The notes under the pieces were generated by a model, which saw nothing but the letters and a program-made list of their open reading frames with translations, searched no databases and was not told the origin of the DNA. The position numbers and the translations under genes are program-made. Shown here one piece after another: positions 1-64,000 of a stretch of 64,000 bases of DNA. The DNA comes from Pseudoclavibacter helvolus (GTDB taxonomy: Bacteria > Actinomycetota > Actinomycetes > Actinomycetales > Microbacteriaceae). The stretch spans positions 124,001 to 188,000 of the forward strand of contig NZ_JACHWJ010000001.1 in NCBI RefSeq assembly GCF_014191305.1. Reading direction: 5' to 3'. Numbering within the stretch: position 1 is the stretch's first letter; every line of letters begins with the position of its first letter.

Positions 1-34
1 AAAGGTTGAGGGTCTTCGTTGAGAGGCTTGCTGG

Positions 35-430
35 GTGTCGAGGTTTCAGTTGCTTTCGGATGTGCAGTGGTCGTTGATCGAGGGTTTGTTGCCCGCCCCG
101 ACTGGGCGGCCCGGGCGGAAGTTTTCTGATGCTCGGACGATGGTCGAGGCGATCGCGTACCGGTATCGGACGGGAATCGCGTGGCGTGATCTTCCCGAGG
201 TGTTCGGTCCGTGGCAGACGGTGTGGACCTGGCATCGTCGTATGGCTGCGGATGGGAGCTGGGATCGCGTGCTCGCGAAGCTGACCGCGGCCGCTGACAG
301 CGCGGGGGTCATCGATTGGTCGATCTCGGTCGACTCGACGATCGCTCGCGCGCACCAGCACGCAACGAACGTCACCCGTCTCACAGGGGGCTTCATCGAA
401 TTACAAGAATCCGCTCGTCGAGCCGCCTGA
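35..430 (+). CDS. IS5/IS427-type transposase, N-terminal frame (orfA)
   Basis: This 131-residue frame encodes the N-terminal half of an IS5-family DDE transposase. It has the DUF4096-like start (LLSDVQWSLIEGLLP), the conserved RYRTGIAWRDLPEVFGPWQT block at about 43-62, and the first catalytic Asp in ISVDSTIARAHQHA near residue 100. After TGGFIELQ the frame runs on for a few residues and stops. The rest of the transposase continues one frame over, so a full protein needs a +1 (or -2) ribosomal shift near 386-400, where a run of five G lies at 386-390. Two-frame organisation is common in this IS group. Whether this one is programmed or is a decay mutation cannot be told from sequence alone. Confidence 0.85.
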   Translation: MSRFQLLSDVQWSLIEGLLPAPTGRPGRKFSDARTMVEAIAYRYRTGIAWRDLPEVFGPWQTVWTWHRRMAADGSWDRVLAKLTAAADSAGVIDWSISVDSTIARAHQHATNVTRLTGGFIELQESARRAA

Positions 431-929
431 TCACGCGATCGGCCGCTCCAGAGGCGGGCTCTCGACCAAGATCCACCAGCTCGTGGATGGGTCCGGGCTG
501 CCGTTGGTGATCGAGGTCACGCCAGGGCAGGCGGGTGATTCCCCGATGTTCCTGCCGCTGCTCGAACAGTTGCGCGTCGCTCGCCCGCTCGGGCGTCCTC
601 GGACGAGACCCGACGCAGTCCGAGGCGACAAGGCCTACTCCTCGCGGGCGATTCGCGCGCACCTGCGTGAGCGCGGGATCCGGTCGGTGATTCCGGAGCC
701 CGCCGACCAGCAAGGGAACCGGAAACGGCGCGGTTCCCGCGGCGGTCGCCCCGTCGGTTACGACCGGGACCACTACCGCGGTCGCAACGTCATCGAGCGT
801 CGCTTCTGTCACCTCAAGCAATGGCGTGGACTCGCCACGCGCTACGACAAACTCGCCCTCGTCTACCGCGCAGCCGCCGTCCTGAACGCGGTGATTGCCT
901 GGACCAAGGCTTTGTCAGACATGCCCTAG
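399..929 (+). CDS. IS5/IS427-type transposase, C-terminal frame (orfB)
   Basis: This frame continues the transposase. Conserved sequence is readable from about 399 (NYKNPLVEPPDHAIGRSRGG) even though the first start-like codon is a GTG at 483. The second catalytic Asp lies in VRGDKAYSSRAIRAHLRERG and the Glu in IERRFCHLKQWRGLATRYDK, completing the DDE triad with the Asp from the first frame. The stop codon at 927-929 lies just beyond the right inverted repeat, so the last codons overlap the IS tip. It is most likely made only as a frameshift fusion with orfA. Confidence 0.8.
   Translation, partial: NYKNPLVEPPDHAIGRSRGGLSTKIHQLVDGSGLPLVIEVTPGQAGDSPMFLPLLEQLRVARPLGRPRTRPDAVRGDKAYSSRAIRAHLRERGIRSVIPEPADQQGNRKRRGSRGGRPVGYDRDHYRGRNVIERRFCHLKQWRGLATRYDKLALVYRAAAVLNAVIAWTKALSDMP
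910..926 (-). repeat. Right terminal inverted repeat of the IS element
   Basis: The outer end reads GGGCATGTCTGACAAAG on the minus strand. The AAAG at bases 1-4 of the window followed by a similar GTTGAGGG matches the inner part of this repeat, which places the left tip just outside the window. Host sequence begins at about 927. Confidence 0.7.
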
Positions 930-1041
930 CTGGCGCGAGGTCGGCCGCGCTCGCCGGAGCGGCGGTCAGGGCGACGGCGCCCAGGGAGAGGGCCGCGGCC
1001 GTGGAGAGGCTGGCGATCGTGCGACTCGTCGTCTTCTTCAT
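927..1041 (-). pseudogene. 5' remnant of a secreted-protein gene cut by the IS
   Basis: An ATG at 1041 on the minus strand is preceded by a good ribosome site (GAGGAG, 1047-1053). It opens MKKTTSRTIASLSTAAALSL and continues as a classic Sec signal peptide: a KKTTSR basic start, a hydrophobic Ala/Leu core, and a probable cleavage site after APASA at about residue 32. After ADLAPA, at about residue 38, the frame runs straight into the IS right end. Only the signal peptide and a few mature residues remain. The rest of the gene should lie to the left of the IS, beyond the window. Nothing can be said about the function of the mature protein. Confidence 0.75.
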
Positions 1042-1160
1042 GTTTTGCTCCTCAGTTCGCTGTGTGCCGGGTTGGTCACAGGGAGTCGTTCGGAGCGTGT
1101 CCGGCGGCGGTTTGGCAACATTCCCGCGCCTCTCGGGCCATTCACAGCTAGCCTGAACTC

Positions 1161-3929
1161 GTGTTCGACTGGCTGATAGCTGTCCCCCCAATTCTTGTCG
1201 TCCTCCTCGTTGCTGGGATCGTCACGCTCGAGAGCCTCGGCCTGCCCCTGCCCGGCGAGAGCGTGCTCATCGCGGCGGTACTCCTGAGTCTCGGGGGCGC
1301 CGGGGTCGACCCGTGGCTGCTCGCCGCGGCCGCTGCCGTTGGCGCCATCGTCGGCGACTCGCTCGGCTACTACATCGGCAAGCGTTGGGGTGCCCGCCTG
1401 CTGCGCTACCTCTCGCAGCGGTACCCGAAGTACTTCGGCGTCGCCCGCATCAACGCGGCCGTCGGCCTCATGCAGAAGTGGGGGGCCTACGCCGTCTTCT
1501 TCGGGCGCTTCGTCGCTCTCCTGCGCGTGTTCGCCGGCCCCCTCGCGGGCGCCATGGCCATGCCGTACGGGCGTTTCTTGCTCGCGAACGCGCTCGGCGG
1601 CATCGCCTGGGCCGGTGGCGTCACTGCCATCACCGTCGCCCTCGGCAAGAGCGCGCTCGCGATCATCCACGCCTTTGGCTGGGTGGCGCTTGCGGCCGTC
1701 GCCGTCCTCATCATCGTCATCGTGGCGATCGTGGTCTACCGCGCGCGGCGCCGACCAGAGGGTGCGGATGCGGCGACCGAGACCGAGCAGGAACTCGACC
1801 TGCTCATCCCGGCAGCGCAGGATGCGCAGGGCGCGAACCCGGGAGGCGCGGCAGTCCGCGACGCCCTCGGCGCGGCCGTCAAGCCGCTCGTCACGTTCGC
1901 GCGCCGCGCGCCGTTCACGACGATCCTGGTGCTGGTCATCATCATCGGTGGCGTCGCCACCGGCGCGATGTGGCACCTGTCGCGTGCGCAGTCCTGGTAC
2001 GGCGACGTCGCCTTCGGGCTCCCGCCGCTCGCGGCCGGCATGTGGTGGACCCCCATTACGGGCTCGCTGCTCGGCAACGGCGCCTGGCACTACGCCCTGC
2101 TGATCGTGCAGCTGCTCATCGTGGGTGGCATCTTCGAGTTCCGTTTCGGCTGGAAGCGCACCGCGCTCGTCTTCCTCGGCGGGCAGGCCCTCGCCGTGCT
2201 CGGCACGCTCGCCATCGTCGCGGTCCTCGCGCCGACCGGCTGGGAATGGGCCACTCGCCTCGCCGACGACCTCGACGTGGGCGCATCCGGTGGCATCGCA
2301 GCCCTGACCGCCGCGCTCGTCTGGGTCCTCCGCCCACCGTGGCGGCTCCGACTCGGACTCGCCCTCGGGGCGCTCGTCTCCCTCCGGCTGCTCTACGTGG
2401 GCGACCTCGCCGACATCGAGCACTTCCTGCCCGTCGCCGCCATCTTCACGATCTACGCGCTGCAGCGCCACCGCGCCACCGGGCTCGCGACGAGCACGCG
2501 CGAGGACCGGCTCATCGCCTTCACCGCGCTCATCGGCCTCGGGACGGCGCAGGTGGTCGCCGCGCTCTTCTCGCTCGACGGCCCGCTCGGCAAGTCGACG
2601 GCAGAGACCGAGACTTGGGTGGGCGTCGCGATCGACGTCGTCGTCATCCTGCTCGTCGCCAACGGCATCAGGCGGGGCCAGCGTTTCGCGTGGATCGTCG
2701 CGGTCGCCCTCGGCATCTTCAACCTCCTCGAGCTTCTGCTGATCGTGGTCGCCGTCGCAACCTCCGGCAGCCTCGACGAGGGCCTCACCATGAACTTCGC
2801 GGGCTCCCTGCTGTGGGTTCTGGTCGTGGGCTTCCTCATCGTCGCCCGTCGCTCGTTCGCCGTCCGTGTCCGTCCGTCGAAGAACTCGATCTCAGGCGAG
2901 AGGCGTGGCACGGTCGAAGAAGCTCGCGAGATCCTCCCGAAGGTCGGGGGAAGCACCATCTCCTGGATGACGCTCTGGCCCCGCAACCATTACCTGCTGA
3001 GCGCGAAGAAGGACGGCTACGTCGCCTACCAGGAGTACTCGGGGGTCGCGCTCGCGCTCGGCGACCCGGTCGCGCCTGCCAGCGAACTCAGCGAGCTCAT
3101 CCACGACTTCGCCTCACGCGCCGAGCTCGCCGGGCACACGCCCGCGTTCTTCTCAGCCACTCAGGCGACCGTGGATGCGGCTCCCGCGAGCTGGCAGCGC
3201 GTGCAGGTCGCCGAGGACACGATCATCGACCTCCCGGGCCTCGAGCTCAAGGGGAAGCCGTGGCAACCCGTCCGCTCGGCCGTGAACCGTGCAGAGCGCG
3301 AGGGGATCCGCTTCAAGATGACAACCCTCGCCGAGGAGCCATGGGCCGTGCTCGCGCAGGTGCGCGCGATCTCAGAGGACTGGGTCGGCGACAAGGGGCT
3401 CCCCGAGATGGGCTTCACGCTCGGCGGCGTCGACGAGGCGCTCGACCCTGCCGTTCGCCTCGGGATCGCGATCGACGACGACGGCAGCGTGCACGGTGTC
3501 ACGTCGTGGCTGCCCGTCTACGGCAAGGACGGCGAGGTCCGAGGCTGGACCCTCGACCTCATGCGTCGCCGTGACGGCGGCTTCAAGCCCGTCATGGAGT
3601 TCCTCATCATCTCGTCAGCCATGGCGTTCCGGGACGAGGGTGCCGCCTTCGCCTCCTTGTCCGGAGCCCCGCTCGCGGGTTCCGGAGAGGCAGAGGCGAC
3701 GCCGCTCGACCAGGTGCTGAGCCAGGTCTCGGAGCTCCTCGAGCCGCTCTACGGCTTCTCGTCGCTGCACAACTTCAAGATGAAGTTCAACCCGCGCTTC
3801 GAGCCCATGTACCTGGTGTTCCGCGACGAGTCCGACCTGCCTCGCATCGGCATCGGGCTCACGCGCGCGTACCTGCCGACGGCCACGACTGGTCAGCTGA
3901 TCAGGGCGGGGCTGGGCGCGGGCAAGTAG
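1161..3929 (+). CDS. DedA-family domain fused to an MprF-like membrane region and a DUF2156 (aminoacyl-phosphatidylglycerol synthase-type) domain
   Basis: The protein has 922 residues, with a GTG start at 1161. Residues 1-195 are a DedA/VTT membrane domain: ESLGLPLPGES at about 24-34 and FGRFVALLRVFAGPLAGAM near 114-132 are the family motifs. A basic and acidic linker follows (about 193-240). A second multi-helix region spans about 255-570 (rhomboid/MprF-like membrane part). Residues of about 590-915 form a soluble GNAT-like DUF2156 domain with typical blocks NHYLLSAKKDGYVAYQEYSG, GVALALGDPVAP, DLMRRRDGGFKPVMEFLI and SLSGAPLAG. DedA proteins are known lipid scramblases or transporters. The C-terminal fold transfers amino acids from tRNA to membrane lipids in MprF/LysX. 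I infer a lipid-modifying, lipid-moving envelope protein; the actual substrate is unknown. It converges with the next gene with a 37-bp overlap. Confidence 0.85.
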   Translation: MFDWLIAVPPILVVLLVAGIVTLESLGLPLPGESVLIAAVLLSLGGAGVDPWLLAAAAAVGAIVGDSLGYYIGKRWGARLLRYLSQRYPKYFGVARINAAVGLMQKWGAYAVFFGRFVALLRVFAGPLAGAMAMPYGRFLLANALGGIAWAGGVTAITVALGKSALAIIHAFGWVALAAVAVLIIVIVAIVVYRARRRPEGADAATETEQELDLLIPAAQDAQGANPGGAAVRDALGAAVKPLVTFARRAPFTTILVLVIIIGGVATGAMWHLSRAQSWYGDVAFGLPPLAAGMWWTPITGSLLGNGAWHYALLIVQLLIVGGIFEFRFGWKRTALVFLGGQALAVLGTLAIVAVLAPTGWEWATRLADDLDVGASGGIAALTAALVWVLRPPWRLRLGLALGALVSLRLLYVGDLADIEHFLPVAAIFTIYALQRHRATGLATSTREDRLIAFTALIGLGTAQVVAALFSLDGPLGKSTAETETWVGVAIDVVVILLVANGIRRGQRFAWIVAVALGIFNLLELLLIVVAVATSGSLDEGLTMNFAGSLLWVLVVGFLIVARRSFAVRVRPSKNSISGERRGTVEEAREILPKVGGSTISWMTLWPRNHYLLSAKKDGYVAYQEYSGVALALGDPVAPASELSELIHDFASRAELAGHTPAFFSATQATVDAAPASWQRVQVAEDTIIDLPGLELKGKPWQPVRSAVNRAEREGIRFKMTTLAEEPWAVLAQVRAISEDWVGDKGLPEMGFTLGGVDEALDPAVRLGIAIDDDGSVHGVTSWLPVYGKDGEVRGWTLDLMRRRDGGFKPVMEFLIISSAMAFRDEGAAFASLSGAPLAGSGEAEATPLDQVLSQVSELLEPLYGFSSLHNFKMKFNPRFEPMYLVFRDESDLPRIGIGLTRAYLPTATTGQLIRAGLGAGK

Positions 3930-4486
3930 CGCTTCGCGTCCTTCTCTCCGAGGCGGGCTGCGTCGGCAAGCCACTGCTGCCGGCGCTGCTCGGTCGAGGT
4001 CTTGACGGGGGAGTAGCGGGTCACCGCGATCGGCGACAGGCCGATGAAGCCCAGCACGTGCGTCTTGAGCTGTCGAATGGGCGTGTTGCCGGTGAGCCGA
4101 AGGTAGTAGCCGGGGCTGTCCGCGGTCAGGATGATCCGCGAGCTGCGCCCCCTGAGGAGGCCCTTCGGCACGGTTCCCGAGGCGTCGTAGGTCATACGCG
4201 GGAGCAGGAGCCTGTCGAAGAACCCCTGTAGGAGCGACGGCACGGAGCCCCACCACACCGGGGTGACGACGACGATGCGCGATGCCTCCTGGATCGCGGC
4301 CCAAGCATCCTGCAGGTCTGGCTCGAGCTCCTGCCTTCTGGTGTAGCCGAAGCGCATGTTCTGGTCGAACGCGAGTTCTCGCACCGCGAGGACGCGCGCG
4401 TCGCCATGCGCGTCGGAATAGCGTGCGGCGAGGGCCGCGCAGAGGGAGTCGGGGTTGGGGTGGCCGTCGATGACGAGGGTGTGCAT
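3893..4486 (-). CDS. NAD(P)H-dependent oxidoreductase, flavodoxin-like fold (quinone reductase/KefF type)
   Basis: This 197-residue protein belongs to the NAD(P)H dehydrogenase (quinone) family, which binds FMN/FAD in a flavodoxin-like fold. It opens with the family signature MHTLVIDGHPNPDSLCAALA, followed by VVVTPVWWGSVPSLLQGFFDRLLLP (about 73-97), the segment that contacts flavin, and a C-terminal region with HVLGFIGLSPI. Its start at 4486 has a GGAG ribosome site 5 bases upstream. It is divergent from a TetR-type regulator whose gene starts at 4557, a common arrangement in which the regulator controls the reductase in response to quinones or electrophiles. The 3' end overlaps the DedA/DUF2156 gene by 37 bp in convergent orientation. 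Confidence 0.85.
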   Translation of the reverse strand: MHTLVIDGHPNPDSLCAALAARYSDAHGDARVLAVRELAFDQNMRFGYTRRQELEPDLQDAWAAIQEASRIVVVTPVWWGSVPSLLQGFFDRLLLPRMTYDASGTVPKGLLRGRSSRIILTADSPGYYLRLTGNTPIRQLKTHVLGFIGLSPIAVTRYSPVKTSTEQRRQQWLADAARLGEKDAKRYLPAPSPALIS

Positions 4487-4500
4487 GCTGGCTCCAAGGC

Positions 4501-4521
4501 CTTGATGTGGACAGTGTCAAG
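4501..4521. promoter_or_regulatory. Candidate operator between the oxidoreductase and TetR-type genes
   Basis: CTTGA (4501-4505) and TCAAG (4517-4521) form an inverted repeat around 11 bases. On the minus strand this includes a TTGACA-like -35 that could serve the oxidoreductase gene. Its position between divergent genes makes it a plausible binding site for the TetR-type protein. This is inference only. Confidence 0.35.
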
Positions 4522-4543
4522 ATGTGGCGAGAGTCAGCCTAGC

Positions 4544-4549
4544 TAGAAT
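4544..4549 (+). promoter_or_regulatory. -10 box TAGAAT for the TetR-type gene, probably leaderless
   Basis: TAGAAT is a strong -10 hexamer. Its end lies 7 bases before the ATG at 4557, so transcription should start at or next to the start codon. There is no room for a ribosome site, which suggests a leaderless mRNA, a common mode in actinobacteria. No clear -35 is present. Confidence 0.5.
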
Positions 4550-4556
4550 GTTGCGC

Positions 4557-5129
4557 ATGTCAAGATCGGATGCGTCCTACCACCACGGCAACCTCGGCCC
4601 CGTGCTCGAGGCCGCGGGTGTCGAGCTGCTCGCGCAGAAGGCTCACACGTCGATCAGTCTCCGCGAGCTGGCCCGCGAGGCAGACGTGAGCCACAATGCG
4701 CCGTACCACCACTTCGGCGACAAGGCAGGCCTCTTCAAGCGGCTCGGCGAGGTGAGCATGCAGCGGCTGGTCGACCAGTTCGCGGCGGCGGATGAGCCGG
4801 GCCTCGACCCTGGCGAACGCGCCGTCGCGCTCGGGGTCGCATACGTCGAGTTCGCCGTCGACAACCCGCACGCGTTCACGCTCATCTACGACCCTGAGGT
4901 CTGCATCCCCGGATCGCCGAGCCCCGTGATGGCTCCGCTCATTCGCGAGCTGGAAGTGCGGCTCGGGGACGCGGCGGCCGGGCTCGACCCCGAAGCGGGG
5001 GTGGAGAGGATCGAGGCGCGAGCGACGGCGCTCTGGGCGACCGTGCAGGGGCTCTCGCATCTCGTGATCGCGGGCCATCTCACCCGGGGCCAGATCAAGC
5101 CTGCGATCGCCGAGTCGCTTCGACGCTGA
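4557..5129 (+). CDS. TetR-family transcriptional regulator with WHG-type C-terminal domain
   Basis: The protein has 190 residues from the ATG at 4557. I chose this start because the N-terminus MSRSDASYHHGNLGPVLEAA is the usual one for the family, and because a -10 box lies directly upstream. The frame is open further upstream (from 4524), but that extension would overlap the promoter. The helix-turn-helix is SLRELAREADVSHNAPYHHF (about 36-55). The C-terminal part (AYVEFAVDNPHAFTLIYDPE) matches the WHG ligand-binding domain. It probably represses the divergent NAD(P)H oxidoreductase gene and itself; the ligand is unknown. Confidence 0.85.
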   Translation: MSRSDASYHHGNLGPVLEAAGVELLAQKAHTSISLRELAREADVSHNAPYHHFGDKAGLFKRLGEVSMQRLVDQFAAADEPGLDPGERAVALGVAYVEFAVDNPHAFTLIYDPEVCIPGSPSPVMAPLIRELEVRLGDAAAGLDPEAGVERIEARATALWATVQGLSHLVIAGHLTRGQIKPAIAESLRR

Positions 5130-5159
5130 AGCGACCAGGCGGATGCCTCGAAGTGAGGC
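5114..5159 (+). terminator. Weak hairpin(s) at the end of the TetR-type gene
   Basis: GTCGCTTC (5114-5121) pairs with GAAGCGAC (5128-5135) over the stop codon, and GCCTC (5145-5149) pairs with GAGGC (5155-5159). There is no T-run, so efficiency is doubtful. The hairpins sit between convergent genes and could serve both. Confidence 0.35.
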
Positions 5160-5164
5160 TCGGG

Positions 5165-5593
5165 TCAGGAGAGCGACTCGACGACGGCGACGATCCGCCG
5201 TTCGCGCGTGGCCTCCGCCTTCGCCGACTCGACCTTCGTGACGTGGGCCTTCTTCGCGCTCGGGGAGAGCGCATCGAAGCGAGCCCGCGCCCCAGCTGCC
5301 TCGAGTGCGGCAGCGAGGTCGGCCGGGACCTCCGTGGTGCGCGGCTCGGTGTCGAGCTCGAGGAGCACCGTGATGGCGTCGCCGCCCTCAATGCCGGTCT
5401 CCTTGCGCTTGTCGGAGCTGAACGGAATGAGGAAGCGGCCGCCCATCACTCCGACGGTGCTTCGATAGGTGTAGCCGTTCACCGTCACGATGACCGGCGG
5501 CTTCTTGCCCCCACCCAGTTGCTCGATGAGTTCTGCTGGAACCTCGATGCCGGTGTTCTTGCCCGAGAGGCTCATGTTCGTCGTGAATTCCAT
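5165..5593 (-). CDS. DUF1905/YdeI-OmdA-like small protein
   Basis: This 142-residue protein has a DUF1905 beta-barrel-like domain in residues of about 1-95 (GIEVPAELIEQLGGGKKPPV, TVGVMGGRFLIPFSSDKRK, GGDAITVLLELDTEPRTTEV). A short C-terminal YdeI/OmdA-like helix region follows (ARFDALSPSAKKAHVTKVES). Proteins of this type have been linked with bacteriocin resistance in some bacteria, but the biochemical role is not established. It stands alone between convergent and divergent neighbours, so context gives no further hint. Confidence 0.75.
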   Translation of the reverse strand: MEFTTNMSLSGKNTGIEVPAELIEQLGGGKKPPVIVTVNGYTYRSTVGVMGGRFLIPFSSDKRKETGIEGGDAITVLLELDTEPRTTEVPADLAAALEAAGARARFDALSPSAKKAHVTKVESAKAEATRERRIVAVVESLS

Positions 5594-5706
5594 GCTCAGA
5601 TTGTTCTACGGGATTCCCCGCCGAAATGAGTCGAAATGTCGGTCGTCTTTGCCACGATCAGACCGCGCGACGATGCTCGTCGTCGCCGTGATCGAAAGGC
5701 CGAACC

Positions 5707-6117
5707 ATGGCTGCACTGCTCAACCCCTACCTCCATTTCATCGACAACGCGCGCGAGGCGCTCGAGTACTACAAGGAGGTCTTCGGCGGCGAGCGCACGA
5801 TGAGCACCTTCGGCGGCTCCGGCATGCCGATGGACCCCTCCGAGTCGGAGAAGATCATGCACGGCCAGCTCACGACCGCGAGCGGTTTCACGATCATGGC
5901 CTCCGACACGCCCTCCTACATCATTCCCTCGCCGGGGCGCACTATCGAGATCTCGCTCAGCGGAGACTCCGCCGACGAACTGCGCGGTTACTGGGACAAG
6001 CTCGCCGACGGCGGCGAGATCGAGCAGCCGCTGGTCCAGGCTCCATGGGGAGACACCTTCGGGATGCTCGTCGACCGCTTCGGCATCGCATGGATGGTCA
6101 ACATCCTGGGAAGCTGA
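5707..6117 (+). CDS. VOC-family protein (PhnB-like glyoxalase/bleomycin-resistance fold)
   Basis: This 136-residue protein is of the PhnB-like branch of the vicinal oxygen chelate superfamily: LNPYLHFIDNAREALEYYKE at about 5-24, the central MHGQLTTASGFTIMASD, and the closing APWGDTFGMLVDRFGIAWMV. The His in PYLHF and the MHGQL His are likely metal- or ligand-side residues. A GAAAGG ribosome site lies about 8 bases before the ATG. Members include demethylmenaquinone methyltransferase-like and resistance-like proteins of unknown substrate, and no specific reaction can be assigned. Confidence 0.8.
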   Translation: MAALLNPYLHFIDNAREALEYYKEVFGGERTMSTFGGSGMPMDPSESEKIMHGQLTTASGFTIMASDTPSYIIPSPGRTIEISLSGDSADELRGYWDKLADGGEIEQPLVQAPWGDTFGMLVDRFGIAWMVNILGS

Positions 6118-6171
6118 CGAGGCTTTTCCTCCTCCGGTGTGGGGGAAAGTGCGATCGGCGTCACTGCGCCG

Positions 6172-6177
6172 TACACT
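6172..6177 (+). promoter_or_regulatory. Candidate -10 box of the mevalonate operon
   Basis: TACACT fits a -10 hexamer and would start transcription near 6184, shortly before the GTG at 6202. The 84-bp gap after the VOC gene is the only sizeable gap before the operon, so a promoter is expected here. No convincing -35 is seen. Confidence 0.3.
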
Positions 6178-6201
6178 TGACGCCGACCTACTGCGAGGTG
6201 A

Positions 6202-7209
6202 GTGACCCTGGTGCCATCGAGTTTCGACGTGACGTCGCTTGCTTCTCTCGATACTTCCGCGTTGCCGAGAATCGGACGAGCTGTCGGGCGCGGGAGCGCG
6301 CACGCGAAGCTCATCCTCTTCGGCGAGCACGTGGTCGTCTACGGGAAGCCCGCCGTCGCGCTACCGCTTCGCGCTATGCGCATGCGTGCGACTGCCTGGC
6401 GCGAGGGCACTGAGCCCCGCTTCGAGTCAGACCACTACACGGGGCCACTCGCTGCTGCTCCGGAGATCGTCGAGGCGCCGCGGAAGGCGATCGAGGAGAC
6501 GCTCCGGGCCATCGGGGGAGATCTCGAAGGCCTGACGGTCGCGGTCCGCGGGAACATTCCACTTGGTCGCGGCCTCGGGTCGAGCGCCGCGGCCGCGGGC
6601 GCCATCGTCGACGCCGTCTCGCGACTCCACAACGTGACGCTCTCCGGTGGGGAGCACTTCGCGCTTGTCCAGCTGGCCGAGCAGGTGGCGCACGGCAAGC
6701 CGAGCGGGCTTGACGCGCTCGCCACGACGATCCCGTCGCCCATCCGCTTCCAGAACGCCAGCGCCGTGCCCGTTCCCGTCGCGCTTGACGCTTGCTTCGT
6801 GATCGCCGACACGGGCGTGCACGGGTCGACGCGCCAGGCCGTCGATGACGTGCGCACGTCCCTCGAGCGCGACAACGACTCGACGATGGCGACCATTGAT
6901 GCCCTGGGAGAGCTGTCCGATTCGGCCATCGCCGACCTCGAGACCAACGAGCCACGCTCGCTCGGGGCCCGAATGTCTCAGGCGCACGAGCTGCTCTCGA
7001 AGCTCGGTGTGAGCCACCCAGCACTCGACGGACTCGTCGCAGCGGCGACGGGAGCCGGAGCGTTCGGGGCCAAGCTCACGGGCGGAGGCCTCGGCGGATG
7101 CATCGTGGCCGTCGTCGAGCGCGGGAACGCATCGGCCGTCGCATCGGCGCTGCAGAGCGCTGGCGCCATCCAGACCTGGAGCGTCACCAGCACTGGCACA
7201 CCGCTGTGA
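6202..7209 (+). CDS. mvk: Mevalonate kinase
   Basis: This 335-residue GHMP kinase phosphorylates mevalonate with ATP to 5-phosphomevalonate. GHMP motif 1 is AHAKLILFGEHVVVYGKPAV (about 33-52), motif 2 is the ATP loop IPLGRGLGSSAAAAGAIVDA (about 115-134), and motif 3 is KLTGGGLGGCIVAVVE near the C-terminus. The start is uncertain: GTG at 6202 gives about 28 extra residues before the conserved fold and has GAGG only 3 bases upstream, while GTG at 6211 has that GAGG 12 bases upstream. It is the first gene of a six-gene operon, and its stop overlaps the next start by 4 bases (GTGA). Confidence 0.93.
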   Translation: MTLVPSSFDVTSLASLDTSALPRIGRAVGRGSAHAKLILFGEHVVVYGKPAVALPLRAMRMRATAWREGTEPRFESDHYTGPLAAAPEIVEAPRKAIEETLRAIGGDLEGLTVAVRGNIPLGRGLGSSAAAAGAIVDAVSRLHNVTLSGGEHFALVQLAEQVAHGKPSGLDALATTIPSPIRFQNASAVPVPVALDACFVIADTGVHGSTRQAVDDVRTSLERDNDSTMATIDALGELSDSAIADLETNEPRSLGARMSQAHELLSKLGVSHPALDGLVAAATGAGAFGAKLTGGGLGGCIVAVVERGNASAVASALQSAGAIQTWSVTSTGTPL

Positions 7210-8195
7210 GCGCGACCGCCGTCGCCTTCCCGAACATCGCGCTCATCAAGTACTGGGGGAAACGCGACGAGGCGCTCATCATCCCGCAAACCTCGAGCCT
7301 GTCGCTGACGCTCGCCGTCTACCCGACGACCACGACCGTCACCCTCCTGCCTGATGGTGGTCAGCACGAGATCCTGCAGGACGCAGCTCCCATGCCGCAG
7401 GCCGCCGCGGCCAAAGCCTCGCGCTTCCTCGACCACGTCCGGGAACTTGCCGGCAGCGCTCGAGCAGCGCGAGTCGAGACGAGCAACGCCGGACCAACCG
7501 GTGCCGGGCTGGCCTCGTCCGCCTCAGGCTTCGCGGCACTCGCCGCCGCAGCCGCAGCCGCCTACGGGCTCGACCTGTCGCCGCGCGACCTCTCCCGCCT
7601 CGCCAGGCGTGGCTCCGGTTCCGCGTCCCGCTCCGTCTTCGGCGGCTTCGCCGTGTGGAACGCCGGCACCGACGACCTCAGCTCCTACGCGGAACCCGTG
7701 GACGACGCGAAGATCGACGCGGCCATGGTGCTCGGCATCGTCAACGCCGGTGCGAAGCCCATCTCGAGCCGAGACGCCATGCGACGCACCGTCGAGACGT
7801 CGCCGTACAACGCGCCGTGGGTGGAGACCAACCCGAGCGAGCTTGCACTCATGCGCGAGGCGCTTCGCAGGGGCGACTTCACCGCGGTGGGCGAGATCTC
7901 GGAGCGGAACGCGCTGCGCATGCATGCCGCGATGCTCGGCGCCGTGCCGCCCGTCCGCTATCTCACCGCGGGCAGCATGGCGCTGCTCGACGCCGTGGCC
8001 GACCTCAGGCGCAACGGCCTCGAGGCGTACGCGACTATGGATGCGGGTCCGAACGTGAAGACGCTCTGCCGGTCGTCCGAGGCCGTCGAGGTGCGAGACG
8101 CGCTCGCTGCCGCTAACCCCGGCATCGAGTTCGTGATCGCCGAGGCTGGTCCGGGCGTTTCCGTCTCCGTTTCCGACTCCGGGAGCCAGCGGTGA
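7206..8195 (+). CDS. mvaD: Diphosphomevalonate decarboxylase
   Basis: This 329-residue GHMP-fold enzyme carries out ATP-dependent decarboxylation of 5-diphosphomevalonate to isopentenyl diphosphate. Diagnostic blocks are AFPNIALIKYWGKRDEALII at the N-terminus, TSNAGPTGAGLASSASGFAA (about 88-107), RRGSGSASRSVFGGFAVW (about 135-152, with the Ser/Arg of the active site) and YATMDAGPNVKTLC (about 277-290, with the catalytic Asp). The start is GTG 7206, which overlaps the mevalonate kinase stop. A longer frame reading back to 7098 lacks conservation and is rejected. Its stop overlaps the phosphomevalonate kinase start by 4 bases. Confidence 0.95.
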   Translation: MSATAVAFPNIALIKYWGKRDEALIIPQTSSLSLTLAVYPTTTTVTLLPDGGQHEILQDAAPMPQAAAAKASRFLDHVRELAGSARAARVETSNAGPTGAGLASSASGFAALAAAAAAAYGLDLSPRDLSRLARRGSGSASRSVFGGFAVWNAGTDDLSSYAEPVDDAKIDAAMVLGIVNAGAKPISSRDAMRRTVETSPYNAPWVETNPSELALMREALRRGDFTAVGEISERNALRMHAAMLGAVPPVRYLTAGSMALLDAVADLRRNGLEAYATMDAGPNVKTLCRSSEAVEVRDALAAANPGIEFVIAEAGPGVSVSVSDSGSQR

Positions 8196-9280
8196 TCGTT
8201 GCCGAGGCGCCAGGCAAGCTGTTTGTCAACGGCGAGTACGCGGTTGTCGAACCCGGCAGGCACGCGGTCGTCGTCGGTGTCTCAAGGCTCCTTCGCGCCG
8301 CACTACGCCCCGCCGAGATCGGCTCCGACACCACCGTCACCTCGCGCCACTTCGGCGCGCAGGCCGTGCCCGTGCGGATCGAGGGCGGCTCCGTCTCGAT
8401 TAACGCGCCTGGCGCTGAGCTTGTCGCCGAGTGCATCCGCGTCGTTGTGGAGCTCGCGCGCGAGCGCGGCGTCGAGCCCCTGCCGTTCTCGCTCGAGATC
8501 ACGAGCGAGCTCGACGACGTGAGCGGGAGAAAATTCGGGCTCGGTTCGAGCGGCGCCGTCGCGGTGGTCACCGTGAGAGCCGTCGCCGAGCACTTCGGCC
8601 TGCTTCTTGACGACGACGCGATCTACCGGCTCGCGAGCCTCGCCACCATCGAGCTGCGACCCGCCGCCTCGTGCGCGGACGTCGCGACGAGCACGCTCGG
8701 GGGATGGGTGCACTACGCCTCGCCAGATCGCCTCGCCGTGCGCGAGCTGCGACGCTCGCGAGGCGTCCAGGCGAGCCTCGCCGAGGCGTGGCCGGGGCTC
8801 GTCCTCGAGGCGCTTCCCGACCCGAGCTCGATCGTGCTGCACGTCGGCTGGACCTCGGCACCGGCCTCGACCGCCGAGCTCGTCGGTACCCTCCATGCTG
8901 GTGACTGGCGGTCGACTGCCGGCTACTCGGCCTTCCTGAGCGAGAGCGACCGCATCACGGCGTCCCTGGTCGCCGCGGTCCGGGCTGACAATGCCGATGG
9001 CGCGCTCACCGCCATCCGGGACGCGGAGGCCAACCTCGGAGCGCTCGACCAACTGAGTGGCATCGGGATTCGCACCGAGGCGCTCCAGGCGCTCATCGCG
9101 GCGGCCCGAGAAGTCGGCATCCCGGCGAAGACCTCAGGGGCAGGTGGCGGCGACTGCGGTATAGCGCTCGCGCCAGCTCGCAACGAGGCATTGGACGCCG
9201 CCTGGCGCGCAGCCGGAATCGAAGTCCTAGATCTGCACGTTGTACCGCACCGTCGAGTTGGAGTTCGCGAACATGGGTAA
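8192..9280 (+). CDS. mvaK2: Phosphomevalonate kinase
   Basis: This 362-residue GHMP kinase converts 5-phosphomevalonate to 5-diphosphomevalonate. Motif 1 is EAPGKLFVNGEYAVVEPGRH (about 4-23), motif 2 is KFGLGSSGAVAVVTVRAV (about 112-129), and motif 3 is KTSGAGGGDCGIAL (about 310-323). It starts with a GTG that overlaps the mvaD stop and ends 8 bases into the isomerase gene. The tight spacing of all three kinase/decarboxylase genes argues for co-translation. Confidence 0.93.
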   Translation: MIVAEAPGKLFVNGEYAVVEPGRHAVVVGVSRLLRAALRPAEIGSDTTVTSRHFGAQAVPVRIEGGSVSINAPGAELVAECIRVVVELARERGVEPLPFSLEITSELDDVSGRKFGLGSSGAVAVVTVRAVAEHFGLLLDDDAIYRLASLATIELRPAASCADVATSTLGGWVHYASPDRLAVRELRRSRGVQASLAEAWPGLVLEALPDPSSIVLHVGWTSAPASTAELVGTLHAGDWRSTAGYSAFLSESDRITASLVAAVRADNADGALTAIRDAEANLGALDQLSGIGIRTEALQALIAAAREVGIPAKTSGAGGGDCGIALAPARNEALDAAWRAAGIEVLDLHVVPHRRVGVREHG

Positions 9281-10358
9281 CCGCAAGGACGAGCACGTCG
9301 ACCTGGCTCTCGCTCAGCGGGCAGGGATCACGCGCAACGACTTCGACGACGTGCGCTTCGTGCATCACGCGCTCGGAGGCGTCGATCGCGCGTCCGTCTC
9401 GACGGCCGTGCAGGTGGCGGGCGCGACGTGGCCCGTGGCGTTCTACCTCAACGGCATGACCGGGGGCAGCGAGCGCACCGGCGTCATCAACCGCGACCTC
9501 GCGGTCGCCGCTCGTGAGACCGGGATCGCGATGGCCGCGGGCTCGCTCTCGGCCTTCCTCAAGGATGCTTCGACGGCCCCCAGCTTCCGCGTCATCCGCG
9601 ACGAGAACCCCGGCGGCTTTGTCATGGCCAACGTCAACGCCACGGTCAGCGCTGATGACGCGCAGCGGGCCGTCGACCTGCTCGAGGCGGACGCGCTGCA
9701 AATTCACATCAACTCCGTGCAGGAGACGGTCATGCCGGAAGGCGACCGTGACTTCGCCGCGTGGCCAGCGGCCATCGAAGCGATCGTGCAGCGAGTCGGC
9801 GTGCCCGTCATCGTCAAGGAAGTTGGCTTCGGGCTCAGCGCGAGCACGCTTGCGCGCCTCGCCGAGCTCGGCGTGCAGTTCGCCGACGTGAGCGGACGCG
9901 GCGGCACCGACTTCGCGAAGATCGAGAACTCGAGGCGTCGCCTTGGCGATTACGCGCCGCTTGTCGGGTGGGGTCAGTCGACGCCTGAGGCGCTCATCGA
10001 AGCTGATGCAAGCACTGCGGCGCTGCCCGTCTTGCTCGCCTCCGGCGGTGTGCGCACGTCACTCGACGTGCTTCGGGCGCTTGCGCTCGGCGCGCGCGCC
10101 GTCGGCATCTCCGGGCACTTCCTCGAAGTGCTCGTCGAGCACGGCGTGGAGGGGCTTGTCGAGCACATCCGCTCCTGGCAGGAGCAACTCGCCGCACTGC
10201 AGACCATGCTCGGCGCGACCACGACGGAGGCGCTCACTCAGCAGGAGCTCATCCTGCACGGCGCGCTCCTCGAGTTCTGCGCCTCCCGCGGCATCGACCC
10301 AGCCGCCGTCTCGCGATCACGCGGGCGCGGCACCCTCCCATCGAAAGGACAGCGATGA
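9273..10358 (+). CDS. fni: Type 2 isopentenyl-diphosphate delta-isomerase (FMN-dependent)
   Basis: This 361-residue type 2 enzyme interconverts IPP and DMAPP using reduced FMN, NADPH and Mg2+. Visible blocks are NRKDEHVDLAL (about 3-13), FYLNGMTGGSERTGVINRDL (about 57-76), HINSVQETVMPEGDRDF with the catalytic Gln and Mg-binding Glu, VIVKEVGFG, VSGRGGTDFAKIENSRR, and the FMN-phosphate loop ASGGVRTSLDVLRALALGAR. I chose ATG 9273 because a GGAG site lies 9 bases upstream and homology begins there; the frame is open further back to 9240. It overlaps the upstream gene by 8 bases and mvaA by 4. Confidence 0.95.
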   Translation: MGNRKDEHVDLALAQRAGITRNDFDDVRFVHHALGGVDRASVSTAVQVAGATWPVAFYLNGMTGGSERTGVINRDLAVAARETGIAMAAGSLSAFLKDASTAPSFRVIRDENPGGFVMANVNATVSADDAQRAVDLLEADALQIHINSVQETVMPEGDRDFAAWPAAIEAIVQRVGVPVIVKEVGFGLSASTLARLAELGVQFADVSGRGGTDFAKIENSRRRLGDYAPLVGWGQSTPEALIEADASTAALPVLLASGGVRTSLDVLRALALGARAVGISGHFLEVLVEHGVEGLVEHIRSWQEQLAALQTMLGATTTEALTQQELILHGALLEFCASRGIDPAAVSRSRGRGTLPSKGQR

Positions 10359-11401
10359 GCACCGAGCTCCTCGACCACGCACCAGTTCCGCTCAAGTGGG
10401 TCGGCCCTGTTCGCGTGACCGGAAACGTCATGGAGGGTGAGCAGCTTGTGCCGCTCGCAACCTACGAGCAGCCGCTCTGGCCCTCGGTCGGCCGCGGCGC
10501 CAAGATGTCGATGCTCGTCCCTGACGGCATCAAGGCGACGCTCATCGACGAGCGCATGAGCCGCTCCGTGCTCTTCGAGGCCGACGACGCCGGAGTCGCG
10601 CTCGAGGCGCTGCACGAGATCCAGGCGCACATGCACCTGCTCCAGGAGGTCGTCGCGACGAGCAGCCGCTTCGCACGCCTCATCGACCTGCACGCCCAGA
10701 TCGCGGGGAACCTGCTGTTCCTCCGCTTCGAGCTCACAACCGGTGACGCATCCGGCCACAACATGGTGACCCTCGCGTCCGAACGGCTCATGGACTTCAT
10801 CCTCCGTCGCTGGCCCGAGCTCCGCTACGAGTCCATCTCAGGCAACTTCTGCTCCGATAAGAAGGCGACCGCCGTCAACGGCATTCTGGGCCGCGGCAAG
10901 AACGTCGTCACCGAGCTCGTGCTCCCGCGACGCACCGTCGAGCGGTGGCTGCGGTCGACACCCGAGAAGATCGCGCAGCTGAACGTGCGCAAGAACCTCA
11001 TCGGCACGATGCTCGCGGGAGGCCTGAGGACGGGCAACGCGCACTACGCGAACATGCTCCTCGGGTTCTACCTCGCGACAGGGCAGGATGCGGCGAACAT
11101 CGTGGAGGGCTCGCAGGGCATCACCCACGCTGAGGTGCGCGACGGCGACCTGTACTTCTCGTGCACGCTCCCCAACCTCATCGTCGGCAGCGTCGGTAAC
11201 GGCAAGGGCCTCGACTTCATCGAGGCGAACCTCGAGCGGCTCGGCTGCAAGGAAGACCGCGAGCCCGGGGCAAACGCTCGGCGACTGGCCGTACTGTGTG
11301 CGGCAACCGTTCTCTGTGGCGAACTCTCCCTCATGGCAGCTCAGACGAACCAGGGCGAGCTCATGGCCTCGCACATCAAGCTGGAACGCGCCGCGAACTG
11401 A
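10355..11401 (+). CDS. mvaA: Hydroxymethylglutaryl-CoA reductase (class I-like, soluble)
   Basis: This 348-residue protein reduces HMG-CoA to mevalonate with NADPH. It has no membrane anchor. Its length fits bacterial homologues of the catalytic domain of class I enzymes. Conserved parts are SGNFCSDKKATAVNGILGRG with the catalytic Lys, TTGDASGHNMVTLASE in the NADP-binding region, YLATGQDAANIVEGSQGITH with the catalytic Asp, and a C-terminal LSLMAAQTNQGELMASHIKL with the His. Sequence AAAGGA lies 7 bases before the ATG, which itself overlaps the fni stop (ATGA). Confidence 0.94.
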   Translation: MSTELLDHAPVPLKWVGPVRVTGNVMEGEQLVPLATYEQPLWPSVGRGAKMSMLVPDGIKATLIDERMSRSVLFEADDAGVALEALHEIQAHMHLLQEVVATSSRFARLIDLHAQIAGNLLFLRFELTTGDASGHNMVTLASERLMDFILRRWPELRYESISGNFCSDKKATAVNGILGRGKNVVTELVLPRRTVERWLRSTPEKIAQLNVRKNLIGTMLAGGLRTGNAHYANMLLGFYLATGQDAANIVEGSQGITHAEVRDGDLYFSCTLPNLIVGSVGNGKGLDFIEANLERLGCKEDREPGANARRLAVLCAATVLCGELSLMAAQTNQGELMASHIKLERAAN

Positions 11402-11427
11402 GCGGCGCGCGGAAACGAGCGAACACT

Positions 11428-12600
11428 ATGACAACACCAATCGGCATCCACGACCTCGCGTTCGCGACGGGATCACGAGTGCTCGACCTCTCGGTGATCG
11501 CCGAGCGGCTCGGCACCGAGATCGAGAAGTACACGATCGGCATCGGCCAGGAGCGGATGAGCATCCCCGCCGCCGACGAGGACATCGTCACGATGGGCGC
11601 GGCCGCCGCCAAGCAGATCATCGACCGGCACGGCGCTGAGGGCATTCGCACCGTCCTGTTCGCGACGGAGACGGGTATCGACCAGTCGAAGGCCGCTGGG
11701 GTCTACGTGCACCAGCTGCTCGAGCTGCCGGCGACCTGCAGGGTCGTCGAACTCAAGCAGGCGTGTTACTCGGCGACCGCGGCGCTCCAGTTCGCGACGG
11801 CACTCGTCGCCCGCGATCCCCGGCAGCGCGTGCTGGTCATCGCGAGCGACGTCGCCCGCTACGAGCTCGGCTCGAGCGGGGAACCGACGCAGGGAGCCGG
11901 CGCGGTTGCCATGCTGGTCGCGGCAGATCCTGACCTTGTCGTCATCGAGCCTGGCTCCGGGGTCTTCACGAGCGACATCATGGACTTCTGGCGTCCGAAC
12001 GGCCGCGTCACGGCGCTCGTGGATGGCAAGTACTCAATCCGCGCCTACCTTCAGGCCGTCGAGAACGCCTGGAACGACTACTCGGCACAAGGCGGATTCC
12101 CGATCTCCGAATTCAATCGTTTCTGCTATCACCAGCCCTTCACGAAGATGGCGTCGAAAGCGCACCGCCACCTCATCAAGACGGCAGGCGGCGACCTCGA
12201 CCCCGCAGTCCTCGACGCGCAGATCGCGCCGACGCTGAAGTACAACAGAGTCATAGGAAATACGTACACCGCGTCGATCTACCTCGCGCTCCTCAGCCTC
12301 CTCGACAGCGACGAAGAGCTCGACGAAACGAAGATCGGCTTCCTGAGCTACGGTTCTGGAAGTGTGGCCGAGTTCTTCGCCGGCACCGTTCAGCCGGGAT
12401 ATCGCAAGCATTTGCGCTCGGAGGAGAATCGATCCGTCCTCGCCGCGCGAGTTCCCATCGATGCCAGCGAATATCTCACCTGGCATGAGCGGCGCGACCC
12501 TACCGAGCTCGGCGATTTCGCCCTGCCGAATGAGACGCCAGGGCCTTTCCGTTTGGCTGGCTTCACCGATCTCAAGAGGGACTACGCCGTCACGCAGTAA
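11428..12600 (+). CDS. mvaS: Hydroxymethylglutaryl-CoA synthase
   Basis: This 390-residue thiolase-fold enzyme condenses acetyl-CoA with acetoacetyl-CoA to HMG-CoA. The catalytic triad is visible: Glu81 in FATETGIDQSKA, the acyl-carrying Cys113 in ELKQACYSAT, and His235 in FCYHQPFTKMASKAHRHL. SYGSGSVAEFFAG lies near the C-terminus. The start is ATG 11428; the frame is open back to 11296, but that stretch lies inside mvaA. It is the last gene of the mevalonate operon and sits 26 bases after mvaA. The gene order equals that of the mevalonate cluster described in Streptomyces sp. CL190, as I recall it. Confidence 0.95.
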   Translation: MTTPIGIHDLAFATGSRVLDLSVIAERLGTEIEKYTIGIGQERMSIPAADEDIVTMGAAAAKQIIDRHGAEGIRTVLFATETGIDQSKAAGVYVHQLLELPATCRVVELKQACYSATAALQFATALVARDPRQRVLVIASDVARYELGSSGEPTQGAGAVAMLVAADPDLVVIEPGSGVFTSDIMDFWRPNGRVTALVDGKYSIRAYLQAVENAWNDYSAQGGFPISEFNRFCYHQPFTKMASKAHRHLIKTAGGDLDPAVLDAQIAPTLKYNRVIGNTYTASIYLALLSLLDSDEELDETKIGFLSYGSGSVAEFFAGTVQPGYRKHLRSEENRSVLAARVPIDASEYLTWHERRDPTELGDFALPNETPGPFRLAGFTDLKRDYAVTQ

Positions 12601-12631
12601 TTCCACTGGTTCACGGGGCTAGCATTCGGGT

Positions 12632-13474
12632 ATGAGCGAGAACATCACCGTCGGAGTCGCCGGAAACCTTCCTGGAATCGTCGCAACGCGGTGGGCGGCA
12701 GCCCGTGCGTCGCGGGGTCAGAAGCGCCTGCGACTCGTGCATATCGTCGATCCGAGAATCGCTGGGGCGGGTAATCCCGACCTGCTCATCGAAGCGGAGA
12801 GCGCCGCGGCACGCATCCTCGAGGAGGCGACGGAGGCCGCGCTTGCGGTCGACCCCGCCCTCGACGTGGAGACCGTCGTCCTGACGGGGGCGATCATCGA
12901 GACGCTCGCGGAACTCTCGAAGTCTTCAGGGCTCCTCGTCGTCGGCAGCAACAGGGGAGACGCCCCCGGGCGGGCCAGCGGAACCCACAGCGTGCGCGTG
13001 GCGGCCGCAAGCGAGTCGCCTGTTGCAGTGATCCCCGACGTCGATCTTGCCGCACGACGCGGTGTCGTGGTTGGGGTCGACGGCTCGGACCTCTCCGAGC
13101 ACGCACTCGCAGTGGCCGCAGAAGAGGCGAGCCGCCTTGGGGAGCCTCTCATTCCGGTGCACGCCTGGCACGCTCCGAATGTGTACGGCGGGGGCGTCAT
13201 CGTCACCGGGGACTTCTTCGACGAGCTGCGTCTAGCAGCCGAGGAGACGCTCTCGCTGGCGCTCGCCGGCCTCAGGGGACGCTACCCGGATCTCGAGATC
13301 ACGCCGGTTGTTGTCGAGGGAATCCCAGATATGGCGATCCTCGATGCTGCGCACTCGGCTTCGCTCGTCGTCGTCGGCAGCAGGGGTCGAGGAGCCTTCG
13401 TGCGTCTCTTGCTCGGTTCAGTGAGCCACGGTGTCCTCGCACACCTCGAGACGCCGACCATCGTCGCGAAGTAG
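12632..13474 (+). CDS. Universal stress protein with two tandem Usp domains
   Basis: This 280-residue protein has two Usp folds. The first (about 1-135) is degenerate at the nucleotide loop (GSNRGDAPGRASGTHSVRVA). The second (about 143-280) keeps VVVGVDGSDLSEHALAVA and the ATP-binding pattern VVGSRGRGAFVRLLLGSVSH. Tandem Usp proteins of this size are typical of actinobacteria and are tied to dormancy and stress survival, but the precise function is unknown. It follows mvaS by 31 bases and might be read through with it. A strong hairpin terminator follows. Confidence 0.9.
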   Translation: MSENITVGVAGNLPGIVATRWAAARASRGQKRLRLVHIVDPRIAGAGNPDLLIEAESAAARILEEATEAALAVDPALDVETVVLTGAIIETLAELSKSSGLLVVGSNRGDAPGRASGTHSVRVAAASESPVAVIPDVDLAARRGVVVGVDGSDLSEHALAVAAEEASRLGEPLIPVHAWHAPNVYGGGVIVTGDFFDELRLAAEETLSLALAGLRGRYPDLEITPVVVEGIPDMAILDAAHSASLVVVGSRGRGAFVRLLLGSVSHGVLAHLETPTIVAK

Positions 13475-13505
13475 TCCGAGTACAGCGAACCTCCGGAACA
13501 CAGAT

Positions 13506-13539
13506 AGAGGGCCGGACGGCATTTGCCGTCTGGCCCTCT
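13506..13539. terminator. Strong hairpin terminator between the Usp gene and lsr2
   Basis: Arms 13506-13520 and 13525-13539 pair over 15 bp (one G-U) around the loop ATTT. Only a short T stretch follows. It sits between convergent genes, so it can act in both directions. Confidence 0.85.
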
Positions 13540-13590
13540 TCTCTGCGTGCGGTCTCCAGGGTGAACCCGTGAGACTTTTCGAACCCGTGT

Positions 13591-13935
13591 TTAGGAGTTC
13601 GCGGCCTCGTAGTCTTCGATGATCGAACCGGGGATGCGTCCGCGGTCTGAGATCTTGTGACCTTCTGCACGAGCCCAGGCGCGAATAGCGGCGAGGTCAC
13701 GCTTGGGGCGGTTGGCGGCGGTGCCCGTCGACTTGGTCTTGCGGGCCTTGGCTACCGTGCGAGCCGCCGAGACGTAGTCGGTGAGCGCATCGCGCAGCTT
13801 CTTGGCGTTCTCGTCTGAGAGGTCGATTTCGTAGTCGGTTCCGTCCAGGGCGAATTGAACGGTCTCGCCTTCACCCTCGGCGAGTGAAGTCGAGTCGATG
13901 TCGTCGACGAGCTGATAGATGACTTTCCTGGCCAT
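13591..13935 (-). CDS. lsr2: Lsr2-type nucleoid-associated protein
   Basis: This 114-residue H-NS-like DNA-bridging protein of actinobacteria silences AT-rich and foreign DNA. The N-terminal dimerisation domain (MARKVIYQLVDDIDSTSLAE, then TVQFALDGTDYEIDLSDENA) is followed by a basic linker and the C-terminal DNA-binding domain. Its minor-groove motif RGR appears in GHKISDRGRIPGSIIEDYEA (about 92-111). The ribosome site AAGGGGAC lies a few bases before the ATG. Its presence and form are a good marker that the host is an actinobacterium. Confidence 0.95.
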   Translation of the reverse strand: MARKVIYQLVDDIDSTSLAEGEGETVQFALDGTDYEIDLSDENAKKLRDALTDYVSAARTVAKARKTKSTGTAANRPKRDLAAIRAWARAEGHKISDRGRIPGSIIEDYEAANS

Positions 13936-14185
13936 GAGGTCCCCTTCGTTAATTGCAGAGCGAATACATGTTAGATGATTCTCCGGTGATTTGAATCCAA
14001 GTTCGTTCAGGGGAGCGAGTTCAGGCCCGGAATAACCCTCAGGCTAGGTGCCGACACGATGGACTAGAGCAGGCCCGAATGGATTTCGGTTGGCGCTCGA
14101 GAAGCGTTCCAATTGGTTGGATGGTTGGCGAAGGGCTTTGCAGGCGGAAGTCGGCGTCGATGGGCAGGATACGATCACGACAGCT

Positions 14186-15115
14186 ATGAATGTGCTCCAG
14201 GGATTCGCGGTCATCGCCGTCATCGTTACGGTGGGAGTGTTCCTGGCACGCAGCGGCGTGCTCGGCCAGGCGGGGCAGACCGGGCTGTCGAAGCTGGCAT
14301 TCAACGTTGCAACCCCCGCGTTGCTCTTCACGCTCATGGCCGACGCGCACCTTGAAGTGCTCTATTCGAGTCAGTTCGTCGTGACCGCGATTGCAATGAC
14401 CGCCGTTGCGCTCATCTATGGCGCGGTCGGTGCGCTCCGCAAATGGGGTCTCGCGACCACGACCTCCGGGGCGATGGCGGCGAGCTACGTCAACGCGGGC
14501 AACCTCGGCATCCCGATCGCCGTCTACGTGCTCGGAGACGCGACGTTGGTCGCGCCCGTCATGCTCGGACAGCAGCTCATCATGGGGCCGATCTTCATGA
14601 CGCTGCTCGACATCGCGTCCAGAGACGCGGACGCGCCCAGGCTCCGGTGGTGGCAGATCGTGCTGCGGCCGTTCAAGAACCCCATCGTCATTGGCGCGCT
14701 CGGCGGTATCGCTGTGAGCGCGCTCGGCATCACGATCCCACCGTTCCTCCTCGACCCACTCGAGCTGCTCGGCGGCATGAGCGTCCCTGCGATGCTCCTC
14801 GCGTTCGGCATGTCGCTGTGGGGCAACGCGATCCCTTTCCGCGAACCGGACCGGGCGCCTGCGATCGTCGCGACCGTCCTCAAGGTGTTCGTGCATCCGG
14901 CCCTCGCGTGGCTCATCGGCGCCTGGCTTTTCGGGCTCGATGGTGCCGCCCTGCTCATCGTCGTCGTGACGGCGGCGCTCCCATCAGCGCAGAACGTCTT
15001 TACCTACGCGAGCAACTACGGGGTCGGGATGCGCGTCGCGCGGGAGACGATCCTGGCCACCACGTTCCTGTCGGTGCCCGTCATCTTCGTCGTATCCGTG
15101 CTCCTTTCGAAGTAA
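14186..15115 (+). CDS. AEC-family (auxin efflux carrier-like) transporter
   Basis: This 309-residue membrane protein has about ten hydrophobic helices in two inverted halves with a break in the middle (DADAPRLRWWQIVLRPFKNP, about 148-167), the usual AEC layout. Conserved features include SYVNAGNLGIPIAVYVLG in the first half and LPSAQNVFTYASNYG near the end. Bacterial AEC proteins move dicarboxylates such as malate or other anions; the substrate here is unknown. I chose ATG 14186 because hydrophobic homology begins there and a TACGAT -10-like box lies at 14170-14175; upstream in-frame sequence from 14048 is not membrane-like. Confidence 0.85.
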   Translation: MNVLQGFAVIAVIVTVGVFLARSGVLGQAGQTGLSKLAFNVATPALLFTLMADAHLEVLYSSQFVVTAIAMTAVALIYGAVGALRKWGLATTTSGAMAASYVNAGNLGIPIAVYVLGDATLVAPVMLGQQLIMGPIFMTLLDIASRDADAPRLRWWQIVLRPFKNPIVIGALGGIAVSALGITIPPFLLDPLELLGGMSVPAMLLAFGMSLWGNAIPFREPDRAPAIVATVLKVFVHPALAWLIGAWLFGLDGAALLIVVVTAALPSAQNVFTYASNYGVGMRVARETILATTFLSVPVIFVVSVLLSK

Positions 15116-15168
15116 CGCGGGGCGATTGCCGCTGGCGCTTCGAATTCGAGGCGGGCTAACTTTGAGAC

Positions 15169-15675
15169 ATGGAGCTCTGGCGCGGGGAACTGCGATGGCC
15201 GATCAAGTCGTCCTTCGTCGAGTACGTTCGTCGCTCTGGCGGCGATGTGCACATGCAGGGCGGCGCATTTGTCGACGACGAGGAGTTCGGCTACCCGCGC
15301 GGTGTCGCAGACTCAGCGTGGCTTGCAGGAGACGCGCCTGTGGGGAGCGCGAGCTTCGTCGGCGCCGTCCGGTTGACGGGCCACGGTGGCATGCTCGACG
15401 TGACGTTCCGCAATCCGCAGCTCGTCTTCGACGGCGAAGACGCGCGGCTTGTTGTGCAAGGCCTGGACGGCGCACCCATCGACTTCGCGAGCTGCGAGAT
15501 CGGCACGCCGCTCGTGCGTGACGACGTCGCCGAGTGGCTGGGGGTGCGCGTGATTCTCACTCCGGCCGGGTCTCAGGTCTTCAACGGCATGTACCGCCCG
15601 TACTCGGAGATGGACTCGTTGAACTTCACGCTTGCCCTCGGTCGAGCGCAGTCGCCGCGCGAAGAGCGCGCCTAG
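15169..15675 (+). CDS. HtaA-domain protein without signal peptide
   Basis: This 168-residue protein is essentially one HtaA domain: SFVEYVRRSGGDVHMQGGAF, FGYPRGV, and the signature VGAVRLTGHGGMLDVTFRNP (about 65-84) followed by QLVFDGEDARLVV. HtaA domains of corynebacteria bind haem at the cell surface. This copy has neither an export signal nor a membrane anchor, so it should be cytoplasmic, and haem binding is not certain. It follows the AEC gene by 53 bases and converges with the App1-like gene 8 bases away. Confidence 0.75.
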   Translation: MELWRGELRWPIKSSFVEYVRRSGGDVHMQGGAFVDDEEFGYPRGVADSAWLAGDAPVGSASFVGAVRLTGHGGMLDVTFRNPQLVFDGEDARLVVQGLDGAPIDFASCEIGTPLVRDDVAEWLGVRVILTPAGSQVFNGMYRPYSEMDSLNFTLALGRAQSPREERA

Positions 15676-15683
15676 CCAGGGGG

Positions 15684-16832
15684 CTAGCGGGTCTCGTCCG
15701 GGGCCCTGTCGGGCGCCTGGGTGAGGTCGGGGAGGATCCCGCCCTCGGTAAGTTGTTTTGCGAGTCCCGCGCCGTCAGGAGCGTAGACCCACGGCACTGG
15801 CGCGTTCTTGCGCCAGTGAGCACTCGCGGCACGCCCGCCGGCGAGTACAGCCTCGCTCGTCGACAACTGCCTGATGGCGATGGCGAGCACCCGGTCAGGA
15901 TGGCGGCTCGTGAACTCGCCGTAGATCTGCTCGTCGTGCTGGCCGTCGTCGCCGACCAGGATCCACTTGATGTCGGGGAATTCGCGCGCGAGGCGGTCGA
16001 GGTTCGAGACCTTGTGCTCGAGCCCTGACCTGAAGATGCGCTCGGGCGTTGGTCCCCAGTCGGTGAGAAGCAGCGGTCCTGCCGGGTAGAGATTGCGTCC
16101 GAGGAAACGCGCGAGCGTCGGAGCCACGTTCCATGGCCCTGTCGAAAGGTAGACGACCGGCGTCTCGCTGCGCCCGAAGGAGGTCAGGATGCGCTCTGAC
16201 AGCACGTTCATGCCTGGCGTCGGCGTGCGGGCATGCACGTCGAGCACGAAGGTGTTCCAAGCCGCGAGCATGGGGCGGGGGAGTGCCGTCACCATGACCG
16301 TGTCGTCGATGTCGGAGAGGAGGCCGACGCGCTGGTCATCGGCGACGATGAAGACAGGGGCCTCGCTGGTCTGCCGATCGAAGCTCTCGAACGTGATCGT
16401 GTTCCACCCAGGCGCGAGGTTCGCCGGCAGGTTGATATCCACGATGCCGCCTCGGTCGGCCTTGACTGGGTGCCTGACGCCGTCGATGATGACCGTCGCT
16501 GGCACGTTGCCCGCAGAGACCCGCGCGAAACTGCGCCACCCGCGCACGACGGACTCGCGCCGCTTGCGGCGCAGGAGTCGGGAGAGGCTGAATCTCCGTC
16601 GGTTGCCTGGGGGCGCCATGTGGACCCGCGCGAGCGCGCGAACCCACGTCGTGGTCCCGTATCCCGTGTACGGCTCAAGGACCGTGAGATAGCCGCGCTT
16701 TCGGACCAGCTTGACGCGCACGAGGCGGACGCGGTCCTCGATTCGGAAGGCGTTCGCAATCACGGCTCGCACAGGCCTGAGCCCAAGGAGCCAGCGTTCG
16801 AGCGGAGACTGGGCGTCGGAGGTCGGCGTCAC
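15684..16832 (-). CDS. App1-like phosphatase (DUF2183, phosphatidate phosphatase catalytic domain)
   Basis: The protein has 382 residues. The C-terminal half (about 170-345) is the App1/DUF2183 domain of the HAD superfamily with the catalytic motif LLSDIDDTVMVTAL. Further blocks are VVYLSTGPWNVAPTLARFL and KWILVGDDGQHDEQIYGEF. The N-terminal half has a small beta domain (VRGWRSFARVSAGNVPATVI). The yeast homologue dephosphorylates phosphatidic acid; the bacterial substrate is not established. It starts (GTG) 4 bases after the DedA gene stop, so the two are one operon and probably share a role in lipid handling. Confidence 0.85.
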   Translation of the reverse strand: MTPTSDAQSPLERWLLGLRPVRAVIANAFRIEDRVRLVRVKLVRKRGYLTVLEPYTGYGTTTWVRALARVHMAPPGNRRRFSLSRLLRRKRRESVVRGWRSFARVSAGNVPATVIIDGVRHPVKADRGGIVDINLPANLAPGWNTITFESFDRQTSEAPVFIVADDQRVGLLSDIDDTVMVTALPRPMLAAWNTFVLDVHARTPTPGMNVLSERILTSFGRSETPVVYLSTGPWNVAPTLARFLGRNLYPAGPLLLTDWGPTPERIFRSGLEHKVSNLDRLAREFPDIKWILVGDDGQHDEQIYGEFTSRHPDRVLAIAIRQLSTSEAVLAGGRAASAHWRKNAPVPWVYAPDGAGLAKQLTEGGILPDLTQAPDRAPDETR

Positions 16833-16836
16833 CCGC

Positions 16837-17577
16837 TCATCCTCGCACGCCGGCGGTCTCGGCGTCTGTGCTGTCGGCGCCTCGGCTGGCCGAGTCGCTC
16901 TGGTCTGCGCCTGTCCGCTCGGCCTGGGCGCTGGCGGTTGCCTCGTCGAGGTCGCGGTTCATGACCTTCCCGATCGAGCGCTTCACGAGCCACATGATGA
17001 AGAGGAAGGCCACGATGATGCCGACGAAGAGATAGCCCGCCCAGTGCAGCGACGAAGAGAGCTCGCGGAAGCCCGCAGAGGCCCCTGCCGCGGCGCTGAC
17101 GTAGGCCGTGGACCAGATGACGCACGCGGGAATGGTCCACGCGAGGAAGCGCCGGTATGGCATGCCGGCCATGCCAGCCGTGAGCGGCACGAGCGAGTGG
17201 AGCACCGGCAGGAAGCGTGAGATGAGGACGGCCGGGCCGCCACGGCGCTGGATGAGGAGTTCGGCGCGTTGCCAGCGCTCGTCGCCGAGCCATCGGCCGA
17301 CGCGGGAGGCGTGGATGCGAGGGCCGAACGTGTGACCGAGCCAGAAGCCGAAGGATTCCCCGAGGAGGGCTCCGATGATCGATGCGGCGATCGTCAGTAC
17401 CCAGGGGAGGGGCGCGTCGATGCCGGTGCTGAGGGCCAGGAGGACGGTCTCGCCAGGCACGATGAGCCCGATGAGCACGCTCGTCTCGAGCAGGATTGCG
17501 ACGCCGACCAGCACGATCCGCCAGACGGGTGGCACGGATTCGATGTACTGGAGCGCAGTCTCGATCAGCTCGTTCAT
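16837..17577 (-). CDS. DedA-family membrane protein
   Basis: This 246-residue VTT/DedA protein has ETSVLIGLIVPGETVLLALS (about 31-50), GESFGFWLGHTFGPRIHASR, and the second-repeat motif ISRFLPVLHSLVPLTAGMAG with its characteristic Arg and Pro. About five helices are visible. A charged tail of about 45 residues rich in Ala, Glu and Asp closes the protein. DedA proteins are linked with lipid scrambling and membrane potential. It is the first gene of a two-gene operon with the App1-like phosphatase. Confidence 0.9.
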   Translation of the reverse strand: MNELIETALQYIESVPPVWRIVLVGVAILLETSVLIGLIVPGETVLLALSTGIDAPLPWVLTIAASIIGALLGESFGFWLGHTFGPRIHASRVGRWLGDERWQRAELLIQRRGGPAVLISRFLPVLHSLVPLTAGMAGMPYRRFLAWTIPACVIWSTAYVSAAAGASAGFRELSSSLHWAGYLFVGIIVAFLFIMWLVKRSIGKVMNRDLDEATASAQAERTGADQSDSASRGADSTDAETAGVRG

Positions 17578-17667
17578 GCTCTGTTCCCCGCATCCATGAC
17601 CGAGACTCTATGGCCCGAACTTTGGTGTCCCTGGGGATTCTGCTCCGTTATCATTTCGTTACACGCA

Positions 17668-17680
17668 CTACATTATGTAG
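17668..17680. promoter_or_regulatory. Palindrome CTACATTATGTAG upstream of cydA
   Basis: This is a perfect 6+1+6 palindrome in a less GC-rich part of the 249-bp gap between the divergent DedA and cydA genes. A further ATGTAG lies at 17736-17741. It may be an operator for a redox or oxygen regulator of the cytochrome bd operon, but no family consensus is recognised. Confidence 0.4.
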
Positions 17681-17826
17681 AAAAGCCTGGTCTGAGTACG
17701 AAACTCTGCTAACTAAGGGTGGCCTATTCGACACGATGTAGTAGTCGCAGCGGCGTAGCATTGGGCTCAGGAATCGCGCTGCGATTCCGGGGCCTCGCGC
17801 CCACCCCAGACGCATCAGGAGGCCTC

Positions 17827-19254
17827 GTGGACGCCCTGCTGGATCCACTCATTCTTGCGCGATGGCAGTTCGGTGTCACGACCGTCTACCACTTCCTCTT
17901 CGTGCCCGTCACGCTCGGGCTCGTTCTCGCCATCGCGATCTGGCAGACCGCCTGGGTGCGCACTGGCAAGGTGACGTACCTTCGCCTGACGAAGCTGTTC
18001 GGCAAGATGTTCCTCATCAACTTCGCCATGGGCGTCGTCACGGGCATCGTGCAGGAGTTCCAGTTCGGCATGAACTGGTCCGACTACTCGCGGTTCGTCG
18101 GTGACGTCTTCGGGGCTCCGCTCGCGTTCGAGGGGCTCGTCGCGTTCTTCCTGGAAGCGACCTTCATCGGCCTCTGGATCTTCGGCTGGGACAAGCTGCC
18201 ACCGAAGCTGCACCTCGCCACCATCTGGCTGACGATGATCGGCACCTGGACTTCCGCCTACTTCATCCTCGCCGCCAACGCGTTCATGCAGAACCCGGTC
18301 GGCTACGAGATGAACGAGGCCAACGGAAGGGCCGAGCTCGTCGACTTCGGTGCGGTCCTCACCAACCCGGTAGCAATGGCGGCCCTCCCGCACACGATCT
18401 TCGCGTCTCTCATGGTCGGGGCGGCCATCATCATCGCGACCGCGGCCTGGCACCTCAAGCGTGACCAGAACCACGACGTCATGCAGCCCGCCCTGAAATT
18501 CGGCCTCTGGTTCATGCTGGTCGGCGGCGTCGGCACGATGCTCAGCGGTGACCAGCTCGGCCTCGCGATGGTCGAGGCGCAGCCCATGAAGATGGCTGCC
18601 GCAGAAGCCCTCTACACGACCGCCACAGGCGCGAACGCATCCTTCTCGATCTTCACGTGGGGAACGCCGGACGGCTCCTCAGAACTCTTCTCCATCCGCA
18701 TCCCGTACCTCCTGTCGTTCCTGTCGACGCACACCTTCGACGGTACGGTCGAGGGCATCAACGACCTGCAGGCGCAGTACACCGCGCTCTACGGGCCCGG
18801 CGACTACGCACCGGTCATCTGGGTCACCTACTGGGCCTTCCGCTGGATGATGGGCTTCGGCATGGCCTCCATCGCCGTCGCGGTTGCCGGTCTCTGGGTC
18901 ACGCGCAAGAAGGCCAAGAACCCGCCGAAGAAGTGGATGTGGAACGTCACGATCCTCACGGTGCTGTTCCCCACGCTCGGCATCACGGTGGGCTGGATCT
19001 TCACCGAGATGGGCCGCCAGCCCTGGCTCGTCTTCGGTCTGCTCAAGACCGAGGCGGGGGTGTCGCCGAACGTGAGCGGGCTCAGCGTGCTGATCTCCCT
19101 CGTCGCCTTCACGCTTGTCTACGCGATCCTCGCGGTTGTCGAGGTCAAGCTGCTCCTGAAGGCAGCGCAGGAGGACCCACCAAGTTTCGATTCCAACGCA
19201 GATGGCACCGTCGACGACGTTGCCGACGTCAAGGTGAAAGCGAGCGTCTACTGA
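17827..19254 (+). CDS. cydA: Cytochrome bd quinol oxidase subunit I
   Basis: This 475-residue integral membrane subunit carries haems b558, b595 and d and oxidises quinol, reducing O2 to water without proton pumping. Key blocks are VYHFLFVPVTLGL (axial His), EGLVAFFLEATFIGLWIFGW with the conserved Glu, GDQLGLAMVEAQPMKMAAAE, and the GRQPW motif in EMGRQPWLVFGLLKTEAGVS. The Q-loop between helices 6 and 7 is of the short type. I chose GTG 17827 because a perfect AGGAGG lies 4 bases upstream (17817-17822); the frame is open back to 17719. It overlaps cydB by one base. Confidence 0.96.
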   Translation: MDALLDPLILARWQFGVTTVYHFLFVPVTLGLVLAIAIWQTAWVRTGKVTYLRLTKLFGKMFLINFAMGVVTGIVQEFQFGMNWSDYSRFVGDVFGAPLAFEGLVAFFLEATFIGLWIFGWDKLPPKLHLATIWLTMIGTWTSAYFILAANAFMQNPVGYEMNEANGRAELVDFGAVLTNPVAMAALPHTIFASLMVGAAIIIATAAWHLKRDQNHDVMQPALKFGLWFMLVGGVGTMLSGDQLGLAMVEAQPMKMAAAEALYTTATGANASFSIFTWGTPDGSSELFSIRIPYLLSFLSTHTFDGTVEGINDLQAQYTALYGPGDYAPVIWVTYWAFRWMMGFGMASIAVAVAGLWVTRKKAKNPPKKWMWNVTILTVLFPTLGITVGWIFTEMGRQPWLVFGLLKTEAGVSPNVSGLSVLISLVAFTLVYAILAVVEVKLLLKAAQEDPPSFDSNADGTVDDVADVKVKASVY

Positions 19255-20282
19255 TGGATCTGCCCGTCCTCTGGTTCTGGATCGTCGCCTTCTTCTTCGT
19301 CGGGTACTTCGTGCTTGATGGCTTCGACTTCGGCGTCGGCATCGCCCTTCCCTTCATCGGCAAGGACGACACCGACCGTCGCGTGCTCATCAACACGATC
19401 GGTCCGATCTGGGACCTCAACGAAACCTGGGTCATCGTCGCAGGGGCCGCGCTCTTCGCGTCCTTCCCCGAGTGGTACGCCACGATCTTCTCCGGCTTCT
19501 ACCTGCCCTTGCTGCTCATCCTGCTGGCGCTCATCGTTCGAGGGGTTTCGTTCGAGTACCGCCACCAGGGCAAGGGCGTCGAATGGACCAGGTGGTTCGA
19601 CTGGATGATCTTCGTCGGGTCTGCAGTCCCGGCTCTCCTGTGGGGTGTCGCGTTCGCCAACATCACGCAGGGCCTCGCGCTCGACGAAAACTTCAACTAC
19701 ATCGGCTCGTTCTTCGACCTGCTGAACCCGTACGCGCTTCTCGGTGGGCTCACCACGCTCACGCTGTTCTTCTACCATGGGCTGGTGTTCATCACTCGGA
19801 AGACCGAAGGTGACATTCGCGACCGTGCACGATCCCTGGCGCTCAAGGTCGGCGTGGTGGTCGCGGTGCTCGCCATCGCGTTCCTCGGCTGGACGGTTGC
19901 CGCCCACTTCTCGGTCGCGGGGCTCATCCTCGCGCTGCTCGCGGTCCTCGCGTTTGTCGGCTCCTATGCGACCACTCTGCTGCGACGCGACGGCATCGCC
20001 TTCGCGCTCGGTGCCATCACGGTTGCCGCGGCTGTGCTGACGCTCTTCGCGTCGCTCTTCCCGAACCTGCTGCCGAACACGCTCGACCCGTCGAACCCCC
20101 TAACGATCACGAACGGCTCATCGAGCGACTACACGCTCGGCATCATGAGCTGGGCGGCGCTCATCATCGTCCCGTTTGTGCTCGCCTACCAGGCGTGGAC
20201 CTTCTGGGTCTTCCGCAAGCGCATCAGCCGGAAGACGATCATCGGTGACGCACACGAGGAGCCAGCGGCCGTCGCCGCCTAA
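19254..20282 (+). CDS. cydB: Cytochrome bd quinol oxidase subunit II
   Basis: This 342-residue, eight-to-nine-helix partner of CydA starts MDLPVLWFWIVAFFFVGYFV with the conserved GFDFGVGIALPFIG and NTIGPIWDLNETWVIVAGAA (acidic residues of the proton path). Then comes LIVRGVSFEYR. The ATG shares one base with the cydA TGA, and the next gene (cydD) begins 3 bases after its stop. The longer open frame reading back to 18657 is only a shadow over cydA. Confidence 0.95.
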   Translation: MDLPVLWFWIVAFFFVGYFVLDGFDFGVGIALPFIGKDDTDRRVLINTIGPIWDLNETWVIVAGAALFASFPEWYATIFSGFYLPLLLILLALIVRGVSFEYRHQGKGVEWTRWFDWMIFVGSAVPALLWGVAFANITQGLALDENFNYIGSFFDLLNPYALLGGLTTLTLFFYHGLVFITRKTEGDIRDRARSLALKVGVVVAVLAIAFLGWTVAAHFSVAGLILALLAVLAFVGSYATTLLRRDGIAFALGAITVAAAVLTLFASLFPNLLPNTLDPSNPLTITNGSSSDYTLGIMSWAALIIVPFVLAYQAWTFWVFRKRISRKTIIGDAHEEPAAVAA

Positions 20283-20285
20283 CAC

Positions 20286-21956
20286 GTGAAACCTCTCGAC
20301 CCCCGACTCCTCAGCCACGCCGCGTCGGCACGAAGCTTCTTCGTGCTCGGCGCGGCGCTCGGCGCGGTGCAGACAGCGTCCATCATCGGCTTCGCCTGGC
20401 TGGTCACGCACCTCATCGTGTCGGCCATCGCCGGCGAACGCGTTGAAGACCTGCTCCCGTGGTTCGGCGCGCTGCTCGCGGTGATCGCGGTGCGCAGCGC
20501 TGCGACCTGGGGTATGGAGGCCATCTCGGCGCGAGCCGCTGCCAAGGTCAAGAGCGAACTCCGCTCGAAGCTGCTCGCCTCGGTCGCGAAGCTCGGCCCC
20601 GCCTGGCTCGCGGGCACGTCGAGTGCGCGGCTGACGACGCTCGCTGGGCCTGGGCTCGGTGCGCTCGACACCTACTTCGCGAAGTACCTGCCGCAGCTCA
20701 TCCTGACGGCGATCGCGACACCCGTGCTCATCGTCGTCATGGCGATGTGGGACCTCCCGTCGGCCATCACGGTCATCATCACCTTGCCCCTCATCCCGAT
20801 CTTCATGATCCTCATCGGCTGGGCGACTGAAAAGGTGCAGCAGCGGCAGTGGACTGCACTGTCGACGCTCGCCACGGGGTTCCTGGAAGTTGTCGAGGGC
20901 CTCTCGACGCTGAAGATCTTCGGCAGAGCGCAGCGGCAGCCCGCGCGCATCCGCCGCGTCACCGACGACTACAGGGTCGCGACCATGAAGGTCCTACGGC
21001 TCTCGTTCATGTCCGGGTTCGCGCTCGAGTTGCTCGCGAGCCTGTCCGTCGCCCTCATCGCGGTCACCATCGGCATCCAGCTCATCAACCGCGACATGAC
21101 GCTCGAGGTCGGGCTGTTCGTGCTGCTGCTCGCTCCCGAGGTCTACCTGCCGTTGCGGCAAGTCGGCGCGCAGTTCCACGCGGCCGCGGATGGCGTAGCG
21201 GCCTCGGAAGATGTGTTCTCGGTCATCGAAGCGGCTGAGGAGGCGCCGCGGGATCCACAGGTGCTCGCGACCGGCCGCTCGACCGAAGCACCCGAGCGCG
21301 CAGGCGGAACCGATGGAGGCCTCGAATTACGTCACGTGACGGTCGGATACGAAGGACGGCCGGTCCTGCTCGACTACAGCCTCGGCGCCCCCGCCGGCGA
21401 AGTGACGGCGATCGTCGGCCCGTCCGGTGCAGGCAAGTCGACCCTGCTGGCGGTCGCGCGCGGCGCCGTCGAGTCCGAGGGATCCGTGACGATCGGCGGT
21501 GAGCAGCTGGGCGGTGAGTCCCGAAGGGCGGCCATCGCCTGGATGGGCCAATCCCCGTCGCTGATCGAGGGAACCGTCGCCGAGAACGTGGCGCTCGGAC
21601 AACCGGATGCGAGCCAAGATGAAGTGCGCGCAGCCCTGACCGCTGCCGGCCTCGAGTCGCTCCACGGCGAGCGGATGCTCGGTGTCGCGGGCGCTGGGCT
21701 GTCCGGCGGGCAGTCCCAGCGCGTGGCCCTCGCGCGCACGCTCCTGCGCGCGCGGCGACTGGATTGCCCAGTCGTGCTCTTCGACGAGCCGAGTTCAGCA
21801 CTCGACGCCGAGACCGAGCGGCGAATCGCGGACGCCTTCCGGAGCCTCGCCGACGAAGGCCGCGTTGTCCTCGTCGTCAGCCACAGGCGCGCGCTCGTCG
21901 CGTCCGCCGACTCCGTGCACACGATCGAGCGGCTCGAGGCGGTGGCACGCGCATGA
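20286..21956 (+). CDS. cydD: ABC exporter subunit CydD (cytochrome bd assembly)
   Basis: The protein has 556 residues: a six-helix membrane domain (1-310) followed by an ATPase domain with Walker A AIVGPSGAGKSTLLA, signature LSGGQSQRVALARTLL, Walker B CPVVLFDEPSSALD, and switch His in VVSHRRAL. Together with CydC it exports glutathione/cysteine-type thiols or handles haem, which is needed to assemble cytochrome bd. It starts GTG 20286 right behind cydB and overlaps cydC by 4 bases (ATGA). Confidence 0.93.
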   Translation: MKPLDPRLLSHAASARSFFVLGAALGAVQTASIIGFAWLVTHLIVSAIAGERVEDLLPWFGALLAVIAVRSAATWGMEAISARAAAKVKSELRSKLLASVAKLGPAWLAGTSSARLTTLAGPGLGALDTYFAKYLPQLILTAIATPVLIVVMAMWDLPSAITVIITLPLIPIFMILIGWATEKVQQRQWTALSTLATGFLEVVEGLSTLKIFGRAQRQPARIRRVTDDYRVATMKVLRLSFMSGFALELLASLSVALIAVTIGIQLINRDMTLEVGLFVLLLAPEVYLPLRQVGAQFHAAADGVAASEDVFSVIEAAEEAPRDPQVLATGRSTEAPERAGGTDGGLELRHVTVGYEGRPVLLDYSLGAPAGEVTAIVGPSGAGKSTLLAVARGAVESEGSVTIGGEQLGGESRRAAIAWMGQSPSLIEGTVAENVALGQPDASQDEVRAALTAAGLESLHGERMLGVAGAGLSGGQSQRVALARTLLRARRLDCPVVLFDEPSSALDAETERRIADAFRSLADEGRVVLVVSHRRALVASADSVHTIERLEAVARA

Positions 21957-23632
21957 CCCGAATCCAGGAACGACCATCCGCCGATGAGCGCCGCATCCTC
22001 CGTCTCGCGATGCCCTCCGCCAGACGCCTGTGGCCGTCGATCGCCATCGGGCTGCTCAGCGCCATCTGCGCGGTAGCCCTCTTGGCGACGAGTGCCTATC
22101 TGCTCACGCGGGCATCGGAGATCATCCACATCCTGCTGCTTGGCATCGCCATCGTCGGGGTCCGCGCGTTTGCTATCGGGCGGGCCGTCTTCCGCTACGT
22201 CGAGCGACTCCTCGGGCACGACGCCTCATTCCGGCAGCTCGCGGAGTTGCGAGTCGGCGTCCTCGAACGACTCATCCCGCTCGCCCCTGCCGGGCTCGCC
22301 ACGCATCGCCGCGGCGACCTCCTGACCAGGCTCGTGAGCGACGTCGACGAGCTGCAGTTCCTGCCGCTGCGCGTCGCGCAACCGCTCATCATCGCTGGGC
22401 TCACATCCGCGCTCTCCGTCATCGGCATCTGGCTCGTGAGCGCACCGGCTGCGATCGTGCTCGCCATCTGCCTTGTGATTGCCGGCATCGTCGCCACGAC
22501 GACCAACCTCGCGATCTCGGGGCGCGCCGATCGCGAGGCGGCCCCTCTGCGCGCGGCCCTCAACGACCGCATCTACGAGACCGTCTCCAACTTCGAGACG
22601 CTCGAAGCCTACGGAGCGCTCGGCGCGAAGCTGGCCGAGGTCGATGCCGCCGATGCGAGGCTGCGCGACGCACTCGTCGCCAGGGCCAGGGGGAGCGGAG
22701 CCGTCGCGGGACTCGTGATGCTCTTCTCTGGGCTCGCGACCGCCGGTGCGCTCGCCGTGGGCATCAACCCGACGGTCGACGGCAGCCTGCTTGCGCCCAT
22801 GCTCACGCTCATCGCGCTGGTGCCGATGGCGCTGTTCGAGATCTTCGCCCAGGTGCCCCAGGCGGTAGCGGCATGGCGCCAGGTTCGGGCCAGTGCGGCC
22901 CGCGTCGCCGACGTCGCCCCCGGAGAAGCGCCGAGCAGCCTGCCAGACGCCCAGCCCTTGCCCGCACAGCGCGCCGACGTGAGTCGGCCCGTAACGCTGA
23001 CCCTCGACAACGTCTCCGCCTCCTGGCCGGGCGCGGTCGAACCTGCGATCCGGGGCATCTCCCTCGAGCTGGCACCCGGCGACCGACTGCTTGTCGAAGG
23101 AGAATCGGGCGCGGGTAAGACGACGCTCGCGAACGTGCTCGTGCGGTTCCTCGACTACGAAGGGTCCTACCGGCTCAACGGTGTCGAGGCGAAGGACTTT
23201 GCGCCGGCACAGGTGCGCGCAGCCGTCGGACTCATCGAGCAGCGGCCCCATATCTTCGACGAGAGCATCAGACAGAATCTGCTCTTCGCGAAGCCAGACG
23301 CCGAAGACGGTGAACTCGAAGCGGTGCTCGGCCGCGTCGGGCTTGGGTCGTGGCTCGACGAGCGAGGTGGACTCGAGGCCAGAGTGGGCGAACACGGCTC
23401 CCTCGTCTCTGGCGGACAGGCACAGCGCATCGCCCTCGCGAGGGGCCTCCTCGCGGGCTTCCCTGTGCTGGTGCTCGACGAACCAACGGCCAATGTCGAC
23501 CCTGGGCTCGCCGACCAACTGGTCGCGGAGCTGCTTGATGCATCCGGTGCCGAACGATCGGTCGTGATCATCTCGCACACCCCCGTCGACCCGGCGCTCG
23601 TCACACGCGCGCTTCGCCTCGGCGGCGAGTAG
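21953..23632 (+). CDS. cydC: ABC exporter subunit CydC (cytochrome bd assembly)
   Basis: The protein has 559 residues: a membrane domain with RAFAIGRAVFRYVERLLGHD (a CydC hallmark) and RRGDLLTRLVSDVDELQFLP, then an ATPase domain with Walker A LVEGESGAGKTTLANVL, signature VSGGQAQRIALARGLL and Walker [13 protein letters not shown]. The switch His lies in IISHTPVD. The start ATG 21953 overlaps the cydD stop, and the frame reading back to 21764 is rejected. It is the last gene of the cydABDC operon. Confidence 0.93.
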   Translation: MTRIQERPSADERRILRLAMPSARRLWPSIAIGLLSAICAVALLATSAYLLTRASEIIHILLLGIAIVGVRAFAIGRAVFRYVERLLGHDASFRQLAELRVGVLERLIPLAPAGLATHRRGDLLTRLVSDVDELQFLPLRVAQPLIIAGLTSALSVIGIWLVSAPAAIVLAICLVIAGIVATTTNLAISGRADREAAPLRAALNDRIYETVSNFETLEAYGALGAKLAEVDAADARLRDALVARARGSGAVAGLVMLFSGLATAGALAVGINPTVDGSLLAPMLTLIALVPMALFEIFAQVPQAVAAWRQVRASAARVADVAPGEAPSSLPDAQPLPAQRADVSRPVTLTLDNVSASWPGAVEPAIRGISLELAPGDRLLVEGESGAGKTTLANVLVRFLDYEGSYRLNGVEAKDFAPAQVRAAVGLIEQRPHIFDESIRQNLLFAKPDAEDGELEAVLGRVGLGSWLDERGGLEARVGEHGSLVSGGQAQRIALARGLLAGFPVLVLDEPTANVDPGLADQLVAELLDASGAERSVVIISHTPVDPALVTRALRLGGE

Positions 23633-23779
23633 TCTTGGGCGTTGGTGTGGAACGCGAAGAGCCCCGTGCTTCGCGAAGATGCCCGTCGAATGCGGCGGGT
23701 CCGCCCTCCGTGCAGCAAGGCGACGCGGTGAGACCTATCCACCGCCGAGCAACCTGCAAGAAATTGGAAGAGGAAATCT
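23633..23779 (+). other. Structured leader region upstream of leuS
   Basis: This is a 147-nt gap between cydC and leuS with several hairpins: CGCGAAG/CTTCGCG at 23653-23659 and 23669-23675, and GCGGTG/CACCGC around 23728-23748. No T-box consensus, SRP-RNA core or leucine-rich leader peptide was found. It may hold the cydC terminator and the leuS promoter/leader; GAAGAGGAAA just before the GTG is the ribosome site. Confidence 0.4.
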
Positions 23780-26329
23780 GTGACCGAAGCGACAGGCGCT
23801 GAGCCCCAGGAATACGACTTCAAGGCTCTCGAAGCGAAGTGGTCGGCTGAGTGGGACCAGCTTCAGCCTTTCGCGACGAACCTCGAGGGTGACGACCGCC
23901 CCCGCAAGTACGTCCTCGACATGTTCCCGTACCCGTCCGGCGACCTGCACATGGGCCATGCCGAGCAGTACGCGCTCGGCGACGCCGTCGCACGCTACTG
24001 GCGCCACCAGGGCTTCAACGTCCTGCACCCCATCGGCTGGGACTCCTTCGGCCTGCCCGCCGAGAACGCCGCCATCAAGAACGGTGGTGACCCCAAGGAC
24101 TGGACGTACGAGAACATCGCGCAGCAGCGCGCGTCCATGAAGCGCTACGCGGCGTCCTTCGACTGGGACCGCGTCATCCACACCTCCGACCCTGAGTACT
24201 ACCGCTGGAACCAGTGGCTGTTCCTGCAGATGTACGAGCGGGGCCTCGCGTACCGAAAGTACTCCGACGTCAACTGGTGCCCGAACGACCAGACGGTGCT
24301 CGCCAACGAGCAGGTCATCGACGGCCACTGCGAGCGCTGCGACGCGATCGTCGTGAAGAAGAAGCTCAACCAGTGGTACTTCAAGATCACCGACTACGCC
24401 GACCGTCTCATCGACGACCTCAACCAGCTCGAGGGGCACTGGCCGCAGAAGGTCATCACGATGCAGCGCAACTGGATCGGGCGCTCGCTCGGTGCAGACG
24501 TCGACTTCGTCGTCGAAGGCCGCGATGCTCCCGTCACGGTCTTCACGACGCGGCCAGACACGCTCTACGGCGCGACCTTCATGGTCGTCGCTCCAGACTC
24601 CGACCTGGCGTCCGAGCTGGCCGAGGGCGCCAGCGACGAGGTGCGCGAACGCTTCGCGACGTACCTCGCGGACACTCGCGCCCTCGACTCCATCGACCGC
24701 CAGTCGAGCGACCGTCCGAAGACGGGCGTTGACCTCGGCCGCTTCGCCATCAACCCGCTGAGCGGCGAGCGACTGCCGATCTGGGCAGCCGACTACGTGC
24801 TGGCCGACTACGGCACCGGCGCGATCATGGCCGTGCCCGCCCACGACCAGCGCGACCTCGACTTCGCGCGCGCCTTTGACCTGCCGGTCAAGGTGGTCGT
24901 CGACGTCACCCAGGCCGTCACCGGCGTCATCCCGATCATCCCCGAAGACGGGTCGATGCCAGAGTTCGAGGACCTGCACCCCGCCAAGACCGGCGTGGCG
25001 CTGTCGGGCGACGGGCGTCTCACGAACTCGGGACCACTTGACGGGCTCTCGAAGCGCTCCGGCATCCAGGCCGCCATCGAGCTCCTCGACGAGCGGGGCA
25101 CGGGTCGCGCCGCGAAGAACTACCGACTGCGCGACTGGCTCATCTCCCGCCAGCGCTACTGGGGTACCCCCATCCCGATCCTCCACGGTGAGGGTGGCAA
25201 GGAAGTGCCGGTCCCGCTCGACCAGTTGCCCGTGCGCCTGCCGGAGGCCGAGGGCCTCGACCTGCGCCCGAAGGGTGCGTCGCCGCTCGGTGGTGCCTCC
25301 GACTGGGTGAACACGGTCGACCCGGAGACGGGCGAGCCGATGCTGCGCGACACCGACACGATGGACACGTTCGTCGACAGCTCCTGGTACTTCCTGCGCT
25401 TCCTGTCGCCCAACAACGAGACGGCGGCGTTTGACGAGAAGACCGCCTCGAGTTGGGCGCCAGTTGACCAGTACGTGGGCGGCGTCGAGCACGCCATCCT
25501 GCACCTCCTCTACGCGCGCTTCATCACGAAGGTGCTGTACGACCTCGGCCACGTCGACTTCACGGAGCCGTTCTCGGCGCTGCTCAACCAGGGCATGGTC
25601 GTCATGGACGGCAAGAAGATGTCGAAGTCGAAGGGCAACGTCGTCAGCCTCTCGGCGGAGCTCGACCAGTACGGTGTCGACGCCGTTCGTCTGACGATGC
25701 TCTTCGCGAGCCCGCCGGAGGACGACGTCGACTGGGCGGACGTGTCCGTGGCCGGTTCCGGCAAGTTCCTGGCACGTGCCTGGCGCATCTCCGGCGAGGT
25801 CACGAGCCCAGTGGGCGTCGACTTCGGAGAGGGCGACCGGGGACTGCGCCGCGAGACGCACCGCTTCCTCGCCGACATCCCGCAGCTCGCGAGCGGCTTC
25901 AAGTTCAACGTCGTCATCGCGCGCCTCATGGAGCTCACGAACGCGACGCGCAAGGCCATCGACTCTGGCGCAGGTCCAGCCGACCCCGCCGTGCGCGAGG
26001 CTGCAGAGGCCATCGCGGTTGTCCTCGACATGTACGCGCCGCACACCGCGGAGGACATGTGGGGGCGACTCGGCCACGAGGGCAGCATCTCGCACGTCAA
26101 GTGGCCCACTGCGGCTCGCTCGCTGCTCACACAGGACCAGGTGACGGCGGTCGTGCAGATCAACGGCAAGGTCAGGCACCGCCTCGACGTGCCGCCGACC
26201 ATCGACGAGGCGTCGCTCGAGCAGCTCGCGATCTCGTCACCGAAGGTTCAGGCCGCACTCGACGGGCGGGAGATCGTCAAGATCATCGTGCGCGCCCCGA
26301 AGCTCGTCAACATCGCCGTCAAGGGCTAG
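23780..26329 (+). CDS. leuS: Leucyl-tRNA synthetase
   Basis: This 849-residue class Ia synthetase charges tRNA-Leu. The HIGH-equivalent motif is HMGH (57-60) in [20 protein letters not shown]. The zinc-ribbon cysteines lie in NWCPND and HCERCD. The CP1 editing domain carries [13 protein letters not shown] and the catalytic Asp in [18 protein letters not shown] is intact near residue 613 ([15 protein letters not shown]). The length is normal. It starts with GTG preceded by GAAGAGGAAA. A perfect hairpin terminator follows at 26355. Confidence 0.97.
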
Positions 26330-26354
26330 CCTCAGCCAGCCGCCCACACGCAGA

Positions 26355-26384
26355 CGCGCCCCGCTCCAAGAGCGGGGCGCGTTT
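26355..26384 (+). terminator. leuS terminator
   Basis: An 11-bp perfect stem (26355-26365 with 26371-26381) surrounds the loop CCAAG and is followed by TTT. It lies 25 bases after the leuS stop. Confidence 0.88.
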
Positions 26385-26529
26385 GCATTTGCGTGGGCGT
26401 CAGCGTTCGCGTTGGCGCGTGCACCGGCGTCTGCGCCCGCGTCCGTGCGCGTGCGCGTGTGTGCTCGCGTAGGCGCTGCTCGACGTCTTCCTCCTGCCTT
26501 CTTCCTCCGTCTGGCTTCTTCTCTCGTTT

Positions 26530-26591
26530 CGGGATGGCTTTCTCACTTCGGGATGGGTTGCAACCCATCCCGAAGTGAGAAAGCCATCCCG
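26530..26591. repeat. 62-nt perfect palindrome without a loop
   Basis: The left arm 26530-26560 and right arm 26561-26591 are exact reverse complements (31 bp each, no spacer). Each arm contains two copies of CGGGATGG separated by a CTTTCTCACTT spacer. It lies alone between leuS and comEA. It could be a dispersed REP-like element, a protein-binding site or a remnant of a mobile element. Confidence 0.8.
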
Positions 26592-26794
26592 AGACTGACG
26601 ATCGACGGCTTAAGCGGCATTGTCGGTTGAAGGACGCCAGATTTCGGTTTTCGGGTGTCAGTTTTCGGGCGTTGGGTGTTGGTTGTTGGCTGTTGAGGGC
26701 CCACTCTGTTGTCACCGGCCTCGCGTGAGAGTCGCTCTCCACAGGAGGCGACTTCGCGGGCCAGCGGATGCGCGTGCCGTCGTAGCGTCCGAGG

Positions 26795-27469
26795 GTGTCC
26801 GAATCCGAGCTGGCCGACCTCTTCGAACGTCCGCCCCGACCGCGCGTGCGGATCGGGGTCGGGGCCGCCGTCGTGCTGGTGCTCGCGGTGCTCGCGACCG
26901 CGATTGCGATCGCGGCCTTCCGTCCGACGCCGAGCCTCGGTGCCATCGGAGAGGGTTCCCCGACGGCGGGCATCGAGCTCGACTCGAGGCAAGCGCCCGC
27001 AGAGGGAGCGGCCACGAGCAGCGCGACGCTGCTTGTCCACGTTGTCGGGGCGGTTGCAAACCCTGGTGTCTACGAGGTTTCCCCTGGTGCACGCGTGGTT
27101 GACGGCATCGCCGCGGCTGGGGGCCTCGCGGCTGACGCCGACCCCTCGCTCCTCAACATGGCCCGCACACTGGTCGACGGCGAGCAGCTGCGGGTCCCAC
27201 GCGTCGGCGAGCTTCCGACCGCGCCCGTCGCGACGGGAGGCGCCCCGCCGGGCGCCGGGGGAGCATCCGCGGCGGGCGGGCTCGTGAACCTCAACACGGC
27301 GACTGCGGTTGAGCTCGAAGAACTGCCGCGCATTGGGCCCGCGATGTCCTCGCGCATCATCGACTACCGAGAGCAGAACGGCGGGTTCAGCTCTGTCGAG
27401 GACCTCAAGGAGGTCGCGGGGGTGGGGGACGCGACGTACGAGGGCCTCGTCGACCTGGTCACAGTGTGA
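26795..27469 (+). CDS. comEA: ComEA-like competence DNA receptor
   Basis: This 224-residue protein has one N-terminal membrane helix (VGAAVVLVLAVLATAIAIAA, about 22-41). An SLBB domain follows (LVHVVGAVANPGVYEVSPGA, about 79-98). The C-terminal helix-hairpin-helix DNA-binding domain is LVNLNTATAVELEELPRIGP and then FSSVEDLKEVAGVGDATYEG. It is anchored outside the membrane and binds incoming double-stranded DNA. It starts GTG 26795. The stop overlaps the comEC start (GTGA). Confidence 0.92.
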   Translation: MSESELADLFERPPRPRVRIGVGAAVVLVLAVLATAIAIAAFRPTPSLGAIGEGSPTAGIELDSRQAPAEGAATSSATLLVHVVGAVANPGVYEVSPGARVVDGIAAAGGLAADADPSLLNMARTLVDGEQLRVPRVGELPTAPVATGGAPPGAGGASAAGGLVNLNTATAVELEELPRIGPAMSSRIIDYREQNGGFSSVEDLKEVAGVGDATYEGLVDLVTV

Positions 27470-30039
27470 GCGGGGGCAGCGCTCGTGATGCGGTCGCCGG
27501 GCGTGGCACCGAGCTCCTGCCGCCCCGAGCGGCCGAGCGCCTTGGGATGAGCGATGCTCGCCTCGTCCCTGCCGCGTGTGGCGCCTGGGGCGTCGCCTGG
27601 CTGTGCGTGACCTACCCCGAGTCTGCCTGGGGGTTCGCGGTCGCAGGGTCGGTGCTTGCCCTTGCCCTGCTCGCTGGCGCCATCGTCGCCCGCCAACGGC
27701 CCGCGACCCGAGTGGGCGGTGTGCTGGCAACCCTCGCCGTCCTCTGCGCGGCAGGGGGCCTCGTGGCCGTCACCGCGGGTGCGCAGCTCCCGGTCAGGGC
27801 ACCAGCGGCGCTCCTCGCGGCGTCGGCTGAGGGCGCTTCGGTGCGAGCGACCGGCACGCTGACTACCCTCGTGGGGGAGAGTGCCGTCGCGGAAGTGGGG
27901 GACGACGAAGGCCGTGGGTGGTCTGGGGCGCAGCTCGAAGAGCCGCCGCACTTCGAGGTGCGCCTCGACGCGTTCGAGATCGAAGGTGTGCCAGGAGGTG
28001 GCGGCGCGTCGTTGCTGGTCTTCGGCCACCTGAGTCCGACGGCCGAAGCGGGCGGGGCCATCCCTGGGATCGGCTCCCGGGTTGTCCTCGCGGGCGAACT
28101 CGGCCCGGCCGAGTCCGGGGACAGCGTTGCTGCCATGCTCTTCCTCGAGGAGCCGGCGCAGGTTGTCGGGGCCCCGGGCGGCCTCCTCGGCGTCACGGCT
28201 GGGGCTCGGGACGCCTTCGTGGAAGCAGCGAAAGAGCTGCCGGGGCCCGGCGCGCAGCTGCTGCCCGGCCTCGCGGTCGGCGACACTCGGCTCGTGACGC
28301 CAGAGCTCGACAAGCAGATGAAGACCTCAGCGCTCACGCACCTCACCGCCGTCTCCGGGGCGAACTGCGCCGTCGTGGTCGCGGCGGTGCTTGTGATCGG
28401 GCGCCTGCTCGGTGCGCGGCGCGGGGTTCGCCTCGCGCTCGCCTCTGTGCTGCTCGCGGCCTTCGTGGCGCTGGTGACTCCGGAGGGGAGCGTGATCAGA
28501 GCGAGCATCATGGCTGCGGTCGTGCTGGCGCTCGAGGCCACGTCCCGACGAGCGAGTGGGCTGGCTCTCCTCTCGCTCGCGGTGCTTGTGGTGCTGGTCG
28601 GCGACCCCTGGCGCAGTCGCGACTACGGCTTCGCCCTGTCGGTGCTCGCGACGCTCGGCCTCCTCACGCTCGCGAACCCCATCGGCGATCGCCTCGCGCG
28701 CTTCATGCCGCGACCGGTCGCGTTGTTCCTCGCGGTGCCGGCCGCGGCGCAGCTCGCTTGCCAGCCTGTGCTCCTGCTCCTTGCACCGGAGTTGCCCCTC
28801 TACGGGATTGTCGCGAACGTCCTTGCGGCACCAGCCGCGCCCGTCGCGACGCTGGTCGGCCTCGTCGGCTGCCTGCTCCTCGGAGCCGCGCCGTGGCTCG
28901 GGCACGCACTCCTGTGGCTGGCTTGGCTCCCTGCGCAGTGGATCGGGCTCGTCGCGGCGTCCGTCAGCGATTGGCCCGGGGCTCTGCTGCCGTGGGTGGG
29001 AGGCCTCCTGGGCGCAGTCCTCTGCCTCATCGCGGTCGTAGCGCTTGTCGTGCTGATTCGACGCTGGAGGACGTGGCTCGCGGTACTGCTCTGCGTCGCG
29101 CTGGTCGCCTACCTCGGCACCCTCGTCGGTCAAGCCGTGTACCTCAGGCGGAGCATCCCGAACGACTGGCGATACGCGGCGTGCGATATCGGGCAAGGGG
29201 ACGCGCTGCTCGTTCGCACAAGCGCGGGCGCAGCTCTCATCGACACGGGTGCGGAGCCGGAGGCTCTGCTTGCCTGCCTCGACACGCTCGGCGTCGACCA
29301 CCTCACGCTTCTTGCGCTCTCGCACTTCGACTTGGACCACACCGGGGCGGCGATGGCGATGGTGGAGTCCGGCGTTGGCGTCGCGGCCCTTGTCGTGCCG
29401 GATACGAGCGAAGCCCGAGGGGAACCCCTGGTGGACGATCTTCGCGCCACCGGGGCGCAGGTGCACTTCGCCGCGAGCGGAGACTCCTGGACGCTCGGCG
29501 ACCTCAGCTGGAGTGCCCTGTGGCCGAAGCGTGGCCCCGCGGGGGAGCCGGCAAGCATCGGCGGCAATGATGGGAGCCTCGTGACAATTCTCGAGCCTGC
29601 CGTGTCGTGTGTGTCAGCGTGCTTGTCGCTTGCGGCGCTCGGCGACCTCGGGGAGGAAGCCCAACGGGACCTGCTGCGCGAGCATCCGCATCTCCGGGCC
29701 GACGTCGTGAAGATGGCGCACCACGGCTCGCGCGACCAGAGCGCGCGGCTGTACCAGGAACTCGGGGCGTCGCTCGGGCTCGTCTCGGTTGGCGCCGATA
29801 ACGGCTACGGACACCCGACAGACGCGGCCCTCGGGATGCTCGCAGAGGCCGGTACGCGGGCGCTGCGCACCGACGAGCTCGGCACCATCGTGATCGGCGC
29901 TGAGGATGGCGGCCAGCCCGACGCCCCAGTCATCGCTAGCATTGCCACATGGCACAGGCGAAACGGGCGAGCACCCCCAAGAGGGCGATCCCCGTCCTCA
30001 CCCATCGGGAAGTGCGGCCGGCGGGCATCGTGCTCGTGA
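27466..30039 (+). CDS. comEC: ComEC/Rec2 DNA-uptake channel with metallo-beta-lactamase domain
   Basis: This 857-residue protein has an N-terminal helix pair and soluble DUF4131-like region, a central competence domain (KTSALTHLTAVSGANCAVVV opens it, about 285-304), and a C-terminal MBL-fold domain. The MBL metal motifs are CDIGQGDALLVRTSAGAALI, LSHFDLDHTGA and VKMAHHGSRDQSA. It should form the channel for single-stranded DNA entry and may carry the nuclease for the other strand. The last 30 residues are not conserved, being read through the start of holA (91-bp overlap in another frame). Confidence 0.92.
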   Translation: MSGGSARDAVAGRGTELLPPRAAERLGMSDARLVPAACGAWGVAWLCVTYPESAWGFAVAGSVLALALLAGAIVARQRPATRVGGVLATLAVLCAAGGLVAVTAGAQLPVRAPAALLAASAEGASVRATGTLTTLVGESAVAEVGDDEGRGWSGAQLEEPPHFEVRLDAFEIEGVPGGGGASLLVFGHLSPTAEAGGAIPGIGSRVVLAGELGPAESGDSVAAMLFLEEPAQVVGAPGGLLGVTAGARDAFVEAAKELPGPGAQLLPGLAVGDTRLVTPELDKQMKTSALTHLTAVSGANCAVVVAAVLVIGRLLGARRGVRLALASVLLAAFVALVTPEGSVIRASIMAAVVLALEATSRRASGLALLSLAVLVVLVGDPWRSRDYGFALSVLATLGLLTLANPIGDRLARFMPRPVALFLAVPAAAQLACQPVLLLLAPELPLYGIVANVLAAPAAPVATLVGLVGCLLLGAAPWLGHALLWLAWLPAQWIGLVAASVSDWPGALLPWVGGLLGAVLCLIAVVALVVLIRRWRTWLAVLLCVALVAYLGTLVGQAVYLRRSIPNDWRYAACDIGQGDALLVRTSAGAALIDTGAEPEALLACLDTLGVDHLTLLALSHFDLDHTGAAMAMVESGVGVAALVVPDTSEARGEPLVDDLRATGAQVHFAASGDSWTLGDLSWSALWPKRGPAGEPASIGGNDGSLVTILEPAVSCVSACLSLAALGDLGEEAQRDLLREHPHLRADVVKMAHHGSRDQSARLYQELGASLGLVSVGADNGYGHPTDAALGMLAEAGTRALRTDELGTIVIGAEDGGQPDAPVIASIATWHRRNGRAPPRGRSPSSPIGKCGRRASCS

Positions 30040-30962
30040 GCGGTCCGGAGGACTACTTCGCGGAGACTGCGATCACGAGGCTGCGTGACGTACTCCGCGC
30101 CGAGTCACCGGACCTCGAGATCACCGAGATCGACGCATCCGGGTACTCGAGCGGCCACCTCACCACACTCGTCAGCCCGTCGCTGTTCTTCGAGCCGAGG
30201 CTTGTCATCATCCGCGGCGTGCAGCAGTGCACGGACGCGCTCATCGCCGACGTCGTCGACTACACGAAGATGCCCGTCGAGGGCGCAACGCTCGTCCTCA
30301 GGCATGGCGGGGGAGTCCGCGGCAAGAAGTTGCTCGACGCCGTGCGCGCGGCCAAGGACGTCGCCATTGAGATCGACTGCCAGAAACCCAAACCGAGCGA
30401 ACTCGTCGACGTCGTCGTCGCCGAGGTCCGCAACGCGGGCAGGCGCATCGAACCGCAGGCGGCCGCGCTGCTCGTCGCGGCCTTCAACACCGACCTCGCC
30501 GAGCTCATCGGCGCCGCGCGGCAGCTGCTGACCGTCACGAGCGACACCATCACCGATGAGCACGTCGACAAATACTTCGGCGGCCGCGTCGAGACGACGG
30601 GCTTCAAGATCGCGGATGCGGCGCTCGCCGGCCGCGTCCGCGACGCCCTCGCTCTCGTGCGGCACGGCTTCTCGACGGGACTCCACCCGGTGCCCATCGT
30701 GTCGGCCGTCGCCTCGAAGCTCCGCATCATGGCGAAGGTGCAGGGCCTCAGCGGCTCGGACGCGCAGATCGCGAGCCGAGCAGGTGCCTCGCCCTGGCAG
30801 GTCGGGCAGGCCCGCCGCGAGTTGCGCGACTGGGACGACGCGTCGCTCGGCCGCGCCATCACGCTCGTCGCCGAGACCGATCACGCCGTCAAGGGCGCAG
30901 GCAAGGACCCGCAGTTTGCCGTCGAGCGCATGCTGCGCTGCATCGCCCTCCGCGACGTCTGA
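29949..30962 (+). CDS. holA: DNA polymerase III delta subunit
   Basis: This 337-residue clamp-loader delta subunit opens the beta sliding clamp. Blocks include VLVSGPEDYFAETAITRLRD (about 28-47), LTTLVSPSLFFEPRLVIIRG and, at the C-terminus, ASPWQVGQARRELRDWDDAS. The ATG at 29949 lies inside the last part of comEC in a different frame. The order comEA-comEC-holA-rpsT is common in actinobacteria, although rpsT here is on the opposite strand. Confidence 0.92.
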   Translation: MAQAKRASTPKRAIPVLTHREVRPAGIVLVSGPEDYFAETAITRLRDVLRAESPDLEITEIDASGYSSGHLTTLVSPSLFFEPRLVIIRGVQQCTDALIADVVDYTKMPVEGATLVLRHGGGVRGKKLLDAVRAAKDVAIEIDCQKPKPSELVDVVVAEVRNAGRRIEPQAAALLVAAFNTDLAELIGAARQLLTVTSDTITDEHVDKYFGGRVETTGFKIADAALAGRVRDALALVRHGFSTGLHPVPIVSAVASKLRIMAKVQGLSGSDAQIASRAGASPWQVGQARRELRDWDDASLGRAITLVAETDHAVKGAGKDPQFAVERMLRCIALRDV

Positions 30963-30978
30963 CTTCAGCCGCGCGCCC

Positions 30979-31056
30979 TGGCCAACTTCCGTGATGGAAC
31001 GGCACCCGCGGGCTATCAGCGTCGCGTGGAGCGCTTCTGATCACGCAAGTTGGCCA
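30979..31056. repeat. 17-nt inverted-repeat pair between convergent genes
   Basis: The arms 30979-30995 (TGGCCAACTTCCGTGAT) and 31040-31056 are reverse complements except at one position and enclose 44 bases that include CCCGCGGG (31005-31012). The structure lies exactly between the 3' ends of holA and the DUF1697 gene. It may act as a two-way terminator or be a small inserted repeat. Confidence 0.7.
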
Positions 31057-31095
31057 CCGGGTCACGGGCACGGAGGACGCGGTGACACCGAGAGC

Positions 31096-31686
31096 CTAGA
31101 GCTTCGCGGCGACCCGCAGGACGGTGCCCCAGGTGCGGACCGTCGCCGGTCCGCTCGACTTGTCAGAGCTCTTCGGGCGGCCGAGGCGCTGCAGCACGGG
31201 CGACTGGATCTGCCCGTTCGGGCAGGAGACGTAGATTTCGCGACCGTGCACGGCCCAGCGATCCTCCTCGAGGTCGACGCCGTCGAGTGCGGCAACCACG
31301 CGTTCCTCCGGCGGCTCGGCGCAGAACACGACGACGTAGCGGCTCGAGTGCGGGTCGAGCTCCCGGAACGGGTCCAGCTCGACAACCGCCCGCCACTCGT
31401 CGGCGTCACGCACGAGGGTGGGGACGTCGAGGTCGAAGGCTGCTGCCATCTCTGCTCGGAGCTCCGTCTCGAGCTCGGCGTTCGTGACCTGGGCCGGCGC
31501 GTCGAACAGCACGTTGCCCGTCTGCAGCACCGTCGCGAGATTCGTGTGCCCTGCGGCCTCGAGCGCGACCTTGAGGTCGGCCATCGGCAACTTGCGATGC
31601 TGCCCGAGGTTGATGCTCTGCAGGAGCGCGATACGACGAATCGACCCCCGCACCTCGGGAGAGGACGCGGGGGTCGATGTCGGCAT
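31096..31686 (-). CDS. DUF1697 family protein
   Basis: This 196-residue protein belongs to DUF1697, a two-domain family of unknown function. The opening IRRIALLQSINLGQHRKLPM, LEAAGHTNLATVLQTGNVLF and the end PVLQRLGRPKSSDKSSGPAT are typical. The start is uncertain: ATG 31686 lies 10 bases after the rpsT stop and lacks a clear ribosome site, and a GTG about 11 codons further in is an alternative. A long open frame back to 32052 overlays rpsT and is rejected. It is probably co-transcribed with rpsT. Confidence 0.8.
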   Translation of the reverse strand: MPTSTPASSPEVRGSIRRIALLQSINLGQHRKLPMADLKVALEAAGHTNLATVLQTGNVLFDAPAQVTNAELETELRAEMAAAFDLDVPTLVRDADEWRAVVELDPFRELDPHSSRYVVVFCAEPPEERVVAALDGVDLEEDRWAVHGREIYVSCPNGQIQSPVLQRLGRPKSSDKSSGPATVRTWGTVLRVAAKL

Positions 31687-31696
31687 GACGGGAGGC

Positions 31697-31957
31697 TTAG
31701 AGCGCTGCGACCGTCTTGGCGATAGCCGACTTGCGGTTCGCTGCCTGGTTCTTGTGGATGACGCCCTTGGAGACGGCCTTGTCGAGCTTCTTGGCAGCGA
31801 AGGTGAGCGCGAGCTCAGCCTGCTCCTTGTTGCCCTCGGAGACAGCCGAACGAACGCGACGGATAGCCGTGCGGAGTTCGCTCTTGTAGGCGCGGTTGCG
31901 CTCGGTCGCCTTGCGGTTGGTGCCGATGCGCTTGATCTGCGACTTGATATTTGCCAC
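31697..31957 (-). CDS. rpsT: 30S ribosomal protein S20
   Basis: This 86-residue all-helical 16S rRNA-binding protein begins [20 protein letters not shown] and ends in [14 protein letters not shown]. It has high Lys/Arg content and normal length. Codon choice is of the strongly expressed type. The leader on the minus strand (31958-32099) holds a small GCACGG/CCGTGC hairpin. Confidence 0.97.
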
Positions 31958-31997
31958 GTTGCTTCTTTCTTACAGGAAGGTGTACTGGAACGGTGCC

Positions 31998-32064
31998 GCA
32001 CGGAAGAGGGCCGTGCCGCCAATCCGCGCCGAGTGGGCGACGCGTAAGCCAAACAGAAACTCTA
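31998..32064 (-). promoter_or_regulatory. rpsT leader: hairpin and candidate -10 box
   Basis: On the minus strand TAGAGT (32059-32064) may be a -10 box. Downstream of it, GCACGG (31998-32003) pairs with CCGTGC (32011-32016) about 40 nt before the rpsT start. S20 is autoregulated in some bacteria, but no known leader motif is recognised here. Confidence 0.3.
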
Positions 32065-32099
32065 CCAGGCTTCAGGCGAGGTCGGTACCCGGCAGCGTT

Positions 32100-33701
32100 T
32101 TATACCGAATCCGCGATGGTGATCTCGAGCTCGGCAGGCGCATCCACGTTCGTGCCGAAGACGACGGTACCGGTGGCGACCTTCTCGATGAAGAACCGGT
32201 CGTGGCTGACGACGATCACGGCGCCGGGGAAGTGCACAAGCGCGCGCTCCATAACCTGCGTGCTCGGCAGGTCGAGGTGGTTCGTCGGCTCGTCGAGCAC
32301 GAGTACGGATGCGCCAGACAGCAGGCACTGGGCCATCGCTACCCTGGCCCGCTGGCCGCCTGAGAGGGTCCCGATGCGGGACTTCAGTTCAGCCTCGCTG
32401 AAGCGGAACATGCTGAGGAAGCGGGCGACGGACTTCTTCGTGGCTCGGAGCGCGATGCTGTCCGGCATGGCGTTCACCGAATGCGAGACGGTGTCCGACT
32501 CGTCGAGCTCGGCGAGCACCTGGTTGTAGGACACGACCTTGACGCCGTTCGGCCAGTCGACGCGGCCGATGTCGGCTTTCTCCTCGCCCGTCAGGACCCG
32601 CAGGAGCGTCGACTTGCCGCTGCCGTTCGGGCCGATGACGGCGATGCGGTCGCCGCGGTGCACCTCGAAGGTGACGTCGTCGAACAGCGTGCGCTCGCCG
32701 TAGCTCTTGCCGAGGCCCGAGACGCGAGCGAGCACGTCCTTCACGTGCAGCGAGCCGTAGATCTCGGTGACGATCTCGTCGACGGGACGAGGCGCCCGCT
32801 TTTTCTTGATGCTCGAGAGTCGCTTGCCGAGCCCGTTGCCGCCCGCCTTCGCTGCCTCGCGGCGGTCGGAGATGCCTTCAGCCTCGAATGCGAGCAGCTC
32901 GGCCTCGTGCACGAACTGCGCCTGCAGCGTCTTGAGCCTGAACTGCTTCTGGATCACGTACTCGCCGAAGTCGCCCGGGTACTCGTGCAGGTGCAGATTC
33001 TCGACCTCGAGGATGCGCGTGACAACAGCATCCAGGAACGTGCGGTCGTGCGAGACGATGATCGCGGCGCCGCGGAACGAGCGGAACCAGGTCTCGAGCC
33101 ATTCGACGCCGGCTACGTCGAGGAAGTTCGTGGGCTCGTCGAGGAGGAGCACGTCTGGCTGCTCGAGGAGGAGCTTGGCGAGGGCCGCGCGGTTGCGCCA
33201 GCCGCCGGAGAGCTTCTCGATGGGGCTCGTCCTGTGGGCGTCGTTGAAGCCGAGCTTCGTGAGTGCGGTGTCGATGTGGCGCTTGTAGTCCCAGCCGTCC
33301 GCGCGGTCCATCTCCTCGAAGAGCTCGGACTGGCGAAGGATGAGGCGGTCGAGCGTGCCGGCGTCCGGTTCGGCGGCGATGGCGGCGTCGATCTCGGCGA
33401 GCTCCGCCTCCATCTCGTGGACGTGCGAGAACAGCGTCTCGAGCGTCTCCAGGATCGTGGCCGATCCGTCGAGTTCGGAGAACTGCGAGAAGTAGCCGAT
33501 GCGCACACCGTCGTCGATCGACACGGTTCCGGTGTCGGGCGACACCTGCTCGAGGATGAGCTTCAGCAGCGTGGACTTGCCCGAGCCGTTCTGTCCGATG
33601 AGCCCGACCCGGTCGCCCCGGTCGAGCGTGAGGAAGACCTCCTTGAGTACGGGGGAGGGGCCGAAGCCGACCTCGACGTCGTTGAGGCGGATGAGACTCA
33701 T
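32100..33701 (-). CDS. ABC-F family ATPase (two ATPase domains, no membrane part)
   Basis: This 533-residue protein has tandem ABC domains joined by a charged linker (about 240-320, with [20 protein letters not shown]). Domain 1 has Walker [17 protein letters not shown], signature [16 protein letters not shown] and Walker [13 protein letters not shown]. Domain 2 has [32 protein letters not shown] and [16 protein letters not shown] proteins act on the ribosome (translation factors or antibiotic protection) rather than in transport. Which subgroup this belongs to is not clear. It is divergent from lepA, another ribosome factor. Confidence 0.9.
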
Positions 33702-33810
33702 GCAGTTGTGCCTTCCTGGGCCGTTCTCCGGCGGTGCGTGTGGTGGCTGCGCTCTCGGGCACCGAGCGATGAACGCTCAGCTCGCGGCTCATGGGAGAAT
33801 AGGCGACACC

Positions 33811-35655
<1,845 letters not shown>

Positions 35656-35701
35656 CAAGCAGAAGCAGTCTTTACCTAGTGGAAGTAGCCTGAGAGACGT
35701 G

Positions 35702-36676
35702 ATGGAACAGGACAACCCTTTCGGCCAGGTGCTGGTCGCGCTCGTAACCCCGATGACGCACGACGGAGAAGTCGACTGGGCGGGCGTCGAGAAGCACATC
35801 GACGACGTCATCTCGGCGGGTGCTGACGGCATCGTCGTCACCGGCACGACCGGTGAGACGTCAACCCTCACCGACGCCGAGAAGCTCAAGCTCGTCGTGG
35901 TCGGCAAGGAGGTCTCGGCAGGGCGCGCCAAGATCATCACCGGCGGCCCGTCGAACGAGACGGCGCATGCCATCCAGCTCGCGAAGCAGTCGGCGGATGC
36001 AGGTGCGGACGGCGTCATGGCCGTCACCCCGTACTACAACAAGCCGACGCAGGCCGGTGTGCTCACGCACTTCCGCATGATCGCCGACGCGACCGATCTG
36101 CCGCTCATCCTCTACGACATCCCTGGCCGCACCGGCATCCCGATCACGTACGAGACGATCCTGCGCCTCGCGAAGCACCCGAACATCATCGCCGTGAAGG
36201 ACGCCAAGGGCGACCTCGCGCAGGTGTCGCGTGTGCTCAACCAGACCGAGCTGCTCTACTTCTCGGGCGATGACGCCAACACGCTGCCGCTCCTCTCGAT
36301 CGGCGCAACCGGCCTCATCGGCGTGACTGCGAACATCGCGTCGCAGCCGTACCGCATGATGGTCGACGCGGTCAACGCGGGCGACCTCCGCACGGCGACG
36401 GATGCGCATAAGCGCCTCGAGCCGCTCGTTCGGGCGACCATGACCCACGTGCCAGGCACCGTGGCGACCAAGTACATCCTGCACGGCCTCGGCCGCATCC
36501 AGTCCCCACGTGTCCGGCTCCCGCTTGTCGGACCGGAGGAGTGGGAAGCCGCCCTCATCGAGGACGAGCTCGACCTGGTTCGCGACGTCGAAGGCGCGAG
36601 CTTCACGAACTTCCGGCCTGACCGCAACGCGGCCGCGGGTGGTGCGCTCCCGCGCATCCCAGGCACAACCCGCTGA
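35702..36676 (+). CDS. dapA: 4-hydroxy-tetrahydrodipicolinate synthase
   Basis: This 324-residue TIM-barrel aldolase condenses pyruvate with aspartate semialdehyde in lysine and diaminopimelate synthesis. Motifs are GTTGETSTLTDAEK, VTPYYNKPTQAG with the active-site Tyr, and IIAVKDAKGD with the Schiff-base Lys. Starts GTG 35699 and ATG 35702 are adjacent; ATG is preferred. dapF lies in the same window at 49013, but the two are not linked in an operon. Confidence 0.95.
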   Translation: MEQDNPFGQVLVALVTPMTHDGEVDWAGVEKHIDDVISAGADGIVVTGTTGETSTLTDAEKLKLVVVGKEVSAGRAKIITGGPSNETAHAIQLAKQSADAGADGVMAVTPYYNKPTQAGVLTHFRMIADATDLPLILYDIPGRTGIPITYETILRLAKHPNIIAVKDAKGDLAQVSRVLNQTELLYFSGDDANTLPLLSIGATGLIGVTANIASQPYRMMVDAVNAGDLRTATDAHKRLEPLVRATMTHVPGTVATKYILHGLGRIQSPRVRLPLVGPEEWEAALIEDELDLVRDVEGASFTNFRPDRNAAAGGALPRIPGTTR

Positions 36677-36723
36677 CTCGACCCTCACCTCACCAGCGGC
36701 AACGCTGAATCCCTAAGGCACAT

Positions 36724-38397
36724 ATGACAAAGTCCGAACACCTTCCCAAGCTCGCTGCAGGCTCCATGCGGATCATCCCGCTCGGTGGCCTCGGCGAGGT
36801 CGGCCGCAACATGGCCACCTTCGAGATCGACGGCAAGATCCTCATCGTCGACTGCGGTGTGCTCTTCCCCGAAGAGACCCAGCCGGGCGTCGACCTCATC
36901 CTCCCCGACTTCGACTCGATCCGCGCTCGTCTGGACGACGTCGTCGGCATCGTGCTGACCCACGGCCACGAGGACCACATCGGAGCAGTGCCGTACATCC
37001 TCCGACTCAAGCCGGACATCCCGCTCATCGGCTCCACGCTGACCCTCGCGCTCGTCGAGGCGAAGCTCAAGGAGCACCGCATCAAGCCGTACACGCTCAC
37101 GGTGGCGGAAGGACAGGTCGAGGAACTCGGCCCGTTCTCGCTCGAGTTCGTGGCCGTCAACCACTCGATCCCGGATGCGCTCGCCGTCCACATCACGACG
37201 GACGCCGGCACCGTGCTCCACACGGGTGACTTCAAGATGGACCAGCTGCCGCTCGACGGCCGCCTCACCGACCTCCGCGCGTTCGCGCGCCTCGGCGAGG
37301 AGGGCATCGACCTCTTCATGGCCGACTCGACCAACGCTGAGGTTCCCGGCTTCACGCCGACGGAGCGCAACATTGGCCCGGTCATCGAGGACGTCATCTC
37401 CCGGACCAAGGGCAAGGTCGTCGTGGCGAGCTTCTCGAGCCACGTGCACCGTGTGCAGCAGGTCATCGACGCGGCAGCGGCCAACGGTCGTCGCGTCGCG
37501 CTCATGGGGCGCTCGATGGTGCGCAACATGGGCATCGCATCCGAGCTCGGCTACCTCAACGTGCCGCAGGGTGTGCTCATCGACCACAAGAAGGCGCTGA
37601 AGCTCCCGGACGACCAGATCGTCTTCATGTCGACGGGCTCGCAGGGCGAGCCGATGGCAGTCCTCAGCCGCATCGCGTCGAAGACGCACGCCATCGAGGT
37701 GGGGGAGGACGACACCGTCATCCTCGCCTCGAGCCTCATCCCGGGCAACGAGAACTCGGTGTTCCGCGTCATCAACGCGCTCATCAAGCTCGGGGCGAAC
37801 GTCGTGCACAAGGCCAACGCCAACGTCCACGTCTCGGGTCACGCCGCCGCGGGCGAGCTGCTCTACTGCTACAACATCCTGCAGCCACGACAGGTCATGC
37901 CCGTCCACGGTGAGATCCGCCACCTCGTCGCCAACGCCGAGATCGCGAAGAAGTCGGGCATCGCCGACGAGAACGTGCTTGTCGTCGAGAACGGTGCCGT
38001 CATCGACATGAAGGATGGCATCGCACGCCAGGTCGCGCAGCTCGACATCGGCTTCATCTACGTCGACGGCTCGACTGTCGGCACGATCACCGATGCTGAC
38101 CTCAAGGACCGCCGGATCCTCGCGGAAGAGGGATTCATCTCCATCTTCACCGTGGTCGAGGCTGCGACGGGCAACATCCTCGTCGGCCCAGAGATCCACG
38201 CGCGTGGGTTCGCACCGGATGAGGCCGTCTTCGATGACATCATCCCTGGCATCCAGAAGGCGCTCAAGGAAGCTGTCGAGGCGGGCAACTCGAACTCCTA
38301 CCAGCTCTCGCAGGTCGTGCGACGCACGATCGGCCGCTGGGTCAACACGAAGCACCGTCGTCACCCGATGATCATCCCGGTGGTCATCGAAGCCTGA
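36724..38397 (+). CDS. rnj: Ribonuclease J
   Basis: This 557-residue beta-CASP metallo-beta-lactamase RNase has 5' exonuclease and endonuclease activity on mRNA and rRNA. The MBL motif is [14 protein letters not shown] (HGHEDH at 80-85), with [10 protein letters not shown] and [14 protein letters not shown]. The beta-CASP part has [17 protein letters not shown] and [11 protein letters not shown]. The usual C-terminal domain follows. It lies 47 bases downstream of dapA, a pairing common in actinobacteria. Confidence 0.95.
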
Positions 38398-38482
38398 CAC
38401 TCGACCTCGAGGGCCGTCGATCTCGGCGGCTCTCGGGGCGTCATCCTCGATCCTGTCGGTGGCCGCAGGTACCTTGGGCACC

Positions 38483-41335
38483 ATGGCCACAACTCCGTCC
38501 AACACCAAGCGAACCCCCGCGCCCAAGAAGCGGGCGAGCGCGGCAGCCGCGAAGGCTCCGGCGGAGACCGAGAAGCCCGGCATCGCGACGAGGGCCTGGA
38601 TGGCCGCGGCGAATGTCGCAGGCCAGACCGCCCGCGCGCTCGGACCGGAGACGCTGGAGAAAGACCAGCGGCGTGACGGATTCCCGTTCCTGCTGTTCCT
38701 CCTCGCGGTCATCGGTGGCGTCGTCGTCTGGTTCTTCCCTGGCAACAATGTTGCGATGGGCCTCAACGACTTCACGTTCGGTGGGTTGTTCGGACGCGTC
38801 TCCTACGCGCTCCCCGTTGTGCTCGCCTTCTTCGCCTTGTGGCTCTTCAGGCACCCGTCTTCGGTGAGCGACAACGGTCGCATCGGCGTCGGCCTCTTCC
38901 TCGGGCTCGTTTCGAGCTCGGCGATCTGCCACGTCATCGCCGGAAATCCAGACCCGGCCAACGGCATGCCTGCTCTTGCACTCGGCGGGGGAGTCTTCGG
39001 CTGGCTGCTCGGGGGAACCCTCGGGCTTGTCATCACCCCGATCGGCGCGGCTATCGTCGCCGGGCTGCTCGTGCTGCTCTCCATCTTCATCATCACCAAG
39101 ACCCCGCCACACAAGGTCGTCTCCCGACTTCGCGAGCTGTGGGCATGGATGTTCGGCATCGACGAGGAGTCCGCCGCCCACGTTCGCTCGGCCAAGCCGA
39201 ACAAAGCGGCCGGCGGCGACGACGAGAGCCTGCTCGGCGACGACGACCGCGGCCGTGCAGCAGAGTCGGAGCGTCTGCCCTGGTGGCGTCGCAACGAATC
39301 CGGGCGCGAAGAGGACGTCGACTACGAAGAACAGCCGTACGACACGGCGGTCACTGACACCAAGAAGCACGAGCACCACCGCATCGACCCGGAAGCGACG
39401 ACAACCGTGCTGCGGGGACTCACCTCGGAGGACCCGGACAACATCGTCACGGGTCCGCAGCCCACGGCCGTACTCCCGGGACTCCGGATGGACGACGCCA
39501 CCGACGTCATCGATGTCGCCGAGCCGACGCTGTTCTCCGCCACGGGCATCCAGGACGACTCCTCGCCGACCGATCCCGACGAGTTCGCCGATCTCTTCGG
39601 CGCTTCGGCCGCTCCGGCGTCGGCGCCCGTTGCGGCGCCTTCTGCTGACGTTTCTCCTGCAGCGGCCGAAGACGAGGGCGAGCAGTGGGACTCCCGCGAC
39701 GCGGACGCATCAGGACAGGGCTACAGCCTCCCCGTCCAGACGATGCTCTCGCGCGGTGCGCCTGCACTGGCCCGCACCGAGGCGAACGACCTCATCGTCG
39801 AGGCGCTCAACTCCACCTTCGCCCAGTTCAAGGTGGATGCGAAGGTCACCGGGTTCTCGCGGGGTCCGACGGTCACCCGCTACGAGGTCGAGGTCGCGCC
39901 GGGCGTCAAGGTCGAGCGGGTCACCCAGCTCTCGAACAACATCGCGTACGCGGTCAAGAGCAACCAGGTGCGCATCCTCTCGCCGATTCCAGGCAAGAGC
40001 GCGATCGGGGTCGAGATCCCCAACTCCGACCGAGAGGTGGTGTCGCTCGGCGACGTGCTGCAGTCGCCAGAGTCGATCGCTGCCCGCCACCCCATGACGA
40101 TCGGCGTCGGCAAGGACGTCGAGGGCGGGTTCGTGCTCGCCAACCTCGCGAAGATGCCCCACCTCCTGGTCGCCGGTGCCACCGGAGCCGGTAAGTCGAG
40201 CTTCGTGAACTCGATGATCGTCTCCCTCCTCATGCGGGCGACGCCCGCGGAGGTTCGCATGGTGCTCGTCGACCCGAAGCGAGTCGAGCTCACCCCGTAT
40301 AGCGGCGTCCCGCACCTCATCACACCCATCATCACGAACCCCAAGAAGGCAGCCGAGGCGCTGCAGTGGGTCGTGAAGGAGATGGAGATGCGCTACGACG
40401 ACCTGGAGAGCTTCGGCTACCGCCACGTCGACGACTTCAATGCGGCGATCCGCTCCGGCGGCATCATCCTGCCTGAGGGGTCGAAGCGGAAGCTCAAGCC
40501 ATACCCGTACCTGCTGGTTGTGGTTGATGAGCTCGCAGAGCTCATGATGGTCGCGCCGCGCGACGTCGAAGACTCGATCGTGCGGATCACGCAGCTCGCG
40601 CGCGCCGCCGGAATCCACCTCGTGCTCGCGACCCAGCGCCCGAGCGTCGACGTCGTCACGGGCCTCATCAAGGCCAACGTGCCGAGCCGTCTCGCGTTCG
40701 CCGTAACGAGCTCCACCGACTCACGCGTCATTCTCGACCAGGTCGGTGCTGAGTCGCTCATCGGCCAGGGAGACGCGCTCTTCCTGCCTTCGGGAGCGAA
40801 CAAGGCCGCCCGCGTGCAGGGCGCCTGGGTCAATGACAAGGAGATCACGGAGATCGTGGCCCACGTCAAGCGCCAGGCGCAGCCCGAGTACCGGGCCGAC
40901 GTCGCGCAGGTCGTGGAGAAGAAAGAGATCGACGCCGACATCGGCGACGACCTCGAGCTTCTGCTCGCCGCGGCTGAACTCGTCGTGAACTCTCAGTTCG
41001 GCTCGACCTCCATGCTGCAGCGCAAGCTGCGCGTCGGCTTCGCCAAAGCAGGGCGCCTCATGGACCTCATGGAGTCGCGCGAGATCGTCGGGCCCTCCGA
41101 GGGATCCAAGGCTCGCGACGTGCTGGTCACGGCCGAGGAGCTTCCCGGCGTGCTCGCGCGCATCCGCGGTCAGGACCCGGCTGCGAGCGCCCAGGCGCCA
41201 AGCGCGGCTCCGGTTGCAGAGCACGACGGTATGGCCGCGTCCTTCGACGCCGTCGCCGCCCAATACGATGGCCTGGAAGAAGTCGAAGGCGAGAGCGGCG
41301 ACGAAGACGCCTGGGGTCTGACAGGGCGCGACTAG
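38483..41335 (+). CDS. ftsK: FtsK/SpoIIIE-type DNA translocase
   Basis: The protein has 950 residues from ATG 38483 (frame open from 38459). A basic Ala/Lys-rich start is followed by four membrane helices (about 65-210), a long acidic linker (about 220-430), and the alpha/beta motor with Walker [15 protein letters not shown] and Walker [17 protein letters not shown]-terminal gamma winged-helix domain ([20 protein letters not shown]) reads polar DNA signals. It pumps chromosome ends through the closing septum. It is followed by pgsA after 14 bases. Confidence 0.95.
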
Positions 41336-41349
41336 CGAGAGGCAACACG

Positions 41350-41982
41350 ATGACCGGTCGAATACTCCGCGGTGGCGACGGGCCGGTGAGCAACTGGTGC
41401 GTGCCGAACCTCATCACGATCGCGCGCATACTGCTCGTGCCAGTGTTTGTCTGGTTCCTCTTGCTCGATGGCAACAGCGACGGCCCGTGGCGGTGGGCGG
41501 CGGCTGTGCTGTTCATCGTGGCCATCGCGACAGATAGCCTCGACGGGCACATCGCGCGCAGTCGGAACCTGATCACCGACCTCGGCAAGCTGCTCGACCC
41601 GATCGCCGACAAGGCCCTCACTGGGACGGCCCTTGTCATGCTCTCGGTGCTCGGCGAGCTCCCATGGTGGGTCACAATCATCATCCTCGTGCGCGAGCTC
41701 GGCATCACCTTCTGGCGCCTCGCAGTGGCCAAGAAGCGTGTCCTCCCCGCTGGGCGAGGCGGCAAGCTCAAGACGCTCGTTCAGGCCATCGCGATCTCGC
41801 TGGCCCTCCTGCCACTCTGGGTCGTCTTCGGGGACTGGGTGCACTGGCTCAACATCGTCCTGATGTCCGCGGCCTTCATCCTCACCGTGTGGTCGGGAAT
41901 CGACTACCTGTGGGAGGCTTACCGCCCACAGAAGAAGCAGGCGCCCGGGCTTCGGGCCGACGACGGGAGCACCCAGCGATGA
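41350..41982 (+). CDS. pgsA: CDP-diacylglycerol-glycerol-3-phosphate 3-phosphatidyltransferase
   Basis: This 210-residue membrane enzyme makes phosphatidylglycerol phosphate. The CDP-alcohol phosphotransferase motif is intact in DGHIARSRNLITDLGKLLDP plus IADK (D-G-x2-A-R-x8-G-x3-D-x3-D). Four to six helices are visible. ATG overlap with the next gene (ATGA) shows coupling. The product, phosphatidylglycerol, is the likely acceptor lipid for DUF2156-type enzymes such as the fusion protein at 1161, which is a functional link by inference only. Confidence 0.92.
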   Translation: MTGRILRGGDGPVSNWCVPNLITIARILLVPVFVWFLLLDGNSDGPWRWAAAVLFIVAIATDSLDGHIARSRNLITDLGKLLDPIADKALTGTALVMLSVLGELPWWVTIIILVRELGITFWRLAVAKKRVLPAGRGGKLKTLVQAIAISLALLPLWVVFGDWVHWLNIVLMSAAFILTVWSGIDYLWEAYRPQKKQAPGLRADDGSTQR

Positions 41983-42518
41983 CCGGCGGAATCACCCCAG
42001 CACTCCCACAGACCGTCGAGCTGGGGCGTGTGCTCCTGGAAGCTGGCCTGAGTATCGGCGTCGCGGAGTCGCTCACCGGCGGAGCTCTCGTCGCCGAGTT
42101 CGTCAAGATCCCGGGCATCTCCGCGTCCCTCGCTGGCGGAATCGTCGCGTACCGGACTGAGCTCAAGCACACCTTGCTCGGCGTTGACGAAGACCTCCTC
42201 GCCGAGCGAGGCCCCGTCGACCCAGACGTCGCCGCGGCCATGGCGCTCGGAATCAGGACCGCCCTCTCGTCCGAGCGCGGTGAGCGCCTCGATATCGGAC
42301 TCTCGACCACGGGTGTGGCCGGGCCGCAGGCGCAGGCGGGACGAGCGCCTGGTCTCGTGTTCGTCGGCATCTCCTCGCTCTTCGGCGACAAGGTCATCGA
42401 GCTCGACTTCTCATCGTTGGTGCGGCTCGATGACCCCGCTGGGAGTCGCCAGCGTGTGCGAGGGGCGACCGTTGAGGCGGCCGTTCACAATGTGCTGGAA
42501 ATGCTCGCGGAACACTGA
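41979..42518 (+). CDS. CinA C-terminal-type protein (nicotinamide-nucleotide amidase)
   Basis: This 179-residue protein contains only the CinA C-terminal domain, which in PncC-type enzymes deamidates nicotinamide mononucleotide. Motifs are IGVAESLTGGALVAEFVKIP, GGIVAYRTELKHTLLGV and STTGVAGPQ. It lacks the N-terminal MoaB-like domain of full CinA. Its place between pgsA and clgR is the usual actinobacterial order. Confidence 0.9.
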   Translation: MTGGITPALPQTVELGRVLLEAGLSIGVAESLTGGALVAEFVKIPGISASLAGGIVAYRTELKHTLLGVDEDLLAERGPVDPDVAAAMALGIRTALSSERGERLDIGLSTTGVAGPQAQAGRAPGLVFVGISSLFGDKVIELDFSSLVRLDDPAGSRQRVRGATVEAAVHNVLEMLAEH

Positions 42519-42548
42519 CCCGGTATCGTGAACCGAGCCGCTTCGAAG

Positions 42549-42569
42549 GTTGAGTCGAATCGCCTCAAC
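42549..42569 (+). terminator. Hairpin after the CinA-type gene
   Basis: GTTGAG (42549-42554) and CTCAAC (42564-42569) enclose 9 bases and are followed by a pyrimidine-rich run (CTTTCTTTC). It could be a weak terminator or an operator for clgR. Confidence 0.35.
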
Positions 42570-42688
42570 ATTCGGCTTTCTTTCAGGAATACCATCGATG
42601 TTTGCTTGGTTGTTCTCAGCGTGACGAAGTCTCCACGAAGTCTCGTAAGTTACAGTTCTTGGCACACGGCAGTAAGGAGGACCCCGCT

Positions 42689-43000
42689 ATGGTCCTAGCG
42701 CGTCAAGAGATCGGTGAAGTCCTGCGCGATGTGCGCCTGCGCAAGGGGCACACGCTCCGGCAGGTCGCGGGTCGCGCCTCGGTTGCACTCGGGTACCTGA
42801 GTGAGGTCGAGCGCGGGCAGAAGGAAGCCTCGAGCGAGATCCTCGCTTCGGTGGCCGAAGCCCTCGAGACCCCCCTCTCAACCATCTATCGCGAAGTGGG
42901 CGACCGCCTGGCCGTCCATGAACGCTTCGACACGAGCATCCCGGACACGGTTCCGGACGACCTCCTGCTCGGAATGCGCAAGCCGCTCGTCACGCGTTAG
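42689..43000 (+). CDS. clgR: ClgR-like XRE-family transcriptional activator
   Basis: This 103-residue regulator has a Cro/C1-type helix-turn-helix: EVLRDVRLRKGHTLRQVAGR, then VALGYLSEVERGQKEASSEI (about 12-52). A perfect AAGGAGG at 42674-42680, 8 bases before the ATG, decides the start; the frame is open from 42602. In actinobacteria ClgR, encoded between cinA and recA, activates clp protease and some DNA-repair genes and is itself degraded by ClpCP. The Ala-free C-terminus here (MRKPLVTR) differs from the Ala-Ala type end of some homologues. Confidence 0.88.
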   Translation: MVLARQEIGEVLRDVRLRKGHTLRQVAGRASVALGYLSEVERGQKEASSEILASVAEALETPLSTIYREVGDRLAVHERFDTSIPDTVPDDLLLGMRKPLVTR

Positions 43001-43041
43001 CGAGACGGTTTCATACGCTTGCCCTTCGTCTAGAGGAGTGG

Positions 43042-43080
43042 CCGACGGCGCCGCAGCAGCATCAGCTGCGGCGCCGTCGG
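43042..43080. repeat. 16-bp perfect hairpin between clgR and the DUF3046 gene
   Basis: Arms 43042-43057 and 43065-43080 are exact complements around AGCATCA. It ends 14 bases before the next ATG. No T-run follows. It may be a terminator of clgR or a translation-controlling structure for the next gene. Confidence 0.75.
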
Positions 43081-43094
43081 CGTACGCTTGGGGG

Positions 43095-43325
43095 ATGCGC
43101 AAGAGCGAATTCGACAGGGCCGTGGTCGATGAATTCGGTGACGCCTACGGGCGCTCGCTGATGCGAGATCTCGTGCTCGGCGCGATCGGCGACCGTACGG
43201 CGCAGCAGGCGCTTGATGACGGCGTTGAGCCACGCGAGATCTGGGTCGCGCTCTGCGTGGATACGGGTGTTCCCGAGTCGAGGCGACACGGCGTCGGCAC
43301 GATCGACCCTCGCACTCGAGGCTGA
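43095..43325 (+). CDS. DUF3046 family protein
   Basis: This 76-residue protein is found almost always beside recA in actinobacteria: MRKSEFDRAVVDEFGDAYGR, then ALDDGVEPREIWVALCVDTG. Its function is unknown. A GGGGG run lies just before the ATG. It is flanked by a strong hairpin upstream and by the recA control region downstream. Confidence 0.88.
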   Translation: MRKSEFDRAVVDEFGDAYGRSLMRDLVLGAIGDRTAQQALDDGVEPREIWVALCVDTGVPESRRHGVGTIDPRTRG

Positions 43326-43374
43326 GTTCGGGCGTCGCGGACTCGTATCTTCGTCCGACACGCCTGACGAATGT

Positions 43375-43390
43375 TCGAAGTCGTGTTCTA
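43375..43390. promoter_or_regulatory. recA: SOS (LexA) box-like site upstream of recA
   Basis: TCGAAG-TCGT-GTTCTA matches 10 of 12 fixed bases of the actinobacterial/mycobacterial LexA consensus TCGAAC-N4-GTTCGA. It lies 194 bases before the recA start. lexA itself is in this window (52162-52815). Confidence 0.6.
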
Positions 43391-43583
43391 AGCGCGTAGG
43401 GTGTCCACGTCGGACTCCTCGGAGACTTGTCCACAGGTGAAGAGGCTCGATCATCGAATGTCGGTGGTCGCCTCTACCGTGAATGTCGAGTAGCCAAGGA
43501 AGCCGATCCGCCTTGTCGTCAGCGCTCTCCATCAGCGCGCGACAGCCGAGAGGCGACCGCCACGTTCCGAGAGGACCATCACC

Positions 43584-44663
43584 ATGCCAAACCCAGCAGA
43601 CCGCGAAAAAGCACTTGACGCCGCACTCGCCCAGATCGACCGCCAGTTCGGCAAGGGGTCGGTCATGCGCCTCGGAAGCGACGAGCGCGCCCCAGTCGAG
43701 ACGATTCCAACCGGGTCCGTCGCGCTCGACGTGGCTCTTGGCATTGGCGGACTCCCGCGCGGTCGCATCGTCGAGATCTACGGCCCTGAGTCGTCGGGTA
43801 AGACGACGCTGACGCTCCACGCCATCGCGAACGCGCAGCGTGCCGGCGGTATCGCTGCCTTCATCGACGCTGAGCACGCGCTCGACCCGGAGTACGCGAA
43901 GAAGCTCGGTGTCGACATCGACGCACTCCTCGTTGCCCAGCCCGACACGGGTGAGCAGGCGCTGGAGATCACGGACATGCTGATCCGATCTGGCTCCGTC
44001 GACCTGGTTGTCATCGACTCCGTCGCGGCACTCGTGCCCAAGGCCGAGATCGAGGGCGAGATGGGCGACAGCCACGTCGGTCTCCAGGCGCGCCTCATGT
44101 CCCAGGCACTCCGTAAGCTCACCGGTGGCCTCAGCCAGACGAAGACCACCGCGATCTTCATCAACCAGCTTCGCGAGAAGATCGGCGTCTTCTTCGGCAG
44201 CCCCGAGACGACCGCTGGTGGAAAGGCACTGAAGTTCTACGCTTCGGTCCGCCTTGACATTCGCCGCATCGAGACGCTCAAGGACGGCACGGAAGCCGTC
44301 GGCAACCGCACACGCGTCAAGGTGGTCAAGAACAAGATGGCCCCGCCCTTCAAGCAGGCCGAGTTTGACATCCTCTACGGCGTTGGCATCTCCCGCGAGG
44401 GCTCGCTCATCGACTTCGGAGTTGAGCACGGGCTCGTGCGCAAGTCGGGCGCTTGGTACACCTACGAGGGTGACCAGCTCGGGCAGGGCAAGGAGAACGC
44501 GCGTAACTTCCTCATCCAGCACCCTGAGATCGCCGAGGAAATCGAGCGGAAGATCCTCGCCAAGCTCGGTGTGGGCCAGCCTGCCGAGGCCGCGCCGGAG
44601 TCCGTTGAGGCACCCGTTTCGCCCGTAGCCGAGGCGAAGGTCGCTCAGCGGCGCGGCGCATGA
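43584..44663 (+). CDS. recA: Recombinase A
   Basis: This 359-residue protein forms filaments on single-stranded DNA, drives strand exchange and stimulates LexA self-cleavage. Walker A GPESSGKT lies at 67-74. Walker B lies in [14 protein letters not shown]. The L2 loop region is [20 protein letters not shown], with the motif [19 protein letters not shown] before it. No intein is present. The C-terminal tail is Ala/Glu/Val-rich. The 258-bp upstream gap carries the LexA-like box. The stop overlaps recX (ATGA). Confidence 0.97.
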
Positions 44664-45553
44664 CCGAGGAGCTCGCTCCGGTGACGCCCCTGTTCGGCGC
44701 GTCACCCGCGGGGCGTCCTCGATCAGTGGGCGCTCACGCTGGGCCTGACGCTAGCGCTGGCGCAGCTGCTGGCGAAACGGCGACGAGCACTGAGCTTCCG
44801 GAATCGGTCGCTCCGGGTGCGGAGCGGCCGGAAGCCCGGTGCCGCGCGGTGAGCGGCAGCCCAAGACTCGTATCCATCCCCGGCGGGCAAGGCGAGACAC
44901 AGGCTTTCACGGCCGTCGTGCCCGCTGGGATGGACGCGGAATCGCGAGAGCGACTCGTCAGCGAAGCGCAGGAGACGCTGGTCCGTGCGCTTGCTCGCAG
45001 CGACCGGTCGACGGAAGAGGCACGTCGCCTGCTCCGCGACTGGCGAGGCGAGGACCCCAAGGGGGCGCAGGCCCCCGAGGACGGCACGGACGAAGCCGCC
45101 GAGTACGAGGAGTCCCTCCGGCTCGACGACGACGAGATCGAGCAAGTCATCGACCGGTGCACCGAGCTCGGCTACCTCGACGACCTCCGCCTCGCCGAGC
45201 TCGTCGTGCACAAGTCACGAGACAAGAAGCGGTCGGGGATTCAGGGAGTCGAGCGGGCGCTCCGTGACCGCCACATCTCGGCCGAGGCGATGCAGGAAGT
45301 GCTTGCTGAGGTTGACCGAGACGACGAGCTCGAGCGGGCCAAGGAGCTCGCCGTCGAGCGCGCGCGGCGTGTCAAGGGCGTGGAGCCGGACGCCGCGATC
45401 CGGCGGATCGCCGGGTTCCTCTCGAGGCGTGGTTATTCCTCCGGGGTCGCCTTCACGGCAGCACGCGAAGCGGTCAACGGCAGTTCGAGGCCGAGCAGTC
45501 GGCCATCGAGCGGGTCAACCGGCGTGTTTTTCGGCGCCACTCCCGTCGAGTAG
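44660..45553 (+). CDS. recX: RecX-like regulatory protein with long N-terminal extension
   Basis: The protein has 297 residues. The RecX helical repeats occupy about 115-285: [20 protein letters not shown], then [20 protein letters not shown] and [20 protein letters not shown]. The first 100 residues are Ala/Gly/Pro/Glu-rich and look disordered. Typical RecX proteins are 150-260 residues, so this one is extended, and internal starts are possible. It inhibits RecA by direct contact and is translationally coupled to it. The 3' end overlaps the opposite-strand gene at 45515 by 39 bases. Confidence 0.88.
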
Positions 45554-46465
45554 GGCCAGCGCAACGCGCTGCCCCTCGACATCGCGAGTCACTTCGAGTC
45601 GGACCAGCGCCTCCTCGAGGGCTCGCCGCGCCGCAGTAGGAGCACCGGCGCGGTCGTGCGCCTCGGCGAGCACGAAGCCGACGCGACCTGCAGCACGCAG
45701 GTCGCGTTCTGCTTCGAGCGCAGAGATGGCGGCCATAGCCAGCGCCGCCGCGGCTGTGGGGTGGCCGTCCCTGAGCGCGGCGCGGGCCCGACGAACGCCG
45801 ACAATCGCGGCCTCCTGCTCACGCTCAGCAACGGGAGCCAGATGCAGGGCCGCAATCTGCAGATTCGCGTCGAAGCCGGCGAACAGCGCGGCACCCGATG
45901 GGAATGCGCTCGACGCGAGCGTAAGCAGCGACTCGGACCGGCCTGCGAACGGAACGGCGACCACGGCCTGACCGCTTGCAGCGGATGTCGGGGCCACCAC
46001 TTCCTCGACCCACCGATCCCACGCGAAGTCGCTCTGCCGGTACTGGTCACGCAAGCCAGCGTCGCAGACGATCAGCACCCCGTGGCGCGGTTCCACGACC
46101 GGTACTTCGCCCTGAAGCTCGCTGGGCAGCGAATGCCAGTACGACTCGTCCCTTGGCGCATCGCGCCACCGCTCCGGCTCGTCGTTCGTGGAGATCGTCA
46201 GAGCCTCGAGTCGGGACGCGCCAGAGTCATCCGAGACCAACGTCGTCGTCGCAGCCAACAGGCCGCCGCCGACCCTCAACACGAGGCCGTCTACGCCGTT
46301 CTCGCCACCGGCCGGGCCCACATAGAGTGCGCCGCTCGGCGCGGAGATCGACGCCACGCGTGCCCCGTGCGCCTCGACGCGGCCGCCATCGGTCTGCAGC
46401 AGACCTCGCTGAAGAGCAAGAGAAGTCGCCGGCGTGACGCCGTCATCAGTGGTCATGGCTCGCAT
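45515..46465 (-). CDS. Hypothetical protein with TPR-like helical C-terminus
   Basis: The protein has 316 residues from ATG 46465; ATG 46456 is also possible, and the longer frame reading to 46546 would overlap miaB. The N-terminal two thirds look like mixed beta structure (VASISAPSGALYVGPAGGEN, GRSESLLTLASSAFPSGAAL). From about 225 the sequence becomes Ala/Arg/Leu-rich helices resembling tetratricopeptide-type repeats. No family is recognised. It is divergent from miaB (58-bp gap) and convergent with recX (39-bp overlap). There is no signal peptide or membrane helix. Confidence 0.65.
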   Translation of the reverse strand: MRAMTTDDGVTPATSLALQRGLLQTDGGRVEAHGARVASISAPSGALYVGPAGGENGVDGLVLRVGGGLLAATTTLVSDDSGASRLEALTISTNDEPERWRDAPRDESYWHSLPSELQGEVPVVEPRHGVLIVCDAGLRDQYRQSDFAWDRWVEEVVAPTSAASGQAVVAVPFAGRSESLLTLASSAFPSGAALFAGFDANLQIAALHLAPVAEREQEAAIVGVRRARAALRDGHPTAAAALAMAAISALEAERDLRAAGRVGFVLAEAHDRAGAPTAARRALEEALVRLEVTRDVEGQRVALALLDGSGAEKHAG

Positions 46466-46523
46466 CCCGCCAGCGTAGCGGTGGGAGTGCCCCCTCGTGA
46501 AGCGAACGTAGAATTGGCGGATC

Positions 46524-48047
46524 ATGAGCGAGACAGCCACACCCATCGCGTCCTCTCCAGCGGCACTGAAGCCAGACGGGTCACCACGAACCTACGAGGT
46601 GCGCACACTCGGCTGTCAGATGAACGTCCATGACTCCGAGCGCATGTCAGGCTCGCTCCGCGCCGCCGGCTACGTCGCGGCAGACGGCGGTGAACCCGAC
46701 ATCGTTGTCATCAACACCTGCGCCGTGCGCGAGAACGCCGACAACCGGCTGTACGGCAATCTGGGTCAGCTCGCCGCGATCAAGCGCGAGCACGAAGGCA
46801 TGCAGATCGCTGTCGGAGGGTGCCTCGCCCAGAAGGACCGGGGCACCATCCTGGAGAAGGCACCCTGGGTTGACGTGGTCTTCGGCACCCACAACATGGG
46901 AGCCCTCCCCAGCCTGCTCGAACGCGCGCGCCACAACGACGAAGCACAGCTCGAGATTCTGGAATCACTCGACGTCTTCCCCTCGACGCTGCCGACGAAG
47001 CGAGACTCGACCTATTCCGGGTGGGTGTCGATCTCGGTGGGGTGCAACAACACCTGCACGTTCTGCATCGTGCCGTCACTCCGAGGCAAGGAGAAGGACC
47101 GCAGGCCAGGAGACGTGCTCGGTGAGATCCGTGCGCTCGTCGACGACGGAGCCATCGAGGTCACGCTTCTCGGGCAGAACGTCAACTCCTACGGCGTCGA
47201 GTTCGGAGACCGGCAGGCGTTCAGCAAGCTGCTGCGCGCGGCCGGTGCCATAGAGGGCCTCGAACGCGTGCGCTTCACGAGCCCGCACCCGGCCGCCTTC
47301 ACGCAAGACGTCATCGACGCCATGGCAGAGACGCCCAACGTCATGCCGCAGCTGCACATGCCCCTGCAGTCGGGCTCAGACCGCATCCTCAAAGCCATGA
47401 GGCGCTCCTACCGCAGCACGAAGTTCCTCGGCATCCTCGACAGCGTCAGGGAGCAGATGCCGCAGGCGGCCATCACGACGGACATCATCGTCGGCTTCCC
47501 GGGGGAGACAGAAGAGGACTTCGCGGAGACCATGCGCGTTGTCGAGGCCTCCCGGTTCGCGAGCGCGTTCACGTTCCAATACTCGATTCGGCCGGGGACG
47601 CCTGCCGCGACGATGCCGGACCAGGTGCCGAAGGCCGTTGTTCAGGAGCGCTACGAACGGCTCATGAAGCTGCAGGACCGGATCAGCCGCGAAGAGAACG
47701 AGAAGCTTGTCGGCTCGGTACAGCGAATTCTGGTGAGCGCAGCTGAAGGCAAGAAGGACGACGCGACGCACCGGATGTCGGGACGATCCGAGGACAACAG
47801 GCTCGTGCACTTCTCGGTGCCAGACGGGGCAGATCGTCCGCGCCCCGGCGACGTGGTCACCGCGGCGATCACTGCAGCGGCCTCGTTCCATCTCGTGGCC
47901 GACGCCCAGTCGCCGCACCTCGATATCCGTCGGACTCGGGCAGGGGATGCCTGGGACCGCTCCCTCGCGGAGAGTTGCGCGGTGCCAGCACCAGGGGGCG
48001 CCCCTGCTCGCGTATCCCTTGGCCTCCCGACGCTCCGGCGGGGCTGA
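46524..48047 (+). CDS. miaB: tRNA-2-methylthio-N6-dimethylallyladenosine synthase
   Basis: This 507-residue radical-SAM methylthiotransferase acts on A37 of tRNAs. The auxiliary cluster cysteines are in TLGCQMN, NTCAVRE and GGCLAQK. The radical SAM cluster is [16 protein letters not shown] (CxxxCxxC). A C-terminal TRAM domain follows ([20 protein letters not shown]). It sits 2 bases before miaA, whose product supplies the modified base. Confidence 0.95.
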
Positions 48048-48049
48048 GG

Positions 48050-48961
48050 GTGTTCATCGCCATCGGGGGAGCGACGGGAACGGGGAAGTCTCAGCTCTCG
48101 CTTGACGTCGCATCCCGGCTTCGAACATCAGGGCGTGGGGCGCAGATCATCAATGCTGACGCCATGCAGCTGTACAGGGGGATGGACGTCGGCACGGCGA
48201 AACTCGCTGAGGACGAACGCGAGGAAGTGCCGCACCACCTCCTCGATGTCCTCGATGTCGACGAGGATGCGAGTGTCGCCTGGTACCAGGATCAGGCGAG
48301 GGGTCTCATCGAGACGATCGAGGCCGAAGGTGATATCCCCATCCTCGTGGGAGGCTCCGGCCTCTACATCGCGGCCGTCTGCTTCGACCTGAGGTTTCCT
48401 GGCACCGACCCGGCCGTGCGCGCGCGGCTCGAGGCCGAGCTTGAGGGGGACGGCCCTGGTCAGCTCTTCGCTCGGCTACGCGAACTCGATCCGACCGCGG
48501 CCGCCACTATCGACCCGCGCAACGGCCGGCGACTGGTCCGTGCGCTCGAGGTCATCGAAGTCACGGGGGAGCCGTTCAGCGCCCAGCTCCCCGACCAGGA
48601 GGCGACCTGGCGAGACGTGACGTTTGCGGTCGTTGAAGAGCATCGTGAGGTGCTCACGCCTCGACTCGACGCCAGAGTTGAGCGGATGTGGGAGGCGGGT
48701 CTCCTCGAGGAGACCGAAGCGCTGGCCGAGATCGGGCTGGAACGTGGGACCACGGCCAAGCGCGCCATCGGCTACCAGCAGGCGCTCGCCGAGCTCCGGG
48801 GAGAGTTGAGCCGTGCCGAGGCGATTGCGGAGGCGCAGCTCCTGACGCGGAAGTACGCGAGGCGCCAGGTTTCCTGGTTCCGCCGCTACGAGCGCGCGGT
48901 TCGCGCCCACAGTGGCGAGGGGTTCGCGGCCCAGCGAATCCTCCAAGCGGCCGGACTCTGA
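48050..48961 (+). CDS. miaA: tRNA dimethylallyltransferase
   Basis: This 303-residue protein transfers a dimethylallyl group from DMAPP to A37 of tRNAs, so it also draws on the mevalonate operon product. Walker A is FIAIGGATGTGKSQLSLDVA, followed by INADAMQLYRGMDVGTAKL (substrate-binding) and HHLLDVLDVDEDASVAWYQD. Later come LVGGSGLY and RGTTAKRAIGYQQ. The start is GTG 48050, 2 bases after miaB; upstream in-frame sequence to 47975 lies in miaB. Confidence 0.94.
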   Translation: MFIAIGGATGTGKSQLSLDVASRLRTSGRGAQIINADAMQLYRGMDVGTAKLAEDEREEVPHHLLDVLDVDEDASVAWYQDQARGLIETIEAEGDIPILVGGSGLYIAAVCFDLRFPGTDPAVRARLEAELEGDGPGQLFARLRELDPTAAATIDPRNGRRLVRALEVIEVTGEPFSAQLPDQEATWRDVTFAVVEEHREVLTPRLDARVERMWEAGLLEETEALAEIGLERGTTAKRAIGYQQALAELRGELSRAEAIAEAQLLTRKYARRQVSWFRRYERAVRAHSGEGFAAQRILQAAGL

Positions 48962-49012
48962 TCTGCCATCGCCTGCGTACGGACGCATCGAGAGTTCCGT
49001 AGCATTGACCCC

Positions 49013-49924
49013 ATGACACAACTCGCGTTCACCAAGGCGCAGGCCACAGGCAACGACTTCGTGCTCGTCTCCGACCCGGACGGCAAGCTCGAGCTCGGGC
49101 CGCAGCGCGTCGCGCGTTTGTGTGATCGCAACTTCGGTGTCGGCGGCGACGGGCTCATCCGCGCCGTCCGCTCTGCGCACCTTGCAGAAGGCCGCGAGCT
49201 GCAGGCAGCGCACCCCAAGGCGGAGTGGTTCATGGACTACCGCAACGGCGACGGTTCGATCGCCGAGATGTGCGGCAACGGCGTTCGCGCCTTCGCGCGC
49301 TTCCTGACGGAGACCGGACTCGCAACCCTTGCAGAGGGCGAGCGCCTCGAAGTCGGAACGCGTGCCGGGCTTCGAGTCGTTGAGCGGGATGGCACCGGGT
49401 TCCGAGTGGATATGGGCCCATGGCACCTCGAGGGTGGCGAGCCACTTGTCACGGTCCCGCACATCGGCGTCTCGCGGCCTGGCCTCGGCATCGATGTCGG
49501 CAACCCCCACGTCGTCGTCGCGCTCTCGAGTGAAGAGGAACTCGATCGCCTGGAGCTCTTCCACGCACCGCTCATCGAGCCGGCTCCCGAACTCGGCGCG
49601 AACGTCGAGTTCGTGGTCCCACACGACCAGCTTGTCCAGGACGGCGTCGGTCACATCCGGATGCGCGTGCATGAGCGAGGTGTCGGAGAGACGCTCTCCT
49701 GCGGCACGGGCGCCGTCGCGTCAGCTCTTGCCGTCCGCTACTGGGCAGGTGCGGGCGCACCCGACGCATGGTCGGTGAGGGTGCCGGGTGGCCTCCTCGA
49801 GGTCACCGTCGCTCCAGTAGATGGCGTCGAGCACGTCTTCTTGGCTGGGCCCGCCGAGATCGCCTTCACTGGTGTGATCGAGGACGAGCTCGTTACTGAA
49901 CTCGACGCACCCTCAGCACTCTGA
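49013..49924 (+). CDS. dapF: Diaminopimelate epimerase
   Basis: This 303-residue PLP-independent racemase converts LL- to meso-diaminopimelate for peptidoglycan and lysine. The two catalytic cysteines are in [13 protein letters not shown] and [14 protein letters not shown]. The start ([20 protein letters not shown]) is typical. miaB-miaA-dapF is the usual actinobacterial order. The 3' end overlaps the opposite-strand methyltransferase gene by 32 bases. Confidence 0.95.
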
Positions 49925-50504
49925 AGCCGGCGTCCGTCGAGTGGCGCTCGATGGAGAGTCCTGGGCCAAACTGTGCCGCGATCCACGCCTGAAGCGAGTC
50001 GCCGCCGAGCTTCTTGGCGACGACGAGCCAGGCCTCGCCTCCTGGGTTGAGGCGGGGCAGCCAATCAGTGAGCAGCTGGTGCAGGGCGTCCTTGCCGATC
50101 CTGATGGGTGGGTTGGACCAGATGACGTCGAAGGTGGCGCCCTCCGGCACGTCGGCGGGCAGGGCCGGTCGGATGCGATCGAGCCCGAGGCTCTTCGCGT
50201 TCTCGCCCGTGAGGAGCAGCGCCCGTTCGTTGACGTCAACGGCCCACACGTCGAGTTCCGGGGATTCGAAGGCCAGGGCCAGCGAGATGGCACCCCAGCC
50301 GCAACCGAGGTCGAGCGCGGTTCCGATTTCCGGTGGCTTCGGGGCCGCGTTGAGCAGCGCCTGGGTTCCGCGGTCGAGGTGCTCAGGGCTGAAGGTGCCG
50401 CCAGCCGTCACTACAGCCGCCGCACGGCCGCGAAGCTGGATGTGGATGCTTCGCCGCTCAAGCGGGCCGTCGGGGGTTGCTGAGAAGTAATGCTGGGCAG
50501 TCAC
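49893..50504 (-). CDS. Class I SAM-dependent methyltransferase (RsmC/RlmG-like)
   Basis: This 203-residue protein has the SAM-binding block [20 protein letters not shown] (about 63-82), the acidic ribose contact [11 protein letters not shown], and the catalytic NPPIRIGK typical of N2-guanine rRNA methyltransferases (RsmC family). It corresponds to the C-terminal catalytic half of RsmC. The target, probably a guanine in rRNA, is inferred from family. Confidence 0.85.
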
Positions 50505-50540
50505 CCCTAGACGCTAGCACCGGCGTAGAATAGTACGAAT

Positions 50541-52064
50541 ATGCGAGATTCTGAGACTCCTCCAGGCGAAAGCAACGACGCGATCGACCGAATCCTCCGA
50601 GCCGCGAAGGAACCGGGCGCCACGATGACCCTGTTCTCGTCCGGTCGCGCGCAGGCGCTGCAGGACGGCGACAGCACAAGCTACGACGGCGAGGCCGACG
50701 GCGACCAGCTCGAGCGCGAGGCGCGGCAGTCGCTGCGTCGCGTCGAGAGCCTGCGCACGGAGCTCGAGGACGTCACCGAGGTCGAGTACCGGAAGGTGCG
50801 CCTCGAGCGTGTTGTGCTCGTGGGCGTCTACCGCAGGAACTCCCTCGAGGAGGCGGAGAACTCCATGCAGGAGCTCGCGGCCCTCGCCGAGACGGCGGGC
50901 GCGGTTGTGCTCGATGGTGTGCTTCAGCGGCGGCCGAACCCAGACCCGGCCACCTATCTCGGCCGAGGCAAGGTAGCGGAGCTCAAGGAGATCGTCGCGG
51001 CCCTCGGGGCGGACACTGTTGTCGCCGACACTGAGCTCGCGCCGAGCCAGCGCCGCGCGCTTGAGGACGAGGTCAAGGTCAAGGTCATCGACCGCACCGC
51101 CGTGATCCTCGACATCTTCTCCCAGCACGCGAAGAGCCGCGAGGGCAAGGCCCAGGTCGAGCTGGCGCAGATGGAGTACATGCTCCCGCGCCTTCGCGGC
51201 TGGGGTGAGTCGATGTCTCGCCAGGCGGGTGGACAGGTCGGCGGCGGCGCCGGCATGGGTTCGCGAGGCCCCGGTGAGACCAAGATCGAGCTCGACCGCC
51301 GGAGGATCCGCACGAAGATGGCCAAGCTGCGCCACCAGATCGCGGACATGAAAGATGCACGCGACGTCAAGCGCGCGACTCGGGAACGCAACCAGGTTCC
51401 GGCCGTTGCCATCGTCGGGTACACCAACGCAGGCAAGTCGAGCCTCCTCAACCGCATCACCCACGCGGGCGTCCTCGTTGAGAACGTGCTCTTCGCGACG
51501 CTCGACGCGACGGTCCGCAAGGCCTCGACGGAAGACGGACGTCCGTACACGATCGCCGACACTGTCGGCTTCGTGCGCAACTTGCCGCATCAGCTTGTCG
51601 AGGCGTTCCGCTCCACGCTCGAAGAGCTGCAGGCGGCCGACGTCATCGTGCACGCCGTGGACGCTTCGCACCCGGACCCGGCCGCCCAGCTGGCGACAGT
51701 GCGTGACGTCATCGGTGAGGTCGAGGCGCGAGACGTTCCGGAGATCGTGGTCTTTACGAAGGCCGATCTGGTCGACAGCGACCGCCGCCTGGAGTTGCAG
51801 GGCCTCGCCAGCGACGGGCTCTTCGTGTCCGCCCACACCGGCCAGGGCATCGATCTGCTCTTGGCCCGTATCGCCGAGCTGCTTCCGACGCCGGAGGTGA
51901 CGATCGACGTGCTCGTGCCGTTCGAGCGAGGCGACCTCGTGTCCTACCTACATGAGCGCGGCGCGGTGCTCGAGCTCGACCACGAGGAGACCGGCACACG
52001 GCTCAAGGCGCGCGTACACCCCGACCAGCTCGGACTCTTCGAAGCCTTCACCGTCGCGAGCTGA
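50541..52064 (+). CDS. hflX: GTPase HflX
   Basis: This 507-residue ribosome-splitting GTPase is used under heat or antibiotic stress. The N-terminal HflX domain has RRPNPDPATYLGRGKVAELK and TAVILDIFSQHAKSREGKAQ. A glycine-rich GSRGPGETKIELDRRRIR precedes the G domain: G1 VGYTNAGKSSLLN, G3 ADTVGFVRNLPHQLVEAF and G4 FTKADLVD. It is followed by a strong hairpin terminator. Confidence 0.95.
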   Translation: MRDSETPPGESNDAIDRILRAAKEPGATMTLFSSGRAQALQDGDSTSYDGEADGDQLEREARQSLRRVESLRTELEDVTEVEYRKVRLERVVLVGVYRRNSLEEAENSMQELAALAETAGAVVLDGVLQRRPNPDPATYLGRGKVAELKEIVAALGADTVVADTELAPSQRRALEDEVKVKVIDRTAVILDIFSQHAKSREGKAQVELAQMEYMLPRLRGWGESMSRQAGGQVGGGAGMGSRGPGETKIELDRRRIRTKMAKLRHQIADMKDARDVKRATRERNQVPAVAIVGYTNAGKSSLLNRITHAGVLVENVLFATLDATVRKASTEDGRPYTIADTVGFVRNLPHQLVEAFRSTLEELQAADVIVHAVDASHPDPAAQLATVRDVIGEVEARDVPEIVVFTKADLVDSDRRLELQGLASDGLFVSAHTGQGIDLLLARIAELLPTPEVTIDVLVPFERGDLVSYLHERGAVLELDHEETGTRLKARVHPDQLGLFEAFTVAS

Positions 52065-52098
52065 CCAAGCGCGGATCGACTGAACCCGCGACACACAA

Positions 52099-52127
52099 GA
52101 GCGGCGAGCCCGATGGGCTCGCCGCTC
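52099..52127. terminator. Hairpin terminator between hflX and lexA
   Basis: Arms 52099-52111 and 52115-52127 pair over 13 bp around GAT. It lies between convergent hflX and lexA and can serve both. Confidence 0.85.
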
Positions 52128-52161
52128 CTGTGCGTCTGTCGTCTCCGCGCCCGGGAGCGGC

Positions 52162-52815
52162 TCAGATCGAACGAAGCACTGCGACGACCTTGCCGAGGAT
52201 CTCGGCCTCGTCGCCGAGGATCGGCTCGAAGTCGCTGTTGCGGGGGAGCAGCCAGATGTGGCCGTCACGCTTCCGGAACGTCTTTACCGTCGCCTCGCCG
52301 TCGAGCATGGCGGCCACGATGTCGCCGTTCTCCGCGTTGCGCTGCGAACGCACGACAACCCAGTCGCCGTCACAGATGGCCGCGTCGATCATCGATTCGC
52401 CGACAACACGAAGCAGGAAGAGCTCGCCCTTACCGACGATCTGACGGGGGAGCGCGAAGACGTCTTCGACCTGCTGCTCGGCAGTGATCGGTATGCCGGC
52501 TGCGATCCGTCCGACAACCGGCACGAAGGCCGCTTCCGCAGTCTCGTTCGTGTCACCGTCATCGGTGTGGTCGAAGTGCACGAGCACCTCGAGCGCACGG
52601 GGCATGCCTGGGTTTCGCTTGATGTAGCCGAACTTCTCGAGCTGCCCGAGCTGGTGGGTGACGCTCGAGAGCGAGACGAGGCCGACCGCGTCGCCGATCT
52701 CACGCATGCTCGGCGGGTAGCCGCGGGTGCGCACCGACTCCATGATGCAGGTCAGGATGCGCTCCTGCTTCTCCGTCAGTTTTCTGTAGATGTCACTCGC
52801 TGGCTTCTTGGCCAT
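52162..52815 (-). CDS. lexA: SOS repressor LexA
   Basis: This 217-residue protein starts at ATG 52815 ([20 protein letters not shown]); an in-frame extension to 52881 lacks conservation. The winged helix is [20 protein letters not shown] (about 35-54). The self-cleavage bond is Ala106-Gly107 in [10 protein letters not shown]. The protease pair is Ser141 in [11 protein letters not shown] and Lys178 in EATVKTF. RecA filaments trigger its cleavage and so switch on repair genes. It is divergent from a LysM-domain gene, as in mycobacteria and Bacillus. Confidence 0.96.
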
Positions 52816-52961
52816 GTCGTCTCCGTCCGCTCTCCGACACGGAATGTCGGTGGCAGGTGATGCACTGCCTGATAGCGCCAACCCTACCGAGGGTGCACGC
52901 AGCTACGAAACATTTCTTCGAGTGTTGTTGATGAAAGTTCGGCAGATTCGAACAGGAACCC

Positions 52962-53016
52962 TTGACTTGACACTTTGTTCGTAGCTATATTCAGTACATA
53001 CATTCGACCACTCGAA
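52962..53016 (+). promoter_or_regulatory. Promoter and palindrome upstream of the LysM gene
   Basis: TTGACT (52962-52967), 18 bases, TATATT (52986-52991) form a good sigma-70-type promoter; a second TTGACA overlaps at 52967-52972. A palindrome TTCGA-CCAC-TCGAA lies at 53003-53016 just after the expected start site. It resembles but does not equal the LexA box. The region also serves the divergent lexA gene. Confidence 0.55.
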
Positions 53017-53040
53017 GATGTGGACGAATCAGGAGGAATC

Positions 53041-53358
53041 ATGAACAACACTGCTGCTGCACCGCTTCGCCTCACCATCCGAGGCCGCCGCGTCCTGCTC
53101 GCCGTCGCCGCGCTTCCCGTAGCTGCCGCGATTGCGCTCGGCGCTACGCACATGACTTCCGCCGCTGCCTCGAGCGAGTCGGCTGACGTCGAGTTCGAGT
53201 ACGTCACCGTCGGTGCTGGCGACACCCTGTGGGGCATCGCCGAAGAGGTAGCCGGCGATGCTGATGTCCGAGATGTCATTGTTGAGATCTCTCAGCTCAA
53301 CGCTCTCGAGAACGGTACGGTCCAGGCCGGCCAGCGTCTCGCGCTTCCGCTCGACTGA
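53041..53358 (+). CDS. Small LysM-domain protein, probable SOS-linked division or wall factor
   Basis: This 105-residue protein has an N-terminal membrane or signal helix (RRVLLAVAALPVAAAIALGA, about 16-35) and one LysM domain (YVTVGAGDTLWGIAEEVAGD, about 54-73, ending AGQRLALPL). AGGAGG lies 4 bases before the ATG. It is divergent from lexA. Small LysM proteins in this spot include YneA of Bacillus (blocks division during SOS) and ChiZ/Rv2719c of mycobacteria. By position and architecture this is a likely counterpart, but no activity is proven. Confidence 0.8.
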   Translation: MNNTAAAPLRLTIRGRRVLLAVAALPVAAAIALGATHMTSAAASSESADVEFEYVTVGAGDTLWGIAEEVAGDADVRDVIVEISQLNALENGTVQAGQRLALPLD

Positions 53359-53405
53359 TGTCGCGAGGCCGAGTCGGGGGCCGCGCCGCGTCGTAGGCTT
53401 GCGGG

Positions 53406-54494
53406 GTGACCTCGTTCGAAGACCTGCCAATCCGCGACGATCTGCGCGGACTCACCCCGTACGGAGCTCCTCAGCAGCCCGTTCGCGTTGCCATCAACGT
53501 CAACGAGAACCCGCACCACGTTCCCGAGGTCGTCGCGAGACGCATCATCGAGGCCATCGCGCGAGAACTGCCAGGGCTCAATCGGTACCCGGACCGCGAG
53601 TTCACGGCACTCCGTGAGCAGTTGAGCATCTACCTGGGTCATGGCATCTCGCCGGATCAGGTGTGGGCGGCCAATGGCTCGAACGAGATCATGCAGCAGT
53701 TGCTGCAGGTCTTCGGCGGCCCAGGAAGAAGCGTGCTCAGCTTCACGCCGAGCTACTCCATGTATCCGTTGCTCACGCGAGGTGTCGGCTCGACCTGGGT
53801 GCCGGTCCCGCGCGCGCACGACTTCACGCTCACCGACGAGCTTGTCACCGAGGCGATCCATCGCGAGCGGCCAGACGTCACCATCATCTGTAGCCCCAAC
53901 AACCCGACCGGAACCGCGACAGACTTGAGCGTCATCGCCGCCGCCTACGACGCGACGGACGGCATCCTCATCGTCGACGAGGCGTACGCCGAGTTCCTGC
54001 CCGATGGCGAAGAGACCGCGCTTTCGCTGCTGCCCGGCCGCGAGCGGCTTGTCGTGTCGCGGACCATGAGCAAGGCCTTCGCGTTCGCCGGAGCCCGCGT
54101 CGGTTACTTCGCGGCCGACGCCGCGGTCGTCGATGCGGTTCGCCTCGTTCGACTCCCGTACCACCTCTCCGCGATCACGCAGGCCGCGGCAACAGCCGCC
54201 CTCGAGTGTGCCGAGATCATGCTCGAGCAGGTGGACGCGATCCGCGAGCAGCGTGATCGCCTCCTCACCGAGCTCCCACCGCTCGGCTACACGCCGTGGG
54301 AGTCCGGAGCGAACTTCGTTCTGTTCGGCGGGGTGGCCGATCCCGGTCGCACGTTCACTGAGCTCCTCGAGCGGGACATCCTGGTCCGTGACGTCGGCAT
54401 CCCGAACACGCTCCGCGTGACGGCAGGAACTCGCGCCGAGACGACGGCGTTCCTGGCCGCTCTCGCCGAAATTACGAATGCAGGAAAGGCCTAG
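53406..54494 (+). CDS. hisC: Histidinol-phosphate aminotransferase
   Basis: This 362-residue class I/II PLP aminotransferase opens with LTPYGAPQQPVRVAINVNEN. SPNNPTGTATDLS and the PLP-lysine segment SRTMSKAFAFAGARVGYFAA are intact, and RVTAGTRAETTAFLAAL lies near the end. It converts imidazole acetol phosphate to histidinol phosphate. GTG start. It heads a hisC-hisB-hisH-hisA run. Confidence 0.94.
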   Translation: MTSFEDLPIRDDLRGLTPYGAPQQPVRVAINVNENPHHVPEVVARRIIEAIARELPGLNRYPDREFTALREQLSIYLGHGISPDQVWAANGSNEIMQQLLQVFGGPGRSVLSFTPSYSMYPLLTRGVGSTWVPVPRAHDFTLTDELVTEAIHRERPDVTIICSPNNPTGTATDLSVIAAAYDATDGILIVDEAYAEFLPDGEETALSLLPGRERLVVSRTMSKAFAFAGARVGYFAADAAVVDAVRLVRLPYHLSAITQAAATAALECAEIMLEQVDAIREQRDRLLTELPPLGYTPWESGANFVLFGGVADPGRTFTELLERDILVRDVGIPNTLRVTAGTRAETTAFLAALAEITNAGKA

Positions 54495-54503
54495 GCTGGA
54501 GCG

Positions 54504-55112
54504 ATGACCACGACGCCACGCACTGCGACCGTCTCGCGAGCAACCAGCGAGTCCTCGATCGAGCTCAGCCTGGACCTGGACGGCACGGGAATCGCTGACA
54601 TCCAGACGTCCGTGCCGTTCTACGACCACATGCTGACCGCGTTCGCGAAGCACTCGCTCACGGACCTCACCGTCCGCGCCACGGGCGACACGGAGATCGA
54701 CGTGCACCACACGGTCGAGGACACGGCGATCGTGCTCGGCCAGGCGATCCGCCAGGCCCTCGGCGACAAGTCGGGTATCGCCAGGTACGGAGACGCCCGG
54801 GTGCCGCTTGACGAGTCGCTGGCGGAAGCGGTCGTCGACATCTCCGGTCGCCCGTTCCTTGTGCACACGGGGGAGCCTGAGGCCTTCGTTTACCACCTCA
54901 TCGGGGGCCACTTCACGGGTGCTATGGTCCGGCACGTGTTCGAGGCCATTACCTTCCATGCCGGTCTGACCGTGCACGTGGAGGTCATCCGCGGCCGCGA
55001 CCCCCACCACATCGCGGAGGCGGAGTTCAAGGCGTTCGCGCGAGCCTTCCGCGCCGCGAAGCGTCGCGACCCGGAGGTCGTCGGCATTCCCTCGACGAAG
55101 GGTGCGCTGTGA
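54504..55112 (+). CDS. hisB: Imidazoleglycerol-phosphate dehydratase
   Basis: This 202-residue monofunctional Mn-dependent dehydratase has [40 protein letters not shown], and [20 protein letters not shown] with the metal-binding His clusters. There is no phosphatase domain. It is 9 bases after hisC and overlaps hisH by 4. Confidence 0.95.
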
Positions 55113-55762
55113 CCGGGATCGCTCGCCCGCGCGTTGTCGTCGCCGACTACGGCTCGGGGAACGTGCACTCGGCGGTCAAGGCGCTCGAGGCGGCCGGTGC
55201 CGATGTTGAGCTCACCGCTGACCGCGCCGCTGCCTACGAGGCCGACGGCTATGTCGTGCCCGGCGTCGGCAGCTTCGCGCACGTCATGGAGTCCATCAAC
55301 CGCCAACGCATCGGTGAGATCGTCGGCCGGCGCTTGGCCGGCGGGCGGCCGGTGCTGGGCATCTGCGTCGGCATGCAGATCTTCTTCGACGGTGGCATCG
55401 AGGGCGGAGAACGAGCCGAGGGCCTCGGCGAATGGCCGGGAGAGGTGACAGAGCTCCGCGCCGACGTGCTTCCGCACATGGGCTGGAATCTTGTCGATCC
55501 GCCCGCCGATTCGAGGCTGTTCGCGGGCATCGCCGACGAGCGCTTCTACTTCGTGCACTCGTACGCCGCGCACGAGCTGCCGCTCGAACCGCACCCGAAG
55601 GCCCGACCAGTGCTGGTCACCCACGCCGAGCACGGCGAACGCTTCATCGCAGCCGTCGAGAATGGACCGCTGTCTGCGACGCAGTTCCACCCCGAGAAGT
55701 CCGGCGAGGCTGGCGTTCGCCTGCTCCGGAACTGGATCGAGACGCTGCCGATGCGGGTCTAG
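55109..55762 (+). CDS. hisH: Imidazole glycerol phosphate synthase, glutamine amidotransferase subunit
   Basis: This 217-residue class I glutaminase supplies ammonia to HisF. The triad is Cys in [14 protein letters not shown] and His/Glu in [13 protein letters not shown]. HisF is not encoded in the window. GTG start overlaps the hisB stop. Confidence 0.94.
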
Positions 55763-55883
55763 CTCGACCGCTTCGGCGTGCGGTGTGACCGCCTGCCGAT
55801 ACGCTATTGCCCGGACTGCCAGGGCATCCCCTTCCGGCGTCGACGCCCAGGCGCCTCAGAACGAGAACAAGGAACCAACGCTC

Positions 55884-56627
55884 GTGAGCGAATTCAACAC
55901 GTCACCGGAGCTCGTGCTCTTCCCCGCAATCGACCTCGCCGGAGGCAAGGCGGTTCGCCTCGTCCAGGGTGAGGCTGACTCCGCAACGAACTACGGCGAC
56001 CCCGTGGATGCGGCAGAGGACTGGATCGAACAGGGCGCGGAGTGGATCCACCTGGTCGACCTCGACGCCGCCTTCGGGCGCGGCGAGAACCGCAGTGTCA
56101 TCAAGCGCGTCATCCGGGCGGCCAAGCACGTCAACGTGGAACTGTCCGGCGGCATCCGCGACGACGAGTCCCTTGAGCGCGCGGTCGAGGCCGGCGCGAG
56201 CCGCATCAACCTCGGCACGGCGGCGCTCGAGAACCCCGAGTGGGCGGCCAATGTCATCGCCCGCTACGGCGAGCTGATTGCGGTGGGCCTCGACGTGCGC
56301 GGCACGACGCTGGCCGCCCGCGGCTGGACCCGTGACGCTGGCGACCTCTGGACGGTCCTCGAGCGCCTCGAAGAAGCTGGCTGCGCGCGCTACGTCGTGA
56401 CGGACGTGACGAAGGACGGCACCCTCCAGGGCCCGAACCTGCAGCTCCTGAGCGACATCCTCGACCGAACCGATCGCCCCGTCGTCGCCTCCGGTGGCAT
56501 CTCGAGCCTCGACGACCTCGTCGCGCTCCGTGGCCTTGTCCCGCAGGGGCTCGAGGGCGCGATTATCGGCAAGGCACTCTATTCGGGGGCGTTCACCCTC
56601 GTCGAAGCGCTCGACGTCTCATCCTGA
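55884..56627 (+). CDS. hisA: Phosphoribosyl isomerase (HisA or bifunctional PriA)
   Basis: This 247-residue TIM barrel has [40 protein letters not shown] and [19 protein letters not shown]. In many actinobacteria this gene is priA, serving both histidine (HisA) and tryptophan (TrpF) synthesis; whether TrpF is missing elsewhere cannot be seen. The start is GTG 55884 with AAGGAA about 9 bases upstream. A 121-bp gap separates it from hisH. Confidence 0.92.
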
Positions 56628-56645
56628 ACCGGGAAGCGTTGTCCC

Positions 56646-57503
56646 ATGCCGTCACTGCCTGAGCACTTCCACCCGAGCGAGTCCGACTCCGCCGGTCAGA
56701 GCTGGTCGGGAAGAACGTTCAGCGATAACCCGTTCCGAGACGATGACGGCACGGCGCCCGCCGAGTTCATCGAGGCCTTGCGCCTCTTCCGTTCGCGTCA
56801 GGCGGGCCCGGAAGCGGTTGTCGACTCGTTGCGTGAAGCCAGAGTGCTCATCCCGCTCGTGGCGAAGCTCGGCGAGGCCGACGTCAACGCGCAGGGTGTG
56901 ACGGTTGACAAGAGTGCCGATCTCTCGATCGTCACCGTTGCTGGCCCGGATGGTCGGACGGTGCTCCCCGTGTTCACCTCGGCGGAGGCGATGAAGAGCT
57001 GGAACCCCGCGGCCCGCCCGGTCCCGGCGCTCATGCAGCGCGCGGCGATCTCGGCGGCGGCGGAGGGCAGCGACTTGATCGTCGTCGACGCGACAAGCGA
57101 GACGGAGTTCGTCGTCCGTCGGCCAGCGGTGTGGGCCATCGCCCAGGAGCAGGCGTGGTCTGCGCCTTGGACGAACTCCGTGGTCACGGCCGAGCTCTCG
57201 CGGGTCATGTCCGAGCTGACTCCTGTGCTCGGTGTCGACTTGGTGCCAGGCGATCCGGAAGCCCGGTTGACCGGACCGGAGCTGCGGGTAGTGCTGCACG
57301 TCGCAGCCGGTGTCGGCCGCGATGAACTCGCGGAGCTGTCTCGCCGGGCCAGTGTGCTGCTGCAGGGGAGCGAGGCGTTCCGCACCGAGGTCGACTCGCT
57401 CGGGATATCGTTCGCGCGTGCGAGCACAGCACGACCGGACGACGCTCCTGCGGAGAGGACGCGAGAGTCTAAGCGCTCCTGGAGGCGTCGCAGTGGGGAT
57501 TGA
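56646..57503 (+). CDS. SseB-family protein
   Basis: This 285-residue protein has an SseB domain in about 60-190 (SLREARVLIPLVAKLGEADV, VLPVFTSAEAMKSWNPAARP). A variable C-terminal half ends in a basic tail (ESKRSWRRRSGD). In actinobacteria an SseB-type gene usually follows hisA and precedes infC. Here the next gene is crtE instead. The function is unknown; in enterobacteria the SseB name refers to a serine-sensitivity enhancer, unrelated to the secretion protein. Confidence 0.82.
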   Translation: MPSLPEHFHPSESDSAGQSWSGRTFSDNPFRDDDGTAPAEFIEALRLFRSRQAGPEAVVDSLREARVLIPLVAKLGEADVNAQGVTVDKSADLSIVTVAGPDGRTVLPVFTSAEAMKSWNPAARPVPALMQRAAISAAAEGSDLIVVDATSETEFVVRRPAVWAIAQEQAWSAPWTNSVVTAELSRVMSELTPVLGVDLVPGDPEARLTGPELRVVLHVAAGVGRDELAELSRRASVLLQGSEAFRTEVDSLGISFARASTARPDDAPAERTRESKRSWRRRSGD

Positions 57504-57549
57504 CCCCGACCAGGGTCTCGAGGAAGGCATGCCTGTAAGCTCGCGCGAA

Positions 57550-57563
57550 AGTATTTAGATACT
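57550..57563. promoter_or_regulatory. Palindrome AGTAT-TTAG-ATACT before the carotenoid operon
   Basis: Perfect 5-bp arms lie in an AT-rich island (57548-57571), unlike the rest of the region, 40 bases before the crtE start. This suggests an operator in the operon promoter, for example for a MarR- or GntR-type regulator. The regulator gene is not in view. Confidence 0.5.
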
Positions 57564-57602
57564 CTTATTGCTAGTCGACCGAGCTAAAGGGAGTGGTGCC
57601 GA

Positions 57603-58724
57603 GTGATTCGTGAGCCTTTGGCGAGCCCCCGTGGCCAGGGTTCGGACTTCGACCTCGCAGCCGAGCAGCTGCTCGAGGTGAGAAGGCGAATCGAGCAGTT
57701 CCTTGACGGCCGGATCCAGGCGGCCAGCGCGATCGATGAGGGACTCGCGACACTCTGGCGCATCACGGCGCGCAGTACCGAGGGTGGCAAGCTCTTCAGG
57801 CCAGCGCTGGTGATCCAGAGTTACCTGTCCTACACGGGCGCCGACGAGGTGCCCGAGGCGGTTCTCGAGCTGGCTACGGCGACCGAGCTGCTGCATCTGG
57901 CGTTCTTGACGCACGACGACGTGATCGACAACGACACGATGCGCCGCGGCGTGCGGAACCTGCTCGGCAGCGTCGAGGAGATCGTCGGCGGCTCAGAGTT
58001 CGACGTCGAGCGAGGCAGCCGCCTCGGACAGGCCGCTGCGATTCTTGTTGGCGATCTACTGCTTTCGGAAGCGCACCTGAGGGTGGCCCGCATCGACCTC
58101 CCGCACGCCATCCGCCTGCGCGTGCTCGACGCTATCGAGCGTGCCCTCGCAGTCTCGGTCGCTGGCGAGTTCAGCGACGTGAGCCTCTCGCTTCGTTCCG
58201 ACCACCCGGCGTTGGCTGAGGTCCTGTCGATGAGTTCGAACAAGACCGCCGCCTACACCGTGCTGCTTCCGCTCCAGCTCGGCTTGATCGCGGCGGGTGG
58301 TGCAGGCCTCGTCGATGCGCGACTCATCGCGCAGTTCTCCGATGCGGCCGGGCTGGCTTTCCAGTTGCAGGATGATCTCTTCGGCGTGTTCGGTGACCAG
58401 CACAAGCTCGGGAAGGCGCCGTACTCGGATATCCGAGAGGGAAAGTTCACGGCGCTCGTCGCTCTTGCCTGCGGGACTCCCGTGTGGGGTGAGCTTCAGC
58501 TACTGCTCGGTGACCCGCTCCTCAGTGAGGTTGACGGTGCAAAGGCACGCGACCTCATCGACGCCTCCGGTTCGCGGGCGGCCGTCGAGCAGGAGCTCGA
58601 GGCCCAGTTCGCGAGGGCGAGGGCGGCGGCGAGCGCTGTTGGTGCCTCTGGCCGTGAGGGAGACAGGAGTCTCGCCGAGATGATGACGCGGCTGCTCATG
58701 CTCCTGGAGAGGCGAACCTCGTGA
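57603..58724 (+). CDS. crtE: Geranylgeranyl diphosphate synthase (polyprenyl synthetase)
   Basis: This 373-residue all-helical prenyltransferase joins IPP to allylic diphosphates. The first aspartate motif is THDDVIDNDTMRRG (about 101-114). The second region is QLQDDLFGVFGD (about 254-265), where the second DDxxD is reduced to DDLFG, as in other actinobacterial CrtE. GTG 57603 has AAGGGAG 9 bases upstream. Product chain length C20 is inferred from the operon (phytoene synthase next). It overlaps crtB by 4 bases. Confidence 0.92.
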   Translation: MIREPLASPRGQGSDFDLAAEQLLEVRRRIEQFLDGRIQAASAIDEGLATLWRITARSTEGGKLFRPALVIQSYLSYTGADEVPEAVLELATATELLHLAFLTHDDVIDNDTMRRGVRNLLGSVEEIVGGSEFDVERGSRLGQAAAILVGDLLLSEAHLRVARIDLPHAIRLRVLDAIERALAVSVAGEFSDVSLSLRSDHPALAEVLSMSSNKTAAYTVLLPLQLGLIAAGGAGLVDARLIAQFSDAAGLAFQLQDDLFGVFGDQHKLGKAPYSDIREGKFTALVALACGTPVWGELQLLLGDPLLSEVDGAKARDLIDASGSRAAVEQELEAQFARARAAASAVGASGREGDRSLAEMMTRLLMLLERRTS

Positions 58725-59590
58725 CCTCCGCGCTTGACCTGTACACCCGGACGGCAGAGAAGTCGGCCGCCGAGGTGATCTTCGCGTACTCGAGCTCGTT
58801 CGGCGCCGCGTCGAGACTGCTCGGGCGTCGCACGGTGAAGCCGGTGCGCAGCATCTATGCGCTTGTTCGGGTGGCCGACGAGATCGTAGACGGCGTTGCC
58901 GCAGTTGCCGGGCTCTCACTTGAGCAGCAGCACGCTGCCCTTGATGGGCTCGAAGCTCAGACGCTCGAAGCCATCGATGCGGGGTTCAGCACGAACCTGG
59001 TCGTGCATGCCTTCGCGGCGACTGCGCGCCGCTGTGGGTTCGGTGCCGAGCTGGTTGTGCCGTTCTTCGCCTCGATGCGCATGGACCTGGAGCCGCGCTC
59101 GCTTGATGTCGAGGAGCAGCGGCGCTACGTCTACGGGTCCGCTGAGGTTGTCGGCCTCATGTGCGTGCGTGTGTTCCTCACGGGTGTTTCACGCACCGCA
59201 GAAGAGCGGGAGCGCATCGACGCGGCAGCGTGCGCGCTTGGTGCAGCGTTCCAGAACGTCAACTTCCTCCGCGATGTGGGCGATGACGCGGACAGACTCG
59301 GCCGGGATTACCTGCCAGTCGAGGGGCTCGAGCCCGGGCCGCTCGACGAGCGCCGCAAGCGCATCTGGCTTGATCGCATCCGTGCAGATCTCGCGACCGC
59401 GGATGCGGGCATTCCGCTGCTTCCCCGCGACTGTCGGCGAGGCGTTGCGCTCGCGAGCGCCCTCTTCTCGGCGCTTGCCGATCGCATCGCGGCGACCCCC
59501 GCAGAGCAGCTGCGCTCGACGCGCGTGAGAGTTCCCAGCGCCGAGAAGGCGCGCATTGCAGCACGAGTCCTTCTGGAGAGACGATCATGA
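58721..59590 (+). CDS. crtB: Phytoene synthase
   Basis: This 289-residue squalene/phytoene synthase joins two GGPP head to head. Motifs are SIYALVRVADEIVDGV (first Asp motif), YVYGSAEVVGLMCVRVF, and AFQNVNFLRDVGDDADRLGR with the second DxxxD motif. GTG start overlaps the crtE stop, and its stop overlaps crtI (ATGA). Confidence 0.94.
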   Translation: MTSALDLYTRTAEKSAAEVIFAYSSSFGAASRLLGRRTVKPVRSIYALVRVADEIVDGVAAVAGLSLEQQHAALDGLEAQTLEAIDAGFSTNLVVHAFAATARRCGFGAELVVPFFASMRMDLEPRSLDVEEQRRYVYGSAEVVGLMCVRVFLTGVSRTAEERERIDAAACALGAAFQNVNFLRDVGDDADRLGRDYLPVEGLEPGPLDERRKRIWLDRIRADLATADAGIPLLPRDCRRGVALASALFSALADRIAATPAEQLRSTRVRVPSAEKARIAARVLLERRS

Positions 59591-61155
59591 GCACTCGCGC
59601 GGTAGTTGTCGGAGCCGGAATGGCGGGTCTCGCCACATCCATCCTCCTGGCTCGGGACGGCTTCGCCGTCACCGTGCTGGAGAAGAACAGCAGGGTCGGC
59701 GGCCGCGCCGGCCTGCTCGAGGTGGACGGGTTCCGCTTTGATACCGGCCCGAGCTGGTATCTCATGCCGAGCGTCTTCGACCACTTCTTCGAGCTCGCGG
59801 GCACCAGCACGGCCGAGCAGCTCGACCTTCGGATGCTTGACCCCGGCTACCGGGTCTTCCCTGAGCCGTCCGGTGCCGGGCCGGCGAGCGACCCGATCTC
59901 GATCCCGTACGGACAGGACGCCGTCCGCAGGCTGGTTGCCGATCTCGAACCCGACGCGCTTCCGGCGTTCGACAACTACCTCGAGACCGCGAGGCGCGCG
60001 ATGGACATGGCGGAAGACGCCTTCCTCTACAACACGTTCAGGAACCCCGTTTCGCTGGTCGGCGAGCGGGTGCGCCGTGAACTGCCCGACCTCCTCACCT
60101 GGCTCACGACCCCGCTCGAGAAGTTCGTCGAGGAGTCCTTTACGCATCCCCTGCTCCGGCAGATCCTCGCCTACCAGGCGGTCTTCCTCGGCACGGACCC
60201 TCGCCGCGCGCCGGCCATCTACCACCTCATGAGCCGCATGGACCTCGTCGAGGGGGTGCAGTACCCCATGGGCGGCTTCACCGCGGTGGTGGATGCCCTA
60301 CACGGCCTCGCGGTCGAGGCAGGGGTCGAGTTCGTGCTCGATGCCGAGGTGACCGGCATCGCCGTGTCGCACGGGTGGAGCAGGGGCGTGCACTGGCGGG
60401 ATGCCGCGGGCGAGCCGCACTTCGAAGACGTTGAGGTCGTCGTCTCGGCGGCCGACTTGCACCACACGGAGACGCAGTTGCTGCCGGCGCGCTACCGCAG
60501 CTATCCGGAGCGCGTGTGGAAGAAGACCGATTCCGGACCGGGTGCCGTGCTGGTCATGCTGGGGGTCACGGGGGAGCTGCCGGCTCTGCCGCACCATTCG
60601 CTGTTGCTCACGAAGGAGTGGGGCGAGAACTTCGACGCCATCTTCGGCGAGGGCGTGGCGCTGCCAGACCCGGTGTCCATCTATGTCTGCAAGCCCAGCG
60701 CAACCGATCCTGAGGTTGCGCCGGAGGGGCACGAGAACCTGTTCCTGCTCATCCCCGTGAAGGGCGACGCCAGCATCGGCGGGGGAGGCGCTGACGGCGC
60801 GGGGGATGCAGAGGTTGAGCGCATCGCCGACCTCGCGATCGCGCAGCTCGCCGAGTGGACGGTTGCTCCAGACCTCGCCGACCGGATCGTCGTGCGGAGC
60901 ACGCTCGGGCCCGCTGACTTCGTGCGCGACTACAACTCGTGGCGCGGCGGCATTCTCGGCCCGTCCCACGAGCTCGCGCAGTCCGCCATGCTCCGCGCTG
61001 GCAACGCCTCGCCGAAGGTGAAGGGGCTGTATTACGCTGGCGCCACCGTTAACCCAGGTGTCGGCGTGCCGATGTGTCTCATCAGCGCCGAGCTCGTGCT
61101 CAAGCACGTACGTGGCGATCGCAGCCCCGGTCCGCTTGGGGTCGAGCGACGGTGA
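59587..61155 (+). CDS. crtI: Phytoene desaturase
   Basis: This 522-residue FAD enzyme introduces double bonds into phytoene. The dinucleotide fold is VVGAGMAGLATSILLARDGF followed by VGGRAGLLEVDGFRFDTGPS and WYLMPSVFDHFFELAG, the actinobacterial CrtI pattern. The C-terminal FAD contact is LYYAGATVNPGVGVPMCLIS. The number of desaturation steps cannot be read from sequence; four steps would give lycopene. Confidence 0.94.
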   Translation: MSTRAVVVGAGMAGLATSILLARDGFAVTVLEKNSRVGGRAGLLEVDGFRFDTGPSWYLMPSVFDHFFELAGTSTAEQLDLRMLDPGYRVFPEPSGAGPASDPISIPYGQDAVRRLVADLEPDALPAFDNYLETARRAMDMAEDAFLYNTFRNPVSLVGERVRRELPDLLTWLTTPLEKFVEESFTHPLLRQILAYQAVFLGTDPRRAPAIYHLMSRMDLVEGVQYPMGGFTAVVDALHGLAVEAGVEFVLDAEVTGIAVSHGWSRGVHWRDAAGEPHFEDVEVVVSAADLHHTETQLLPARYRSYPERVWKKTDSGPGAVLVMLGVTGELPALPHHSLLLTKEWGENFDAIFGEGVALPDPVSIYVCKPSATDPEVAPEGHENLFLLIPVKGDASIGGGGADGAGDAEVERIADLAIAQLAEWTVAPDLADRIVVRSTLGPADFVRDYNSWRGGILGPSHELAQSAMLRAGNASPKVKGLYYAGATVNPGVGVPMCLISAELVLKHVRGDRSPGPLGVERR

Positions 61156-61844
61156 CCGTCGCGACCGTCCACCTCTGGGGCACCGGCAGTGCGAGCGCCG
61201 GCCTCGGGTTGACGGCGAAGACGACCGTGCAGCTCCTCGGGCGTCATCGTCCGGAGGGCCTTCGTTTCGCGCGGATCCTGGGCACCGCGAAATCGACGAG
61301 CTTCTCTTCCCGCGACGCCGACCTCGGCCACTGGGCGCTTGTCTCCTCCTGGGAGTCCCGCGGAGCGGCTGACGCGTTCGACCGCGGGCCGCTTGTGGCC
61401 GCGTGGGATGCTCACTCGCGCGAGCGTGTCAGGGTGCGGATGCGCCCTATCCGCTCCGTGGGGCTGTGGGGCGGACGTGACCCGTTCAGCCCGGCGGATG
61501 CCGAGGCCGTGGAGGGCCAGCGCATTGCCGTCATCACCCGAGCCCGCATCCGCCCGTCCGCACTGTGGCGATTCTCCGGGACGGTGCCGCCCATCGCCGC
61601 CGAGCTCATGACGGCGCGCTCACGCGGCCTCGGGCTGGCCTTCGGGATGGGTGAGCTTCCCGCGGGGCTGCTCGGGACCTTCAGCCTCTGGGAGTCGGCC
61701 CCCGCGCTCCGGGACTTCATGGGCGGTGCGCAGGCGCACAGGGCCGCGATGCGCGACAGCCGGGCGGGCGGCTGGTTCGCGGAGGAGCTCTTCGCCCGCT
61801 TCGCCGTGGACGCAGTCGAGGGCTGGACAGACGCTGCGGCGTGA
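61152..61844 (+). CDS. crtA: CrtA-like carotenoid monooxygenase (spheroidene monooxygenase family)
   Basis: This 230-residue protein resembles spheroidene monooxygenase, which adds a keto group at C-2 of acyclic carotenoids in purple bacteria. Matching blocks are RFARILGTAKSTSFSSRDAD, SWESRGAADAFDRGPLVAAW, IAVITRARIR, LGLAFGMGELPAGLLGTFSL and GGWFAEELFARF. The GTG start overlaps the crtI stop, so it is clearly part of the operon. CrtA in actinobacterial clusters is uncommon to my knowledge. A role in another oxidation of the same pigment is possible. Confidence 0.78.
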   Translation: MTVATVHLWGTGSASAGLGLTAKTTVQLLGRHRPEGLRFARILGTAKSTSFSSRDADLGHWALVSSWESRGAADAFDRGPLVAAWDAHSRERVRVRMRPIRSVGLWGGRDPFSPADAEAVEGQRIAVITRARIRPSALWRFSGTVPPIAAELMTARSRGLGLAFGMGELPAGLLGTFSLWESAPALRDFMGGAQAHRAAMRDSRAGGWFAEELFARFAVDAVEGWTDAAA

Positions 61845-61926
61845 GATCACCCGAGCCGACGCCGCGAAGAGCCAGCACGACCGAAGACGTAGATCCAGAG
61901 CCACGACCGAGAGGAACGGACTCAAG

Positions 61927-62766
61927 ATGACCGCCATCACACGACGACTCATGTGGGTGACCCTTGCCGCAGGCATGTTCGTGCAGAGCCTGTTCGCCTT
62001 CACGGGCGGGGGCACCGTCCCGCTGACGATCGCCAGTGTCGCGCTCCTCGCCGCGACCGGGGTGCTGCACGCGTGGGCGACGCGTGGCCCGAAGTTCGCG
62101 TCCGTGCTCCTCGCGGCGGCCGCCATTGGCTTCTTCGCCGAAGTTGTCGGCGTCGCGACCAGCTTCCCGTTCGGCCAGTACATCTACACGCCGTCGCTCG
62201 GTTTCTCCCTGTTCGAGGTGCCGCTCATCGTGCCCCTCGCCTGGGTCACGATCGCGTACCCGGCGGTCATCATCGCCAGGCGACTCGTCGGTACGACTCC
62301 GGGGATGCTCCGGCGCGTCGCACGTGTCGCCGTCGCGGCCTGGGCGCTCACCGCCTGGGATGTGTTCCTCGACCCGCAGATGGTCGACTCGGGGCACTGG
62401 GGTTGGAAGCACCCGGATCCGGGCATCCCAGGCGTCGACGGCATCCCGCTGACGAACTTCCTCGGCTGGTACCTCGTCTCGCTCATCATCTGCGGACTCA
62501 TCGACGCCGTGGCGGCGCGCTCGCGGGAGGTTGACGGCGCCCCTGGCGATGCCGTCCCCTTCACGGTCTACCTGTGGACCTACGCGACCTGCGTCGTCGG
62601 CAACCTGACCTTCTTCGAGCGGCCGAGCGTGGCCCTCGTCGGTGGCTTCATCATGGGGGCCGTCGCGGTTCCGCTTGTTGTGGTGTTGCTCCGCGACTGG
62701 CGGGCGCGCCGGGCGTCTGGTCCCCTCGTGGGGGCGGACGCGCGCAGCGAGGAATCTTCGCGATGA
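61927..62766 (+). CDS. cruF: Carotenoid biosynthesis membrane protein (DUF422, CruF-like hydratase)
   Basis: This 279-residue membrane protein has about seven helices. The DUF422 hallmark AWDVFLDPQMVDSGHWGWKH (about 142-161), then GIPLTNFLGWYLVS, is complete, as is FGQYIYTPSLGFSLFEVPLI upstream. CruF-type enzymes add water at C-1 of acyclic carotenoid ends, giving a tertiary alcohol, in bacterioruberin and deinoxanthin pathways. An 82-bp gap separates it from crtA, and its stop overlaps the next gene (ATGA). Confidence 0.8.
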   Translation: MTAITRRLMWVTLAAGMFVQSLFAFTGGGTVPLTIASVALLAATGVLHAWATRGPKFASVLLAAAAIGFFAEVVGVATSFPFGQYIYTPSLGFSLFEVPLIVPLAWVTIAYPAVIIARRLVGTTPGMLRRVARVAVAAWALTAWDVFLDPQMVDSGHWGWKHPDPGIPGVDGIPLTNFLGWYLVSLIICGLIDAVAARSREVDGAPGDAVPFTVYLWTYATCVVGNLTFFERPSVALVGGFIMGAVAVPLVVVLLRDWRARRASGPLVGADARSEESSR

Positions 62767-64000
62767 GCCGCGTTGTCGTGATCGGCGCGGGAGTCGGTGG
62801 GCTCGCCGCGGCGGCACGCCTCGCGTCCCTCGGGCACGACGTCACGGTGCTTGAGCAGGCCGACACGATTGGCGGCAAGCTCGCAACACTCGAGCACGAT
62901 GGCTTCCTCTTCGACACGGGGCCGTCACTCGTGACGATGCCGTACGTCTTCACTGAGCTCTTTGCCGAGACGGGGGCGCCGCTCGAGACCGTGCTAGAGC
63001 TCCGACGACTCGACGTCGCCTGCAGGTACCGCTTCGCCGACGGGACAGAGCTCGACATGCCGGGTCGAATCGAGGAGATCCCTGCTGCGTTGGATGCGGC
63101 GCTCGGTTCCGGCGCGGGCGCGCAGTGGTCGCGCTTCCTCGAACGCTCGGAGCGCGTGTGGGACATCGCCCGTGGTCCCTTCCTGGAGTCGCCCATCGAT
63201 GCAGCCGGCATCGCGACGCTCGCGGCGAACCCGCTCTCGCTTGCCCGGGTGGCCCCGTGGCTGAGCCTGCGCGGATTCGGTCGACAGGACCTCGCCGATG
63301 ACCGGCTGCGCGCCCTGCTCGACCGCTACGCCACCTACACCGGCTCTGATCCGAGGCGTGCCCCCTCAGCGCTCGCGACGGTGCCATACGCGGAGCAGGC
63401 CTACGGGTCCTGGTACGTGCAAGGTGGCCTGTGGCGTCTTGGTGCCGCTATCGCGGACCGTGCGACCGAACTCGGCGCGCGCATCCGCACCGGGGTGAGC
63501 GTGACGCGCATCCTGCAGGACGGAACCAGGGTCGCGGGTGTCGAGACGGCGGACGGCGAGCGCATCGCGGCGGACATCGTCGTCGCGAACGCGGACGCGC
63601 AGACCGTCTACGGGGAACTGCTGCGAAGCGAGGGCGCCAGGCGTGCGGCCAGGGATCACGCGAAGCTCGACCCGTCGCTCTCCGGCTTCGTCCTGCTGCT
63701 GGCGCTCGACGGCCTCGATGGGGCCACGGTCGACCACGGCGAGCAGGCCCACCACCGGGTGCTCTTCGCAGAGGACTACGACGCCGAGTTCGACGCGGTC
63801 TTCGGCGTCGGAACCCAGTCGGGGTCGGGGCCGAAGCCCGTCGAGCGGCCGACGATCTACATCTCAGCGCCGAATGACCCGGAGACGGTTCCGGGGCCGG
63901 GCAGCGCCGCGTGGTTCGTGCTTGTCAACGCGCCGCGTCACGATCCTGAGCACGGCGTCGACTGGGATGCACCAGGGCTTGCTGAGCGCTACGCGGCATC
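62763..64000 (+). CDS. crtD: Carotenoid desaturase of the CrtI/CrtD family, 3' end outside the window
   Basis: The frame from ATG 62763 stays open to the window edge (412 codons). The FAD fold is VVIGAGVGGLAAAARLASLG, with TIGGKLATLEHDGFLFDTGP and then SLVTMPYVFTELFAETGAPL. TGSDPRRAPSALATVPYAEQ is the family mid-motif. It is a second desaturase besides crtI, and the N-terminus fits CrtD-type (C-3,4 desaturation of 1-hydroxy carotenoids). The choice between CrtD and other CrtI relatives rests on operon context. The C-terminal FAD motif lies outside the window. Confidence 0.82.
   Translation, partial: MSRVVVIGAGVGGLAAAARLASLGHDVTVLEQADTIGGKLATLEHDGFLFDTGPSLVTMPYVFTELFAETGAPLETVLELRRLDVACRYRFADGTELDMPGRIEEIPAALDAALGSGAGAQWSRFLERSERVWDIARGPFLESPIDAAGIATLAANPLSLARVAPWLSLRGFGRQDLADDRLRALLDRYATYTGSDPRRAPSALATVPYAEQAYGSWYVQGGLWRLGAAIADRATELGARIRTGVSVTRILQDGTRVAGVETADGERIAADIVVANADAQTVYGELLRSEGARRAARDHAKLDPSLSGFVLLLALDGLDGATVDHGEQAHHRVLFAEDYDAEFDAVFGVGTQSGSGPKPVERPTIYISAPNDPETVPGPGSAAWFVLVNAPRHDPEHGVDWDAPGLAERYAA

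Follow-up and report, generated by a model that had tools for sequence, protein, structure and literature searches.

An actinobacterial crtA-cruF-crtD module joined to crtEBI in Pseudoclavibacter helvolus, predicted to yield an acyclic, C-1 hydroxylated carotenoid

We analysed a 64,000-nucleotide stretch of the Pseudoclavibacter helvolus genome (hereafter the window) together with the sequence that follows it, and found a six-gene carotenoid operon, crtE-crtB-crtI-crtA-cruF-crtD, spanning positions 57603-64313 with all genes on the forward strand. It opens with crtE, encoding a polyprenyl (GGPP) synthase (57603-58724; PF00348, E = 2.4e-42, 145 bits), followed by crtB for phytoene synthase (58721-59590; PF00494, E = 4.5e-39, 135 bits) and crtI for a phytoene desaturase of the Microbacteriaceae type (59587-61155; TIGR02734, 532 bits, cut-off 238). 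Downstream lie a crtA-like gene (61152-61844) for a 230-residue CrtA-family carotenoid C-2 oxygenase, putatively a hydroxylase or ketolase (NF045923, E = 1.9e-33), a cruF-like gene (61927-62766) for a 279-residue putative carotenoid 1,2-hydratase (PF04240, E = 1.5e-35), and a crtD-like gene for a putative 1-hydroxycarotenoid 3,4-desaturase (62763-64313, of which the window holds 62763-64000; NF045637, 349.8 bits). Four of the five gene junctions are 4-base overlaps, the exception being crtA-cruF, with an 82-base gap. The region upstream of the operon (57504-57602, forward strand) carries a AAGTANTTAGATACTCTTATTGCTAG block (57549-57574) and an RBS-like AGGGAG, conserved in an alignment of the upstream regions of five species. 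All six genes lie where the initial annotation had placed them. The same annotation had allowed for an elongase, a cyclase or a glycosyltransferase 3' of the cluster. Reading past 64000 revealed none of these: crtD stops at 64313, 313 bases beyond the window end, the operon stops with it, and a convergent DUF1844 gene (64390-64914, reverse strand) and then infC follow, with no cyclase genes directly downstream. A promoter and terminator scan 3' of crtD found nothing.

The identical six genes, in identical order, were found in 5 of 10 genomes of the genus, including that of the window (a draft, 97.2% complete), and the recurrence of this order in the four other genomes indicates more than chance. 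CrtA is 82-88% identical between the window and these four genomes, crtA directly adjoins crtI or overlaps it in each of the five, and dN/dS lies between 0.04 and 0.13 across all six operon genes. Named crtA-bearing relatives in the genus include RFBB5 and AY1H1.

The products of the first three genes belong with the C50-type enzymes of Microbacteriaceae. CrtI falls in a clade of nine rows, all from Microbacteriaceae (support 99), adjacent to the sequence of another member of the genus (G002; support 85), and is 45-64% identical to full-length Microbacteriaceae CrtI. CrtE groups with Microbacteriaceae CrtE (support 100) but on a long branch (2.0), and CrtB lies in the same deep clade as Microbacteriaceae CrtB (support 100); the CrtB and CrtI rows of Nocardioides and Gordonia share deep clades with Microbacteriaceae rows. 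CruF groups with CruF of Nocardioidaceae and Gordonia (support 99), and CrtD is sister to CrtD of Nocardioides and Gordonia (support 100). The profile search that had been proposed for the 279-residue protein gave 123.5 bits to PF04240 (cut-off 25), in support of the predicted C-1 hydration, with scores below the equivalog cut-offs for CruF (TIGR03460, 102.9 vs 154.7; NF045693, 73.7 vs 400). CrtD likewise stays below the equivalog cut-off of NF045637 (580), yet this is the best of all models for it, and it exceeds the subfamily cut-off of TIGR02734 (341 vs 238).

These placements suggest a Microbacteriaceae-type crtEBI block joined to a tail from another actinobacterial lineage. Acquisition of the whole six-gene operon from outside would account for its position at the junction of sseB and DUF1844, two genes that directly adjoin, without crt genes, in three genomes of the genus (G002, G003 and G010), and it would be consistent with the long CrtE branch and the single crtB in the genome. 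We consider this unlikely in view of the CrtI and CrtE positions among Microbacteriaceae; moreover, among the 70 of 80 actinobacterial crtA loci with 2 kb of upstream sequence, crtI lies directly 5' of crtA only in the two from Pseudoclavibacter.

The protein starting at 61152 proved to belong to the CrtA family, as first proposed. It has no Pfam match, and its sole profile match is NF045923 (spheroidene monooxygenase), at 115.7 bits against an equivalog cut-off of 300; the positive control, Roseobacter litoralis CrtA, scored 369.9. Homology is full-length (profile positions 21-221 of 226) and places the protein in the superfamily that comprises CrtA and its CrtA-OH relatives. Residues H196, E211, E212, L213, P111, F112 and T129-A131 are invariant in 15 aligned rows, among them two purple CrtA, with which the window protein has H196 and the EEL.AR motif in common. 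Its structure model is a two-repeat alpha+beta barrel resembling heme aldoxime dehydratase, a predicted likeness to heme barrel enzymes at the fold level only; a 5-coordinate heme has been reported for purple CrtA (PMC10604819). Searched by sequence against solved structures, the protein alone matched nothing at E 10 and the profile gave a single match, attributed to chance (E 0.4); viral contigs held no relative (29 pattern matches).

Purple CrtA is described as having a broad substrate range and yielding 2-keto ends (PMC10604819), and the flavobacterial CrtA-OH relatives, for example of Nonlabens, as 2-hydroxylases (PMC11855829). Judged by its sequence, the window CrtA may act as a C-2 hydroxylase just as easily as a ketolase. 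Were it a true 2-ketolase, the product would be a 1-hydroxy-2-keto (2,2'-diketo) acyclic carotenoid, presumably of the phillipsiaxanthin type. This is a serious though not the favoured possibility: the only family match is to the spheroidene monooxygenase model and the purple enzymes are permissive, but the score falls far short of both the cut-off and the Roseobacter protein. It is improbable, in our judgement, that CrtA is inactive or minor and that the pigment is a C-1 hydroxylated 3,4-didehydro carotenoid lacking the C-2 oxygen (demethyl-spirilloxanthin type, C40H56O2). Such a reading would fit the 13 of 80 loci that have crtA with no downstream cruF, glycosyltransferase or crtD, and the clusters of another genus that have the latter three genes without crtA; against it stand purifying selection on crtA (dN/dS 0.105-0.114), the retained invariant residues, and the close coupling of crtA to crtI in all five genomes.

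CrtA has been called specific to purple bacteria and CrtA-OH placed in flavobacteria in the literature consulted (PMC10604819, PMC11855829), although crtA is annotated in Micromonospora genomes (PMC5765111). In 49 of the 80 actinobacterial loci the gene order was crtA, cruF, a glycosyltransferase gene, crtD. Beyond the genus, the CrtA sequences of highest identity come from Actinomycetota, many of them encoded beside cruF and crtD. The free tree sets the window CrtA with actinobacterial rows and scores 12.7 log units above one with a clade of Pseudoclavibacter and purple CrtA, which weighs against the ketolase reading; the AU test did not reject that clade (p = 0.117), which weighs in its favour, nor a placement with a Nocardioides/Gordonia-like donor (p = 0.383). 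The purple-bacterial source implied at the outset was accordingly set aside as the simplest reading. The proposed chimeric route holds in the general sense of a mixed origin, and a chimera within Actinomycetota, not involving purple bacteria, is likelier. Joint transfer of the three tail genes from a Nocardioides/Gordonia-like donor is supported by the CruF and CrtD sequences; that CrtA travelled with them is suggested by gene order only.

An acyclic, C-1 hydroxylated product is well supported by gene content, in line with the initial expectation. The draft genome yielded one phytoene synthase match (PF00494) and, for Lycopene_cycl, short partial matches only. Neither the heterodimeric lycopene cyclase (TIGR03462) nor a CrtEb-like C50 elongase was matched in any of the five crtA-bearing genomes, that of the window included, so the hallmark genes of a C50 cluster gave no matches in the 97.2%-complete draft. 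The CrtEb probe did find CrtEb near crtI in two Microbacteriaceae loci (L180, L183); it was used because UbiA (PF01040) was not decisive for the elongase, with two matches per genome of the genus and three in G005 and G009, the third weak. TIGR03462 is present in G002 and in 22 of 27 other Microbacteriaceae genomes. Its absence is not peculiar to crtA-bearing species, because it is also missing from four genomes of the genus that have no crtA (G003, G005, G008 and G009). Nor does a crtA module alone imply an acyclic product, because two genomes of another family (G063 and G081) carry it together with TIGR03462 cyclases. Rhodopsin (PF01036) gave no matches in the 10 genomes of the genus and none in the control, so the negative carries no weight.

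In the window cruF and crtD overlap, and the glycosyltransferase gene that stands between them in the actinobacterial module is missing. A divergent glycosyltransferase relative (P0004) is encoded on another contig, contig 3, adjoining a PlsC-like acyltransferase; with its orthologues (E about 1e-22) it occurs within the genus only in the five crtA-bearing of the 10 genomes, with up to 17 candidates scored per genome, an association that is confounded if the five species form one clade, as the trees suggest. P0004 is CruG/HpnB-like, scoring higher to HpnB (95.5 bits, cut-off 379) than to the CruG 2'-O-glycosyltransferase (NF045692, 72.7 bits, cut-off 600). For the glycosyltransferase of one relative's cluster (L029), to which P0004 is related, CruG is the top-scoring model (E = 4e-41, 141 bits, under the cut-off), which fits a 2-hydroxyl and argues against a 2-ketolase; the lack of an operon-linked glycosyltransferase in Pseudoclavibacter removes one reason for the hydroxyl. 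A glycosyltransferase as proof of a 2-hydroxyl was dropped, because cruF-glycosyltransferase-crtD also occurs without crtA (L273 and L276, two genomes of one genus).

Taken together, we propose as the probable explanation that the operon directs synthesis of an acyclic C40 carotenoid, likely oscillol-type and possibly glycosylated and acylated, and that it combines crtEBI with an actinobacterial crtA-cruF-crtD module exchanged for the C50 genes (cyclase subunits and elongase) behind the ring-ended pigment usual in Microbacteriaceae. CrtE, CrtB and CrtI would form lycopene, CruF would hydrate the C-1,2 bond at a single end or at both, CrtD would desaturate C-3,4, and C-2 would be oxygenated by the CrtA-family enzyme. 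The likeliest aglycone would be 1,1',2,2'-tetrahydroxy-3,4,3',4'-tetradehydro (C40H56O4, 13 conjugated double bonds), with the 2-keto form (C40H52O4) a close second; glycosyl and acyl groups may be added by the distant CruG/HpnB-like glycosyltransferase and its PlsC-like neighbour. The exchange is likewise a proposal as regards its direction and the order of its steps. More tentatively, a clade within a C50 family may have changed pigment class by trading its own crt tail genes for a foreign C-2-oxygenating module and may now make an acyl-glycosylated oscillol-type C40 carotenoid, its CrtA and those of many Actinomycetota, freshwater Nanopelagicales included, acting as C-2 hydroxylases of acyclic ends. 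The locus would offer a clear case of a pathway that changes class through exchange of the terminal module and retains its core. The CrtA relative is a testable candidate for C-2 oxygenation in Actinomycetota, and a hydroxyl and a keto group at C-2 can be told apart by a 4 Da mass difference.

Several known systems resemble the operon. The order and strand of CrtA, CruF and CrtD are those of the actinobacterial crtA-cruF-glycosyltransferase-crtD module, as in Kineosporia babensis (L047), Nocardioides sp. 1609 (L040), Gordonia sp. (L063) and Ca. Planktophila lacus (L107), while in the window crtEBI lies directly upstream. The crtE-B-I block is shared with the Microbacteriaceae C50 cluster (L180, L183), which has cyclase subunits and CrtEb; neither was found in the window genome. 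In Salinispora, likewise actinobacterial, the sioxanthin pathway gives a C40 carotenoid whose psi end is modified. Sioxanthin, the subject of work by Richter in 2015, reportedly bears one aryl end, and therefore a cyclase and an aromatase would act in Salinispora, whereas no cyclase was found here. Five hydroxyls are described for sioxanthin (PMC10298575). The flavobacterial myxol cluster of Nonlabens spongiae unites the same three psi-end enzyme types (CruF, CrtD and CrtA-OH) but has its own CrtY and CrtZ and a monocyclic product (PMC11855829). The purple spheroidenone/2,2'-diketospirilloxanthin pathway shares CrtA and CrtD homologues and an acyclic product, but uses CrtC in place of CruF, and CrtF methylates (PMC10604819); purple crt genes lie beside bch genes in loci L035 and L036. 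Among the open-access matches listed, no paper dealt with the structure of a Pseudoclavibacter carotenoid or with an actinobacterial CrtA whose activity had been tested. In the text consulted on Thermomicrobium roseum, the 2,2'-hydroxylation gene is reported as not yet identified and CrtA does not appear (PMC2615216). The oscillol glycosides of T. roseum and Gemmatimonas have the same aglycone as that predicted for the window (PMC2615216, PMC8342508).

The carotenoid operon of the 3.84-Mb Pseudoclavibacter helvolus draft genome (97.2% complete, 12 contigs) is real, conserved and intact. It occupies the last 6.4 kb of the window, which spans positions 124001-188000 of contig 1, and comprises crtE (57603-58724), crtB (58721-59590), crtI (59587-61155), crtA (61152-61844), cruF (61927-62766) and crtD (62763-64313), with four-base overlaps at all junctions except crtA-cruF (82-base gap). 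Family searches agreed with the gene names of the initial annotation, with CrtA, CruF and CrtD scoring below the curated equivalog cut-offs. The elongase, cyclase or glycosyltransferase gene that it envisaged beyond the window did not materialize: crtD is followed by a convergent DUF1844 gene and then infC, which makes this a complete six-gene operon. Four other Pseudoclavibacter genomes share its gene content and order, with dN/dS values against the window of 0.04-0.09 for CrtE, CrtB and CrtI, 0.105-0.114 for CrtA, 0.08-0.09 for CruF and 0.10-0.13 for CrtD. Among the matches listed, the nearest named loci were those of Pseudoclavibacter sp. RFBB5 and AY1H1 (CrtA 87% and 81% identical). Upstream of crtE, the block AAGTANTTAGATACTCTTATTGCTAG (57549-57574) is nearly invariant in five species and is a possible promoter or operator.

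We searched 99 relatives and found strong CrtA matches in 5/10 genomes of Pseudoclavibacter, a genus of Microbacteriaceae (window genome included), in 0/50 other genomes of the family, each of a different genus, and in 7/39 genomes from other families; in G002, a thirteenth match (E 4.8e-4, 73 residues) was too weak to be counted. A species-genome scan based on 15 aligned CrtA relatives returned at least 569 relatives among at least 595 pattern matches. The best 80, which were kept, all lie in records titled Actinomycetota (some titles are doubtful), and 49 of them carry crtA followed by cruF, a glycosyltransferase (GT) gene and crtD in that order on one strand, a distribution at odds with CrtA as a purple-bacterial speciality. 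None of these three genes was found downstream at 13 loci (twelve titled Geodermatophilus or Blastococcus), 13 were on contigs too short to judge, three had another order, and two, both Pseudoclavibacter, showed crtA-cruF-crtD without the GT. Downstream cruF was present at 60 of the 80 loci and started less than 600 bases from crtA at 49 of these 60; it lay farther away at the others, so the module genes are not always adjacent. Among the 70 loci with at least 2 kb upstream, crtI was directly 5' of crtA only in the two Pseudoclavibacter, and crtE in two Gordonia. We also found cruF-GT-crtD without crtA (L273 and L276; two genomes, one other genus), and three loci (L274, L275, L277) with a GT and no crtA match, where the contig end was reached or cruF and crtD were absent from the stretch.

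Several individual loci deserve mention. Five MAG contigs titled Bifidobacterium breve carry crtA (L055, L070, L093, L100, L110), three of them (L070, L093, L110) in the full crtA-cruF-GT-crtD order, much like freshwater Nanopelagicales, and their titles appear to be wrong. Pond MAGs doubtfully titled Streptomycetaceae (L078, L079, L102) have a Nanopelagicales-like crt cluster, and CrtE and CrtB of L078 group with MAG locus L074. The Geodermatophilus/Blastococcus crtA genes with no matched crt gene in the stretch are L054, L057, L062, L073, L089, L092, L095, L097, L104, L108, L111 and L113. A lone CrtA relative annotated as hypothetical (L033:7833-8618; NF045923, 180.9 bits) lies on a Deinococcus taeanensis plasmid among response regulators and PAS-domain proteins.

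The initial annotation had proposed a chimeric route; its mixed origin stands, probably as a chimera between two actinobacterial sources, and a purple source is not needed for CrtA. The window CrtI shares 45-64% identity with full-length CrtI proteins of Microbacteriaceae and 30-33% with the cluster CrtI from five genomes of other families that carry crtA. In a quick 72-row CrtI/CrtD tree with SH-aLRT support only (20 cluster loci picked out of 86; 26 family-type rows, five of these from other families), it fell within a clade of nine rows, all Microbacteriaceae (support 99), and the window CrtD had its sister rows in Nocardioides and Gordonia (100). CruF likewise grouped with Nocardioidaceae and Gordonia rows (99), and CrtE with Microbacteriaceae on a long branch (100). 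CrtB grouped with Microbacteriaceae in a deep clade that also holds Nocardioides and Gordonia CrtB, and the CrtI of these two genera (2/15 cluster CrtI rows) also fell within the Microbacteriaceae-containing deep clade. For CrtA, two alternative clades were both left unrejected: with the rows of Nocardioidaceae and Gordonia (p = 0.383) and with the plasmid-derived purple rows (p = 0.117). The operon lies between sseB and DUF1844, which adjoin without crt genes in three relatives (G002, G003, G010) and are separated by 2.5-3 kb without a crtE, crtB or crtI match in four others (G008, G009, G011, G012); in G005, the 6.5 kb of contig remaining past sseB yielded no match to DUF1844 or infC. This Pseudoclavibacter genome has a different crtE-crtI-crtB set (L182; 31-36% identity), which falls with the cluster type and not the family type.

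The operon product is likely acyclic, C-1 hydroxylated and C-2 oxygenated. The heterodimeric cyclase domain TIGR03462 was present in 31/60 relatives (22/27 other family genomes, 8/23 genomes from other families and 1/10 of the genus, G002, without the crtA operon), with no match in any of the five crtA-bearing Pseudoclavibacter. It was also absent from the four remaining crtA-less genus genomes, three without a full CrtI and G005 with another CrtI type. The domain does occur in G063 and G081, genomes of another family that carry the crtA module, and the module as such is therefore compatible with rings. PF00494 had one match in the window genome and PF05834 four partial matches (96-177 bases, two barely over the cut-off), the latter search being unspecific, as it also rings in controls such as E. 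coli. A CrtEb probe gave no match in the five crtA-bearing Pseudoclavibacter and only a 69-residue piece in G003; it works in part, finding CrtEb in two (L180, L183) of four other family crt loci (not L179, L181).

The predicted CrtA model (pLDDT 87.5, pTM 0.86) is a two-repeat ferredoxin-like barrel. In Foldseek, putative monooxygenases and an anthrone-oxidase-like protein took the first five PDB places (query-normalized TM 0.37-0.41), and aldoxime dehydratase, a heme enzyme, came after them (TM 0.51-0.56; 3a17, E 1.2e-7). H196, invariant in 15-row and 40-row alignments, may be the heme ligand. We lean modestly towards a hydroxylase rather than a ketolase because of the score, the CruG-like partner in relatives and the five hydroxyls of sioxanthin, presumably one above what a hexoside leaves free. 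By arithmetic, two hydrations and two desaturations of lycopene (C40H56) would give C40H56O2 (568.43), and two C-2 hydroxylations C40H56O4 (600.42); two C-2 ketones instead would give C40H52O4 (596.39). According to published descriptions, purple CrtA, a monooxygenase with a 5-coordinate heme, reaches the ketone by two C-2 hydroxylations (PMC10604819), flavobacterial CrtA-OH is a hydroxylase (PMC11855829), and sioxanthin has five hydroxyls (PMC10298575). A Raman band near 1503 cm-1 in single cells from clover was interpreted as a linear 13-double-bond carotenoid, e.g., oscillol glycoside or diketone (PMC12093961); a connection of those cells to the Pseudoclavibacter clade is only a thought.

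The GT of the crtA-module locus L029 scored highest with CruG, a 2'-O-glycosyltransferase (141 bits, cut-off 600; HpnB, 119.5). Used as a query, it had some match at E 0.001 in 10/10 genus genomes, reaching E 1e-22 to 4e-36 only in the five with crtA (main pieces 36-41% identical) and at best 9e-8 in the five without. The unlinked GT of the window genome, P0004 (contig 3, 354715-356046; L220:8716-10047), is a candidate for the GT missing from the operon. Over the 99 relatives, with up to 17 candidates scored per genome, P0004 had matches in 36; those at E 1.3e-15 or better came from the five Pseudoclavibacter plus twelve genomes outside the family, in 12/12 of the latter within loci with other crt genes, and no other Microbacteriaceae genome had an E value below 3e-6. 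Points against this candidate are that its HpnB score exceeds its CruG score, that its tree placement does not settle, and that the five crtA-bearing species look like one clade. A PF01553 acyltransferase gene immediately precedes P0004 or its orthologue in 5/5 crtA-bearing Pseudoclavibacter, with a four-base overlap in the window genome. P0004 contains a low-complexity insert of ETS repeats (about residues 134-190), spans with its orthologues about 406 to 544 residues by estimated starts in the five species, and shows a dN/dS (0.21-0.28) above that of the crt genes. Directly before the acyltransferase-GT pair in the same 5/5 genomes stands a conserved small membrane-type protein without a Pfam match (L220:7396-7947).
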